Shown here: positions 1 to 39,018 of the stretch, one piece after another
How the letters are laid out: every line of letters starts with the position of its first letter
Numbering within the stretch: position 1 is the stretch's first letter
Source: Nitrospirota bacterium
Lineage (GTDB): Bacteria > Nitrospirota > Thermodesulfovibrionia > Thermodesulfovibrionales > JdFR-88
DNA length: 39,018 nt
NCBI GenBank assembly: GCA_021813405.1
Contig: JAKAKS010000039.1
Span: forward strand, 43,451 to 82,468
Direction: 5' to 3'
Translations under genes and position numbers: made by a program
The notes under the pieces: generated by a model
Told to the model about the DNA's origin: nothing
Database searches by the model: none
The model's input: only the letters and a program-made list of their open reading frames with translations

Positions 1-1586
1 TCTATTTTTTCTATTTCAAACTGATCATTTTCTATCACAGCCCGATTAACAACTGGCAATTCACCAATTGGCGCTTTCAAGGGGAAGAAGGCGTGGTGCT
101 GGCATGGGCGCAGCAGATACTTAAGGGACGGGTTTACGGCAGGGACTTTCTCTCTCCGTATGGCCCGATGCTGCTGTATCCGGTTGCATGGCTGATGAAG
201 CTGACCGGCCCCTCCGTAATCATGCCCAGGGTGTACACGTTCTTTCTTGATTTTGCCGCGTACGCCATAACCATAGTTTTTTTGCACAAGACAGTAAGGA
301 CCAGGACGGTCTTCATTTTTGCATCCTTGATGACATTTATTATATTCTTCTCGTTCGACCCGTTTTCCGTAAACAGAACTTTCCTGCGCTTTACCCTTGG
401 ATTGCTCCCGATTTTGCTGGCCTATATCTATATTGAATCCGGCAAAAAAATATTCCCGTTTCTTGCCGGGCTGGTTGCAGGCCAAAGCCTGCTTTTCAGC
501 CAGGAGGCAGGCATCTGTTCCGTTCTGGCCGTGGCAGCCGCGTTTGCGCTTTCTTTCATAAAGGACCGCCGCGCCGGCGGTTCTGGCCGTGGCAGCCTGG
601 CCGCAGCGGGATGGTTTGCGCTTTTTACGGTTGTATCTGTTGCTCCAATGCTCGCGTATTTTTCCGCAAACGGAGGCCTTGGCACTTTTTTCGGCGCCAT
701 AACCCTTTTCCCAAGGCTCTTTGCAATCGGCTTCGGGGATATCCCGTTCACCGATTTCGTCAATTTTGTGCGCCATCCATTTTCAGGCGGGCTGCTTGCG
801 TTCTGGGCGATACTTATATACGCCCTCACAGCCGTTTGCCTGTTGCCTTTTCTGGTCCTAGGTTTCAATAAGCGGCATATCCTGATAACTTCCATGCTGG
901 TATTCGGTGCCTTGCTTTACCGTTCCGCCCTTGGCAGGTCCGACTTCCTGCATGTTTTAAATGCCGCGCACCCTGCCTTTCTGCTGGCATTTCTTTTCAT
1001 AGATGATGCGGTGTGCCGTATTTCATGGGGCGCGCCGGGGTACAGGAAGGCCGCTGGCGGCGTGATGCTGGCCGTGCTGTTGGCGTCCATGGGGTTACTT
1101 ATGTCCAGACCTTGGTTTGTAAGCATGGCGGAAGAATCCGCCAAATCTGTTTTCAATGACAGCAGATTTTCCGTTGGGGGCGGGTACACGTTAAACGAAA
1201 TAGCCCGTGCGGGCAACAGCAGATGGGACAGAGGGCTTGCCGAATCGATTTCGGAGGTGCAGGATTTCCTCCGGCAGAACCTGAAACCCGGCGACAAGGT
1301 CTACTTCTTCCCCAACGACGCCGCATTTTATTTCCTGTTCAATCTAGATTGTCCCGTCAAGCACGTGATAGCGTTTAACGCGGCCACCACGACACAGCGG
1401 GCGGAACTCATCTTGGACCTGGAGAAGAACAGGCCCGAATTCCTTGTTTATGATAAAACGACATACCGGGTGGACAAAATCCCGGAGACCGTTTATGCGC
1501 CGGAGGTGGTTCAGTACCTCAATAGCAAGTACAGGCCCGTGGCCGAAACGGAGGACTTCATATTTGCAAGGCGTATTGCCCCTTAA
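1..1586 (+). CDS. GT-C-type membrane glycosyltransferase-like protein, 5' truncated by window edge
   Basis: The reading frame is open from base 3 to the stop at 1584-1586, so the true start lies before the window. The GTG codons at 93 and 96 are probably internal. Just before them the frame encodes F-Q-G-E-E-G, and after them comes L-A-W-A-Q-Q-I-L-K-G-R-V-Y-G-R-D-F-L-S. That is the acidic first-loop pattern and 'aQilkG.vpyrDF' stretch of PMT/ArnT-like GT-C enzymes, which use a polyprenyl-phosphate sugar donor. Many hydrophobic segments follow. A soluble C-terminal part (about the last 120 residues) contains L-K-P-G-D-K-V-Y-F-F-P-N-D, common in this family. The substrate cannot be told. It converges on the next gene with a 12-nt gap. 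The family call rests on pattern, not on a catalytic residue proven here. Confidence 0.7.
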   Translation, partial: YFFYFKLIIFYHSPINNWQFTNWRFQGEEGVVLAWAQQILKGRVYGRDFLSPYGPMLLYPVAWLMKLTGPSVIMPRVYTFFLDFAAYAITIVFLHKTVRTRTVFIFASLMTFIIFFSFDPFSVNRTFLRFTLGLLPILLAYIYIESGKKIFPFLAGLVAGQSLLFSQEAGICSVLAVAAAFALSFIKDRRAGGSGRGSLAAAGWFALFTVVSVAPMLAYFSANGGLGTFFGAITLFPRLFAIGFGDIPFTDFVNFVRHPFSGGLLAFWAILIYALTAVCLLPFLVLGFNKRHILITSMLVFGALLYRSALGRSDFLHVLNAAHPAFLLAFLFIDDAVCRISWGAPGYRKAAGGVMLAVLLASMGLLMSRPWFVSMAEESAKSVFNDSRFSVGGGYTLNEIARAGNSRWDRGLAESISEVQDFLRQNLKPGDKVYFFPNDAAFYFLFNLDCPVKHVIAFNAATTTQRAELILDLEKNRPEFLVYDKTTYRVDKIPETVYAPEVVQYLNSKYRPVAETEDFIFARRIAP

Positions 1587-1598
1587 GCGGGGCAGCCG

Positions 1599-2045
1599 CT
1601 ATTTCTTGGCTTTCTTCAGCTTTGTCCGCTTCACAACGGTTATTATAGAGAGGGCCTTCCCGCCGTAGACATTCCGCTCTATCGTAATATAGTTTTGCGG
1701 TGCTTTTGGAGTGCCCCGGACAATTATGTAGTACATGAAATTTTTTCCGTTTTTTTGCCGGATTAGTTTTTTCCTGAGCCTTCTTTTGTAATAAATGGCC
1801 ACCTTGGCCGGCTTGTCCAAGGACTCAAATACATACATCTTCTGCCCCGGCTGGCTGAGCGCGCCAAGATGCTCCAGATATTTTGCGCCTGGATATATGG
1901 GCACACCCATCTCCCTGACCAATTTGGCCTGGGAGTTATTAACGGGAGCAACGGGCCGGGATTTCTGGGCGGCAGGGGCAATCGCGGTCATTAAAAAGAA
2001 GGCTGCGATGAATATACCTGTAAGGGCCGGTGTTCTTTTAAGCAT
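1599..2045 (-). CDS. small secreted protein of unknown function
   Basis: 148 residues. The N-terminus has a basic start (M-L-K-R-T), a hydrophobic core and A-P-A-A near residues 24-27, which looks like a Sec signal peptide cleaved at A-x-A. The mature part has V-P-I-Y-P-G-A near residue 49, a phrase seen in uncharacterised periplasmic proteins, then K-M-Y-V-F-E-S and a very basic, lysine-rich tail. An AGGAGA Shine-Dalgarno site lies about 6 nt before the ATG. It sits 34 nt after panD as the probable last gene of the glm/uvrD/gatC/panD run. No enzymatic motif was recognised and no function is proposed. Confidence 0.7.
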   Translation of the reverse strand: MLKRTPALTGIFIAAFFLMTAIAPAAQKSRPVAPVNNSQAKLVREMGVPIYPGAKYLEHLGALSQPGQKMYVFESLDKPAKVAIYYKRRLRKKLIRQKNGKNFMYYIIVRGTPKAPQNYITIERNVYGGKALSIITVVKRTKLKKAKK

Positions 2046-2079
2046 CGGGGTCTCCTTATGTTTTTGGGTTTTGTTTTTT

Positions 2080-2421
2080 TTAGAGAGGCCGGTTGGATTC
2101 GTCCACTTTGACGATAACAGGCTTGAAACCGGCCAGCTCGCCCTCTGAGAGGTACACGTAGCTGAAAATTATCACCCGGTCTCCCACCAGCCCTTTGCGC
2201 GCGGTAGGCCCGTTCAGACAAATTTCGCCGGGTCCGCCGGGAATGACGTATGTCTCGAACCGCTCACCGTTTGAGAGATTACTGACATGCACCTGCTCAT
2301 AAGGCATTATGCCGGTTTTGTCCAGCAGGGCGGAATCTATAGTTATGCTGCCCTCGTAATGCAGATTGGATTCCGTAACGCGGGCCATATGCAGTTTTGC
2401 TTTAAGAAAACACCTGAGCAT
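2080..2421 (-). CDS. panD: aspartate 1-decarboxylase (pantothenate pathway), proenzyme
   Basis: 113 residues, close to the usual length of PanD. The enzyme decarboxylates L-aspartate to beta-alanine for pantothenate and CoA synthesis. The proenzyme cuts itself between Gly24 and Ser25, and Ser25 becomes the pyruvoyl cofactor; here the site is Y-E-G-S-I-T-I-D, with G24-S25 exactly placed. Other family blocks are the start M-L-R-C-F-L-K-A-K-L-H, then E-R-F-E-T-Y-V-I, and I-C-L-N-G-P-T-A-R-K followed by G-D-R-V-I-I-F-S-Y. It begins 3 nt after the gatC stop, so translation is probably coupled. No strong Shine-Dalgarno site is visible. Confidence 0.96.
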   Translation of the reverse strand: MLRCFLKAKLHMARVTESNLHYEGSITIDSALLDKTGIMPYEQVHVSNLSNGERFETYVIPGGPGEICLNGPTARKGLVGDRVIIFSYVYLSEGELAGFKPVIVKVDESNRPL

Positions 2422-2424
2422 TTT

Positions 2425-2712
2425 TTACTCTATTATCTTGGGTACTCGGTAAAAACCGTCTTTAGGATCGGGGGCGTTTGCAAGCGCCTCCTCGTTTGGC
2501 ATGGAAGTGGCATTCTTGTCTGGCCTGGTTACATTGGAAAGGTCCAAAACGTGCGACGTAGGCGGCACATCCTTTGTGTCTGCCTCATTTAGCTTGTTCA
2601 CGTATTCAAGTATTCCAGCAAGCTGGGCGCTGTACGTTTCAAGTTCCCCGGCCGTAAGGGCCAGCCTTGAAAGCCTCGCTACCTTTTCTACGTCTTTTAT
2701 TTTTATGCCCAT
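2425..2712 (-). CDS. gatC: Asp-tRNA(Asn)/Glu-tRNA(Gln) amidotransferase subunit C
   Basis: 95 residues, the usual GatC length. GatC is the small stabilising subunit of the GatCAB complex that converts Glu-tRNA(Gln) or Asp-tRNA(Asn) to the amidated form. Family features seen are K-D-V-E-K-V-A-R-L-S-R-L-A-L at the N-terminus, the L-x-x-I-L-E-Y-V-x-x-L helix, V-P-P-T-S-H-V-L near the middle, and the ending D-G-F-Y-R-V-P-K-I-I-E. An AGGAAGG Shine-Dalgarno site precedes the ATG. gatA and gatB are not adjacent; the neighbours are uvrD/pcrA upstream and panD downstream. Confidence 0.95.
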   Translation of the reverse strand: MGIKIKDVEKVARLSRLALTAGELETYSAQLAGILEYVNKLNEADTKDVPPTSHVLDLSNVTRPDKNATSMPNEEALANAPDPKDGFYRVPKIIE

Positions 2713-2734
2713 CGGTCTGCCTTCCTGCTGGTTG

Positions 2735-4825
2735 TCAGTGTATTTTTTCCAGATGCGCGAATTTAAGATTCAGTTTTTTAAGCCCTATGCTGGGGAAATT
2801 GACCGTGACCTTGGCGTCGTCGCCTTCGCCATAGCAATCCCTTACAATGCCAACCCCCCACTTTGAATGCTTCACCCGCGTGCCGGTAACATAGGGCAGC
2901 GGCGCCGGGGCGGGCCTGAACACCTCTTCCTTTCGGGCCGCCTGCGGAGGTGCTTTCTCTATCGTTTTATAACAACTCTTGGGTATATCCTGAAGGAAAC
3001 GGGAGGGCTTCTGTTCCTTCAGCTTGTCAAATAGCCTTCTCTTCCTTGCGCCAGTGAGAATCAGTATGTCCCTCGCCCTGGTCATGCCGACATAGAGAAG
3101 CCTTCTTTCCTCAGCCAGTTCCTCCGGCGCCTTGGCCTTAAAGTACGGAAGAAGCCCCTCTTCCATCCCGGCCACAAACACCACGGGGAATTCAAGCCCC
3201 TTGGCGCAGTGAAGCGTAATAAGCCGAACGTGCCCTTCCGCGGAGCTTTCCTCGGAGCCTGATGCAAGGGACAGTTTGTCCGCAAACTCCTTTACGTCCT
3301 TGCCGGCAGCTGACGCGATAAACTCTTTTACGTTTTCAGCCCTGGGCTCGTCCAGGTCTGTCATGTAACCGGTGCTCTCCACTATGGCCTTCAGGAGCTC
3401 CGCCGCGTCCTTGTAACGCCTGGAAGACAGGCCTTCCATAAGCGATATGAAGGATTCCAGCTTTTCCTTCATTGTTACCATAAGCCCGTTTGCCTTCAGA
3501 AGCCCCTTTATGGAGGCATACAGGCTCAGGCTCTTTTTCTTGGCGTTCTGTTCCACCTTTGACAGGGTAGAGGCCCCTATGCCCCTGGGCGGGCAATTTA
3601 TTATCCTCCTGAGGGCTACGTTATCATCCTTGTTTACAACCAGCTTGAGATAACCGGCAAGGTCCTTTATCTCCTTACGCTGATAGAAGCTTACCCCGCC
3701 CATCACCTTGAACGGTATACCCTCGGACTGGAACCTGTCTTCAAGCGCGCGCGACTGGCTGTTTATCCTGTACAGGACGGCAAAATCGCCGTAGCCGTAA
3801 GTGTTTTTGAGGAAGAACTCGCGGATCATCCTTGCTATATGCCTGGCCTCTTCCTCCTCGGAATTCAGCCAGAAGAAGCAGATGTCCTCGCCCTGCCCGT
3901 TTTTGGCCTGCAGGTCTTTTCCCATCCGCTTTGAATTCTTGCTCACGATGCCGCCGGAAACGTCCAGTATCTTCTGGGTGCAGCGGTAGCTCTGGTCCAG
4001 CCTTATTACTTTTGCGCCCGGGAAATCATTTTCGAAATTAAGCATATTGTTAAGCTCGCCTCCACGCAGCCTGCATATGCTCTGGTCGTCGTCACCGGCC
4101 ACGCAGATATTGCCCTGGGGCCTGGCCAGCAGCTTAAGCAGTTTGTATTGCGCGGGGTTGGTGTCCTGGAACTCATCTACCAGTATATGCTCAAACATCT
4201 TGCGGTAGCGGTCCAGCACCGCAGGCTCGTTTTCAAACAGCTTTATCACAAGCATTACAAGATCATCAAAGTCCAGAGCGTTACTCTTACGGAGTTCGTC
4301 CTGGTATCTCATGTAAACCTTGGCCAGCCGCTCCTCAAAACCAAACCCGTCGGATTTAGCCACGAATTCCTTCGGCTCTATCAGTGACGATTTAAGGTTG
4401 CTTATTTTCGAGAGCACTCCTTTATAGAGTGCCTCGTAAAGGTTCAGGTCCTTAAGGATGTGCCTGATGAGGTTAAGCTGGTCCTCGTCGTCATAAATGG
4501 AAAAATCCGGCGAGTAGCCCAGCGCGGATATCTCCTTGCGGAGGATGCGGACGCATTGTGAATGGAATGTGCCAATCCAGCACTGTTTAAGGTCCTTGCC
4601 TACCTGGCCGGCTATCCCGGACCTCATCTCATCGGCTGCCCTATTAGTATACGTGACAGCCAGAACCGAACAGGGAGAAGCCTTTTTAACCAGGTTTGCA
4701 AACCTGCAGGTTATGATCCTTGTTTTGCCGCTCCCCGCGCCGGCCAATACCATAAGAGGCCCTTTGGTGTGCAGGACGGCTTCTTTTTGCCCAGGGTTGA
4801 GCTCAGATGTCAGATTTTTTGACAT
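2735..4825 (-). CDS. UvrD/PcrA-type superfamily 1 DNA helicase
   Basis: 696 residues; a 3'-5' ATP-dependent helicase of the UvrD/PcrA/Rep group, acting in repair and replication restart. The Q-motif region L-N-P-G-Q-K-E-A-V is at 9-17 and Walker A G-A-G-S-G-K-T at 29-35. Motif II is V-D-E-F-Q-D-T-N, motif III G-D-D-D-Q-S-I-C-R-L-R-G, and motif VI R-R-L-L-Y-V-G-M-T-R-A-R. The C-terminus (G-T-R-V-K-H-S-K-W-G-V-G...) is the small Tudor-like domain typical of PcrA/UvrD. The protein is slightly short for the family, within normal range. No Shine-Dalgarno site is visible; a TAATAT hexamer ends 9 nt before the ATG, weakly suggesting its own promoter. A 127-nt AT-rich gap separates it from glmS. Motifs do not separate PcrA from UvrD. 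Confidence 0.95.
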   Translation of the reverse strand: MSKNLTSELNPGQKEAVLHTKGPLMVLAGAGSGKTRIITCRFANLVKKASPCSVLAVTYTNRAADEMRSGIAGQVGKDLKQCWIGTFHSQCVRILRKEISALGYSPDFSIYDDEDQLNLIRHILKDLNLYEALYKGVLSKISNLKSSLIEPKEFVAKSDGFGFEERLAKVYMRYQDELRKSNALDFDDLVMLVIKLFENEPAVLDRYRKMFEHILVDEFQDTNPAQYKLLKLLARPQGNICVAGDDDQSICRLRGGELNNMLNFENDFPGAKVIRLDQSYRCTQKILDVSGGIVSKNSKRMGKDLQAKNGQGEDICFFWLNSEEEEARHIARMIREFFLKNTYGYGDFAVLYRINSQSRALEDRFQSEGIPFKVMGGVSFYQRKEIKDLAGYLKLVVNKDDNVALRRIINCPPRGIGASTLSKVEQNAKKKSLSLYASIKGLLKANGLMVTMKEKLESFISLMEGLSSRRYKDAAELLKAIVESTGYMTDLDEPRAENVKEFIASAAGKDVKEFADKLSLASGSEESSAEGHVRLITLHCAKGLEFPVVFVAGMEEGLLPYFKAKAPEELAEERRLLYVGMTRARDILILTGARKRRLFDKLKEQKPSRFLQDIPKSCYKTIEKAPPQAARKEEVFRPAPAPLPYVTGTRVKHSKWGVGIVRDCYGEGDDAKVTVNFPSIGLKKLNLKFAHLEKIH

Positions 4826-4952
4826 GGGCGCGTGATATTAAATTAACATAATTCTTTGATTTTTTTCCACTTTTTAAAAAACAGGCAAACTCTTTTAAAC
4901 AAGGGTTCATATTTAATTCAAATTTCATCGGCACTTTACATCAAAGCCATCA

Positions 4953-6788
4953 TTATTCCACAGTTACGCTTTTGGCCAGGTTTCTTGGCTGGTCCACATC
5001 GCAACCCCTGTGCACGCCTATATAGTAGGCAAGCAATTGCAGGGGAATGGCCATCAGTATAGGCAAAAGATACGGATTGGTTCCAGGAACGCAGAATACG
5101 TTTTCCGGGGCGGCCCCGAACTCCCGCGCATCTTCGGAATCAGTTACTATCAGGATATCTGCGTTTCTGCTTTTTACCTCTTCCAGATTGGAGAGGGCCT
5201 TCTCCTTAAGCGCCCCATGTGCGGGGATCAGAAAAAGCACCGGCATGTCCTTGTCTATGAGGGCTATGGGGCCGTGCTTCATCTCCCCGGCGGCATAACC
5301 TTCGGCATGTATGTAGGATATCTCCTTCAATTTAAGCGCACCTTCCAGAGCCACCGGATAATTTATCCCCCTGCCAAGGAACAGGAAATGGTCCTTCTTT
5401 ATAAACTTTTTACCCATCTCTTCCAGTTGGGCCTTCTGATTAAGTATCCGCTCGATCTTGTCGGGTATGCACATCAGTTCCTGAAGCATGGCGCCGGATT
5501 CTTCAGCGGTGATCTTATTCAAGGCCCGCGCAAATGATATGGAAAGCAGGTACATTGCGGCAAGCTGTGCGCTAAACGTTTTGGTAGAGGCCACCCCGAT
5601 CTCCGGTCCGCTTCTTGTAAAAAAAACCGCGTCTGCGCCTCTGGCCGCAGTGCTGCCGGTAACGTTTGTTATCGAAAGGGTAAACGCTCCGCTCTGCTTC
5701 GCCAGTTTCTGTGCGGCAAGCGTATCGGCCGTTTCGCCGGATTGGGTAACTGATATAAACAGGTCATCCGGTCTTATTACCGGGCTTCTGTACCTATACT
5801 CCGAGGCAATGTCCACCTCAACCGGCACGGATGCCAGCGGCTCTATCATGTATCTTGCCGCCAGGCCGGCGTGCCAGGATGTGCCGCATGCGGCTATCAT
5901 CACCTTTTTCCTGGATTCCAGGAGCCCTTCGGGCATCCCGAAAAAGGACGTTGCCACCTCTCCTTTTTCTGGCTCTATGCGCCCCCTGATGGTGTCCGCG
6001 ATGGCATGCGGCTGCTCGTGAATCTCCTTCAGCATGTAATGCTTGTAACCGTCTTTCCCCGCCATGCCGGGCATCCATTGCAGAACCATGGGCTTTCTGT
6101 TTGACGGCACGCCCCCCGGGCCGATCAGCCGGTACCCTTCCGGGGTTATGACAACAGCTTCCCCGTCCTCCAGAAACAGGGCCTTTTTGGTGTGCGCCAG
6201 GAAGGCAGAGGCGTCCGAACCGATAAAATATTCATCAAGGCCCACGCCTATGGCAAGCGGGCTGTCTTTTTTCACGCCTATTATTTTGCCCGGCTCGCTC
6301 TCGTCCATTACGGCCAGCGCGTACGCGCCCTTCAGTTCCTTTACAGCCTCAAGCACGGCATTTTCAAAAGGCAGGGAGCGGGAGTATTTGCAGATGAGGT
6401 GGCAGATTACCTCCGTGTCGGTTTCGGATTTGAAGTTGAAACCCTCCGCCATCAGGTCCTTTTTAAGCTGTATATAATTTTCGATTATCCCGTTGTGGAC
6501 AAGCACCGTCCCGCCGGACTGGTGAGGATGGGCGTTTCTTTCGGACGGCCCCCCGTGGGTGGCCCACCTTGTATGCCCGATGGACGTGGTGGAACGCGGC
6601 TGTGGATTTTGTGAGATCAGGGCCTCCAGCTGCCTTATCTTGCCAGCACACCGGACTACCTTCACCCCATTGTCTTCCATGAAGGCCACGCCAGCAGAGT
6701 CGTACCCGCGGTATTCGAGGAGTTTAAGCCCTTCAAGGATAATGGGTACGGCGCTTCTTTTGCCAGTGTAGCCTACAATCCCGCACAT
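4953..6788 (-). CDS. glmS: glutamine--fructose-6-phosphate aminotransferase (isomerizing)
   Basis: 611 residues, full length. GlmS makes glucosamine-6-phosphate from fructose-6-phosphate and glutamine, the first step towards UDP-GlcNAc. The start M-C-G-I-V-G-Y leaves Cys2 as the N-terminal nucleophile of the class II glutaminase domain (about 1-240), followed by L-L-E-Y-R-G-Y-D-S-A-G. Two SIS domains follow, with A-A-C-G-T-S-W-H-A-G, S-V-T-Q-S-G-E-T-A-D-T and A-S-T-K-T-F-S-A-Q. The C-terminus P-R-N-L-A-K-S-V-T-V-E is the conserved tail. A GGAGG site lies 12 nt before the ATG. It follows glmU by 24 nt, so both ends of amino-sugar synthesis are co-transcribed. No glmS ribozyme-like leader is evident in this short gap. 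Confidence 0.98.
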   Translation of the reverse strand: MCGIVGYTGKRSAVPIILEGLKLLEYRGYDSAGVAFMEDNGVKVVRCAGKIRQLEALISQNPQPRSTTSIGHTRWATHGGPSERNAHPHQSGGTVLVHNGIIENYIQLKKDLMAEGFNFKSETDTEVICHLICKYSRSLPFENAVLEAVKELKGAYALAVMDESEPGKIIGVKKDSPLAIGVGLDEYFIGSDASAFLAHTKKALFLEDGEAVVITPEGYRLIGPGGVPSNRKPMVLQWMPGMAGKDGYKHYMLKEIHEQPHAIADTIRGRIEPEKGEVATSFFGMPEGLLESRKKVMIAACGTSWHAGLAARYMIEPLASVPVEVDIASEYRYRSPVIRPDDLFISVTQSGETADTLAAQKLAKQSGAFTLSITNVTGSTAARGADAVFFTRSGPEIGVASTKTFSAQLAAMYLLSISFARALNKITAEESGAMLQELMCIPDKIERILNQKAQLEEMGKKFIKKDHFLFLGRGINYPVALEGALKLKEISYIHAEGYAAGEMKHGPIALIDKDMPVLFLIPAHGALKEKALSNLEEVKSRNADILIVTDSEDAREFGAAPENVFCVPGTNPYLLPILMAIPLQLLAYYIGVHRGCDVDQPRNLAKSVTVE

Positions 6789-6812
6789 TTTATAGCCAGG
6801 CCTCCATAGACT

Positions 6813-8249
6813 TTATTTGCCTTCCTTCTTTTTAACGAGTTTTTTTTCTCTTCTTGTGGCCCAGCCCTCTACGTTCTTCTGCTCCATCCTGTTTATTGCC
6901 AGAGCGCCCGGCGGCACATCCTTTGTTACTGTGGAGCCGGCGGCAATGTAAGAGCCTTTGCCAACTTTTACAGGGGCAACCAGCTGCGAATCGCTGCCCA
7001 CGAAAACGCCATTGCCGATTACGGTTTTGTTCTTGTTCATGCCGTCATAATTGCAGGTGATTGTTCCCGCCCCCACGTTTACCCCCTTGCCGACTTCTGC
7101 GTCCCCTATATACGCGAGGTGCATGGCCTTGGTGCCCTGGCCTATAAGCGAATTTTTTATCTCCACAAAATTGCCGATTGCCGCACCCCGGCCTATAACC
7201 GCGCCTGGCCTGAGATGGGCAAACGGCCCTACGCGGGCACCCGCACCTACCCTGGCTGCCTCCACCACCGATGAATCCTTTATCACAGACCCTTCCCCGA
7301 TGGCGCTGTCCACTATACGGGCGTTGGGATAAATAACACAGCCTTTGCCTATGGACGTGCTTCCTTCAAGGTAAACATTTGGATAAATGACCGCGCCGGG
7401 CGCAATCCGTACCCTGGCATCAATAAATACCGCGGAAGGATCGATAAACCGCACGCCATCTGATGCAAAGCCCTTTACAAGCGCCGCCCTCAGCACGGCC
7501 TCCGCCCGCCCAAGTTCCGAAGGCGTGTTGACACCAGCAAGTTCCTCTTCCGGCCCGGCAACATAAGCACCCGCCATCAGCCCTTCCTTAAGGACAATCT
7601 CAAGCAGGTCCGTGATGTAATATTCGCCGTTTTTAGAGTTCGGTTTTATCATCGGCAACAACTTCAGGGCCGCAGGCTCAATCACGTAAAGCCCGCTGTT
7701 TACCTCGTTTATGCCTGCATCCTCTTCCCGAAGTTCCGAATTTTCAATTATCCGCACCGGCCTGCCTTCAGGGTCCCTTTTTATCCTTCCGTATGCGCCG
7801 GGCTCGCAGGCCAAAAAAGTTCCTATGCTAAGAGCGTTACCCTGCCTGGCGTGCAACGACACCAGCCTTTTTATCGTCTCCGGCCTTACAAGCGGAAAGT
7901 CCCCATTCAACACCACAAGACTGCCATTTATCCGGCCAAATTCATTAATGGCGCAGGACACCGCATGAGCAGTGCCCATCGGCTTTTCCTGGAATGCAAA
8001 CTCAAGCGGCAGAGCCGCTTTTTTACCAAACTGGTGCGCCTCAAGCGCGCCTTTGATTTCGTTAAGGTATTTACCGGCCACAATCACCACACGCGCCGGT
8101 TTCAAAGAGAGAGCGGAACTAACCGGATAAGATATCATCGGGGCGCCAAGTACCGGATGCAGCACCTTGGGCAGGGCAGACTTCATCCTCTTCCCGGCCC
8201 CGCCGGCCAGCACCGCAAAATACAGCGGCCTGCCCCCCTTCTTTTTCAT
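6813..8249 (-). CDS. glmU: bifunctional UDP-GlcNAc pyrophosphorylase / glucosamine-1-P acetyltransferase
   Basis: 478 residues, normal for GlmU. It acetylates glucosamine-1-phosphate and then transfers UMP to give UDP-GlcNAc for peptidoglycan and LPS. The N-terminal nucleotidyltransferase domain has L-A-G-G-A-G-K-R-M-K-S-A-L-P-K-V-L-H, with the basic residue and lysine of the signature, and V-N-S-G-L-Y-V. The C-terminal half is a left-handed beta-helix of imperfect hexapeptides (for example V-I-Y-P-N-A-R-I), with the acetyltransferase pieces H-L-R-P-G-A, I-G-N-F-V-E-I-K-N-S, H-L-A-Y-I-G-D-A and T-I-T-C-N-Y-D-G. Its ATG overlaps the DUF502 stop by one base (TAATG). Confidence 0.97.
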   Translation of the reverse strand: MKKKGGRPLYFAVLAGGAGKRMKSALPKVLHPVLGAPMISYPVSSALSLKPARVVIVAGKYLNEIKGALEAHQFGKKAALPLEFAFQEKPMGTAHAVSCAINEFGRINGSLVVLNGDFPLVRPETIKRLVSLHARQGNALSIGTFLACEPGAYGRIKRDPEGRPVRIIENSELREEDAGINEVNSGLYVIEPAALKLLPMIKPNSKNGEYYITDLLEIVLKEGLMAGAYVAGPEEELAGVNTPSELGRAEAVLRAALVKGFASDGVRFIDPSAVFIDARVRIAPGAVIYPNVYLEGSTSIGKGCVIYPNARIVDSAIGEGSVIKDSSVVEAARVGAGARVGPFAHLRPGAVIGRGAAIGNFVEIKNSLIGQGTKAMHLAYIGDAEVGKGVNVGAGTITCNYDGMNKNKTVIGNGVFVGSDSQLVAPVKVGKGSYIAAGSTVTKDVPPGALAINRMEQKNVEGWATRREKKLVKKKEGK

Positions 8250-8866
8250 TAATGGACCGCTTCCCTCAGCATATCCGGCGTGGCAATGCCGCCGGACAGG
8301 ATTATCTTTACTCCGTCTTCCACGGCTATATCCGTGCAGAAGACATCATCCGGCTTGAAAAGGGCCACCTCTCCAAGGTAAAGGTTATTGGTGGGTATGT
8401 ATATCGCCTGCAAAGGCTCGGTCCTGCCGTCGCTGAAGCATCTTGTTGTGCCCTCCCTTGTAAGAAAGCCGAATGCGTAAACGCCCGGCCTTGGATACTG
8501 TACGATAACGAATTTTTTAAAGCTGGATGATTTTGAAAAAGCGTCCATTATCGATTTTACAGGAGAGTAAACGCTTCTGAATACAGGTATGTTCATAAGA
8601 TATTTTTCAACAGCCTTTATCACCTTGTTGCCAATAACGTTTGTGGAGACGGTCCCTGCTATGAATATAAGGACGATGGCGGAAATAAACCCCATCCCCT
8701 CCACATGCCTGCCAAACAACCTGTCGTAAACCGGGCCCAGTATCCCGTCAATGCTCTTGAAAATCCAGATAAGCACCACAACGCTTACAAGCGCAGGCAC
8801 GGTAACAAAAAGCCCTGCAAAGAATTTGCGCCTGAACGTGGCCCTTAAAGAAAGATGATGGTTCAC
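8249..8866 (-). CDS. DUF502 family membrane protein
   Basis: 205 residues, matching the DUF502 family of two-helix membrane proteins of unknown function. The first hydrophobic segment is at about 17-37 ([14 protein letters not shown]) and the second at about 60-80. Family phrases seen are [32 protein letters not shown] and [11 protein letters not shown]. It starts with GTG, and the GTGA overlap with the yebC stop implies coupled translation; it also overlaps the glmU start. Co-transcription with glmU/glmS hints at an envelope role, but that is inference from position only. Confidence 0.88.
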
Positions 8867-9615
8867 GAGGCCGTGTCCATGATCTCCTGTGGCATTTCGG
8901 AATTCGAGTAGACGTTCTGCACGTCTTCATTGTCCTCGAGGGCATCGATAAGCCTGGCCAGCTGCGCGGCCGCGTTCTTGTCCACCGGCACGTAGTTTTT
9001 TGGGAGCATGGTCACCTCGGCCATTTCCACCGCTATGGAATTCTTCACAAGGGCCTCTTTAATGCCCGAAAAATCCTCGGGGGCGGTCACTATCTCGTAG
9101 CTTTCCTCGGCCGGGTCATTTTTCATATCCAGCGCCCCGGCGTCCAGGGCAACGCTCATAACCGAATCCTCATCGGCCTTGCTTTTGTCCACAAGAATGT
9201 AGCCGCGTTTTTCGAATATCCAGGAAACGCACCCCGCCTCGCCCATGGCGCCGTTGTTTTTTGACATCAGGTGCCTCAGTTCGGAGACGGTGCGGTTTTT
9301 GTTGTCCGTAAGCGTTTCAATCAGTATGGCGGTGCCGCCAGGGCCGTAGCCCTCGTATGTCACTTCCTCATAGCTTGCACCGGGCAGCTCACCCGTCCCC
9401 TTGAGGATGGCCCTCTTTACGTTCTCCTGGGGCATGTTGATCTCTTTGGCCTTTTCAATAACAGTTTTAAGGCGCGCATTCCCCGCGGGGTCTCCCCCAC
9501 CAAGCCTGGCGGCCACCGAGATTTCCTTGGCCAGCTTGGAGAATGCCTTCCCCTTCTTTACGTCGGTTGCGGCCTTCTTATGCTTGATCTGCGCCCATTT
9601 TGAATGTCCTGACAT
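8863..9615 (-). CDS. YebC/PmpR family transcriptional/translation-associated regulator
   Basis: 250 residues, the standard length. The start [14 protein letters not shown] is diagnostic. Further family blocks are [37 protein letters not shown] and the late D-V-Q-N-V-Y-S-N. YebC-type proteins bind DNA or relieve ribosome stalling, depending on the member; this one cannot be assigned. It heads the minus-strand run into DUF502, glmU and glmS. A GGAGG sits 16 nt before the ATG, a little far. A TAAAAT hexamer with a weak upstream partner lies about 100 nt upstream. ruvC, the common neighbour, is not here. Confidence 0.95.
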
Positions 9616-9712
9616 GGGTCTTTCGAATCAGCCTCCGTTTATTTTTTTCTTGTTAGCAGTTCGGGGTCCACCGGCCTGTTCCCAATTGAATGTCCACAGA
9701 CCCCATCGGGGT

Positions 9713-9742
9713 ATTTTATCATGGTTTTATGCCCTTTTTCAG
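9713..9742 (-). promoter_or_regulatory. possible promoter for the yebC operon
   Basis: On the minus strand, CTGAAA (9737-9742), an 18-nt spacer and TAAAAT (9713-9718) give a weak sigma-70-like pair in the 158-nt gap upstream of yebC. It would produce a leader of about 90 nt containing the short inverted repeat CCCC-GAT-GGGG. The -35 match is poor. Confidence 0.35.
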
Positions 9743-9773
9743 CTTCCGGCGCGGGACAATGAACATGGGACGG

Positions 9774-11165
9774 TTACCCCCTGTTATCCAGACCGTATTC
9801 CTTTATTTTGGTAAGCAGGGTTTTGTAGCTTACTTTAAGCACCTCAGCCGCCCTTGTCTTATTCCCCCTGGTCTCTTCCAGCGTGCTTTTTATGAGCTCG
9901 GCCTCGGCCACCCGCTGCGCCTGTTTGGAGGCATCTTCAAGGGCCCGTCCAACAGCCGGACGCTCCGGCAAATTGCTTTTGGCTTTTCCCGCATCCGGCG
10001 CTGGCCAAACCGAAAGCCCAAGGTGCTCCGGCAGTATGAACTCGCCCTCGGCCAGGATCATTGCCCGCTCCACAGTGTTTTCCAGCTCCCTTACATTTCC
10101 CTTCCACCTGTGGCTTACAAGGGCTTCCATGGCCTCAGGTGAAAACGATCTGGCCCTGCTCTTCAGCTCGGCCCTGTACTTCCCGGCAAAATATTCGGCC
10201 AGAAGTGGAATGTCCTCGGCCCTGTCTCGAAGCGGCGGTATCCTTTGGGGAAACACGTTCAGCCTGTAAAACAGGTCCTCCCTGAAATTGCCGGCCGCAG
10301 CCTCGGACTCCAGGTCCTTATTGCTTGCGGCCACCACCCTTACGTCTATTTTTATGGAATGGGTACCTCCTACCCGCTCTATCTCGGACTCCTGGAGCAC
10401 GCGGAGCAGCTTGGCCTGAAGCTGGGGGTCCAGCTCGCCCACTTCATCAAAGAAAACCGTGCCCATATGTGCAAGCTCCATCTTGCCCGGCTTGGTGCGC
10501 TCGGCCCCGGTAAAGGCCCCTTTTTCGTACCCGAACAATTCCGATTCCAGAAGCTCCCCAGGAATGGCAGCGCAGTTTATCGCCACAAACGGATAATCCT
10601 TCCGGGGCGACAGATGGTGGATGGCCCTGGCGAAAAGCTCCTTCCCGGTGCCGGATTCACCAAGCAGCAGTACGGTGCTCTTTGTGGGTGCAACCTTCTT
10701 TATACGCTCGGCCACTTCCGACAAAGCACGGCTTTTGCCCACTATGACAGGCAGCGCCCCCGGATTTACTTCCTCTTTAAGCAGCATGTTTTCGGCAAGC
10801 AGGCGCTGATTGTCAAGTGCCCTCTTTATTAATAAGACCAGATGGTCCGTATCGAAAGGTTTTGTGATGAAATCGTAGGCGCCAAGCTTCATCGCCTGCA
10901 CAGCGCCCTCAACGGAGCCGTATGCGGTCATGACTATCACCGGCCTTAACGAACTGTCCTCCCGGGAGGCCTTCAGAACATCTATCCCGCTTTTGCCCGG
11001 CAGTTTAAGGTCCGTAAGGACCAGATCGATTTTTTCTTCCCTCAGCTTTTTTGACGCCTGGGTGGCGTCGCCGGCATGGACAACGCTGAAGCCTTCGGCT
11101 TCAAGTGTTGCCTTCAGCATCTCGGCCGTTGAGGCCCTGTCCTCGACGATCAGGATGCGCTGCAT
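9774..11165 (-). CDS. sigma-54-dependent response regulator (NtrC family)
   Basis: 463 residues with three domains. The receiver (1-120) has acidic E8-D9, phospho-acceptor D52 and K102. The AAA+ domain has Walker A G-E-S-G-T-G-K-E (169-176), the sigma-54-contacting loop G-A-F-T-G-A (216-221) and Walker B F-F-D-E (238-241). A Fis-type helix-turn-helix lies at about 430-463 (N-K-T-R-A-A-E-V-L). It should activate sigma-54 promoters when phosphorylated. No histidine kinase lies beside it, so it is an orphan here, and its targets are unknown. The start is supported by an extended -10 (TGTTATAAT) ending 8 nt before the ATG with no Shine-Dalgarno site. It is divergent from Ppx/GppA. Confidence 0.95.
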   Translation of the reverse strand: MQRILIVEDRASTAEMLKATLEAEGFSVVHAGDATQASKKLREEKIDLVLTDLKLPGKSGIDVLKASREDSSLRPVIVMTAYGSVEGAVQAMKLGAYDFITKPFDTDHLVLLIKRALDNQRLLAENMLLKEEVNPGALPVIVGKSRALSEVAERIKKVAPTKSTVLLLGESGTGKELFARAIHHLSPRKDYPFVAINCAAIPGELLESELFGYEKGAFTGAERTKPGKMELAHMGTVFFDEVGELDPQLQAKLLRVLQESEIERVGGTHSIKIDVRVVAASNKDLESEAAAGNFREDLFYRLNVFPQRIPPLRDRAEDIPLLAEYFAGKYRAELKSRARSFSPEAMEALVSHRWKGNVRELENTVERAMILAEGEFILPEHLGLSVWPAPDAGKAKSNLPERPAVGRALEDASKQAQRVAEAELIKSTLEETRGNKTRAAEVLKVSYKTLLTKIKEYGLDNRG

Positions 11166-11173
11166 AACGGTAA

Positions 11174-11182
11174 ATTATAACA
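11174..11182 (-). promoter_or_regulatory. extended -10 promoter, leaderless, for the sigma-54 regulator gene
   Basis: The minus strand reads TGTTATAAT: TATAAT is 11174-11179, preceded by TG-T at 11180-11182. Only 8 nt (11166-11173) separate it from the ATG, so transcription should begin within a few bases of the start codon. No clear -35 is seen, as expected for an extended -10. Confidence 0.65.
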
Positions 11183-11231
11183 TGCAACCTTAAGATAACG
11201 TCTTGAACTCGCCGGAACAGACATCCACGGT

Positions 11232-11237
11232 TATAAT
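11232..11237 (+). promoter_or_regulatory. -10 element, leaderless, for the Ppx/GppA gene
   Basis: A perfect TATAAT lies 5 nt (ACGCG) before the ATG at 11243. A start of transcription at the usual distance would fall on or beside the ATG. There is no Shine-Dalgarno site and no convincing -35 at 16-18 nt. Confidence 0.6.
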
Positions 11238-11242
11238 ACGCG

Positions 11243-12145
11243 ATGAAGGTTTTTGCCTCCATAGACGTAGGTTCCAACGCCGTACGCATGCTGATAGCCG
11301 GGAAGGAAGATGGCGAAATTAAGCGGCTGCGTTATGAAAGGCGCACCACCCGGCTGGCGAAAGGGTTTCCCGAGGGAAACCGGATAAGCCGGGAAAACGC
11401 TGAACTTACGGCAAAAGCCCTGCGAGAGTACATGGAAGTATTGTCCGGATTCCAGCTGGAGGGGTTCAGGGCTGTGGGCACAAGCGCGCTCAGGGAGGCC
11501 GTAAACGGCCGGGAGATTATGGAATATCTTGGGCGTGAGGCCGGATTTAAAATCGATGTTATCTGCGTTGAAGAAGAGGCCAGGCTTTCGGCCAAAGGCG
11601 TTACAGGGTTTCTTGATATAAAAACCGCTATGATACTGGATATCGGAGGAGGCAGCACGGAATGGATTATCTGGAGCGGCGGGAAACTGGTTAAAAGCGG
11701 CAGCATACCTGTTGGCGTAGTAAAGCTGGCCGGTATGTGCGCCCCGCCGGGGTTTCCCTGCCCCAAGGCCATTGCCTCAATAGAAGACGCATCAGCCCGG
11801 ATAATATCCAAAACCGGCAGTTATGATAAAGGCGCGTTCGTGCTCACCGGCGGCACTGCAAGCACGCTTGCCATGGTGGACCTTGCGCTGGAATCCTATA
11901 ATCACGGGCTTGTGCACGGCCACAGGGTAAATATGGACAGGCTCCATGAAATTTATGGAATGATAGACCGCACCACCCCCACTGAAAGGGACAGCATAAA
12001 AGGGCTTCCGGCAGACCGGGCAGACTTGATAATGCCCGGTGTCCGCCTTACAATTAATATAATGGTTGCTGTAGGATTCCGGGAGTTGACCGTAAGCGGC
12101 ACGGGGCTGCCGGAAGGGATAATTTTGGAGTTAACGGGGGCTTGA
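11243..12145 (+). CDS. Ppx/GppA family phosphatase
   Basis: 300 residues, the short form with the two actin-like ATPase halves and no extra C-terminal HD domain. The family hydrolyses polyphosphate or pppGpp. Seen are the phosphate-1 motif I-D-V-G-S-N-A-V-R-M-L-I (7-18), V-G-T-S-A-L-R-E-A, the E-E-E-A-R-L-S block with the catalytic glutamate region, and the phosphate-2 motif L-D-I-G-G-G-S-T-E-W. Late blocks are L-T-G-G-T-A-S-T-L-A and the R-A-D-L-I-M-P-G sequence. Motifs do not decide exopolyphosphatase versus pppGpp phosphohydrolase. Its TGA abuts the ATG of the diguanylate cyclase gene with no gap, so the two are almost surely co-expressed. Confidence 0.93.
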   Translation: MKVFASIDVGSNAVRMLIAGKEDGEIKRLRYERRTTRLAKGFPEGNRISRENAELTAKALREYMEVLSGFQLEGFRAVGTSALREAVNGREIMEYLGREAGFKIDVICVEEEARLSAKGVTGFLDIKTAMILDIGGGSTEWIIWSGGKLVKSGSIPVGVVKLAGMCAPPGFPCPKAIASIEDASARIISKTGSYDKGAFVLTGGTASTLAMVDLALESYNHGLVHGHRVNMDRLHEIYGMIDRTTPTERDSIKGLPADRADLIMPGVRLTINIMVAVGFRELTVSGTGLPEGIILELTGA

Positions 12146-13516
12146 ATGAATATTAAATGGTTTTTTAAACACCCCCAAAAATCCCACTGCCCGGATCTGG
12201 TGCGGGAACCGATGCTTCTGCTCAATTCGTCCGGCCGGATTCTGGACCTTAATGACTCAATTGCGCTTGCCCTTAGCGCCGGTAAGGAAGACCTCATGGG
12301 CGCAAAGGCAAACTCGGTTCCGGGGCTCACCCCTCTTCTGCCTGGTATGGAACAGGCCTTTAAAGGCAACATGGCTGTCACCGCCCCGGAACAGATAAAA
12401 CTTGGCAACCGGATATACAGGCCCACGGTTTATCCTCTGGACCATAACGGCGAAAGCGAAAAACAGACCAGAGCTTTCGGACTGGTGCTTCAGGACATCA
12501 CGGAGTACGTAAACCTGGAAGAGGAGCTTATAAAGCGCAACCGGCTTTTGATGGCGATAAATACCATCTCCACGGTTTTTTTGTATTCCAATATAGCATC
12601 ACTTTTTGACGTGCTCCACGACAAGATCCTGCTAGTCACCGGGATGGATTTCTGCTGGACTGTTGTAAGGGAAAAGGAGGGGTTTGCCGCAAGGGGTATG
12701 CGCGGCCTTTCAAGGAACCTGAGGGCCAGGCTCGATTCCGGCGCGCTGGATATATTCCACCAGAGCATAATGGACTCCGGCGAGCCCTTTACCGTTATTG
12801 AGGGGCCGGAAGTGAGGAATTACGAATTTTTTGAAAAGGACGGCATCGCCACCCTGGTGGCCCAGCCTCTTTCAATCGGGCCTGATAAGGTTGGGGTGCT
12901 TGTAATGGGCAGCCGCACAGAGGCGGACCTGGGGTTCGACATGGCCTCGCTTATAAACCTGATAGGCAACCATGTTTCGCTTATCATGGAAAAGGTGAGG
13001 CTTTATGAGGAATCCGAGCGCCTCGCCATAACGGACGCCCTGACGGGCCTTTTCAATATCAGGCATTTTTACGACTCGCTTGCGCACGAGATTGCAAGGG
13101 CCAGGCGCTACGGCGAGTCCTTTTCCATTTCCATATTCGACATAGACGATTTCAAGAACATAAACGACACCTTCGGCCACCAGGCAGGAGATGAGGTGCT
13201 AAGGACCGTGGCATCGGCAATGAAAAACATTTCCAGGGAGGTGGACCTGGTGGCACGGTACGGAGGAGAGGAATTTGTTATAATCCTTCCTAACACATCC
13301 AAGCAGGAGGCGTTCAGGCAGGCCGCCAGAGTGAAGGACGGAATCGAAACCGAGTCCTATCTGTCAGGCAGGACCAAAGTCTTCGTAAGCGGGGGGGTTG
13401 CGTCCTTCCCAGGCGACGCCACGGATGAAAAAGGTCTTTTATACGCTGCGGATATGGCCCTTTATGAGGCCAAGTCACTCGGCAAAAGGCAAATTAGGCT
13501 TGCGGGAGTCAGCTGA
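12146..13516 (+). CDS. PAS-GAF-GGDEF diguanylate cyclase
   Basis: 456 residues. A PAS-like domain (about 18-130; P-M-L-L-L-N-S-S-G-R-I-L-D-L-N-D) is followed by a short coiled segment, a GAF-like domain (about 145-285; S-N-I-A-S-L-F-D-V-L...) and a GGDEF domain (about 290-452). The active site is R-Y-G-G-E-E-F with GGEEF at 373-377, preceded by R364-E-V-D367, the R-x-x-D product-inhibition site exactly five residues upstream. D-A-L-T-G-L-F-N and D-D-F-K-N-I-N-D, the Mg/GTP blocks, are intact. It should make cyclic di-GMP and be feedback inhibited. No membrane segment is seen, so it is cytoplasmic. It sits directly after Ppx/GppA and 1 nt before the oxidoreductase beta gene. Confidence 0.93.
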   Translation: MNIKWFFKHPQKSHCPDLVREPMLLLNSSGRILDLNDSIALALSAGKEDLMGAKANSVPGLTPLLPGMEQAFKGNMAVTAPEQIKLGNRIYRPTVYPLDHNGESEKQTRAFGLVLQDITEYVNLEEELIKRNRLLMAINTISTVFLYSNIASLFDVLHDKILLVTGMDFCWTVVREKEGFAARGMRGLSRNLRARLDSGALDIFHQSIMDSGEPFTVIEGPEVRNYEFFEKDGIATLVAQPLSIGPDKVGVLVMGSRTEADLGFDMASLINLIGNHVSLIMEKVRLYEESERLAITDALTGLFNIRHFYDSLAHEIARARRYGESFSISIFDIDDFKNINDTFGHQAGDEVLRTVASAMKNISREVDLVARYGGEEFVIILPNTSKQEAFRQAARVKDGIETESYLSGRTKVFVSGGVASFPGDATDEKGLLYAADMALYEAKSLGKRQIRLAGVS

Positions 13517-13517
13517 T

Positions 13518-14276
13518 TTGAAAAAAGTGTTCGGAAGGCCGCGCGCCCTTAAAGAAGGCGTACGGTTCCATTATTGCCCCGGCTGCGGCCACAGCATCCT
13601 GCACAGGATTTTGGCGGAGTGCGTGGACGAACTGGGCATCCGGGAGCGCGCTATCGGAATAGCCCCGGTAGGGTGCGCTGTTTACGCCTACGACTATTTC
13701 GATTTCGATATGATAGAGGTCCCTCACGGCAGGCCGCCAGCCGCGGCAACCGGGTTGAAACGCGTTCTGCCAGACAGGATTTTGATCTCTTACCAGGGCG
13801 ACGGGGATCTGGCTGCCATAGGTACAGCGGAAATAGTTCACGCCGCCAACCGCGGAGAAAATATAACCGTAATATTTGTAAATAACGCCATATACGGCAT
13901 GACCGGCGGGCAGATGGCCCCAACTACAATACTTGGGCAGAAGACCACCACAACACCTCTTGGCCGCCAGGCGGGACCAGCCGGTTATCCGCTTAAGGTG
14001 TGCGAGCTGCTGGCCGCTCTGGATGCCCCGGCCTTTATTGCAAGGAGTTCAGTAGACAATCCCAAAAACGTGGCTGCAACAAAGAAGCTTATAAAACAGG
14101 CACTTCAATATCAGATAGACGGCAGGGGATTCTCCATGATTGAGGTGTTATCCCCATGCCCAACAGACTGGAAGCTCTCTCCGTCCGAATCCCTCAAGTG
14201 GATTTCAGGCCCATTAATGGAAGTTTTCCCCACGGGCATATTCAGGGACAAACATCAGGGAAAAGATGTCTCCTGA
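13518..14276 (+). CDS. 2-oxoacid:ferredoxin oxidoreductase, beta (TPP-binding) subunit
   Basis: 252 residues from the proposed TTG start at 13518. That start has GGGAG 9 nt upstream and gives M-K-K-V-F-G-R-P; the longer frame opening at 13398 would run inside the cyclase gene and is rejected. The subunit resembles KorB/VorA: Y-C-P-G-C-G-H (19-25), A-P-V-G-C-A-V-Y-A-Y-D-Y, G-R-P-P-A-A-A-T-G, and the TPP motif G-D-G-D-L-A-A-I-G with V-N-N-A-I-Y-G-M-T-G-G-Q. It oxidatively decarboxylates a 2-oxoacid to acyl-CoA with ferredoxin. The S-P-C-P-T-D-W ending is typical of 2-oxoglutarate or branched-chain enzymes. The alpha subunit is not adjacent. The end overlaps the gamma gene by 11 nt. Confidence 0.92.
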   Translation: MKKVFGRPRALKEGVRFHYCPGCGHSILHRILAECVDELGIRERAIGIAPVGCAVYAYDYFDFDMIEVPHGRPPAAATGLKRVLPDRILISYQGDGDLAAIGTAEIVHAANRGENITVIFVNNAIYGMTGGQMAPTTILGQKTTTTPLGRQAGPAGYPLKVCELLAALDAPAFIARSSVDNPKNVAATKKLIKQALQYQIDGRGFSMIEVLSPCPTDWKLSPSESLKWISGPLMEVFPTGIFRDKHQGKDVS

Positions 14277-14847
14277 ATCCTCGCGCTGCGGACAGGCGGC
14301 AAATGACAACACGCGGGCGGTGCTGCTGGCTGGTTCCGGCGGGCAGGGGATTCTGTTTGCCGGGAAGCTCCTTGCACAGGCCGCGATGAATGAAGGGAAA
14401 AACGTTACGTGGTTCCCTTCTTACGGGGCCGAGGTAAGAGGAGGCACGGCAAACTGCACTGTGGTTATTTCCGGCGGGCAGATAGGCTCCCCGATTGTGG
14501 GCTACCCTGACGTGCTTGTGATCTTGAACAACGCCTCGCTAAACAGGTTTACCCCAAGGCTGAAGCCAGAAGGGGCGCTTATAGTCAATACGTCGTTGAT
14601 AGATGAAGCGGCCGCAAAAGAGACAGGCAAAATCTTTCTGGGGGTGCCAGCAGGCGGTATTGCACTGAAGCTGGGCGATACCCTGGCCGCAAATATGGTT
14701 ATGCTTGGGGCTGCCGCGCGGCAGGCCGCCCTCTGCGGGCTGGATGCGCTTAAAAGCGCGCTCCGGGAACTGGCCGCGGGCAAAAAGGCTCTGCTGGAAT
14801 TGAATCTGAAAGCGCTTGACGAGGGCTGGAATTACCGTGCCGGTTAG
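14266..14847 (+). CDS. 2-oxoacid:ferredoxin oxidoreductase, gamma subunit
   Basis: 193 residues of the POR_gamma family. Family blocks are L-A-G-S-G-G-Q-G-I-L-F-A-G-K-L-L, the substrate/CoA-contacting P-S-Y-G-A-E-V-R-G-G-T-A-N-C, N-N-A-S-L-N-R-F and N-M-V-M-L-G-A. Together with the beta subunit it would complete a Kor/Vor-type complex once an alpha subunit and a ferredoxin-like subunit are supplied from elsewhere. The ATG at 14266 lies inside the last codons of the beta gene and has GGGA upstream. The first 14 residues are poorly conserved-looking, so the exact start is less certain than the family. Confidence 0.92.
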   Translation: MSPESSRCGQAANDNTRAVLLAGSGGQGILFAGKLLAQAAMNEGKNVTWFPSYGAEVRGGTANCTVVISGGQIGSPIVGYPDVLVILNNASLNRFTPRLKPEGALIVNTSLIDEAAAKETGKIFLGVPAGGIALKLGDTLAANMVMLGAAARQAALCGLDALKSALRELAAGKKALLELNLKALDEGWNYRAG

Positions 14848-15295
14848 AAAAGCGCTAGTCCCGGAGATTAAGCAGGTGCATCTGCTTATAAACGAGTTTG
14901 CCCGCCACTATGAGATGCTTCCAAGGAGCCTTTCAGACCTCTATGCCCATGTAAGGGACATCTTCGTCTTTGAAAAAGGCGGAAAAATACTTGGCGTTTG
15001 CGCCCTGCATGTCCTTTGGGACGACCTGGCCGAGATACGATCCCTTGCCGTCAAGGAAGGCCACCAGAGAAAAGGTATAGGCGAGGCCCTAGTAAGAAAG
15101 TGCGTTTCCGAGGCCGGAAAGCTGGGGGTCCCTAAAGTGTTTGCCCTTACATACGTGCCTGAGTTCTTCAATAAACTCGGGTTCGAGGAGGTAAAGCGAT
15201 CCAGGCTGCCCAAAAGGATTTGGGGCGACTGCATCAATTGCCATAAATTCCCGGACTGCGACGAGCACGCGATGATAAAGGTGATAGGGGAATAA
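14837..15295 (+). CDS. GNAT N-acetyltransferase, short ArgA-like (N-acetylglutamate synthase type)
   Basis: 152 residues from GTG at 14837 (M-P-V-R-K-A...), with a GAGGG site upstream. An in-frame TTG at 14816 is possible but lies deeper inside the gamma gene. The acetyl-CoA loop is E-G-H-Q-R-K-G-I-G-E-A-L-V. The C-terminal pattern F-F-N-K-L-G-F-E-E-V followed by L-P-K-R-I-W-G-D-C, C-H-K-F-P-D-C-D-E resembles short stand-alone glutamate N-acetyltransferases that start arginine synthesis. The three cysteines near the end could bind metal, which is inference. Substrate is assigned by resemblance only. The TAATG junction couples it to purN. Confidence 0.83.
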   Translation: MPVRKALVPEIKQVHLLINEFARHYEMLPRSLSDLYAHVRDIFVFEKGGKILGVCALHVLWDDLAEIRSLAVKEGHQRKGIGEALVRKCVSEAGKLGVPKVFALTYVPEFFNKLGFEEVKRSRLPKRIWGDCINCHKFPDCDEHAMIKVIGE

Positions 15296-15945
15296 TGCTG
15301 GAAATCGGCGTCCTGGCCTCCGGCAATGGGTCAAATTTTCAGGCGATACTGAATGCAGTCAAAGCGGGCCGGATTAAGGCCGGAATAAAAATACTTATAA
15401 GCGACAAGGCCAATGCCTTCGCGCTTGAAAGGGCGAAACAAAACGGCGTAGAGGCCCTCCATATAAGCCCTAAGTCTTTCCCTTCCATGGACGAATATTT
15501 CGTGGCCGTTGCTGAGGAACTGAAAAAAAGAGATGTAGGGCTGGTACTTCTGGCGGGCTTCATGCGGATAGTTAAAAAACCTCTCCTGGATGCCTTCCCA
15601 TGGAAGGTGATGAATATTCACCCTGCCCTCCTGCCGTCTTTCCCTGGGCTGCACGGGCAGAAGCAGGCAGCGGATTACGGGGCAAGGATTTCGGGCTGCA
15701 CCGTCCACTTTGTGGATGCCGGAATGGATACCGGCCCTGTGATAATCCAGGCAGCCGTGGCCTGCAGCGCAGACGACACGGAAGACACATTGTCTGAAAG
15801 GATTCTCAAATACGAGCATATCATATATCCGGAGGCAGTAAGGCTCTTTGCCGAGGGCAGGCTGGAAGTAAAGGGCAGGAAGGTTTTCATTAAGGGCAGC
15901 ACACCGTATCCCACGGACGCGATCATCAACCCGCCTGTTGAATAA
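15295..15945 (+). CDS. purN: phosphoribosylglycinamide formyltransferase (folate-dependent)
   Basis: 216 residues. PurN moves a formyl group from 10-formyl-THF to GAR in step three of purine synthesis. Seen are the phosphate-binding start V-L-A-S-G-N-G-S-N-F-Q-A, L-A-G-F-M-R-I, the catalytic N-I-H-P-A-L-L-P-S-F-P-G with Asn and His, and H-F-V-D-A-G-M-D-T-G-P-V-I-I-Q with the catalytic Asp. The start ATG overlaps the previous stop by one base. A longer open frame on the opposite strand across this gene and the start of pyk has no recognisable domain and is treated as a shadow. Confidence 0.97.
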   Translation: MLEIGVLASGNGSNFQAILNAVKAGRIKAGIKILISDKANAFALERAKQNGVEALHISPKSFPSMDEYFVAVAEELKKRDVGLVLLAGFMRIVKKPLLDAFPWKVMNIHPALLPSFPGLHGQKQAADYGARISGCTVHFVDAGMDTGPVIIQAAVACSADDTEDTLSERILKYEHIIYPEAVRLFAEGRLEVKGRKVFIKGSTPYPTDAIINPPVE

Positions 15946-15979
15946 GCAGTAAATTACGCATCTCCCAATTCCGTTTCGG

Positions 15980-16008
15980 TTGTCATCGGCATATCCTTGT
16001 GTTAACTT
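15980..16008 (+). promoter_or_regulatory. sigma-70-type promoter, leaderless, for pyk
   Basis: TTGTCA (15980-15985), a 17-nt spacer and TAACTT (16003-16008), with TG-T just before the -10, form an extended promoter. Only 6 nt separate it from the ATG at 16015, with no Shine-Dalgarno site, so the transcript should start at or next to the start codon. Confidence 0.6.
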
Positions 16009-16014
16009 TATCTC

Positions 16015-17424
16015 ATGCAAAGGAAAGCAAAAATAATCTGCACCATCGGGCCTGTCACGATCAACGGAGCGATGATCAGAGGTCTTATAAAAAGCGGCAT
16101 GAATGTGGCGCGCCTGAATTTCTCGCACGGCACGCATGCATTCCATGAGGAAGCGGTGAAGACCATCCGGCATGAGTCCGCCAGGCTGAAAAAGAATGTG
16201 GCGATAATGCTGGACTTGCAGGGCATCAAAATCCGCCTGGGCACCCTGCGCGGCGGGCAGGTAGAGCTGAAAAAAGGCCGCGTTGTAACCATAAGGAGAG
16301 GCGGAGGGCCCGGAGATGAAAACACGATATACATCAGGTATCCGCACCTGATAGAGGCATCCGAAGAGGGCCAGCGCGTACTGTTAAGCGACGGCCTCAT
16401 AGAATTGCAGATAACGGAAAAGGGGACTGATTACCTGACGGCATCAGTAAAGACCGGCGGCATCCTGAAAGAAAAAAAAGGCGTGAACCTGCCGGGGCTC
16501 AAACCGCTGGATGTCTCCTTCACCAAAAAAGACGAAGCGGACCTCCTCTTCGGCCTTAAAATGGGGATAGATTACGTTGCCCTCTCCTTCGTGCGCACCG
16601 GCAGCGACGTGCTTGCGTTGAAGGAATTCCTTAAAAGGCAAAACGCAAACGGACTGCCGGTAATAGCTAAGATAGAAACCCCGCAGGCGATCAGAAATCT
16701 GGATGAGATATTGCCGCTGGTTGACGGGATCATGGTGGCCAGGGGTGACCTTGGCGTGGAGATACCGCCGGAGAACGTTCCAGTGGCGCAAAAATCCATT
16801 GTCGAAAAGGCCAACAGGGCGGGAAAATTCGTCATCATCGCTACGGAGATGCTGGAGAGCATGACCGAGCGCCCCCGCCCCACCAGGGCCGAAACAACAG
16901 ATGTGTCAAATGCCATACTGGATGGCGCCGACGCCGTGATGCTGTCACAGGAGACATCGGTTGGGAAATACCCGCTTGAGGCCGCCGGCATGATGGGCAG
17001 GATCATAGAGGAAACGGAGCTGTCACTGCCGATAATAAGCCGCTACCAGCAGAAGGGGACGTTCTCGGAGGCTGTGGCGCGGGCGGCAACCGATGCCGCA
17101 CATAGCGTAAAGGCCAAATACATAATAGCGTTTACCCAGTCCGGCTCCACGGCGCGGCTTATCTCCATGCTCCGCCCGTATACTGAGATAATCGCTCTCA
17201 GCCCCTCGGAGCACGTCCTCAGGCGCATGGCGTTGTACTGGGGTGTGCGTGCCCGCAAAATAAAAAAATTAAAGAGCATGGACGCCCAGTTCAAAGAAGT
17301 GGAAAAAGCCCTGGTATCCGATAGGCTGGCAAAAACAGGCGATATAATCGTTATAACAGCAGGCGTGCCGAATCAGCAAGGCACTACCCGCCTGATGAAG
17401 CTGCACGTAATAGGAAAAGAATAA
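16015..17424 (+). CDS. pyk: pyruvate kinase
   Basis: 469 residues, normal length. The enzyme makes pyruvate and ATP from PEP and ADP at the end of glycolysis. Seen are K-I-I-C-T-I-G-P at the start, M-N-V-A-R-L-N-F-S-H-G, D-L-Q-G-I-K-I-R-L-G (usually D-x-x-G-P-K-I-R), the active-site V-I-A-K-I-E-T-P-Q-A and M-V-A-R-G-D-L-G-V-E-I, then A-T-E-M-L-E-S-M and R-A-E-T-T-D-V-S-N-A. The S-G-S-T-A-R-L-I-S effector-domain turn is present. Position 7 of the D-L-Q-G-I-K-I block carries Ile where Pro is usual, a mild variation. It is the last gene of the plus-strand run and converges on rnhB. Confidence 0.96.
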   Translation: MQRKAKIICTIGPVTINGAMIRGLIKSGMNVARLNFSHGTHAFHEEAVKTIRHESARLKKNVAIMLDLQGIKIRLGTLRGGQVELKKGRVVTIRRGGGPGDENTIYIRYPHLIEASEEGQRVLLSDGLIELQITEKGTDYLTASVKTGGILKEKKGVNLPGLKPLDVSFTKKDEADLLFGLKMGIDYVALSFVRTGSDVLALKEFLKRQNANGLPVIAKIETPQAIRNLDEILPLVDGIMVARGDLGVEIPPENVPVAQKSIVEKANRAGKFVIIATEMLESMTERPRPTRAETTDVSNAILDGADAVMLSQETSVGKYPLEAAGMMGRIIEETELSLPIISRYQQKGTFSEAVARAATDAAHSVKAKYIIAFTQSGSTARLISMLRPYTEIIALSPSEHVLRRMALYWGVRARKIKKLKSMDAQFKEVEKALVSDRLAKTGDIIVITAGVPNQQGTTRLMKLHVIGKE

Positions 17425-17447
17425 AACCACGTCCCGCCATAAATCAA

Positions 17448-18071
17448 TCAGATGGCATCGAAAGGCAGTTCCAGCGTCAGGACATGATTAAATGTTTTCC
17501 TGTGAATGGGACAGGGGCCAAGCTTGTTTACAATCTCCATATGCTCCCGCGTGCAATAGCCCTTGTGCCTGTCAAAACCATATCCGGGATAAAGCTTGTG
17601 ATAATACGCCATCAGCCTGTCCCTGATGTACTTGGCCACAACGGAAGCGGCCGCTATGGAAGCGCTATGTAATTCTCCCTTGATTATGGAGACCTGCTCC
17701 ACAGGCACTTCAGGTAGTTTTACGGCATCGATGAGCAGCAGGTCCGGCTTCTGGCCGAGATGCTCCAGCGCCCTTCGCATGGCCAGCCTGGTGGCCTGAT
17801 AAATATTTATGTTCTCGATGGTCTCAACGTCCGCTATGCCCACGCCTACGTCAATAGCGGAAGCAATGACCCTTTCGAAAATCCGCTTCCTGTCTTTTTC
17901 CGGGATCAGCTTGGAGTCCCTCAGGCCCTTAATAACCTTGCCTTCAGGCAGAACAGCCGCGGCGGCCACAACGGGCCCGGCCAGAGGGCCCCGGCCTGCC
18001 TCGTCCAGCCCGGCTATCCTGGCAAAACCCCTGTCCCTGAATGAATTATCGTAGCTGTAAAGGCCGGCCAC
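17448..18071 (-). CDS. rnhB: ribonuclease HII
   Basis: 207 residues. RNase HII cuts the RNA strand of DNA/RNA hybrids and single ribonucleotides in DNA. The catalytic start I-A-G-L-D-E-A-G-R-G-P-L-A-G-P (D and E of the DEDD set) is intact, as are R-D-S-K-L-I, L-L-I-D-A-V-K-L-P, S-I-A-A-A-S-V-V-A-K-Y-I-R-D-R and Y-P-G-Y-G-F-D-R-H-K-G-Y-C-T. The start is GTG at 18069-18071. It follows rplS, its standard neighbour, by 25 nt. Confidence 0.96.
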   Translation of the reverse strand: MAGLYSYDNSFRDRGFARIAGLDEAGRGPLAGPVVAAAAVLPEGKVIKGLRDSKLIPEKDRKRIFERVIASAIDVGVGIADVETIENINIYQATRLAMRRALEHLGQKPDLLLIDAVKLPEVPVEQVSIIKGELHSASIAAASVVAKYIRDRLMAYYHKLYPGYGFDRHKGYCTREHMEIVNKLGPCPIHRKTFNHVLTLELPFDAI

Positions 18072-18096
18072 AGCTCGCCGCCCGGATAGGACCGGC

Positions 18097-18447
18097 TTAC
18101 GCCTTTACCGCCTTCCTCTCCTTGAGCCTGGCGGCCTTGCCTTTTTTCTCCCTCAGGTAATAGAGCTTGGCCCGTCTAACAACGCTCTGCCTCAGCACTT
18201 TTATGCTCTCGATAAAAGGAGAATGGACCGGGAATATCCTTTCCACGCCCACGCCGAAAGCTATCTTCCTTACAGTGAAGGTCTCCCTGATGCCGCCATT
18301 TTTCCTGGCGATAACCACACCCTCAAAGGGCTGGAGCCTTTCCTTGTCGCCCTCTTTTACCTTGGCCATTATACGGACGGTGTCGCCAATCTGGAACCGG
18401 GGGACCTCCCTTTTAAACCCTTCCTCTATCGAATTAATCATGTCCAT
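18097..18447 (-). CDS. rplS: 50S ribosomal protein L19
   Basis: 116 residues, normal. L19 lies at the 30S/50S interface. Family blocks are [51 protein letters not shown] and R-R-A-K-L-Y-Y-L-R. The ATG at 18447 is preferred over the one two codons later because GGAGG sits about 7 nt upstream. It overlaps the end of trmD by 14 nt, giving translational coupling. Confidence 0.98.
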
Positions 18448-19180
18448 ATTCTTCCTCCTTTATTTCCTTTAACAATTTCATGTCCTGCGCCGACAGCGTC
18501 TCCTTTTCCAGGAGCTCCGGCCTGCGGGCCAGCGTTCTTTTCAGGGCCTGTTTCCGCCTCCACCGGGCAATCTCCGCATGATTGCCCGAAAGCAGCGCTT
18601 CCGGCACCTTCATCCCCATCCACTCTGCCGGCCTTGTGTAATGGGGAAAATCAAGCGTCCCGGCCTGAAAAGATTCCTCCGCGCTGGATTCCTCATCGCC
18701 CAGCGCGCCGGGTATCAGCCTGACGACGGCGTCTATTATAACCAATGCCGGCAACTCTCCGCCAGTTAATACATAATCCCCTATGGAGAGCTCGTCGTCA
18801 ACCAGCGACAATACCCTTTCGTCCACGCCCTCATACCTGCCGGCCAGAAATAGCAGCCTTCCGGAGTTTATGGCCAGCCCCTTGGCCTCCGCCTGCGTAA
18901 AAACCCTGCCCTGCGGGCTCATAAGTATTACCCTTGTGGGCACACCATCGGATTTGATGTGCTCCACCGCCCGGAAGAGCGGCTCGGGCTTCATCACCAT
19001 CCCCGGGCCTCCGCCGTAAGGGTAATCGTCCACTACTTTGTGCCGGCCTTCGGCAAAGTCCCTCTGGTTAAACACGCCGAAACGGACAAGCCCCTTATCG
19101 GCCGCCCTTTTCATTATGCTCATCCCAAAATAAGCATGGAAAAGCTCCGGAAAGATGGTAACTACGGCGAAACTTTTCAT
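18434..19180 (-). CDS. trmD: tRNA (guanine37-N1)-methyltransferase
   Basis: 248 residues. TrmD makes m1G37 in tRNAs that read C-starting and some other codons, preventing +1 frameshifts. The conserved start is [11 protein letters not shown]. The trefoil-knot SAM site is built from [22 protein letters not shown] and [29 protein letters not shown] and H-Y-T-R-P-A-E-W are also present. The ATG follows a 12-bp hairpin by 11 nt and has no Shine-Dalgarno site, so it may start its own transcript. rimM, normally just upstream, is absent. Confidence 0.97.
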
Positions 19181-19224
19181 TATTAAATAAATTCAGGGGG
19201 TTTCAGTTAAAAAAACCCCCTGAA
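19181..19224 (-). terminator. strong hairpin between khpA and trmD, possible terminator or attenuator
   Basis: Arms 19192-19203 and 19213-19224 are perfectly complementary over 12 bp (TTCAGGGGGTTT / AAACCCCCTGAA) with a 9-nt loop. On the minus strand the stem is followed by TTTATTTAATA and then directly by the trmD ATG. The tail is T-rich but interrupted, so full termination is uncertain. The site is where rimM would normally be. Confidence 0.6.
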
Positions 19225-19248
19225 AGGTATTGCTTTTTGTAATAGCGG

Positions 19249-19479
19249 CTATTCCAGTATTTCCAGCACGCACCGCTTTCCGATCTTGGTGCCGGCCGCG
19301 CTTAGTATAGTCCTCATGGCGCGCGCCGTCTTGCCTTGCTTCCCTATTACCTTGCCAAGATCGTTATTGTCCACCCTAAGCTCAAAGACAGTGGTCCTCT
19401 CCCCTTCCACCTCGGTTACAGCTACGCTTTCTGGCTTGTCCACCAGCGCCTTCGCCATCGCCTCGATCAAAGCTTTCAT
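19249..19479 (-). CDS. khpA: KH-domain RNA-binding protein (KhpA type)
   Basis: 76 residues, the typical length of the single-KH protein encoded between rpsP and rimM in many bacteria. The KH GxxG region reads [15 protein letters not shown], followed by [13 protein letters not shown]-terminal part: [16 protein letters not shown], also typical. KhpA binds many RNAs, often with KhpB. It starts 23 nt after rpsP. The hairpin at 19192-19224 lies 25 nt after its stop and may end its transcript. Confidence 0.94.
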
Positions 19480-19502
19480 GGATCAGATGCCCCCCGCCGG
19501 CA

Positions 19503-19748
19503 TCAGGCTGTAAGCACACCAGCCTTTTCAAGCAGTTTTTTAACAGTGACAGTGGGCTGGGCCCCGATCTTAAGCCACTTCAGAGCCTTTTCACGGTCAA
19601 CATTGAACTCATAAGGGTTCTTTTTGGGGTCGTAGGTGCCGATGATCTCCACAAAAGGCCCGTCACGCCTGGCCCTCGATTCAGCAACCACTACCCTGTA
19701 AAAGGGAGCTTTATGCTTCCCAAGTCTGGTCAATCTTATCTTTGTCAA
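19503..19748 (-). CDS. rpsP: 30S ribosomal protein S16
   Basis: 81 residues. S16 is an early-binding 30S protein. Family blocks are [37 protein letters not shown] and [10 protein letters not shown]. The start is TTG at 19746-19748, supported by GGAGG 8 nt upstream. It is the first gene of the block and has a sigma-70-like promoter about 40 nt upstream, so unlike several other first genes here it has a real leader. Confidence 0.97.
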
Positions 19749-19788
19749 AAGCTGAACCTCCGTTTAAACTCGTTTAAAATTGCCTACG

Positions 19789-19817
19789 ATTTTAATATAT
19801 CCGCGCCATAAAGTAAA
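19789..19817 (-). promoter_or_regulatory. sigma-70-type promoter for rpsP operon
   Basis: Minus strand TTTACT (19812-19817), 17-nt spacer, TAAAAT (19789-19794). It lies about 40 nt before the TTG start of rpsP, leaving room for the GGAGG ribosome binding site. Confidence 0.55.
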
Positions 19818-19826
19818 GCTGGGCTT

Positions 19827-20561
19827 TTAAAGCCCTATGTCAATATTGGGGAAAAACCGGGACAGAAGCTTTATCTTATTGGACAGAAGCAGCACCCCGA
19901 AGCCCATCAGCACCACTCCGCTTGTAAGCATTATGTATTTCATGTGCTTCAGAAAACGCCTGGAGTAAAGCAGAAAGGAATTTATGGCCAGCCCGGCGGC
20001 CAGGAACGGCACGGCAAGGCCAAGTGAATAAGTGGCAAGCAGCTTAAGCCCGTAAGCTGCGGAGCCTTTGGAAGTGGCATAAAGCAGGATGCTGCCCAGT
20101 ATCGGCCCGATGCACGGGGTCCATCCGGCGGCAAACGTCATACCAATGACAAACGCGCCCAGATACCCCACGGGCCGCCCGTGCAGGTGTATCTTTCTCT
20201 CCCTCATAAGGAAATCCAGCTTTATTATGCCGGAGATGAAAAGGCCGAATACTATTACAAGCACCCCCCCCACAGTCCTTATCGTGCCCTCATATTCCAT
20301 CAGCCACCGCCCTATCATGGAAGAAGAAGCGCCAAGGCCTATGAATATGCTGGAAAAGCCCAGCACGAAGGCAACCGAGTTGGCAAATGTAAGGCGCTTT
20401 ATCCTGGCATGGTCCTGGACGGAATCTTTCCCAGCGGTAAGGCTTTCAAATGAAAAACCTGTTATGAAGGACACATATGACGGCACAAGAGGCAAAACGC
20501 AGGGCGACAGAAACGACAGCAGCCCGGCCAGGAAGGCAAGAGGGAAGCTTATATCCTTCAT
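19827..20561 (-). CDS. ccdA: CcdA/DsbD-type transmembrane thiol-disulfide carrier
   Basis: 244 residues, mostly membrane helices. The family carries electrons from cytoplasmic thioredoxin across the membrane, for cytochrome c maturation or other periplasmic thiol reduction. The two key cysteines are in F-L-S-P-C-V-L-P-L-V-P-S-Y near residue 21 and in A-A-G-W-T-P-C-I-G-P-I-L-G in the second half. M-K-D-I-S-F-P-L-A-F-L-A-G-L-L-S-F opens helix one. It overlaps the MogA/MoaB gene by 4 nt (ATGA) in a three-gene operon with the MOSC gene. A small palindrome, GGGCTTT-A-AAAGCCC, covers its stop codon but lacks a U tract. Confidence 0.93.
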   Translation of the reverse strand: MKDISFPLAFLAGLLSFLSPCVLPLVPSYVSFITGFSFESLTAGKDSVQDHARIKRLTFANSVAFVLGFSSIFIGLGASSSMIGRWLMEYEGTIRTVGGVLVIVFGLFISGIIKLDFLMRERKIHLHGRPVGYLGAFVIGMTFAAGWTPCIGPILGSILLYATSKGSAAYGLKLLATYSLGLAVPFLAAGLAINSFLLYSRRFLKHMKYIMLTSGVVLMGFGVLLLSNKIKLLSRFFPNIDIGL

Positions 20562-21040
20562 GCCGCGCAGTCCTCACCGGAACCCCCGGCCTTTTCAACG
20601 GCGTGGGGGATTACATCAAGCACTGCTTCCAGCCCCTCGCGCACAGCATTGGGGCTGCCAGGCAGGTTTATTATCAGGCAGCACCCCCTTGTGCCGGCAA
20701 CAGCCCTGGAAAGCATGGCCCTCTTTGTTTTTAAAAGGCCGTGCGCCCTCATCGCCTCCGGTATGCCGGGGATCTCTTTTTCAAGGATTTCTCTTGTCAC
20801 CTCCGGGGTAATGTCCCTGGGGCCAAGCCCCGTGCCACCCGTGGTTATTACAAGGTCCGCCTGCATGGCGTATTTTAACAATTTCTCCCTCAATATATCC
20901 TTTTCGTCCGGTATAAGCTCGTAATAAGGGGTCTCGATGCCGGCCTGGCCAAGCATTTCCTTAATCACATCCGCGCTGGTGTCCTGCCGCTGCCCCGCGG
21001 CCCCCTTATCGCTTAATGTGATAATCGCGGCCTTGATCAT
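20558..21040 (-). CDS. MogA/MoaB-type molybdopterin adenylyltransferase-like protein
   Basis: 160 residues, single MoCF-binding domain. The family adenylylates molybdopterin before metal insertion. Diagnostic blocks are L-S-D-K-G-A-A-G-Q-R-Q-D-T-S, V-I-T-T-G-G-T-G-L-G-P-R-D-I-T-P-E and L-I-I-N-L-P-G-S-P-N-A-V. It overlaps the MOSC gene by ATGA and ccdA by ATGA. Mog and MoaB cannot be separated confidently. The context with a MOSC protein supports molybdenum or tungsten cofactor handling. Confidence 0.93.
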   Translation of the reverse strand: MIKAAIITLSDKGAAGQRQDTSADVIKEMLGQAGIETPYYELIPDEKDILREKLLKYAMQADLVITTGGTGLGPRDITPEVTREILEKEIPGIPEAMRAHGLLKTKRAMLSRAVAGTRGCCLIINLPGSPNAVREGLEAVLDVIPHAVEKAGGSGEDCAA

Positions 21041-21468
21041 AAAGGCGTAACCGGATCGCCTTTTTTAACGCGCCCGCCCCTGAGCACTTTTGCAAATATC
21101 CCTTCCCTGGGCATTATGCAGTCCCCCGCCAGCCTGTATATCTCGCATCTGGAATGGCACTTCTTGCCTATCTGCGTAATCTCAACCTCCGCCGGGCCGA
21201 TTCTGAGCTTGTCCCCCGGTTTAAGGCCCGTCAGGTCTATGCCTTCTGTGGTAATGTTCTCGGCAAAATCCCCGGCGCTTACATCAAGCCCCTTTGCCTT
21301 CATCTTCCCGATGCTCTCCAACTGAAGGAGGCTTACCTGGCGGCCCCATTCTCCGGAGGCATGGGCGTCCCCTTCCAGCCCGAAGCCCTCTTTCAGACGG
21401 CCTTCCGGCACGGGCGTTTTACGCATACCCTTTTTTTCGCTAAGGTTTACAGATGCTACCTTTCCCAC
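21037..21468 (-). CDS. MOSC-domain protein
   Basis: 143 residues from GTG at 21466-21468 (M-G-K-V-A-S-V-N-L-S-E-K-K-G). A longer frame begins with TTG at 21489, but a TATAAT element overlaps its first codons and its Shine-Dalgarno site would be only 1 nt away, so GTG is preferred. MOSC proteins bind sulfur in molybdenum cofactor chemistry. Blocks seen are G-L-E-G-D-A-H-A-S, W-G-R-Q-V-S-L-L, G-D-F-A-E-N-I-T-T-E-G, R-I-G-P-A-E-V-E-I-T-Q-I-G-K-K-C and the cysteine-bearing K-C-H-S-R-C-E-I-Y. It is the first gene of the MOSC-mog-ccdA operon. Confidence 0.9.
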   Translation of the reverse strand: MGKVASVNLSEKKGMRKTPVPEGRLKEGFGLEGDAHASGEWGRQVSLLQLESIGKMKAKGLDVSAGDFAENITTEGIDLTGLKPGDKLRIGPAEVEITQIGKKCHSRCEIYRLAGDCIMPREGIFAKVLRGGRVKKGDPVTPL

Positions 21469-21475
21469 AGTGCTT

Positions 21476-21481
21476 ATTATA
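21476..21481 (-). promoter_or_regulatory. -10 element, leaderless, for the MOSC gene
   Basis: TATAAT on the minus strand ends 7 nt (21469-21475) before the GTG at 21468. There is no Shine-Dalgarno site between them. Confidence 0.5.
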
Positions 21482-21774
21482 CCCGCCAAGCCCCTCTTTT
21501 TTATATGTTCAAAGCAAATTCCAATTTTTCAGTATTTGCGGGGACTTAGCCACTTTTTTTGTTCAATCTGTTCAATCTTCGCCATGGATTAGAGTCTGCT
21601 TTCCGGCGTAATTGCCTGAAAGAAGGGGCCGCAGGCCGGATGGGGCCCCGCCACCGCCCATCTTAGCCTGGAAGGCCATGACATTGTCAATATGACATGC
21701 GTCAGGGGGTTGATAACAATTCATTTTGAAAAAATCTGAAATTCAATACTCCTGCGGGTAGCAAACGATACATG
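21482..21774. other. non-coding stretch with two adjacent palindromes
   Basis: No gene is supported between the MOSC promoter and the terminator of the NifX-like gene. The stretch holds two adjacent inverted repeats, TGACATTGTCA (21679-21689) and TGACATGCGTCA (21693-21704). The second has the TGAC-N4-GTCA form of FNR/DNR-family half sites. A GGGGCC...GGGGCCCC region lies near 21625-21650. Which gene, if any, these control is unclear, as the nearest start is more than 200 nt away. Confidence 0.4.
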
Positions 21775-21803
21775 AAAAAGGCCCTCCTACAACTAAAGGA
21801 GAG
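21775..21803 (-). terminator. rho-independent terminator of the NifX-like gene
   Basis: On the minus strand, arm CTCTCCT (21797-21803), loop of 8 nt, arm AGGAGGG (21782-21788; one G-U pair), then CC and five T residues. It lies about 37 nt after the stop at 21840. Confidence 0.7.
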
Positions 21804-21839
21804 TTCCCCTTCGAATGCTTTTTTGCAGTCCACGCGTAT

Positions 21840-22190
21840 TCATTGGGCGAAACCGCTGTGGCCGGCGCAGTTGCGTTTAAAGTTAGGCAGGCTCTGGCGC
21901 TCGAATGCCTCCAGATTTTTTTTTACCGTTCCTTTAATCGATTGCAAGGCGCCTATTCCCGCGTCCTCCAGTGCAACCACAACCCCATCGGCCAGACTCT
22001 CAACGATCACAATGTCCACACGTTCACTTACCAAAGTCTTTAAGGGAATGCCCCCTTGCAATTTATTGCTTATAGTTTTTTGCTTTTTAGTTTTAGCATC
22101 AAAAATAAGCAGTGCGGGAGCTGAGCCGAAATCTTCATAGACCACGCTATCGAGGCCCTCATCTTTTTCGATTGGAAAGCAGAGTTTCAT
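21840..22190 (-). CDS. NifX/NifB-C-terminal-like (dinitrogenase Fe-Mo cofactor biosynthesis) domain protein
   Basis: 116 residues. The fold family is recognisable from M-K-L-C-F-P-I-E-K-D-E-G-L-D-S-V-V-Y-E-D-F-G-S-A-P, the V-D-I-V-I-V-E-S-L-A-D-G turn, G-I-G-A-L and G-T-V-K-K-N-L-E-A-F, ending N-C-A-G-H-S-G, a reduced form of the usual C-G-G-H tail. Small proteins of this family occur widely outside nitrogen fixation and may bind iron-sulfur or heterometal clusters. It stands alone with a consensus sigma-70 promoter, a textbook AAAGGAGA ribosome binding site and a terminator. This is unlike its mostly leaderless neighbours, and the surrounding DNA is AT-rich. It may be a recent arrival; that is inference. 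Confidence 0.85.
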   Translation of the reverse strand: MKLCFPIEKDEGLDSVVYEDFGSAPALLIFDAKTKKQKTISNKLQGGIPLKTLVSERVDIVIVESLADGVVVALEDAGIGALQSIKGTVKKNLEAFERQSLPNFKRNCAGHSGFAQ

Positions 22191-22216
22191 TGATTGTCTC
22201 CTTTTTTGCTTATAGG

Positions 22217-22245
22217 ATTATAAGAAAAAATAATCTTTAAGTCAA
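22217..22245 (-). promoter_or_regulatory. consensus sigma-70 promoter for the NifX-like gene
   Basis: Minus strand TTGACT (22240-22245), exactly 17-nt spacer, TATAAT (22217-22222). The ATG is at 22190 with AAAGGAGA 7 nt before it, giving a short normal leader of about 20 nt. Confidence 0.85.
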
Positions 22246-22316
22246 TTTGTAATTTTAGGCATATTTTAATTAAAAAATCAGGATGGCAAAATGCAAAACA
22301 AACTTCCGATTAAGTT

Positions 22317-22344
22317 GCCCCCCGGATGTTTTAGCCGGGAGGGC
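22317..22344. other. GC-rich hairpin 3' of mnmA
   Basis: Plus-strand arms GCCCCCCGG (22317-22325) and CCGGGAGGGC (22335-22344) pair with one bulge and one G-U around a 9-nt loop. It lies 56 nt past the mnmA stop. No adjacent U tract is present on either strand, so it is not a classical terminator. The rest of 22246-22400 shows no gene. Confidence 0.5.
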
Positions 22345-22400
22345 CACGGGCATAATACAGGCAATAACAAGACTGCCGCGCCAGGCTCGCAATTGCAATT

Positions 22401-23483
22401 TTACTGCAAAGCTATAATCCCGCCGCCCAGCACCGCATCTCCATCATACAACACCGCGGACTGGCCTGGGGCCGGGGCCCATTGAGGCCCGTCCAGTTCT
22501 ATCAGCAGTCCGTCTTCACCCGTCATTTGAACCAGCGCGGGCGCGGGGCGCATCATGGAGCGCACCTTCACGCCTGCCCTGAACGGCCATTTTGCCGGCT
22601 GGCTAAGCCAGTTTATACCGGACACTAACACCCTTTTTGAAAGGGCCTTTTCACGTTCCCCAACATAGATGGCGTTCTCTGAAGCATCTATCCTGTAAAC
22701 ATAAAGCGGCCGGGGCGGGCCGGGTGCTGGATTTTGCACGCGGAACCCCTTTCTCTGCCCTATTGTAAACGCGCAGACCCCTGAATGCGTGCCTATGCGC
22801 CTGCCGTCCTGGTAATATACAGGCCCTTCTTTCATGGATTCATGCCCAAGCTCTTTTAATGCCGTGCGGTAGTCATCCCCGCCGGTAAAGCATATCTCCT
22901 GGCTTTCCGGCTTGTTGAAAACCGGCAGCCCCGCCGCGTGCGCAATAGCCCGCACCTCCGCCTTTTTTAACTTTCCAAGCGGCAGTAGCAATCTTTCCAG
23001 TTGCCCTTTCTTCTGGGCATAGAGAACATAGGACTGGTCCTTTGCCGGATCAAGCCCGGCAAGCAGCTTCACATCGCCATTATTCCGTTCGATCCTGGCG
23101 TAGTGGCCGGAAGCAATGAACTCCGCTGCGGACTCCCCTGCCTCCTGAAGAAGCACGGGGAACTTCACGTGCATATTGCAAAGTATGCAGGGGTTGGGCG
23201 TAAACCCGGCGGCATAGGAGCGGACGAAGGGGTTTATGACCTTTTCGATAAAAAGGTCCCTGGCGTCCACAATCTTAAATGGCACCCCGATGGCTTCCGC
23301 CGTCCTGCCCGCCTCCTGGGCGGTCTCCAGGCTGCAACAGGAGCTTGCACATGTTTTTGTTTTGCCCCTGTTTTCAAACATGAGGAGGCTTACGCCCTCC
23401 ACTTCAAAGCCTTCCTTTTTCAAAAGCAGGGCGGCAACGGAAGAGTCCACCCCGCCGCTCATGCCAACTATGACTTTAGGCAT
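22401..23483 (-). CDS. mnmA: tRNA-specific 2-thiouridylase
   Basis: 360 residues. MnmA installs the 2-thio group on wobble U34 of tRNA Lys, Glu and Gln. The PP-loop is V-G-M-S-G-G-V-D-S-S-V-A-A-L (6-19). The catalytic cysteines are in F-T-P-N-P-C-I-L-C-N and K-P-E-S-Q-E-I-C-F. K-F-P-V-L, G-H-Y-A-R-I and D-Q-S-Y-V-L are also standard. The N-terminal half has an extra cysteine cluster, C-A-S-S-C-C-S-L-E, common in many homologues. An extended -10 ends 5 nt before the ATG with no Shine-Dalgarno site. It is divergent from the cysteine synthase gene; both deal with sulfur. Confidence 0.96.
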   Translation of the reverse strand: MPKVIVGMSGGVDSSVAALLLKKEGFEVEGVSLLMFENRGKTKTCASSCCSLETAQEAGRTAEAIGVPFKIVDARDLFIEKVINPFVRSYAAGFTPNPCILCNMHVKFPVLLQEAGESAAEFIASGHYARIERNNGDVKLLAGLDPAKDQSYVLYAQKKGQLERLLLPLGKLKKAEVRAIAHAAGLPVFNKPESQEICFTGGDDYRTALKELGHESMKEGPVYYQDGRRIGTHSGVCAFTIGQRKGFRVQNPAPGPPRPLYVYRIDASENAIYVGEREKALSKRVLVSGINWLSQPAKWPFRAGVKVRSMMRPAPALVQMTGEDGLLIELDGPQWAPAPGQSAVLYDGDAVLGGGIIALQ

Positions 23484-23488
23484 TTTTT

Positions 23489-23497
23489 ATATTAACA
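23489..23497 (-). promoter_or_regulatory. extended -10 promoter, leaderless, for mnmA
   Basis: Minus strand TG-T-TAATAT (TAATAT at 23489-23494, TGT at 23495-23497), then AAAAA and the ATG at 23481-23483. No Shine-Dalgarno site. Confidence 0.5.
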
Positions 23498-23554
23498 CCG
23501 CACGGCAGGAAGCCGGGCGTGCCCTGCCGGCAATATGATATTATTGAACTCGCT

Positions 23555-24463
23555 ATGAGCGTTCTTGACTGCATAGGAAACACCCCTCTGGTCCATATAC
23601 AAAACATCGCCCCCAATGGCCATGTGCGGGTGCTTACAAAGCTGGAGGGCGCAAACCCTGGCGGCTCCGTAAAGGACAGGATAGCCCTTTACATGGTGGA
23701 AGCCGCGGAAAAAGAGGGAAAACTTGGAAAAGACCGCGTAATACTTGAAGCCACCTCCGGCAACACAGGCATTGGACTTGCCATGGTTGGGGCCGCAAAG
23801 GGCTACAAGGTAAAGCTGACGATGCCGGAATGCGTAAGCATCGAAAGGCGGCGCACTTTGGAGGCATTGGGGGCCGAACTGCTTTTAAGCCCCGCAAACG
23901 AGGGCACCGACGGCGCTATCAGGCTGGCAAGAAGGATAATGGCCGAATCGCCGGAGCTATATTTCATGCCGGACCAGTTCAACAACCCCGCCAACATCCT
24001 TGCCCATTACGAGACCACCGGAAAAGAGATACTGGCCCAAACCGGGGGCGAGGTGGCTTATTTTGTGGCCGGCATGGGCACCACCGGCACGCTGATGGGC
24101 GTTGCAAAAAGGCTGAGGGAATACAACAGGGACATAAAAATAATCGGGGCGGAGCCGGTGCTGGGCCATAAGATACAGGGGCTTAAAAATATGACCGAGT
24201 CTATCATTCCGGGCATATTCAATCCCGGTGAGCTGGATGATAAATTCACCGTAAAGGACGAAGACGCATACGAAACCGCCAGGATGCTGGCCACCAGGGA
24301 AGGGCTTTTTGTGGGCATGTCCAGCGGGGCCGCTGTTTCGGCCGCACTTGCGCTTGCCAAAAAGCTGGATAAAGGGACTATCGTTACCATATTGCCCGAC
24401 AGGGGCGACAGGTATCTGTCTACCGTTCTATTCGCCTCGGTCTGCGGCAAATGCCCGCCTTAA
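23555..24463 (+). CDS. PLP-dependent cysteine synthase
   Basis: 302 residues from ATG 23555 (M-S-V-L-D-C-I-G-N-T-P-L-V); the frame opens earlier at 23519 but the family begins here. The enzyme makes cysteine from O-acetylserine (or a related activated serine) and sulfide. The PLP lysine is in G-G-S-V-K-D-R-I-A, the substrate loop is E-A-T-S-G-N-T-G-I-G-L-A, and the PLP phosphate loop is G-M-G-T-T-G-T-L-M-G. G-L-F-V-G-M-S-S-G-A-A closes the active site. The tail C-G-K-C-P-P adds two cysteines. CysK and CysM are not separable here. No Shine-Dalgarno site is visible; a TATTAT hexamer ends 10 nt upstream. Confidence 0.94.
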   Translation: MSVLDCIGNTPLVHIQNIAPNGHVRVLTKLEGANPGGSVKDRIALYMVEAAEKEGKLGKDRVILEATSGNTGIGLAMVGAAKGYKVKLTMPECVSIERRRTLEALGAELLLSPANEGTDGAIRLARRIMAESPELYFMPDQFNNPANILAHYETTGKEILAQTGGEVAYFVAGMGTTGTLMGVAKRLREYNRDIKIIGAEPVLGHKIQGLKNMTESIIPGIFNPGELDDKFTVKDEDAYETARMLATREGLFVGMSSGAAVSAALALAKKLDKGTIVTILPDRGDRYLSTVLFASVCGKCPP

Positions 24464-24487
24464 AATCTTCCCTGCCTTGTATCTCCG

Positions 24488-26452
24488 CTAAATATAAAAA
24501 GCAGCCAGTATCGAAAGCACAAGTGTCCCGGACCATCCAAAAAGGACTGCCCTTGCCGCGGTAAGCTTTTTCATTTTCAGCCAATCATCGGCGCCGCCCA
24601 TTGCGGCTGCAAAGGCCAGCGACAGCGGCATCTCAAGCGACAGGCCGTAAAACGCCTTGGGTATTGCGTAATATGGTTTTTGCAATGCAAGCGTTATTAT
24701 TACAAAGCCAAAAAGACACACTGAAGAGACGATCAGCAGCCCTGCCGGGCTGCCCTGCATTATGAAATCCCTGAAAGCAAGGCATAGGCCCGCCAGCAGC
24801 AGGATGGCGGCAGGCACCGAAAGCAGATAAACCAGCGACATGAAACTGTAATTCCACCCGGGCCTGGCCGCATAAGCGGTGCCGCTGAAAAGCCCGTCGC
24901 CCCACATAGTGGAATATATGCCGTCCCAGAAAGAATGGAAGCCCGAAAAAAACGGGGCCGTAAACACCATGCCAAACCGGTTAAAATATTTAATCGAGTG
25001 ATAGCCGGGGTCCATCCACCATCTGCCGCCGAAAGCAATGTCCATATTCGTAATAGCGGGGTTGCCCAGATATATCCAGTTCCGGATATAAAACCAGCCG
25101 CACACAAGAAAGGCGGCAATAAGCGCTCCCGCAACAAGGCCGGCCGTCCTGCGCAGGCCCGCCTTCTTTTTCATGCAGTCTGCAATAAGCGCAAGCAGGA
25201 TGGCGGGCGTGAGCACAAATGCGGTCATCTTGGCCAGAAGGGTCATGCCAAGCAGAATACCAAGAATTATAAACGGCCCGGCCGATGGCTTTTGTTTTTT
25301 CATAATCCAGAAGGCGCATACCAGGGTGGCCGACGCCAGCGCCGCAGCAAATGACTCATTGGAAATATACTGCGAGATATAAATATTCATAGGCAGGACG
25401 CCCGCGAAAACAACGGCTGCCGCGCGTTTTGCAGCGTCTCCGGGAAACACCAGGCCGGAGGCGATATAGGCAAGCGCTGCCTGGGCCGTACCGCTTGCAA
25501 ATGAGACCATTTTCACACCGTAAAACGAATAAGACACGTTCCCCCACACTGAGGAGACAAGCTTGTAAACCGCCGATGCAATGGCATAGAACAAAGGCGG
25601 GTTGTACATCTCCCATCCGTCCGTGGCAAGCGGCAGGCCGCCGCCGTCAACCAGGCGTTTCAGATATGCTATATGCCCGGACACGTCAAATCCCCGCCAC
25701 CAGGGCAGCCTGGGCAGGTTGTGCACAAATACATACACAAGGGCCAGAACCACGATTACAAGCGCCCCGCCAGGCAGCGCCCTTTGCTTAAGGACGCCTT
25801 TCAAGGCCAGCAGCCTGAAAAGCAAAAAAACACCCATGGAAGCCAAAAAGAACAACGCCAGCCAGGAAAACTTCGAGGCCATGGAAGCCCACGGGCCGGG
25901 GTCCTTGAAAGATACGGGGTTTGGCAGAGTGTCATCGGCGACCACGGCCCTCACTGGCGTGGAGCCGTTAAAGGGGACCAGCCGCCATGAGGCGTCGCTG
26001 CCTATATGCGGGTTAAGCCCGCTGACGCTCAGCCATAAAAGCGGCGGGCCGTTGACATTGCCAACGTAAGCGATTATCGAATTCTCCGCGTTCCTTTTCA
26101 GGTAGCCGGTAATATCGAAACTGCCGGGTTTTTTCCAGTCCACGGTGTTTTTTTCAAACCCATGTATAAGTACACCGTTTACATAAAGGGCATACGAACC
26201 AAAAGCCCTTACCCTTAACAGCACTCTTGCGGGGGGCTGGCTGACAGGAAAATTTTTCATGAACGCCACGGTCATTGCGTCCGCCAGGCGGCTTATATGG
26301 GATGCAGAGGGACTGCCAATCCATCGCCCCCCAGGCCTCTGCGTTAAAAACGGGAAGTGCGGAGAGTTTGACGCCTCAAAAAAAAGCACTAATACAGGGA
26401 TGGCAATAGCAATTACGGCGCCCGGAAGGACAACCCTCTTTCGAAAAAAAAT
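24488..26452 (-). CDS. GT-C membrane protein with N-terminal extracytoplasmic sugar-binding-like domain; apparent AUU start
   Basis: 654 residues if started at the AUU at 26450-26452. No ATG, GTG or TTG lies in frame between the upstream stop (26474) and the GTG at 26389. Starting at AUU places AAGGAGG 9 nt upstream and restores a clear signal anchor: F-F-R-K-R then V-V-L-P-G-A-V-I-A-I-A-I-P-V-L. Residues of about 60-170 look like a jelly-roll domain as in glycoside hydrolase family 2 sugar-binding modules (L-Y-V-N-G-V-L-I-H, W-K-K-P-G-S-F-D-I-T-G-Y-L, G-N-V-N-G-P-P). From about 195 on there are many membrane helices of a GT-C type enzyme with G-W-E-M-Y-N-P-P-L-F-Y. Last gene of the five-gene envelope operon. 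Donor and acceptor are unknown. Confidence 0.75.
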   Translation of the reverse strand: MFFRKRVVLPGAVIAIAIPVLVLFFEASNSPHFPFLTQRPGGRWIGSPSASHISRLADAMTVAFMKNFPVSQPPARVLLRVRAFGSYALYVNGVLIHGFEKNTVDWKKPGSFDITGYLKRNAENSIIAYVGNVNGPPLLWLSVSGLNPHIGSDASWRLVPFNGSTPVRAVVADDTLPNPVSFKDPGPWASMASKFSWLALFFLASMGVFLLFRLLALKGVLKQRALPGGALVIVVLALVYVFVHNLPRLPWWRGFDVSGHIAYLKRLVDGGGLPLATDGWEMYNPPLFYAIASAVYKLVSSVWGNVSYSFYGVKMVSFASGTAQAALAYIASGLVFPGDAAKRAAAVVFAGVLPMNIYISQYISNESFAAALASATLVCAFWIMKKQKPSAGPFIILGILLGMTLLAKMTAFVLTPAILLALIADCMKKKAGLRRTAGLVAGALIAAFLVCGWFYIRNWIYLGNPAITNMDIAFGGRWWMDPGYHSIKYFNRFGMVFTAPFFSGFHSFWDGIYSTMWGDGLFSGTAYAARPGWNYSFMSLVYLLSVPAAILLLAGLCLAFRDFIMQGSPAGLLIVSSVCLFGFVIITLALQKPYYAIPKAFYGLSLEMPLSLAFAAAMGGADDWLKMKKLTAARAVLFGWSGTLVLSILAAFYI

Positions 26453-26473
26453 GGGGCGAATCCTCCTTCCCTG

Positions 26474-27424
26474 TTATGCCTTTTTAATTCTTATATATTC
26501 CACAATCCCGGTGAGGGAGGCAAGCACGATGCTTAAAAACCAGGCGAAGGAAAGCGCGGTTGCCGCCTGGGCGCTGACCCCCACGGCGCCAAACAGCAGG
26601 ACGAACGAGGCCTCCCTTATCCCAAGCCCGGATATCGAAATAGGCACAAAGGAAAACGTGATGATAAGGGGCACAAACACCAGAAAGAGCGCGGGAGAGA
26701 CCGTTATGTGCAGGGAGCGGGCCAGTATGTACACCGAAATTATATTCAGCAACTGCACGCCAAAGGAAAGCAGCACTCCTTTAATGATAGCCGCCTTGCC
26801 GAACATGTCGAAATAGCCGTAGAAGTCCGCCAGGTACCTTATCCCCTTGCCTATCCTAAGCACCAGGAAGAGCGCCGTGAAAATCAGCGCCCCGGCCACA
26901 ACGGCCGGAAGCACCAGTGCAAGCAGGCCCAGCTTCTCGCCAAAAAAAGTGACGGAGGGCGCCATGCTCCTTAAATAAGGGAAGCCAAACGGGTAGGCGA
27001 TTATGGATATAACAAGCATGGCTATAAAACCAAGATACCGTTCCATGAAGATGGAAGCCGCCGCCTCGGCGCCCTTGCCGGTGAGCTTGTAAAAATAATA
27101 TCCCTTGATGGCGTCGCCGCCCACAAGGCCGGGCAGTATAACATTAAAAAAACTCCCCATCAGGTAAAGCCAGCAGAGCTTCCATACGCCCAGGTTGGAG
27201 CGCACCAGCAGCCCCCACCTAAGCGAGGAGACAAAAAGGCTGAACAGGTATAAAAAGACCGCCAGAAGGAAGGCGGCGATGCTTATCTGCTCCATCAACC
27301 CGGCCACTTTGACGATGCCAGCCTTGTGCATGATAAACCACAACAGCCCTCCGCTGACTACAAGCTTCAGCAGCATGAAGAGAGGCTTTTTCAATTTTTT
27401 GGAAAGGCTTTTTTCTTCGCTCAA
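26474..27424 (-). CDS. flippase-like membrane protein, lysylphosphatidylglycerol synthase TM family (UPF0104/YbhN)
   Basis: 316 residues, about eight hydrophobic segments. The family is recognised from the helix L-S-K-K-L-K-K-P-L-F-M-L-L-K-L-V-V-S and W-G-L-L-V-R, then M-G-S-F-F-N-V-I-L-P-G-L-V-G-G-D-A-I-K-G with E-R-Y-L-G. It also has S-I-S-G-L-G-I-R-E-A in the second half. Members without the synthase domain are thought to move lipid-linked molecules or stabilise the membrane, which fits its place between a GT2 enzyme and a GT-C enzyme. The TTG start overlaps the stop of the GT2 gene (TTGA). True transport activity is inference. Confidence 0.87.
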   Translation of the reverse strand: MSEEKSLSKKLKKPLFMLLKLVVSGGLLWFIMHKAGIVKVAGLMEQISIAAFLLAVFLYLFSLFVSSLRWGLLVRSNLGVWKLCWLYLMGSFFNVILPGLVGGDAIKGYYFYKLTGKGAEAAASIFMERYLGFIAMLVISIIAYPFGFPYLRSMAPSVTFFGEKLGLLALVLPAVVAGALIFTALFLVLRIGKGIRYLADFYGYFDMFGKAAIIKGVLLSFGVQLLNIISVYILARSLHITVSPALFLVFVPLIITFSFVPISISGLGIREASFVLLFGAVGVSAQAATALSFAWFLSIVLASLTGIVEYIRIKKA

Positions 27425-28407
27425 ACTTTGCCGCCGGTGATCTTCTTTATCGTATAGATGGGTTTTTTCTGGCTTTCATGATAAGTCCTTACAAGCATCT
27501 CGCCAAGAAGGCCCATGCCTATAAGCTGAATGCCTATTATGAGCATCAGCACGCCCAGAAGCAGCAGCGGCCTGCCGCCAATAGGGCGCCCGAAAAATAT
27601 CTTCTCCGCCGCAAGATAAAACGAGATCAGAAAACCGCCCGCGGCAGACAGCAGCCCCATCGGGCCAAAAAATTGTATCGGCTTGGTTGAAAAGCTCTGA
27701 AGAAATTTAACGGTAATAAGGTCCAGCAATACCCTTACCGTCCTGCCGATGCCGTATTTGGATTTGCCCATGCGCCTGGGGTGGTGTGTGGTCTCCACTT
27801 CGGCCACGCTCACGCCGTACCAGTTGGCCACTGCCGGTATGAACCTGTGCATCTCGCCGTAGAGCTTCATGTTTTTCACCACATCGCTTCGGTAGGCCTT
27901 AAGCGAGCAGCCGTAATCGTGCAGTTTAACGCCTGTCACCTTGCTTATAAGCCAGTTTGCTATCATCGAGGGCAGCTTCCTGTTCACAAAAGTGTCCTGC
28001 CTGTTTTTGCGCCATCCGCTGACAAGGTCGTAATCCCCGTCTGCTATCATCGCGTACAGTTTGGGGACATCGGCGGGATCGTTCTGAAGGTCGCCATCCA
28101 TGGTTATTATTACCTCACCGCTGGCATGGTCAAAACCGGCGGCAAACGCGGCCGTCTGGCCGAAGTTGCGCCTGAACTCGATTACCTTTATGCGGGGGTC
28201 GGAAGCGATACCGGCAAGCTCCCCTGCGGTGCCGTCCGTGCTGCCGTCGTCTATCAAGACGATTTCATAGTCCACGGACATTCCATCCAGCACCGGCTTA
28301 AGCGCTTCGTAAAGAGGCTTTACGTTTTCCCGCTCGTTGAAAAGCGGCACTACTATCGAGAGGGCTTTTCCTTTTTCCTCTTTGAGAATGCCGGAATCAG
28401 AACCCAT
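27421..28407 (-). CDS. family 2 glycosyltransferase, DPM1/ArnC/GtrB-like
   Basis: 328 residues. The N-terminal GT-A domain (about 15-240) has V-V-P-L-F-N-E-R-E-N-V, L-I-D-D-G-S-T-D-G-T, R-R-N-F-G-Q-T-A-A-F-A-A-G and the metal-binding M-D-G-D-L-Q-N-D-P. Two C-terminal hydrophobic segments (about 243-265 and 278-305) anchor it. Such enzymes transfer a sugar to polyprenyl phosphate in the cytoplasm, making the donor used by ArnT-like enzymes outside. Both an upstream ArnT-like gene and a downstream GT-C gene are here, forming a plausible lipid A or surface glycan modification set. It overlaps the ArnT-like gene by 11 nt. Confidence 0.92.
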   Translation of the reverse strand: MGSDSGILKEEKGKALSIVVPLFNERENVKPLYEALKPVLDGMSVDYEIVLIDDGSTDGTAGELAGIASDPRIKVIEFRRNFGQTAAFAAGFDHASGEVIITMDGDLQNDPADVPKLYAMIADGDYDLVSGWRKNRQDTFVNRKLPSMIANWLISKVTGVKLHDYGCSLKAYRSDVVKNMKLYGEMHRFIPAVANWYGVSVAEVETTHHPRRMGKSKYGIGRTVRVLLDLITVKFLQSFSTKPIQFFGPMGLLSAAGGFLISFYLAAEKIFFGRPIGGRPLLLLGVLMLIIGIQLIGMGLLGEMLVRTYHESQKKPIYTIKKITGGKV

Positions 28408-29983
28408 TAAATCCGCCTTTTCCCTTCTTCATGCCTTTGAAATCACGGCAGACAAATATGGAATAAGTTTTACCGTTCCGCACCATCTCTGCCCAGCGCT
28501 TCGCGCAGCTTCTGAAGGCTGTGGCCACCTGGGCCGGAGGACTGTCCGCTATTGTAACAAAAACGGCGTTATAGTGCGTAAAGCCTTCAAAGCCGGGCCA
28601 CAGGTCATACTGGTTCATCCTGCGCCCCTGCCGCCCCCCAATGTTGGCGCAGTACGTTACAGGGTGGCCTTTCATGTAAAAGGCAAGCTCGGAAGAAAGC
28701 TGATAGTCGCCCGTAAACACAAAATAAGGGGGCTGGACGTTCAGGGAATCCACTGCGCCCGCTATCTGCCGCCAGCCATGCAGCCTCTTGGTAGGGTCCA
28801 GCCTGGAAGGCAGGTGAAAAACACCCGGGTAAAACATTACGGCGCTTAAAATTACGGGCAGCACAACCGCCCCAAGCGCAAGAGCTTTCCTGGCGCGGCT
28901 ACTATATTTGAAGCCCTTGAGAAAAACGGCGCTCACGGGCAGCAGGGCCATAACGTAGCCCGGCATCGCCCAGTTTGCCTGTATCTTCTGCGTAAAACTT
29001 TTAACCAGGAAAAACGCAAGCACCGGCACTGAAAACCAGAACGAAAAACCGTTGTCATCATTTCTGTGTTTTACAAGCGCATATATAATGAGCGCCAACA
29101 AAACCGGGGTTATTACGCCCGCCTGCGATCCGGCAAAAAGGAAAAAATTGGAAACAATATGGGCCGGTGAAAGGTCCATGTATGCATGATCTGCGTTATG
29201 TTTCAGCATCACCCAGCCGTGGGCTGCGTCCCACATTACCATCGGCACGCATACCAGGGCCGCCATCGCAAGCATTGCATATGGCCCCGGAGTGATGAGC
29301 GCCCGCCTGTCCTCACGTGAACTCAAAAGGTAAAGAAACGCCGATATGGCAAAAAAACCCATCGTAAGCTTGTCGGTAAGCCCAAGGCCAAACACAATGC
29401 CGGCCAGAAGCCATTCGGATATGCCGCCTGTGGTTACCGCCCGGTAAAAACAGTAAATGCCAAGAATCCAGAAGAAAAGCAACGGCGCGTCTATTGTGTT
29501 TAGCACCCCGAATGCCGAAAAAAGCGGCACGGTATTATAGGCAATGGCGGCAAGCATCCCGGTTTCCCGGTCAAAAAGAAGACCGCCCAGTTTGAAAAGG
29601 GCGATGCTTCCCATCAGCATCATTACAGGCGCGAAAAACCGCACGCCGAATTCGTTCTGCCCGAATATGGCCGTGCCGCCCTTTATTACATACGCTATCA
29701 TCGGCCCCTTGGAATAATAGCCCGCCGCCAGCCTGCGGGACCATTCCCAGTAATGCGCCTCATCGCCGGAAAGCCCCGTGATGCCGCTAAATATGTAATA
29801 GAACCTGAAAATGGTTATGCCCGCAAGGAAGATTATGAAGCCGCCCTGAAGGCCCTTTTTGCGGAACGCAAGCACAAAAAGGATGAAAACGAGAGCGCCG
29901 GCAAGAAGGGCGCTATGATGTCCGCTGTTTATCCATTGGAAAAGCGGCTGGGGGAGCCAGGCGTCAAATGCCCTGGGGCCCAC
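28397..29983 (-). CDS. ArnT-like GT-C glycosyltransferase (PMT_2 type)
   Basis: 528 residues, many membrane helices. The first periplasmic loop carries G-L-S-G-D-E-A-H-Y-W-E-W-S-R-R, the acidic motif of ArnT/GT83 enzymes, followed by G-Y-Y-S-K-G-P-M-I-A-Y. Loops such as F-G-V-L-N-T-I-D-A-P-L-L-F-F-W and G-L-T-D-K-L are also family-like. A periplasmic tail of about 130 residues follows. It would transfer a sugar from a polyprenyl-phosphate donor onto lipid A, another glycan or a protein. The GTG start lies inside the receiver gene (20-nt overlap) and has AAAGGA about 8 nt upstream. Confidence 0.87.
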   Translation of the reverse strand: MGPRAFDAWLPQPLFQWINSGHHSALLAGALVFILFVLAFRKKGLQGGFIIFLAGITIFRFYYIFSGITGLSGDEAHYWEWSRRLAAGYYSKGPMIAYVIKGGTAIFGQNEFGVRFFAPVMMLMGSIALFKLGGLLFDRETGMLAAIAYNTVPLFSAFGVLNTIDAPLLFFWILGIYCFYRAVTTGGISEWLLAGIVFGLGLTDKLTMGFFAISAFLYLLSSREDRRALITPGPYAMLAMAALVCVPMVMWDAAHGWVMLKHNADHAYMDLSPAHIVSNFFLFAGSQAGVITPVLLALIIYALVKHRNDDNGFSFWFSVPVLAFFLVKSFTQKIQANWAMPGYVMALLPVSAVFLKGFKYSSRARKALALGAVVLPVILSAVMFYPGVFHLPSRLDPTKRLHGWRQIAGAVDSLNVQPPYFVFTGDYQLSSELAFYMKGHPVTYCANIGGRQGRRMNQYDLWPGFEGFTHYNAVFVTIADSPPAQVATAFRSCAKRWAEMVRNGKTYSIFVCRDFKGMKKGKGGFNGF

Positions 29984-30314
29984 TCAGGATTTCCTTTACG
30001 GTTTTCCTCAGGTCGTCTATCCTGAAAGGCTTCTGGAGAAAAGGAGACATGCCGGGCGGGGCCGCCGCTCCGCTTACGAAGAGAAATTTTATATCAGGGC
30101 AGAAGGCCCGCACCTTGGAGCACAGGACATCCGTATCTACGCCCGGCACATGCAGGTCCGCTATGAACAAGTCATACGGCCCCACGGCAAGGGCCTCAAC
30201 GCACTCCCGGCCGCCCGAAACGCCGGTTGTGTCGTATCCTACTTTTCCCAGTGCCTTTTCTATTGTTTGCAGGACCAGGGGCTGGTCTTCAAGTATAAGG
30301 ATTTTTCCGCCCAT
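29964..30314 (-). CDS. single-domain response regulator (receiver only)
   Basis: 116 residues, one receiver domain with no output. Acidic pair E9-D10, phospho-acceptor D53 (L-F-I-A-D-L-H-V-P-G), S at the switch position in L-F-V-S-G-A, and K in F-L-Q-K-P-F-R. It should be phosphorylated and act by protein contact or as a phosphate sink. It is the first gene of the envelope-glycan operon, overlapping the ArnT-like gene, which is unusual company. A TATAAA element ends 5 nt before its ATG with no Shine-Dalgarno site. Confidence 0.92.
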   Translation of the reverse strand: MGGKILILEDQPLVLQTIEKALGKVGYDTTGVSGGRECVEALAVGPYDLFIADLHVPGVDTDVLCSKVRAFCPDIKFLFVSGAAAPPGMSPFLQKPFRIDDLRKTVKEILSGPQGI

Positions 30315-30319
30315 TTGCT

Positions 30320-30325
30320 TTTATA
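30320..30325 (-). promoter_or_regulatory. -10 element, leaderless, for the receiver/glycan operon
   Basis: Minus strand TATAAA, 5 nt (AGCAA) before the ATG at 30314. It would drive the five-gene operon from the receiver gene. Confidence 0.5.
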
Positions 30326-30365
30326 ATTAATATCTAATTTAGCATGAAAGGCCGGCTGATTTAAA

Positions 30366-32051
30366 ATTCATTCGTTAGACTGGGCAATAATAGCCGCCTA
30401 TATGGCGCTCTCGCTTGGCGTTGGCCTTTACTTCACAAAGAGGGCGTCTTCAAGCCTGAGCGAGTTTTTCCTCTCCGGCAGAAGCCTCCCGTGGTGGCTT
30501 GCAGGCACCTCGATGGCCGCGGCAAGCTTCGCCGCGGACACCCCGCTTTACGTAACCGGGCTTGTAAGGGGACAAGGCATCTACGAAAACTGGCAGTGGT
30601 GGTGCTATATCCTCAGCGGCATGCTCTCGGTGTTCTTCTTCGCCAGGCTTTGGAGAAGGCTGGGCGTATTGACGGACGTTCAATTGATAGACCTGAGATA
30701 CGAGGGCCGCTCCGCCCGCATATTAAGGGGTTTCAAGGCCGTTTATTTCTCATTCGCCATTCACACGATAATCAAGGCGCAGATAATACTGGCGATGGCC
30801 AAGATACTGGAAGTTATCCTGGGCTGGGGAAAATGGGACGGAATACTGGTTTCCAGCGCGATAGTGCTGGCCTATTCCACGATGGCCGGATACTGGGGCG
30901 TGGTAGTGACGGACTTCTTCCAGTTCATAATCGCCATGACGGGGGCCATCCTGCTGGCGGTTGTTTCCGTTCACAAAGCGGGCGGGCTTCCCCACATAAT
31001 GGCAGCCGTGCCAGCTTCCAGGCTGGCCTTTTTCCCCGCGCCCGGCAAGGCCGCCTTCATGGCCTTTCTGGGATACATAGGCCTTAGCTGGTGGTCCAAG
31101 TATTCTTCCGATGGCGGAGGGATAATCGTGCAGAGGATGGCCTCTTCCAGGGATGAAAGACAGAGCCTTCTGGCCACTTTTTATTTTAACGTGGTCACAT
31201 TTGCAGCCAGGACGTGGCCGTGGGTGCTTGCCGCCCTTGCCTCAATGGTGCTGTATCCTGTTCTCAAGGACAATGAAACGGCTTACCCGAGGATGGTGCT
31301 GGACCTGCTTCCCACAGGGCTGAAGGGGTTGATGCTGTCCGCCTTTTTCGCGGCCTTCATGTCCTCCGTAGGCACGTACCTGAATCTTTCGTCGGCATAT
31401 ATTATAAACGACCTTTACAGGCCGTTTATCAAGCCGGATGCATCCGAAAGGCATTATTTAATGCTGTCCAGGCTTATAACCCTTGTGCTTGCGGGGGTGA
31501 CGGCGCTTATTACATATCACGTTTCTTCCATAGTGGGGGTGTTCAAGTTTCTGATAGCGTTTGGCTCCGGCACCGGCTTGGTGTACATAGCCAGATGGTT
31601 CTGGTGGCGGGTAAACGCCTGGAGCGAAATATCGGCGATGATGGCCTCCACGGCCGTAAGCGCGTTCGTATACCAAAGCAGGCTGTGCGCCGCCATGCCG
31701 TTTTATGACAGGCTGGCCGCAATAATAGGGGTGTCCACCGTAATATGGATTGCGGTCACACTCCTTACAAAACCTGTTTCAAAGGAAAAGCTGAGGGCAT
31801 TTTATGAAAAGACATTGCCCGGAGGCCCCGGCTGGGGAGATATTCGCAAGGGATTCGAGGACCGGGACGGTGGGAATTTTTCACGGCCCTTTTATCTGTG
31901 GCTGCTTGGCTCGGTTTTCCTGGTGGGGCTTACGATGGGCGCGGGCAAGATGATTTTCGGCTGGTACGCATCTGGCGCGGCCTGGCTGGCCCTGTCCTTT
32001 GCGGCAGCCCTGGCGCTGTGGCGTGGAGTAAAAAAAGGCGGCATTGTATAA
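30366..32051 (+). CDS. sodium:solute symporter family transporter; start codon unclear
   Basis: 561 residues if read from the AUU at 30366; the first ordinary start in frame is ATG at 30402 (549 residues). Upstream of that ATG the frame encodes H-S-L-D-W-A-I-I-A-A-Y, exactly the 'LDW.ii..Y' opening of helix one in this family, so the ATG start looks too short. The frame is blocked by a stop at 30357. Other family features are F-F-L-S-G-R-S-L-P-W-W, A-A-S-F-A-A-D-T-P, S-T-M-A-G-Y-W-G-V-V-V-T-D-F-F-Q-F and Y-L-N-L-S-S-A-Y. About thirteen membrane helices. Substrate unknown. Confidence 0.88.
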   Translation: MHSLDWAIIAAYMALSLGVGLYFTKRASSSLSEFFLSGRSLPWWLAGTSMAAASFAADTPLYVTGLVRGQGIYENWQWWCYILSGMLSVFFFARLWRRLGVLTDVQLIDLRYEGRSARILRGFKAVYFSFAIHTIIKAQIILAMAKILEVILGWGKWDGILVSSAIVLAYSTMAGYWGVVVTDFFQFIIAMTGAILLAVVSVHKAGGLPHIMAAVPASRLAFFPAPGKAAFMAFLGYIGLSWWSKYSSDGGGIIVQRMASSRDERQSLLATFYFNVVTFAARTWPWVLAALASMVLYPVLKDNETAYPRMVLDLLPTGLKGLMLSAFFAAFMSSVGTYLNLSSAYIINDLYRPFIKPDASERHYLMLSRLITLVLAGVTALITYHVSSIVGVFKFLIAFGSGTGLVYIARWFWWRVNAWSEISAMMASTAVSAFVYQSRLCAAMPFYDRLAAIIGVSTVIWIAVTLLTKPVSKEKLRAFYEKTLPGGPGWGDIRKGFEDRDGGNFSRPFYLWLLGSVFLVGLTMGAGKMIFGWYASGAAWLALSFAAALALWRGVKKGGIV

Positions 32052-32052
32052 A
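32047..32052 (+). promoter_or_regulatory. possible -10 element, leaderless, for the selenoprotein gene
   Basis: TATAAA overlaps the symporter stop and ends 8 nt before the ATG at 32061. There is no Shine-Dalgarno site. The spacing matches the other leaderless candidates, but there is no visible -35. Confidence 0.4.
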
Positions 32053-32060
32053 CTATTTAT

Positions 32061-32906
32061 ATGGATGATCAGCAAGTAAATCAGGGCTGCTGAAAGCCAA
32101 TCGGAGGTGCCGGTGGGCGCCTGGACCAACAGGGCATATGTCCCCTGCCCTTTTCCTCCAGCCAGGAGAAACCCGCGCCTGATGCCGGGGCAATCCGGCA
32201 GGCAATTCAAAAAAGATATGCGGCGGTGTCGGTAACCGCCTCCGGCAACTTCAGTTACAAAACAGGCAGGGCGGGCGCGGAACTGCTCGGCTATGATAAA
32301 GGCCTGCTTGGCCGCATGCCGGATGAATTGATAGATTCCTTCTGCGGGGTTGGGAACCCTTTTTCACTTGGCCCGGTCAATCCCGGTGACCAAGTTCTGG
32401 ATATAGGCTGCGGGGCGGGATTCGACCTTGTGGCGGCAAGCTGCCTGGCTGGCAAAAATGGAAAGGTATTCGGTATAGACGTCACGCCGGAGATGCTTGG
32501 GAAAGCGGGAAAGGTTTTGGCCGGATACTCGTGTTCCGCTTATGAATTAAAAGTTGCCGGGGCGGAGGAACTACCTTTTGAAGACGGCTCATTCGGCATC
32601 GTTATCTCAAACGGCGTTCTTAATCTTTCTCCGGCCAAAGCAAATTGCTTCAAGGAAATATACCGCGTGCTCAAGCCTGGCGGCCGCCTCCGGATTGCAG
32701 ACATTGTGCTGAAAGGTGAAAGGCCCGCAAGCGCAGACCCCCTTCGTGACTGGGCAACCTGAATAGGCGGCGCGGTCTCCGTGGCAGACCAGTTGGATTT
32801 GATAAAGGCGGCCGGCTTTAAGGATGTTGAATTCGCCGGAGATACGCCTGTATCCACTTCCAATTTCACCGTTGGCGCACTCTTTAAGGCAAGGAAGCCG
32901 TTGTAA
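32061..32906 (+). CDS. ArsM/AS3MT-like SAM methyltransferase, probable selenoprotein with two Sec (UGA) codons
   Basis: One frame runs from ATG 32061 to TAA 32904-32906 through UGA at 32091 and 32760, giving 281 residues with U11 and U234. Before the first UGA: M-D-D-Q-Q-V-N-Q-G-C. After it: I-R-Q-A-I-Q-K-R-Y-A-A-V-S, Y-K-T-G-R-A-G-A-E-L-L-G-Y and F-C-G-V-G-N-P-F (C95), all N-terminal features of ArsM-like methyltransferases. SAM motif I is D-I-G-C-G-A-G-F-D (114-122), followed by G-I-D-V-T-P-E-M-L and R-V-L-K-P-G-G-R-L. The second UGA replaces the conserved cysteine of the W-x-x-C-[IL]-G-G-A block (Cys156 in human AS3MT), and the downstream frame continues with family sequence (I-K-A-A-G-F-K-D-V). 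The third arsenic-binding cysteine of classical ArsM is not seen. Both UGAs have downstream hairpins. UGA serves as a stop in many neighbouring genes, so general reassignment is unlikely. Real substrate unknown. Confidence 0.8.
32091..32122 (+). promoter_or_regulatory. SECIS-like element at the first UGA
   Basis: UGA 32091-32093, then AGGTGCC (32105-32111), apical loop GGTG (32112-32115) and GGCGCCT (32116-32122): a 7-bp stem with one G-U pair. The loop starts 18 nt after the UGA and opens with GGU. As I recall, E. coli fdhF has the same spacing and a loop that starts GGU. Confidence 0.7.
32760..32790 (+). promoter_or_regulatory. SECIS-like element at the second UGA
   Basis: UGA 32760-32762, then GGTCT (32774-32778), loop CCGTGGC (32779-32785) and AGACC (32786-32790). 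If C32780 pairs with G32784 over a C-C mismatch, the apical loop is GUG beginning 18 nt after the UGA, matching the first element. The stem is weaker than the first. Confidence 0.55.
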
Positions 32907-32926
32907 AATTTTTCGTCCTTCCCCTG

Positions 32927-32932
32927 TATAAT
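32927..32932 (+). promoter_or_regulatory. -10 element, leaderless, for the Hel308-like gene
   Basis: A perfect TATAAT ends 7 nt (CTAAAAA) before the ATG at 32940, with no Shine-Dalgarno site. No -35 at a standard spacing. Confidence 0.5.
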
Positions 32933-32939
32933 CTAAAAA

Positions 32940-35086
32940 ATGGACTTTTCTGAACTTGTCTATTTCGGCGCTCATCCGAAGATCGCCGGAACTCTTCCCG
33001 CTTCGGGCGGGACTTCTTTATATCCTCCGCAGGAAGAGGCGGTTAAGGCGGGGCTGTTTGAGCCCGGTACATCACTGGTTGTGGCCGCTCCCACCGCGTC
33101 CGGGAAAACCCTGATAGCCGAGATGGCCGCCCTGGACATCTTCCTGAAAAAAGGCGGCAAGGTTATATATCTGGTCCCGCTGCGGGCGCTTGCACGTGAA
33201 AAATATGAGGACTTCACCCGCAAATACGAACACACCGGCTTAAGGATAGCGCAGAGCACAGGGGATTTTGACCGAGACGAACCCTGGCTTGCCCAGGCCG
33301 GGCTGATAATCACAACCAACGAAAAGCTGGACTCCCTTCAAAGGCGGCGCTCCAGGCTGCTTGAAAACCTGGCGCTTGTGGTGGCCGACGAGGTGCATCT
33401 TCTTGGCGACGCCGGCAGGGGGCCGACGCTGGAGGTGGTGCTGACCAGGCTAAGGGCCGTTAAACGCGGGCTGAAAGTGATAGCCCTCAGCGCAACCATA
33501 CCCAACGCAACTGAAATTGCGCATTGGCTGGACGCCAGGCTGGTGCAGTCCACATGGAGGCCGGTGCCGCTTAAAGAAGGTGTTTTCCATAACGGGGCGG
33601 TAATCTTTAATGAGGGCAGTGTAACCTGGGTAGAGAAGAAGAGCGGCATAGATTCCGTTGACCTTTCCGTCGGGACCATCGGCGAGGGCGGACAGGCCCT
33701 TGTGTTCGTTGGCACAAGAAAATCCAGCGAGGCGCTTGCAAGGAAGGCGGGGCGTTACGTGGCAGGCTTTTTATCGGAGGCGGACACTGATTTTCTGGAG
33801 AAGCTGTCAAAAGACATACTGGCCAGCGCTTCGGAGCCCACAAAACTCACCAAACGCCTCTCTGAAAGCGTTAAGGAAGGCGCGGCCTTCCACCATGCGG
33901 GCATACCATACGCCCAAAGGAAGCTTGTGGAGGACGCCTTCAAATCAAACAGGCTGAAACTGCTTGCCGCAACCACCACGCTTGCCATGGGGCTTAACCT
34001 GCCATCGCGGCGCGTGGTTATAAGGGACTGGTGGCGTTATGTGCCGGGGGCGGGGATAAGCTCCATACCGGCCATCGAGGTAAAACAGATGGCGGGCAGG
34101 GCCGGCCGCCCCGGGTATGACAAATTCGGAGAGGCCGTGCTGGTGGCCAGAAGCAAGCGCGACGAAGGCCAGCTTTTCGATAAATACATACGCGGCGGCC
34201 CGGAGGAGATCGAATCCGCACTGGCCAGCGAGGCCGCCCTCAGGGGCCACGTGCTGGCCTCCATAGCCGGGCTCTTTACCCGGACCAGGCGGGACCTTAT
34301 GGATTTCCTTGGCGCAACATTCTTTGCTTTCCAGTCCGGCAGCAACAGGCTGGAGGGGGTAGCAGAAGACGTGCTGGAATTTTTGCACTCCGAAGGGCTG
34401 ATAAATTTTTCCGGCGGCGCCGGATATTCCGCAACAAGGCTTGGGCACAGGATATCCGAGCTTTACCTGGACCCCTTGTCCGGCGTTATCTTCAGGGACG
34501 CGCTATCTGTGCAGAAGGAAAACTGCCCTTCGCCCTGTTCCATATGCTTGCCATGGCCCCGGACATGATGACGCTGTCTTTCGGGAAGAAAGATTTCGAC
34601 GAGTTAATGGAAATCTTCAGCGCCCACGCTGAAACCCTGCTGGTTTCAAAGGACGGCCTGGCCGCAACAGACCAGATGCTATCGGAAATAAAGACCGCCT
34701 CTGTGCTGATGCAATGGATTCTGGAGACACCCGAGGAAAAGATAACAGACCACTTCGGCATAGGCCCAGGGGACCTGCGGACGATTGTGGAACTGGCGGA
34801 CTGGCTGTTGTACGCGGCGCAGGAGGTTGCCAAGGCAATCGGAATGAAGGATGAGGCCAGGGCCATTTCGCCGCTTAGGGTAAGGGTGAATTACGGAGTG
34901 AAAGAGGAACTGCTGGGCCTTGTAAGCCTTAAAGGTGTGGGCAGGATTAGGGCGAGGAGCCTTTACGAGGCAGGCGTTAAGGACGTAAGGGGAGTAAAGG
35001 ACACAAGCCTGGATGTCCTTCAGAAGGTCCCGAAGATAGGGCATGCGCTTGCGCTGGACCTGAAAAAACAGACTGCCGAAGGCTAG
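32940..35086 (+). CDS. Hel308-like superfamily 2 DNA helicase, interrupted by a frameshift
   Basis: Two frames make one protein of about 715 residues. The first (32940-34568) has Walker A P-T-A-S-G-K-T (51-57), V-A-D-E-V-H-L-L, S-A-T-I-P-N and motif VI Q-M-A-G-R-A-G-R-P-G-Y-D, then the winged-helix region to Y-L-D-P-L-S-G-V-I-F-R. After Q-K-E it leaves the family. The family sequence resumes one frame over as K-L-P-F-A-L-F-H-M-L-A-M-A-P-D-M-M and runs to 35086, with a late helix-hairpin-helix (L-V-S-L-K-G-V-G-R-I-R-A-R). One A missing from the run at 34519-34522 explains it. Either an assembly error or a real lesion. Hel308 acts on stalled forks and is chiefly archaeal, with scattered bacterial members. 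Confidence 0.85.
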
Positions 35087-35095
35087 GCGGAGCGG

Positions 35096-35115
35096 AAAGC
35101 CTCTGCGGGCTTTTT
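35096..35115 (+). terminator. terminator after the Hel308-like gene
   Basis: AAAGCC (35096-35101), loop TCTGCG, GGCTTT (35108-35113), continuing as T to 35115. It lies 10 nt after the stop and just before the gspG promoter. Confidence 0.65.
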
Positions 35116-35130
35116 ACAGAAGGTTTGCAA

Positions 35131-35160
35131 TTGACATTACCTCTTTTCATCTGGTAATTT
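35131..35160 (+). promoter_or_regulatory. sigma-70 promoter, leaderless, for gspG
   Basis: Consensus TTGACA (35131-35136), 18-nt spacer ending in TGG, and TAATTT (35155-35160), an extended -10. Only 6 nt separate it from the GTG at 35167. It is the best -35 match among the leaderless candidates. Confidence 0.65.
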
Positions 35161-35166
35161 ACCCGC

Positions 35167-35664
35167 GTGAGCACCCTTGGCCGTTTCCGCACATTCCCGT
35201 TTATTCCTAGGCAGTCCCGCTCCTGCGCAGTTAAACGAACAGGATGCCACAAAGAAGGTTTTACCCTTATAGAGCTGATGGTTGTCCTTATAATCCTTAG
35301 CCTTCTTGCCGCGCTTGTAGGCCCCAGGCTGTTTTCAAAGGTTGGCAAAGGCAAGCAGGTGGCCGCGGCCTCCCAGATTAAAATATTCGGGCAGGCGCTG
35401 GACCAGTACAAGCTGGACACAGGCGATTATCCCACTACGGAACAGGGCTTGAGCGCGCTGCAGGCAAACCCGGGCGGTATCCAGGGCTGGGACGGGCCAT
35501 ATCTGAAGAAAGGCATCCCAAAAGACCCGTGGGGCAGGCCGTATAATTACCAGTGCCCCGGCCAGCATGGGGATTACGACCTTTATTCATACGGAAAAGA
35601 CGGCGTGCCTGGCGGGACAGGCGAAAGCAAGGAAGTGGACAGCTGGGAAAATAGCGGTTCTTAG
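35167..35664 (+). CDS. gspG: type II secretion major pseudopilin
   Basis: 165 residues. The prepilin site is K-E-G/F-T-L-I-E-L, cut after Gly31, with Glu5 of the mature pilin present. The hydrophobic helix M-V-V-L-I-I-L-S-L-L-A-A-L-V-G-P follows. The mature part has D-Q-Y-K-L-D-T-G-D-Y-P-T-T-E-Q-G-L, P-Y-L-K-K-G-I-P-K-D-P-W-G-R-P-Y and Y-D-L-Y-S-Y-G-K-D-G, all hallmarks of GspG. The 31-residue leader is long for a prepilin, but no alternative ATG, GTG or TTG exists nearer the cleavage site, and the promoter fits this GTG. It forms the shaft of the secretion pseudopilus. Confidence 0.95.
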   Translation: MSTLGRFRTFPFIPRQSRSCAVKRTGCHKEGFTLIELMVVLIILSLLAALVGPRLFSKVGKGKQVAAASQIKIFGQALDQYKLDTGDYPTTEQGLSALQANPGGIQGWDGPYLKKGIPKDPWGRPYNYQCPGQHGDYDLYSYGKDGVPGGTGESKEVDSWENSGS

Positions 35665-35674
35665 CCTGGCGTTT

Positions 35675-35683
35675 TGCTACAAT
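35675..35683 (+). promoter_or_regulatory. extended -10 promoter, leaderless, for gspE
   Basis: TG-C-TACAAT (TACAAT at 35678-35683) ends 6 nt before the ATG at 35690 and lies just after the gspG stop. No Shine-Dalgarno site is visible. Confidence 0.5.
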
Positions 35684-35689
35684 ATTCGC

Positions 35690-37219
35690 ATGAGTGACAA
35701 ACCTTACCAAAGCCTTGAAGATTTCCCCAAAATGCCGTTTCTGCCAGATGGGCTCTCCTCCCGCTTTATCCGCGAAAACCGGATAGTGCCGCTTGGGCTG
35801 GAAAGCGGCACGCTCAAGATCATCATGGCAAACCCTGATGATATTCAGACGGTGAGGGCCTTGAGGGTTGCGCTTGAAACCGAAATAGAGGCATACGGCG
35901 CGCCAGCACAGGTTATAGACGAATACTGGGTGCGCTTCTACGGGCGCAAGCCTGAAGACATAACCGACATAGTAAACGGGATGGACGGGGACGGCGGGCT
36001 GGAGATACTGAAGGACGGCGGCGAGGACTCGGCCCATCTGAAGGACCTGGCCTCCGAGGCCCCGATCATTAAGCTTGTAAACGCCCTTATAATGCGGGCC
36101 CTTGAGACCAGGGCAAGCGACATACACCTTGAACCGTACGAAGACGAACTGAGGGTAAGATACCGCATAGACGGAATACTCCATACGGTGGAGTCCGTGC
36201 CCAAAAGGCTGCAACCAGCAATCATCTCCAGGCTGAAACTAATGGCAAAGCTGAATATCGCCGAGCGAAGGCTGCCCCAGGACGGGCGCATCAGGTTCAA
36301 GATGTCCGCCAAAGAGATTGACATGAGGGTATCTACCATCCCGGTCCTTCATGGGGAAAGCCTGGTTATGAGACTTCTGGATAAAGAGAGCATCGTGATA
36401 GACCTGGACCAGCTCGGGTTTCCGGATGCCGCTCTATCCACCTTCAAGGAGCTTATTAAAAAGACCCACGGGCTTATATTCGTAACCGGCCCGACCGGAA
36501 GCGGCAAGACCACCACCCTGTACGGGGCGCTGGACAAGATAAACTCGCCGGAACTGAAGATAATCACCGTTGAGGACCCGATAGAATATCATCTCAAGGG
36601 CGTAAACCAGATACAGGTAAAGCCCGGCATAGGGCTCAGTTTCGCAAATACCCTAAGGCATATCGTAAGGCAGGACCCGGACGTGATAATGATAGGGGAG
36701 ATAAGGGATTTAGAGACGGCCGAGATTGCGATACAGGCCGCGCTTACCGGCCACCTTGTCTTCTCCACGCTGCACACCAATGACGCGGCAAGCGCGATAA
36801 CAAGGCTTCTGGACATGGGGGTGGAGAGCTTCCTTCTGTCCTCCACCATAAGGGGCATCCTGGCCCAGAGGCTTGTAAGAATGATATGCCCTAAATGCAA
36901 AGAGGCCGTGGAAACGCCGGGAAACGGCAACGGCGGGCCGGAGGCGCAGATAACGGGAGCCGAAGACCTGCCGGTGTTTAAAGGCAGGGGCTGCGAGTTT
37001 TGCGCTTCCACGGGCTACCGGGGAAGGACCGGCATCTTCGAACTGATCACCGTAAACGAGGACATACGCAAATTGATCGTGAAAAAGACAGGCGCAAACG
37101 AGATCAAGGAAGCGGCCCGCAAAAACGGCATGAAAACCCTGTTTGAAGACGGGATAGATAAAATAAGAGGCGGCGTAACCACCACAAGCGAACTCCTCAG
37201 GGTCACTCAGGAGGCATAA
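35690..37219 (+). CDS. gspE: type II secretion ATPase
   Basis: 509 residues from ATG 35690 (M-S-D-K-P-Y-Q-S-L); an earlier in-frame ATG at 35567 lies inside gspG and is rejected. GspE powers pseudopilus assembly from the cytoplasmic side. An N1E domain (to about 150) leads to the ATPase core with A-S-D-I-H-L-E-P-Y (Asp box start), Walker A G-P-T-G-S-G-K-T-T-T, V-E-D-P-I-E-Y-H (Asp box), Walker B I-M-I-G-E-I-R-D and G-H-L-V-F-S-T-L-H-T-N-D. The zinc-binding C-P-K-C with partner C-E-F-C is present. It is co-transcribed with gspF. Confidence 0.95.
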   Translation: MSDKPYQSLEDFPKMPFLPDGLSSRFIRENRIVPLGLESGTLKIIMANPDDIQTVRALRVALETEIEAYGAPAQVIDEYWVRFYGRKPEDITDIVNGMDGDGGLEILKDGGEDSAHLKDLASEAPIIKLVNALIMRALETRASDIHLEPYEDELRVRYRIDGILHTVESVPKRLQPAIISRLKLMAKLNIAERRLPQDGRIRFKMSAKEIDMRVSTIPVLHGESLVMRLLDKESIVIDLDQLGFPDAALSTFKELIKKTHGLIFVTGPTGSGKTTTLYGALDKINSPELKIITVEDPIEYHLKGVNQIQVKPGIGLSFANTLRHIVRQDPDVIMIGEIRDLETAEIAIQAALTGHLVFSTLHTNDAASAITRLLDMGVESFLLSSTIRGILAQRLVRMICPKCKEAVETPGNGNGGPEAQITGAEDLPVFKGRGCEFCASTGYRGRTGIFELITVNEDIRKLIVKKTGANEIKEAARKNGMKTLFEDGIDKIRGGVTTTSELLRVTQEA

Positions 37220-37230
37220 GGCGCACCAGC

Positions 37231-38427
37231 ATGGCCCGCTTCTCCTATAAAGCCGCTTCCGCCGCCGGAAAAATAACAAATGGCGAGATAGACGCCGCCG
37301 ATGAAACAGCCGCCATTGCCGCCGTTAAATCCTCTGGTTTCATACTGCTGGACATAAAATCAGGCGCCCCGGCAGACTCCGTTGGAAAGCATCTCTTTGG
37401 CGGGCAGAAATACGACCTGCTGACCTTTACCACGGAGCTTTCATCCCTTCTTAATGCCGGGCTGCCGCTGGACAGGGCGCTGACCGTGCTCGCCGGGATA
37501 TCCGAGAGCAAGGGCATGCGGCGCACGGTAGAATCCATATTAAGCAGCGTAAAGGGGGGCAGTTCTTTTTCCGAGGCCCTGCGGCTGCACCCGCACGTCT
37601 TCCCGAAGCTTTACGTAAACATGGTCCGCGCAGGGGAGGCCGGAGGGGTGCTGGATGTGGTATTGGACAATCTAAACCAGTTCCTGGAGGCAAGGAAGGA
37701 ACTGAGGGAGCACATAACTTCGGCCATGATATATCCGTCCATACTGGTGGCCGCAAGCGTGGCCTCGATAACGTTCCTGATGTACTACGTGCTGCCCAAG
37801 TTCAGCGTTATTTTCGAGGACGCCGGATCGGCCCTGCCGCTTTCTACACGCGCGCTGCTTTCGGCCAGCGGGTACATCCGCGGCTACTGGTGGCTGATGC
37901 CCGTAATAGCTATTGTCTTCTGGCTTGTATTCCGCAGCTATTCAAAAACAAGGGAAGGCCGGCTTCAACTGGACAGCTTCAAGATAAAATTCCTTGGCGG
38001 TGTTGTTACAAAAATAGAGACCGCCAGGTTCTGCCGCACGCTGGGTACACTGCTTACAAGCGGCGTGCCTCTTTTGCCAGCCCTCAAAAACTCCAGGGAG
38101 ATAATGACAAACGAGGTGATGGCTGCCGCGCTGGAACACGTATCCAGGGATGTAAGCGAGGGCAAAAGCATAGCAATGGCGCTTTCAAAAACAGGTGTAT
38201 TCCCGGAGCTTGCCATATCCATGGTGCAGGTTGGCGAGGAGACGGGCCAGCTGGCCGAGATGCTCCTTCGCGTGGCCGCCATCTACGAAAAATTCCTGAA
38301 AACCGCGATCAAAAGGCTTACAAGCATTCTGGAGCCCGTCCTGATATTATGCATGGCCGTTATAACGGGCTTCATAGTGGTTTCCATGCTGAGTGCAATT
38401 TACAGCATAACGGACATCCCGTTATAA
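37231..38427 (+). CDS. gspF: type II secretion inner-membrane platform protein
   Basis: 398 residues. GspF is the inner-membrane platform with two GspF domains. Seen are the start F-S-Y-K-A, G-L-P-L-D-R-A-L-T-V-L, the first hydrophobic segment I-L-V-A-A-S-V-A-S-I-T-F-L-M-Y-Y-V-L-P, the second Y-W-W-L-M-P-V-I-A-I-V-F-W-L-V-F, the repeat G-V-P-L-L-P-A-L, V-Q-V-G-E-E-T-G-Q-L, and E-P-V-L-I-L-C-M-A-V-I-T-G-F near the C-terminus. It starts 11 nt after gspE and 3 nt separate its stop from gspH. Confidence 0.95.
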   Translation: MARFSYKAASAAGKITNGEIDAADETAAIAAVKSSGFILLDIKSGAPADSVGKHLFGGQKYDLLTFTTELSSLLNAGLPLDRALTVLAGISESKGMRRTVESILSSVKGGSSFSEALRLHPHVFPKLYVNMVRAGEAGGVLDVVLDNLNQFLEARKELREHITSAMIYPSILVAASVASITFLMYYVLPKFSVIFEDAGSALPLSTRALLSASGYIRGYWWLMPVIAIVFWLVFRSYSKTREGRLQLDSFKIKFLGGVVTKIETARFCRTLGTLLTSGVPLLPALKNSREIMTNEVMAAALEHVSRDVSEGKSIAMALSKTGVFPELAISMVQVGEETGQLAEMLLRVAAIYEKFLKTAIKRLTSILEPVLILCMAVITGFIVVSMLSAIYSITDIPL

Positions 38428-38430
38428 AAG

Positions 38431-38901
38431 ATGGATAGCCGGAGGACTTCCGCTGGATTTACCCTGCTGGAGCTGACAGTGGTGCTGCTTCTGATATCCA
38501 TAATCATTGCAATCTCATCCGTCTCGCTGGTTTCAGCATTAAACTCCAGCAGGCTGGAGGCAACTGCCCAAGACGTCTCGTCCGCGCTGCGCCGCGCCAG
38601 GGCGATGGCCACGCTGAAAGGGCAAAAAGAGGACGTCCTGATAGACCTTGATTCAAAGGCTTTCGGCATCGAAAATGCTGCGCAAGGGGGCTTCAAAAGC
38701 ATCCCTGAAGGCGTAAACGTTGCGGCCTTCAGCACAACGGGCGAGCAGGCCGAATCCGGCGCTTACAGGATAACCTTCTTTCCGTCCGGCGCGGTGGAGG
38801 GCGGCGCCATAATCATCTGGAACAACAAGAGATGGTTCAAGCTCTCGCCGGACCCCGTAATGGGCTGCGTTGAATCCTCAGGCCTGGGCGGGTTGCAGTA
38901 G
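38431..38901 (+). CDS. gspH: GspH-type minor pseudopilin
   Basis: 156 residues. Short leader M-D-S-R-R-T-S-A-G cut before F-T-L-L-E-L (Glu5 present), then T-V-V-L-L-L-I-S-I-I-I-A-I-S-S as the helix. The globular part has the L-R-R-A-R-A-M-A helix typical of GspH and F-F-P-S-G-A-V-E-G-G, near the family end. It is probably part of the pseudopilus tip. The assignment rests on position and length; other minor pilins are similar. Confidence 0.85.
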   Translation: MDSRRTSAGFTLLELTVVLLLISIIIAISSVSLVSALNSSRLEATAQDVSSALRRARAMATLKGQKEDVLIDLDSKAFGIENAAQGGFKSIPEGVNVAAFSTTGEQAESGAYRITFFPSGAVEGGAIIIWNNKRWFKLSPDPVMGCVESSGLGGLQ

Positions 38902-39018
38902 ATGTTAAGCCGGGCGCGTCCGGGCCGCGGGTTTACCCTTCTGGAAGTGCTGGTGGCGCTGGCCGTACTGGCCACCGGGGTGCTGATGATAAGCAGATTG
39001 TTTTCCCATGATAGATCG
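38902..39018 (+). CDS. gspI: GspI-type minor pseudopilin, 3' truncated by window edge
   Basis: Only 39 residues are inside the window. M-L-S-R-A-R-P-G-R-G is the leader, cut before F-T-L-L-E-V, then L-V-A-L-A-V-L-A-T-G-V-L-M, the helix pattern (E-V-L-V-A-L-A) usual for GspI. Its ATG abuts the gspH stop. GspI, GspJ and related minor pilins share this start, so the letter is tentative. Confidence 0.7.
   Translation, partial: MLSRARPGRGFTLLEVLVALAVLATGVLMISRLFSHDRS

Follow-up and report, generated by a model that had tools for sequence, protein, structure and literature searches.

A 2026 review, PMC13188914, mentions 119 selenocysteine (Sec) families or subfamilies and includes three methyltransferase fusions (NF041536, NF041537 and NF047649). 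It credits the methyltransferase/UXPK-star family NF047649 to Haft and Tolstoy 2025 and lists three Sec residues for NF041537. Its table also has the methyltransferase MduS, with a C-x-x-U motif and 2 Sec residues, which we set against our gene by motif only. The same source gives a rule for the bacterial insertion element (bSECIS): a stem of 4–16 bp, a loop of 3–9 nt with a G in its first two bases, a spacing of 16–37 nt and a minimum free energy of −7.5 or lower. Among arsenic methyltransferases, the red-algal enzyme CmArsM binds arsenic through Cys72, Cys174 and Cys224 (PMC3877260), and ArsM proteins have been recognized by at least three of the four cysteines at CmArsM positions 44, 72, 174 and 224 (PMC5552862). 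A sequence-only reading of the DNA described here had called two Sec residues in one small methyltransferase rare; double selenoproteins of this clade are already catalogued (NF041536, NF041537 and NF047649). The members of these families that we tested carry their further Sec C-terminally, and we found no N-terminal Sec arm in the literature searched, Haft and Tolstoy 2025 lying outside that search.

The window (the whole stretch of DNA analysed, 39,018 nucleotides from a Nitrospirota bacterium) holds a methyltransferase gene with a probable N-terminal arrangement of this kind. Its features are as follows.

32061–32906, + strand: whole gene, ATG start, 281 aa, TAA stop at 32904–32906, with UGA codons at residues 11 and 234
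32061–32180, + strand: N-terminal arm, approximately residues 1–40, predicted to be disordered, motif C-U-K-P-I-G-G-A-G-G (from relatives and pLDDT)
32091–32093, + strand: UGA, predicted Sec11 (the arm Sec), from its in-frame position
32105–32122, + strand: bSECIS-like hairpin, 7-bp stem AGGUGCC/GGCGCCU, loop GGUG (from covariation in relatives and a synonymous-codon control)
32226–32228, + strand: GTG start of the mechanical gene call (from the conventional call; compare the Shine–Dalgarno counts for internal starts)
32343–32345, + strand: Cys95 (F-C-G-V-G-N-P-F), invariant in the 43 arm proteins of set A5
32613–32615, + strand: Gly185 (S-N-G-V), at the position of red-algal ArsM ligand Cys174 in a HMMER alignment, invariant in A5
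32760–32762, + strand: UGA, predicted Sec234, motif U-I-G-G-A, at the ArsM Cys224 position, in a column invariant in A5

Translation with TGA read as Sec confirms that the frame reaches upstream to the ATG at 32061 and is interrupted there by the TGA at 32091 alone; the only other in-frame TGA of the gene is at 32760, and the protein ends in ...FKARKPL. Both UGAs recur in a same-genus copy (genome G001) that is 94% identical, and the gene at locus L048 has the same 94% identity and the same arm sequence as that copy. The gene has UGA within a conserved coding frame, as expected of a bacterial selenoprotein gene. Conventional calling returns 32226–32762 only, from a GTG that is probably not the real start, and drops the first 55 residues and everything beyond Sec234. 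The original proposal, that ordinary calling had overlooked two likely Sec codons and a SECIS-like hairpin in one small methyltransferase, is supported.

The core behind the arm is an ArsM-like S-adenosylmethionine (SAM) methyltransferase. It matches Pfam methyltransferase domains; its best NCBIfam models (NF041537, NF041536 and NF047649) are all selenoprotein-named and all align from residue 41; and its best PDB chains are ArsM both by sequence and by fold. The ArsM fold and the SAM-binding domain are thus present, and Sec234 aligns with CmArsM Cys224. Position 174 is Gly in 47 of 49 arm-bearing loci (scored by a simple pattern) and in all 43 rows of A5, a set from which L132 was left out, although it stays in the counts. 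At position 72 the window protein has Val, and the Cys that stands two residues earlier is invariant in A5. Only position 224 of the four ArsM cysteines is kept, as a predicted Sec, and the protein scores 170.3 bits against a cut-off of 263 bits for the arsenite methyltransferase model NF008823; because the usual arsenic ligands are mostly lost, arsenite is only a putative substrate. The combination of Phe-Cys-Gly and Ser-Asn-Gly is also usual in armless and C-terminal-Sec relatives, and therefore the clade as a whole seems, from these alignments, to have rebuilt the soft-ligand site. In one armless relative among the database proteins (P0021), Ser unusually takes the place of the catalytic Sec (AWSDSIGGA). 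Another ArsM-like group of the same order, distinct from this one (L027, L029–L031, L033, L034 and L037–L045), has its UGA in YSGUITG, and several of its members have paired cysteines close to the N-terminus.

To define the arm across relatives we took 130 loci (30 + 80 + 20) and dropped 16 copies, leaving 114 distinct loci that include the window's own; an identical-core pair, L124 and L125, was kept. Each upstream frame was extended back until the first TAA or TAG, so that the absence of these codons is built in. An arm with an upstream in-frame UGA is present in 49 of the 114 loci, the window counted: 44 by rule (in-frame UGA and start codon) and five with Sec-Pro-Ser/Thr added by hand (L052, L057, L066, L091 and L094). 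Loci with an upstream TGA and no motif were not counted (for example, L056, L074, L095, L096, L104, L118 and L124 to L126). The arm UGA is codon 14 in 34 of the 44 rule-defined arms and codon 11 in the window. One common form of the arm is S-U-P-P-S-G-G-[AT]-G-G-C and another is G-G-U-P-P-K; the form in the window is divergent. Pro stands at the second residue after Sec in 41 of 49 arms, a count that is partly built in among the 44 because the arm rule required Pro, Leu or Val there. The Cys-Sec pair that had been put forward is not supported as the conserved unit, with Cys directly before the arm Sec in only 7 of 44 arms; Sec-x-Pro is conserved instead. In 41 of the 44 arms there is a Cys somewhere between positions −10 and +14 relative to the arm Sec. 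The enzyme with its Sec arm may plausibly bind a soft metal or metalloid.

Most arm-bearing records are titled Nitrospirota or Desulfobulbaceae-type bacteria. We scored 29 relatives with the catalytic U-x-G-G motif as armless; five of these are uninformative, with the record or frame cut (L099, L100 and L106 start within the core, the contig of L056 ends 41 residues upstream and the frame of L123 is broken). The other 24 are informative, so that the arm is optional. Homologues without the upstream part, named at the outset as grounds for rejecting the arm, therefore exist, yet the arm-bearing loci cluster on the tree. On a quick core tree (106 rows, eight loci left out) the arm is one state change; the supporting branch reaches only 51%, which makes a single origin no more than possible. 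A stringent nucleotide pattern built on the most frequent arm form matched in 4 of 295 genomes of a phylum sample, by position all at methyltransferase genes already in our set; it says little about the arm as a module elsewhere because it also missed the arm of the window. Mean AlphaFold pLDDT is 34–38 over residues 1–30 and at least 85 in every ten-residue block from residue 41. Because confidence is low over residues 1–30, the model leaves the contacts of the arm unpredicted, and the arm is probably a flexible tether.

A profile search scored 7,998 candidates and gave 7,620 matches, of which 120 were listed and 20 of those, chosen for high score or coverage, were compared. The arm is present in 18 of these 20 proteins with Trp at both Sec positions, apparently as if gene callers had used a code in which TGA is Trp, to judge from the proteins alone. 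No Cys-for-Sec replacement was seen at the arm position among five candidates and the 20 database proteins from the 120 listed.

As had been proposed, a 7-bp hairpin with a GGUG loop follows the arm UGA. Its stem pairs 32105–32111 with 32116–32122, the loop (32112–32115) begins 18 nt after the UGA and the predicted energy is −12.3 kcal/mol, which places it within the bSECIS rule of PMC13188914. The window hairpin is modestly better than synonymous recodings (p about 0.03) but does not outdo dinucleotide shuffles (z between −0.5 and −1.5 for three stretches). Neither the window ATG nor that of L048 has a Shine–Dalgarno match before it. Taken alone, the window is a weak case, and the weight lies with the relatives. 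A second hairpin had been proposed at 32760–32800, by the catalytic UGA. In the window it fails the strict rule and does not exceed chance expectation (z +0.3 and +0.8), yet among the arm loci 38 of 49 attain −7.5 kcal/mol at this site. Rfam gave no match within the window at its gathering threshold.

Compensatory changes among relatives, the absence of which would have spoken against the hairpin, were found in two sets: A1 (25 sequences, loop about 18 nt after the UGA) and A2 (19 sequences, loop about 21 nt). The sets were divided after the hairpins had been inspected; L112 was not placed in A2 because it is shifted by one codon, and neither set includes L129, L130, L132 or L134. The shuffles used for comparison ignore relatedness, so that their counts are not probabilities. 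In A1, 8 cells are changed on both sides compared with 3.6 in shuffles (9 of 500 as high), and the covariation score is 0.263 compared with 0.185 (1 of 500). A1 does not stand out by both-side counts, because structures slid along the alignment reach as many or more (up to 9 cells and 6 pairs); it does so by the share of cells paired (76% versus at most 52% when slid) and by score (at most 0.154 when slid). A2 has 23 both-side cells compared with 10.9 in shuffles (0 of 500 as high) and at most 7 in slid versions; its pairs with both-side change (5 versus 4.2, 187 of 500 as high) and pair types (11 versus 11.2, 369 of 500 as high) are not above shuffles. A synonymous-codon control, in which the protein was kept and synonymous codons were resampled, gave p < 0.05 at 21 of 49 arm UGAs and 35 of 49 catalytic UGAs, compared with 9 of 196 mock codons. 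By the strict rule 21 of 49 arms reach −7.5 kcal/mol and 28 do not; with bulges allowed, a count that has no matched control, 35 reach it and 14 do not.

The genomic surroundings do not indicate a pathway among the 76 neighbours scanned (of 95 on the same strand and 152 in all); the commonest domains were VTT, in five, and PEPCK, in four. In some arm loci (L057, L059, L062, L072 and L085) the gene immediately downstream resembles one for a membrane protein. The cluster of such downstream genes comprises eight loci, in three of which the gene begins at the arm gene stop codon; any link of these genes to the five VTT matches is by position only. Downstream of the window gene, a DEAD-box helicase gene (32940–35086) falls into two overlapping frames of 542 and 180 aa; the copy at L048 (6880–9024) is one 715-aa frame, and the split is either a frameshift or an assembly error.

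The arm UGA is very likely read as selenocysteine, to judge from the comparison of sequences, and three other explanations of it can be weighed. A chance upstream frame with a TGA and a chance hairpin would suit the unremarkable hairpin of the window, but the same kind of arm, UGA and hairpin occurs in 49 loci from records named for several phyla, and the mock sites gave their excess in so few cases that we regard coincidence as extremely improbable; a chance hairpin is ruled out on the relatives, not on the window alone. Genome-wide recoding of UGA to Trp or Gly, with both codons ordinary sense codons, would fit the Trp readings in 18 of the 20 relatives compared. It is ruled out, with a probability that we put close to nil, by the 11 of 27 long frames in the window that end in TGA (one being the methyltransferase frame itself) and by the Sec machinery of the genome, which encodes SelA (480 bits), a full-length SelB (356 bits) and tRNA-Sec (69.6 bits). 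SelB exceeds its cut-off in 16 of 20 arm-bearing genomes tested. Of the four below it, one has a partial match starting at a contig edge (231 bits, model positions 1–197), another has a separate C-terminal piece (positions 400–580) and the remaining two have only matches that resemble other translation GTPases. The third explanation is that the UGA at 32091 is the true stop of a short leader peptide and that the methyltransferase begins at GTG 32226 or another internal start. Conventional calling does start downstream, several U-x-G-G relatives begin near residues 41–45 and the arm ATG in the window is without a Shine–Dalgarno match. Across the arm loci, however, a match of at least four bases precedes 27 of 44 arm starts, whereas the figure is 8 of 56 for internal candidates and 7.9% for random positions. 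From the UGA to approximately residue 55 there is no ATG in 40 of 49 arm loci, although GTG and TTG are absent too in only 16 of 49. Over the arm, dN is lower than dS in 14 and higher in 2 of 16 overlapping pairs, which were hand-chosen and share members; for the window pair, dS is 0.11 and dN is 0.04. Together with the covariation of the hairpin and its synonymous-codon excess, these counts make a leader peptide with reinitiation unlikely, and we give it only a few chances in a hundred.

The reading that we favour, with a probability of about 0.55, is that both UGAs are read as Sec, with Sec234 in the predicted active site and Sec11 on a flexible arm that swings in to cooperate with it. SelB would use the hairpin at 32105–32122 to insert Sec at codon 11. 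Sec234 and Cys95 would replace the usual three-cysteine site in binding a soft element such as arsenic, selenium or tellurium, with Sec11 as a third, mobile ligand and as the redox partner of Sec234. After methyl transfer, Sec11 might form a diselenide or a selenenylsulfide, and a reductant would then open the bond. A different use of the same residue, which we consider possible but rather unlikely, is that the arm UGA encodes Sec on a separate selenol tether, for delivery of selenium or a metal(loid) or for docking of a reductase, that takes no part in catalysis within the same molecule. The predicted disorder of the arm would suit such a tether, as would the 223 residues that separate the arm Sec from Sec234 in the sequence and the lack of the arm in the 24 informative relatives, of 29, that keep the catalytic Sec. 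Against it, the neighbouring clade adds a further Sec to the other end of the same enzyme, which suggests a shared intramolecular role, and no common partner gene was found among the 76 neighbours scanned.

Compared with ArsM/AS3MT (CmArsM, 4fr0 and 6cx6), the window protein shares the fold, the SAM domain and the position of Sec234 at Cys224; it differs in having Gly for Cys174, Val for Cys72 with the Cys two residues earlier, and nothing at Cys44, and in its additional N-terminal Sec arm. It resembles the single-Sec arsenite methyltransferase NF008823 in the Sec of U-x-x-G, as at residue 234, whereas that family has one Sec only, there (PMC13188914, Table 1). NF047649 and the window protein both have two Sec residues per chain, the second in a short tail, and a methyltransferase domain with Sec in U-x-G-G (245 bits over residues 41–279 of the window protein), but the tail is N-terminal in the window and C-terminal in L117, L120 and L127. 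These three pass the NF047649 cut-off of 460 bits at 505–511 bits, and their C-terminal ends read GGAUEPK, GGTUKRK or GGTUKPK. The window protein reaches 244.7 bits and has no second Sec in a C-terminal U-x-P-K-like tail; none of the 295 genomes of the phylum sample has an NF047649 match over the cut-off.

With NF041537 (ArsM/AhpD) and NF041536 (ArsM/DUF2284), the window protein shares the methyltransferase domain (266.1 and 249.7 bits) and a catalytic Sec accompanied by a further one. Unlike them, it has no fused C-terminal domain, its match stops at profile position 249 and it stays below their cut-offs of 510 and 575 bits. In the NF041537 members L113 and L122 (558 and 626 bits), a UGA lies within the C-terminal domain. 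An AhpD-like extension was recognized by eye in seven loci, two of which share an identical core; a C-E/D-P-U motif occurs in five of the seven. Three of the seven were scanned: L113 and L122 exceed the NF041537 cut-off, and L115 lies just below it (500 versus 510 bits). In L113, L115, L118, L122 and L126 there is a UGA at the catalytic site, one in C-E/D-P-U and another near the C-terminus (GGTUPR in L115), and each of these proteins may possibly contain three Sec residues, matching the number that PMC13188914 gives for NF041537. None of the ten C-terminal-Sec and AhpD-like loci scored with an arm, a mutual exclusion that is not independent evidence because it follows the tree.

By analogy between these groups, we infer that the second Sec may play one role from either end of the enzyme, acting both as a third ligand and as the catalytic Sec's redox partner. 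More tentatively, the same kind of Sec-x-Pro selenopeptide on a mobile arm, N-terminal in one clade and C-terminal in its neighbour (as UXPK-star and the AhpD fusion), may close over a catalytic Sec set among remodelled thiolate neighbours, so that a pair of selenols rather than three cysteines would capture and redox-cycle a soft element that is perhaps not arsenic. All 43 A5 rows match NF047649, NF041537 and NF041536, and in the six arm proteins inspected these alignments begin at residues 34–50, past the arm, with 245–299 bits compared with cut-offs of 460–575. The N-terminal arrangement would join a small set of multi-Sec proteins, and the curated models tested align only to the enzyme behind the arm. 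A second Sec at either end of related enzymes would make its role (ligand, resolving residue or docking handle) a testable case.
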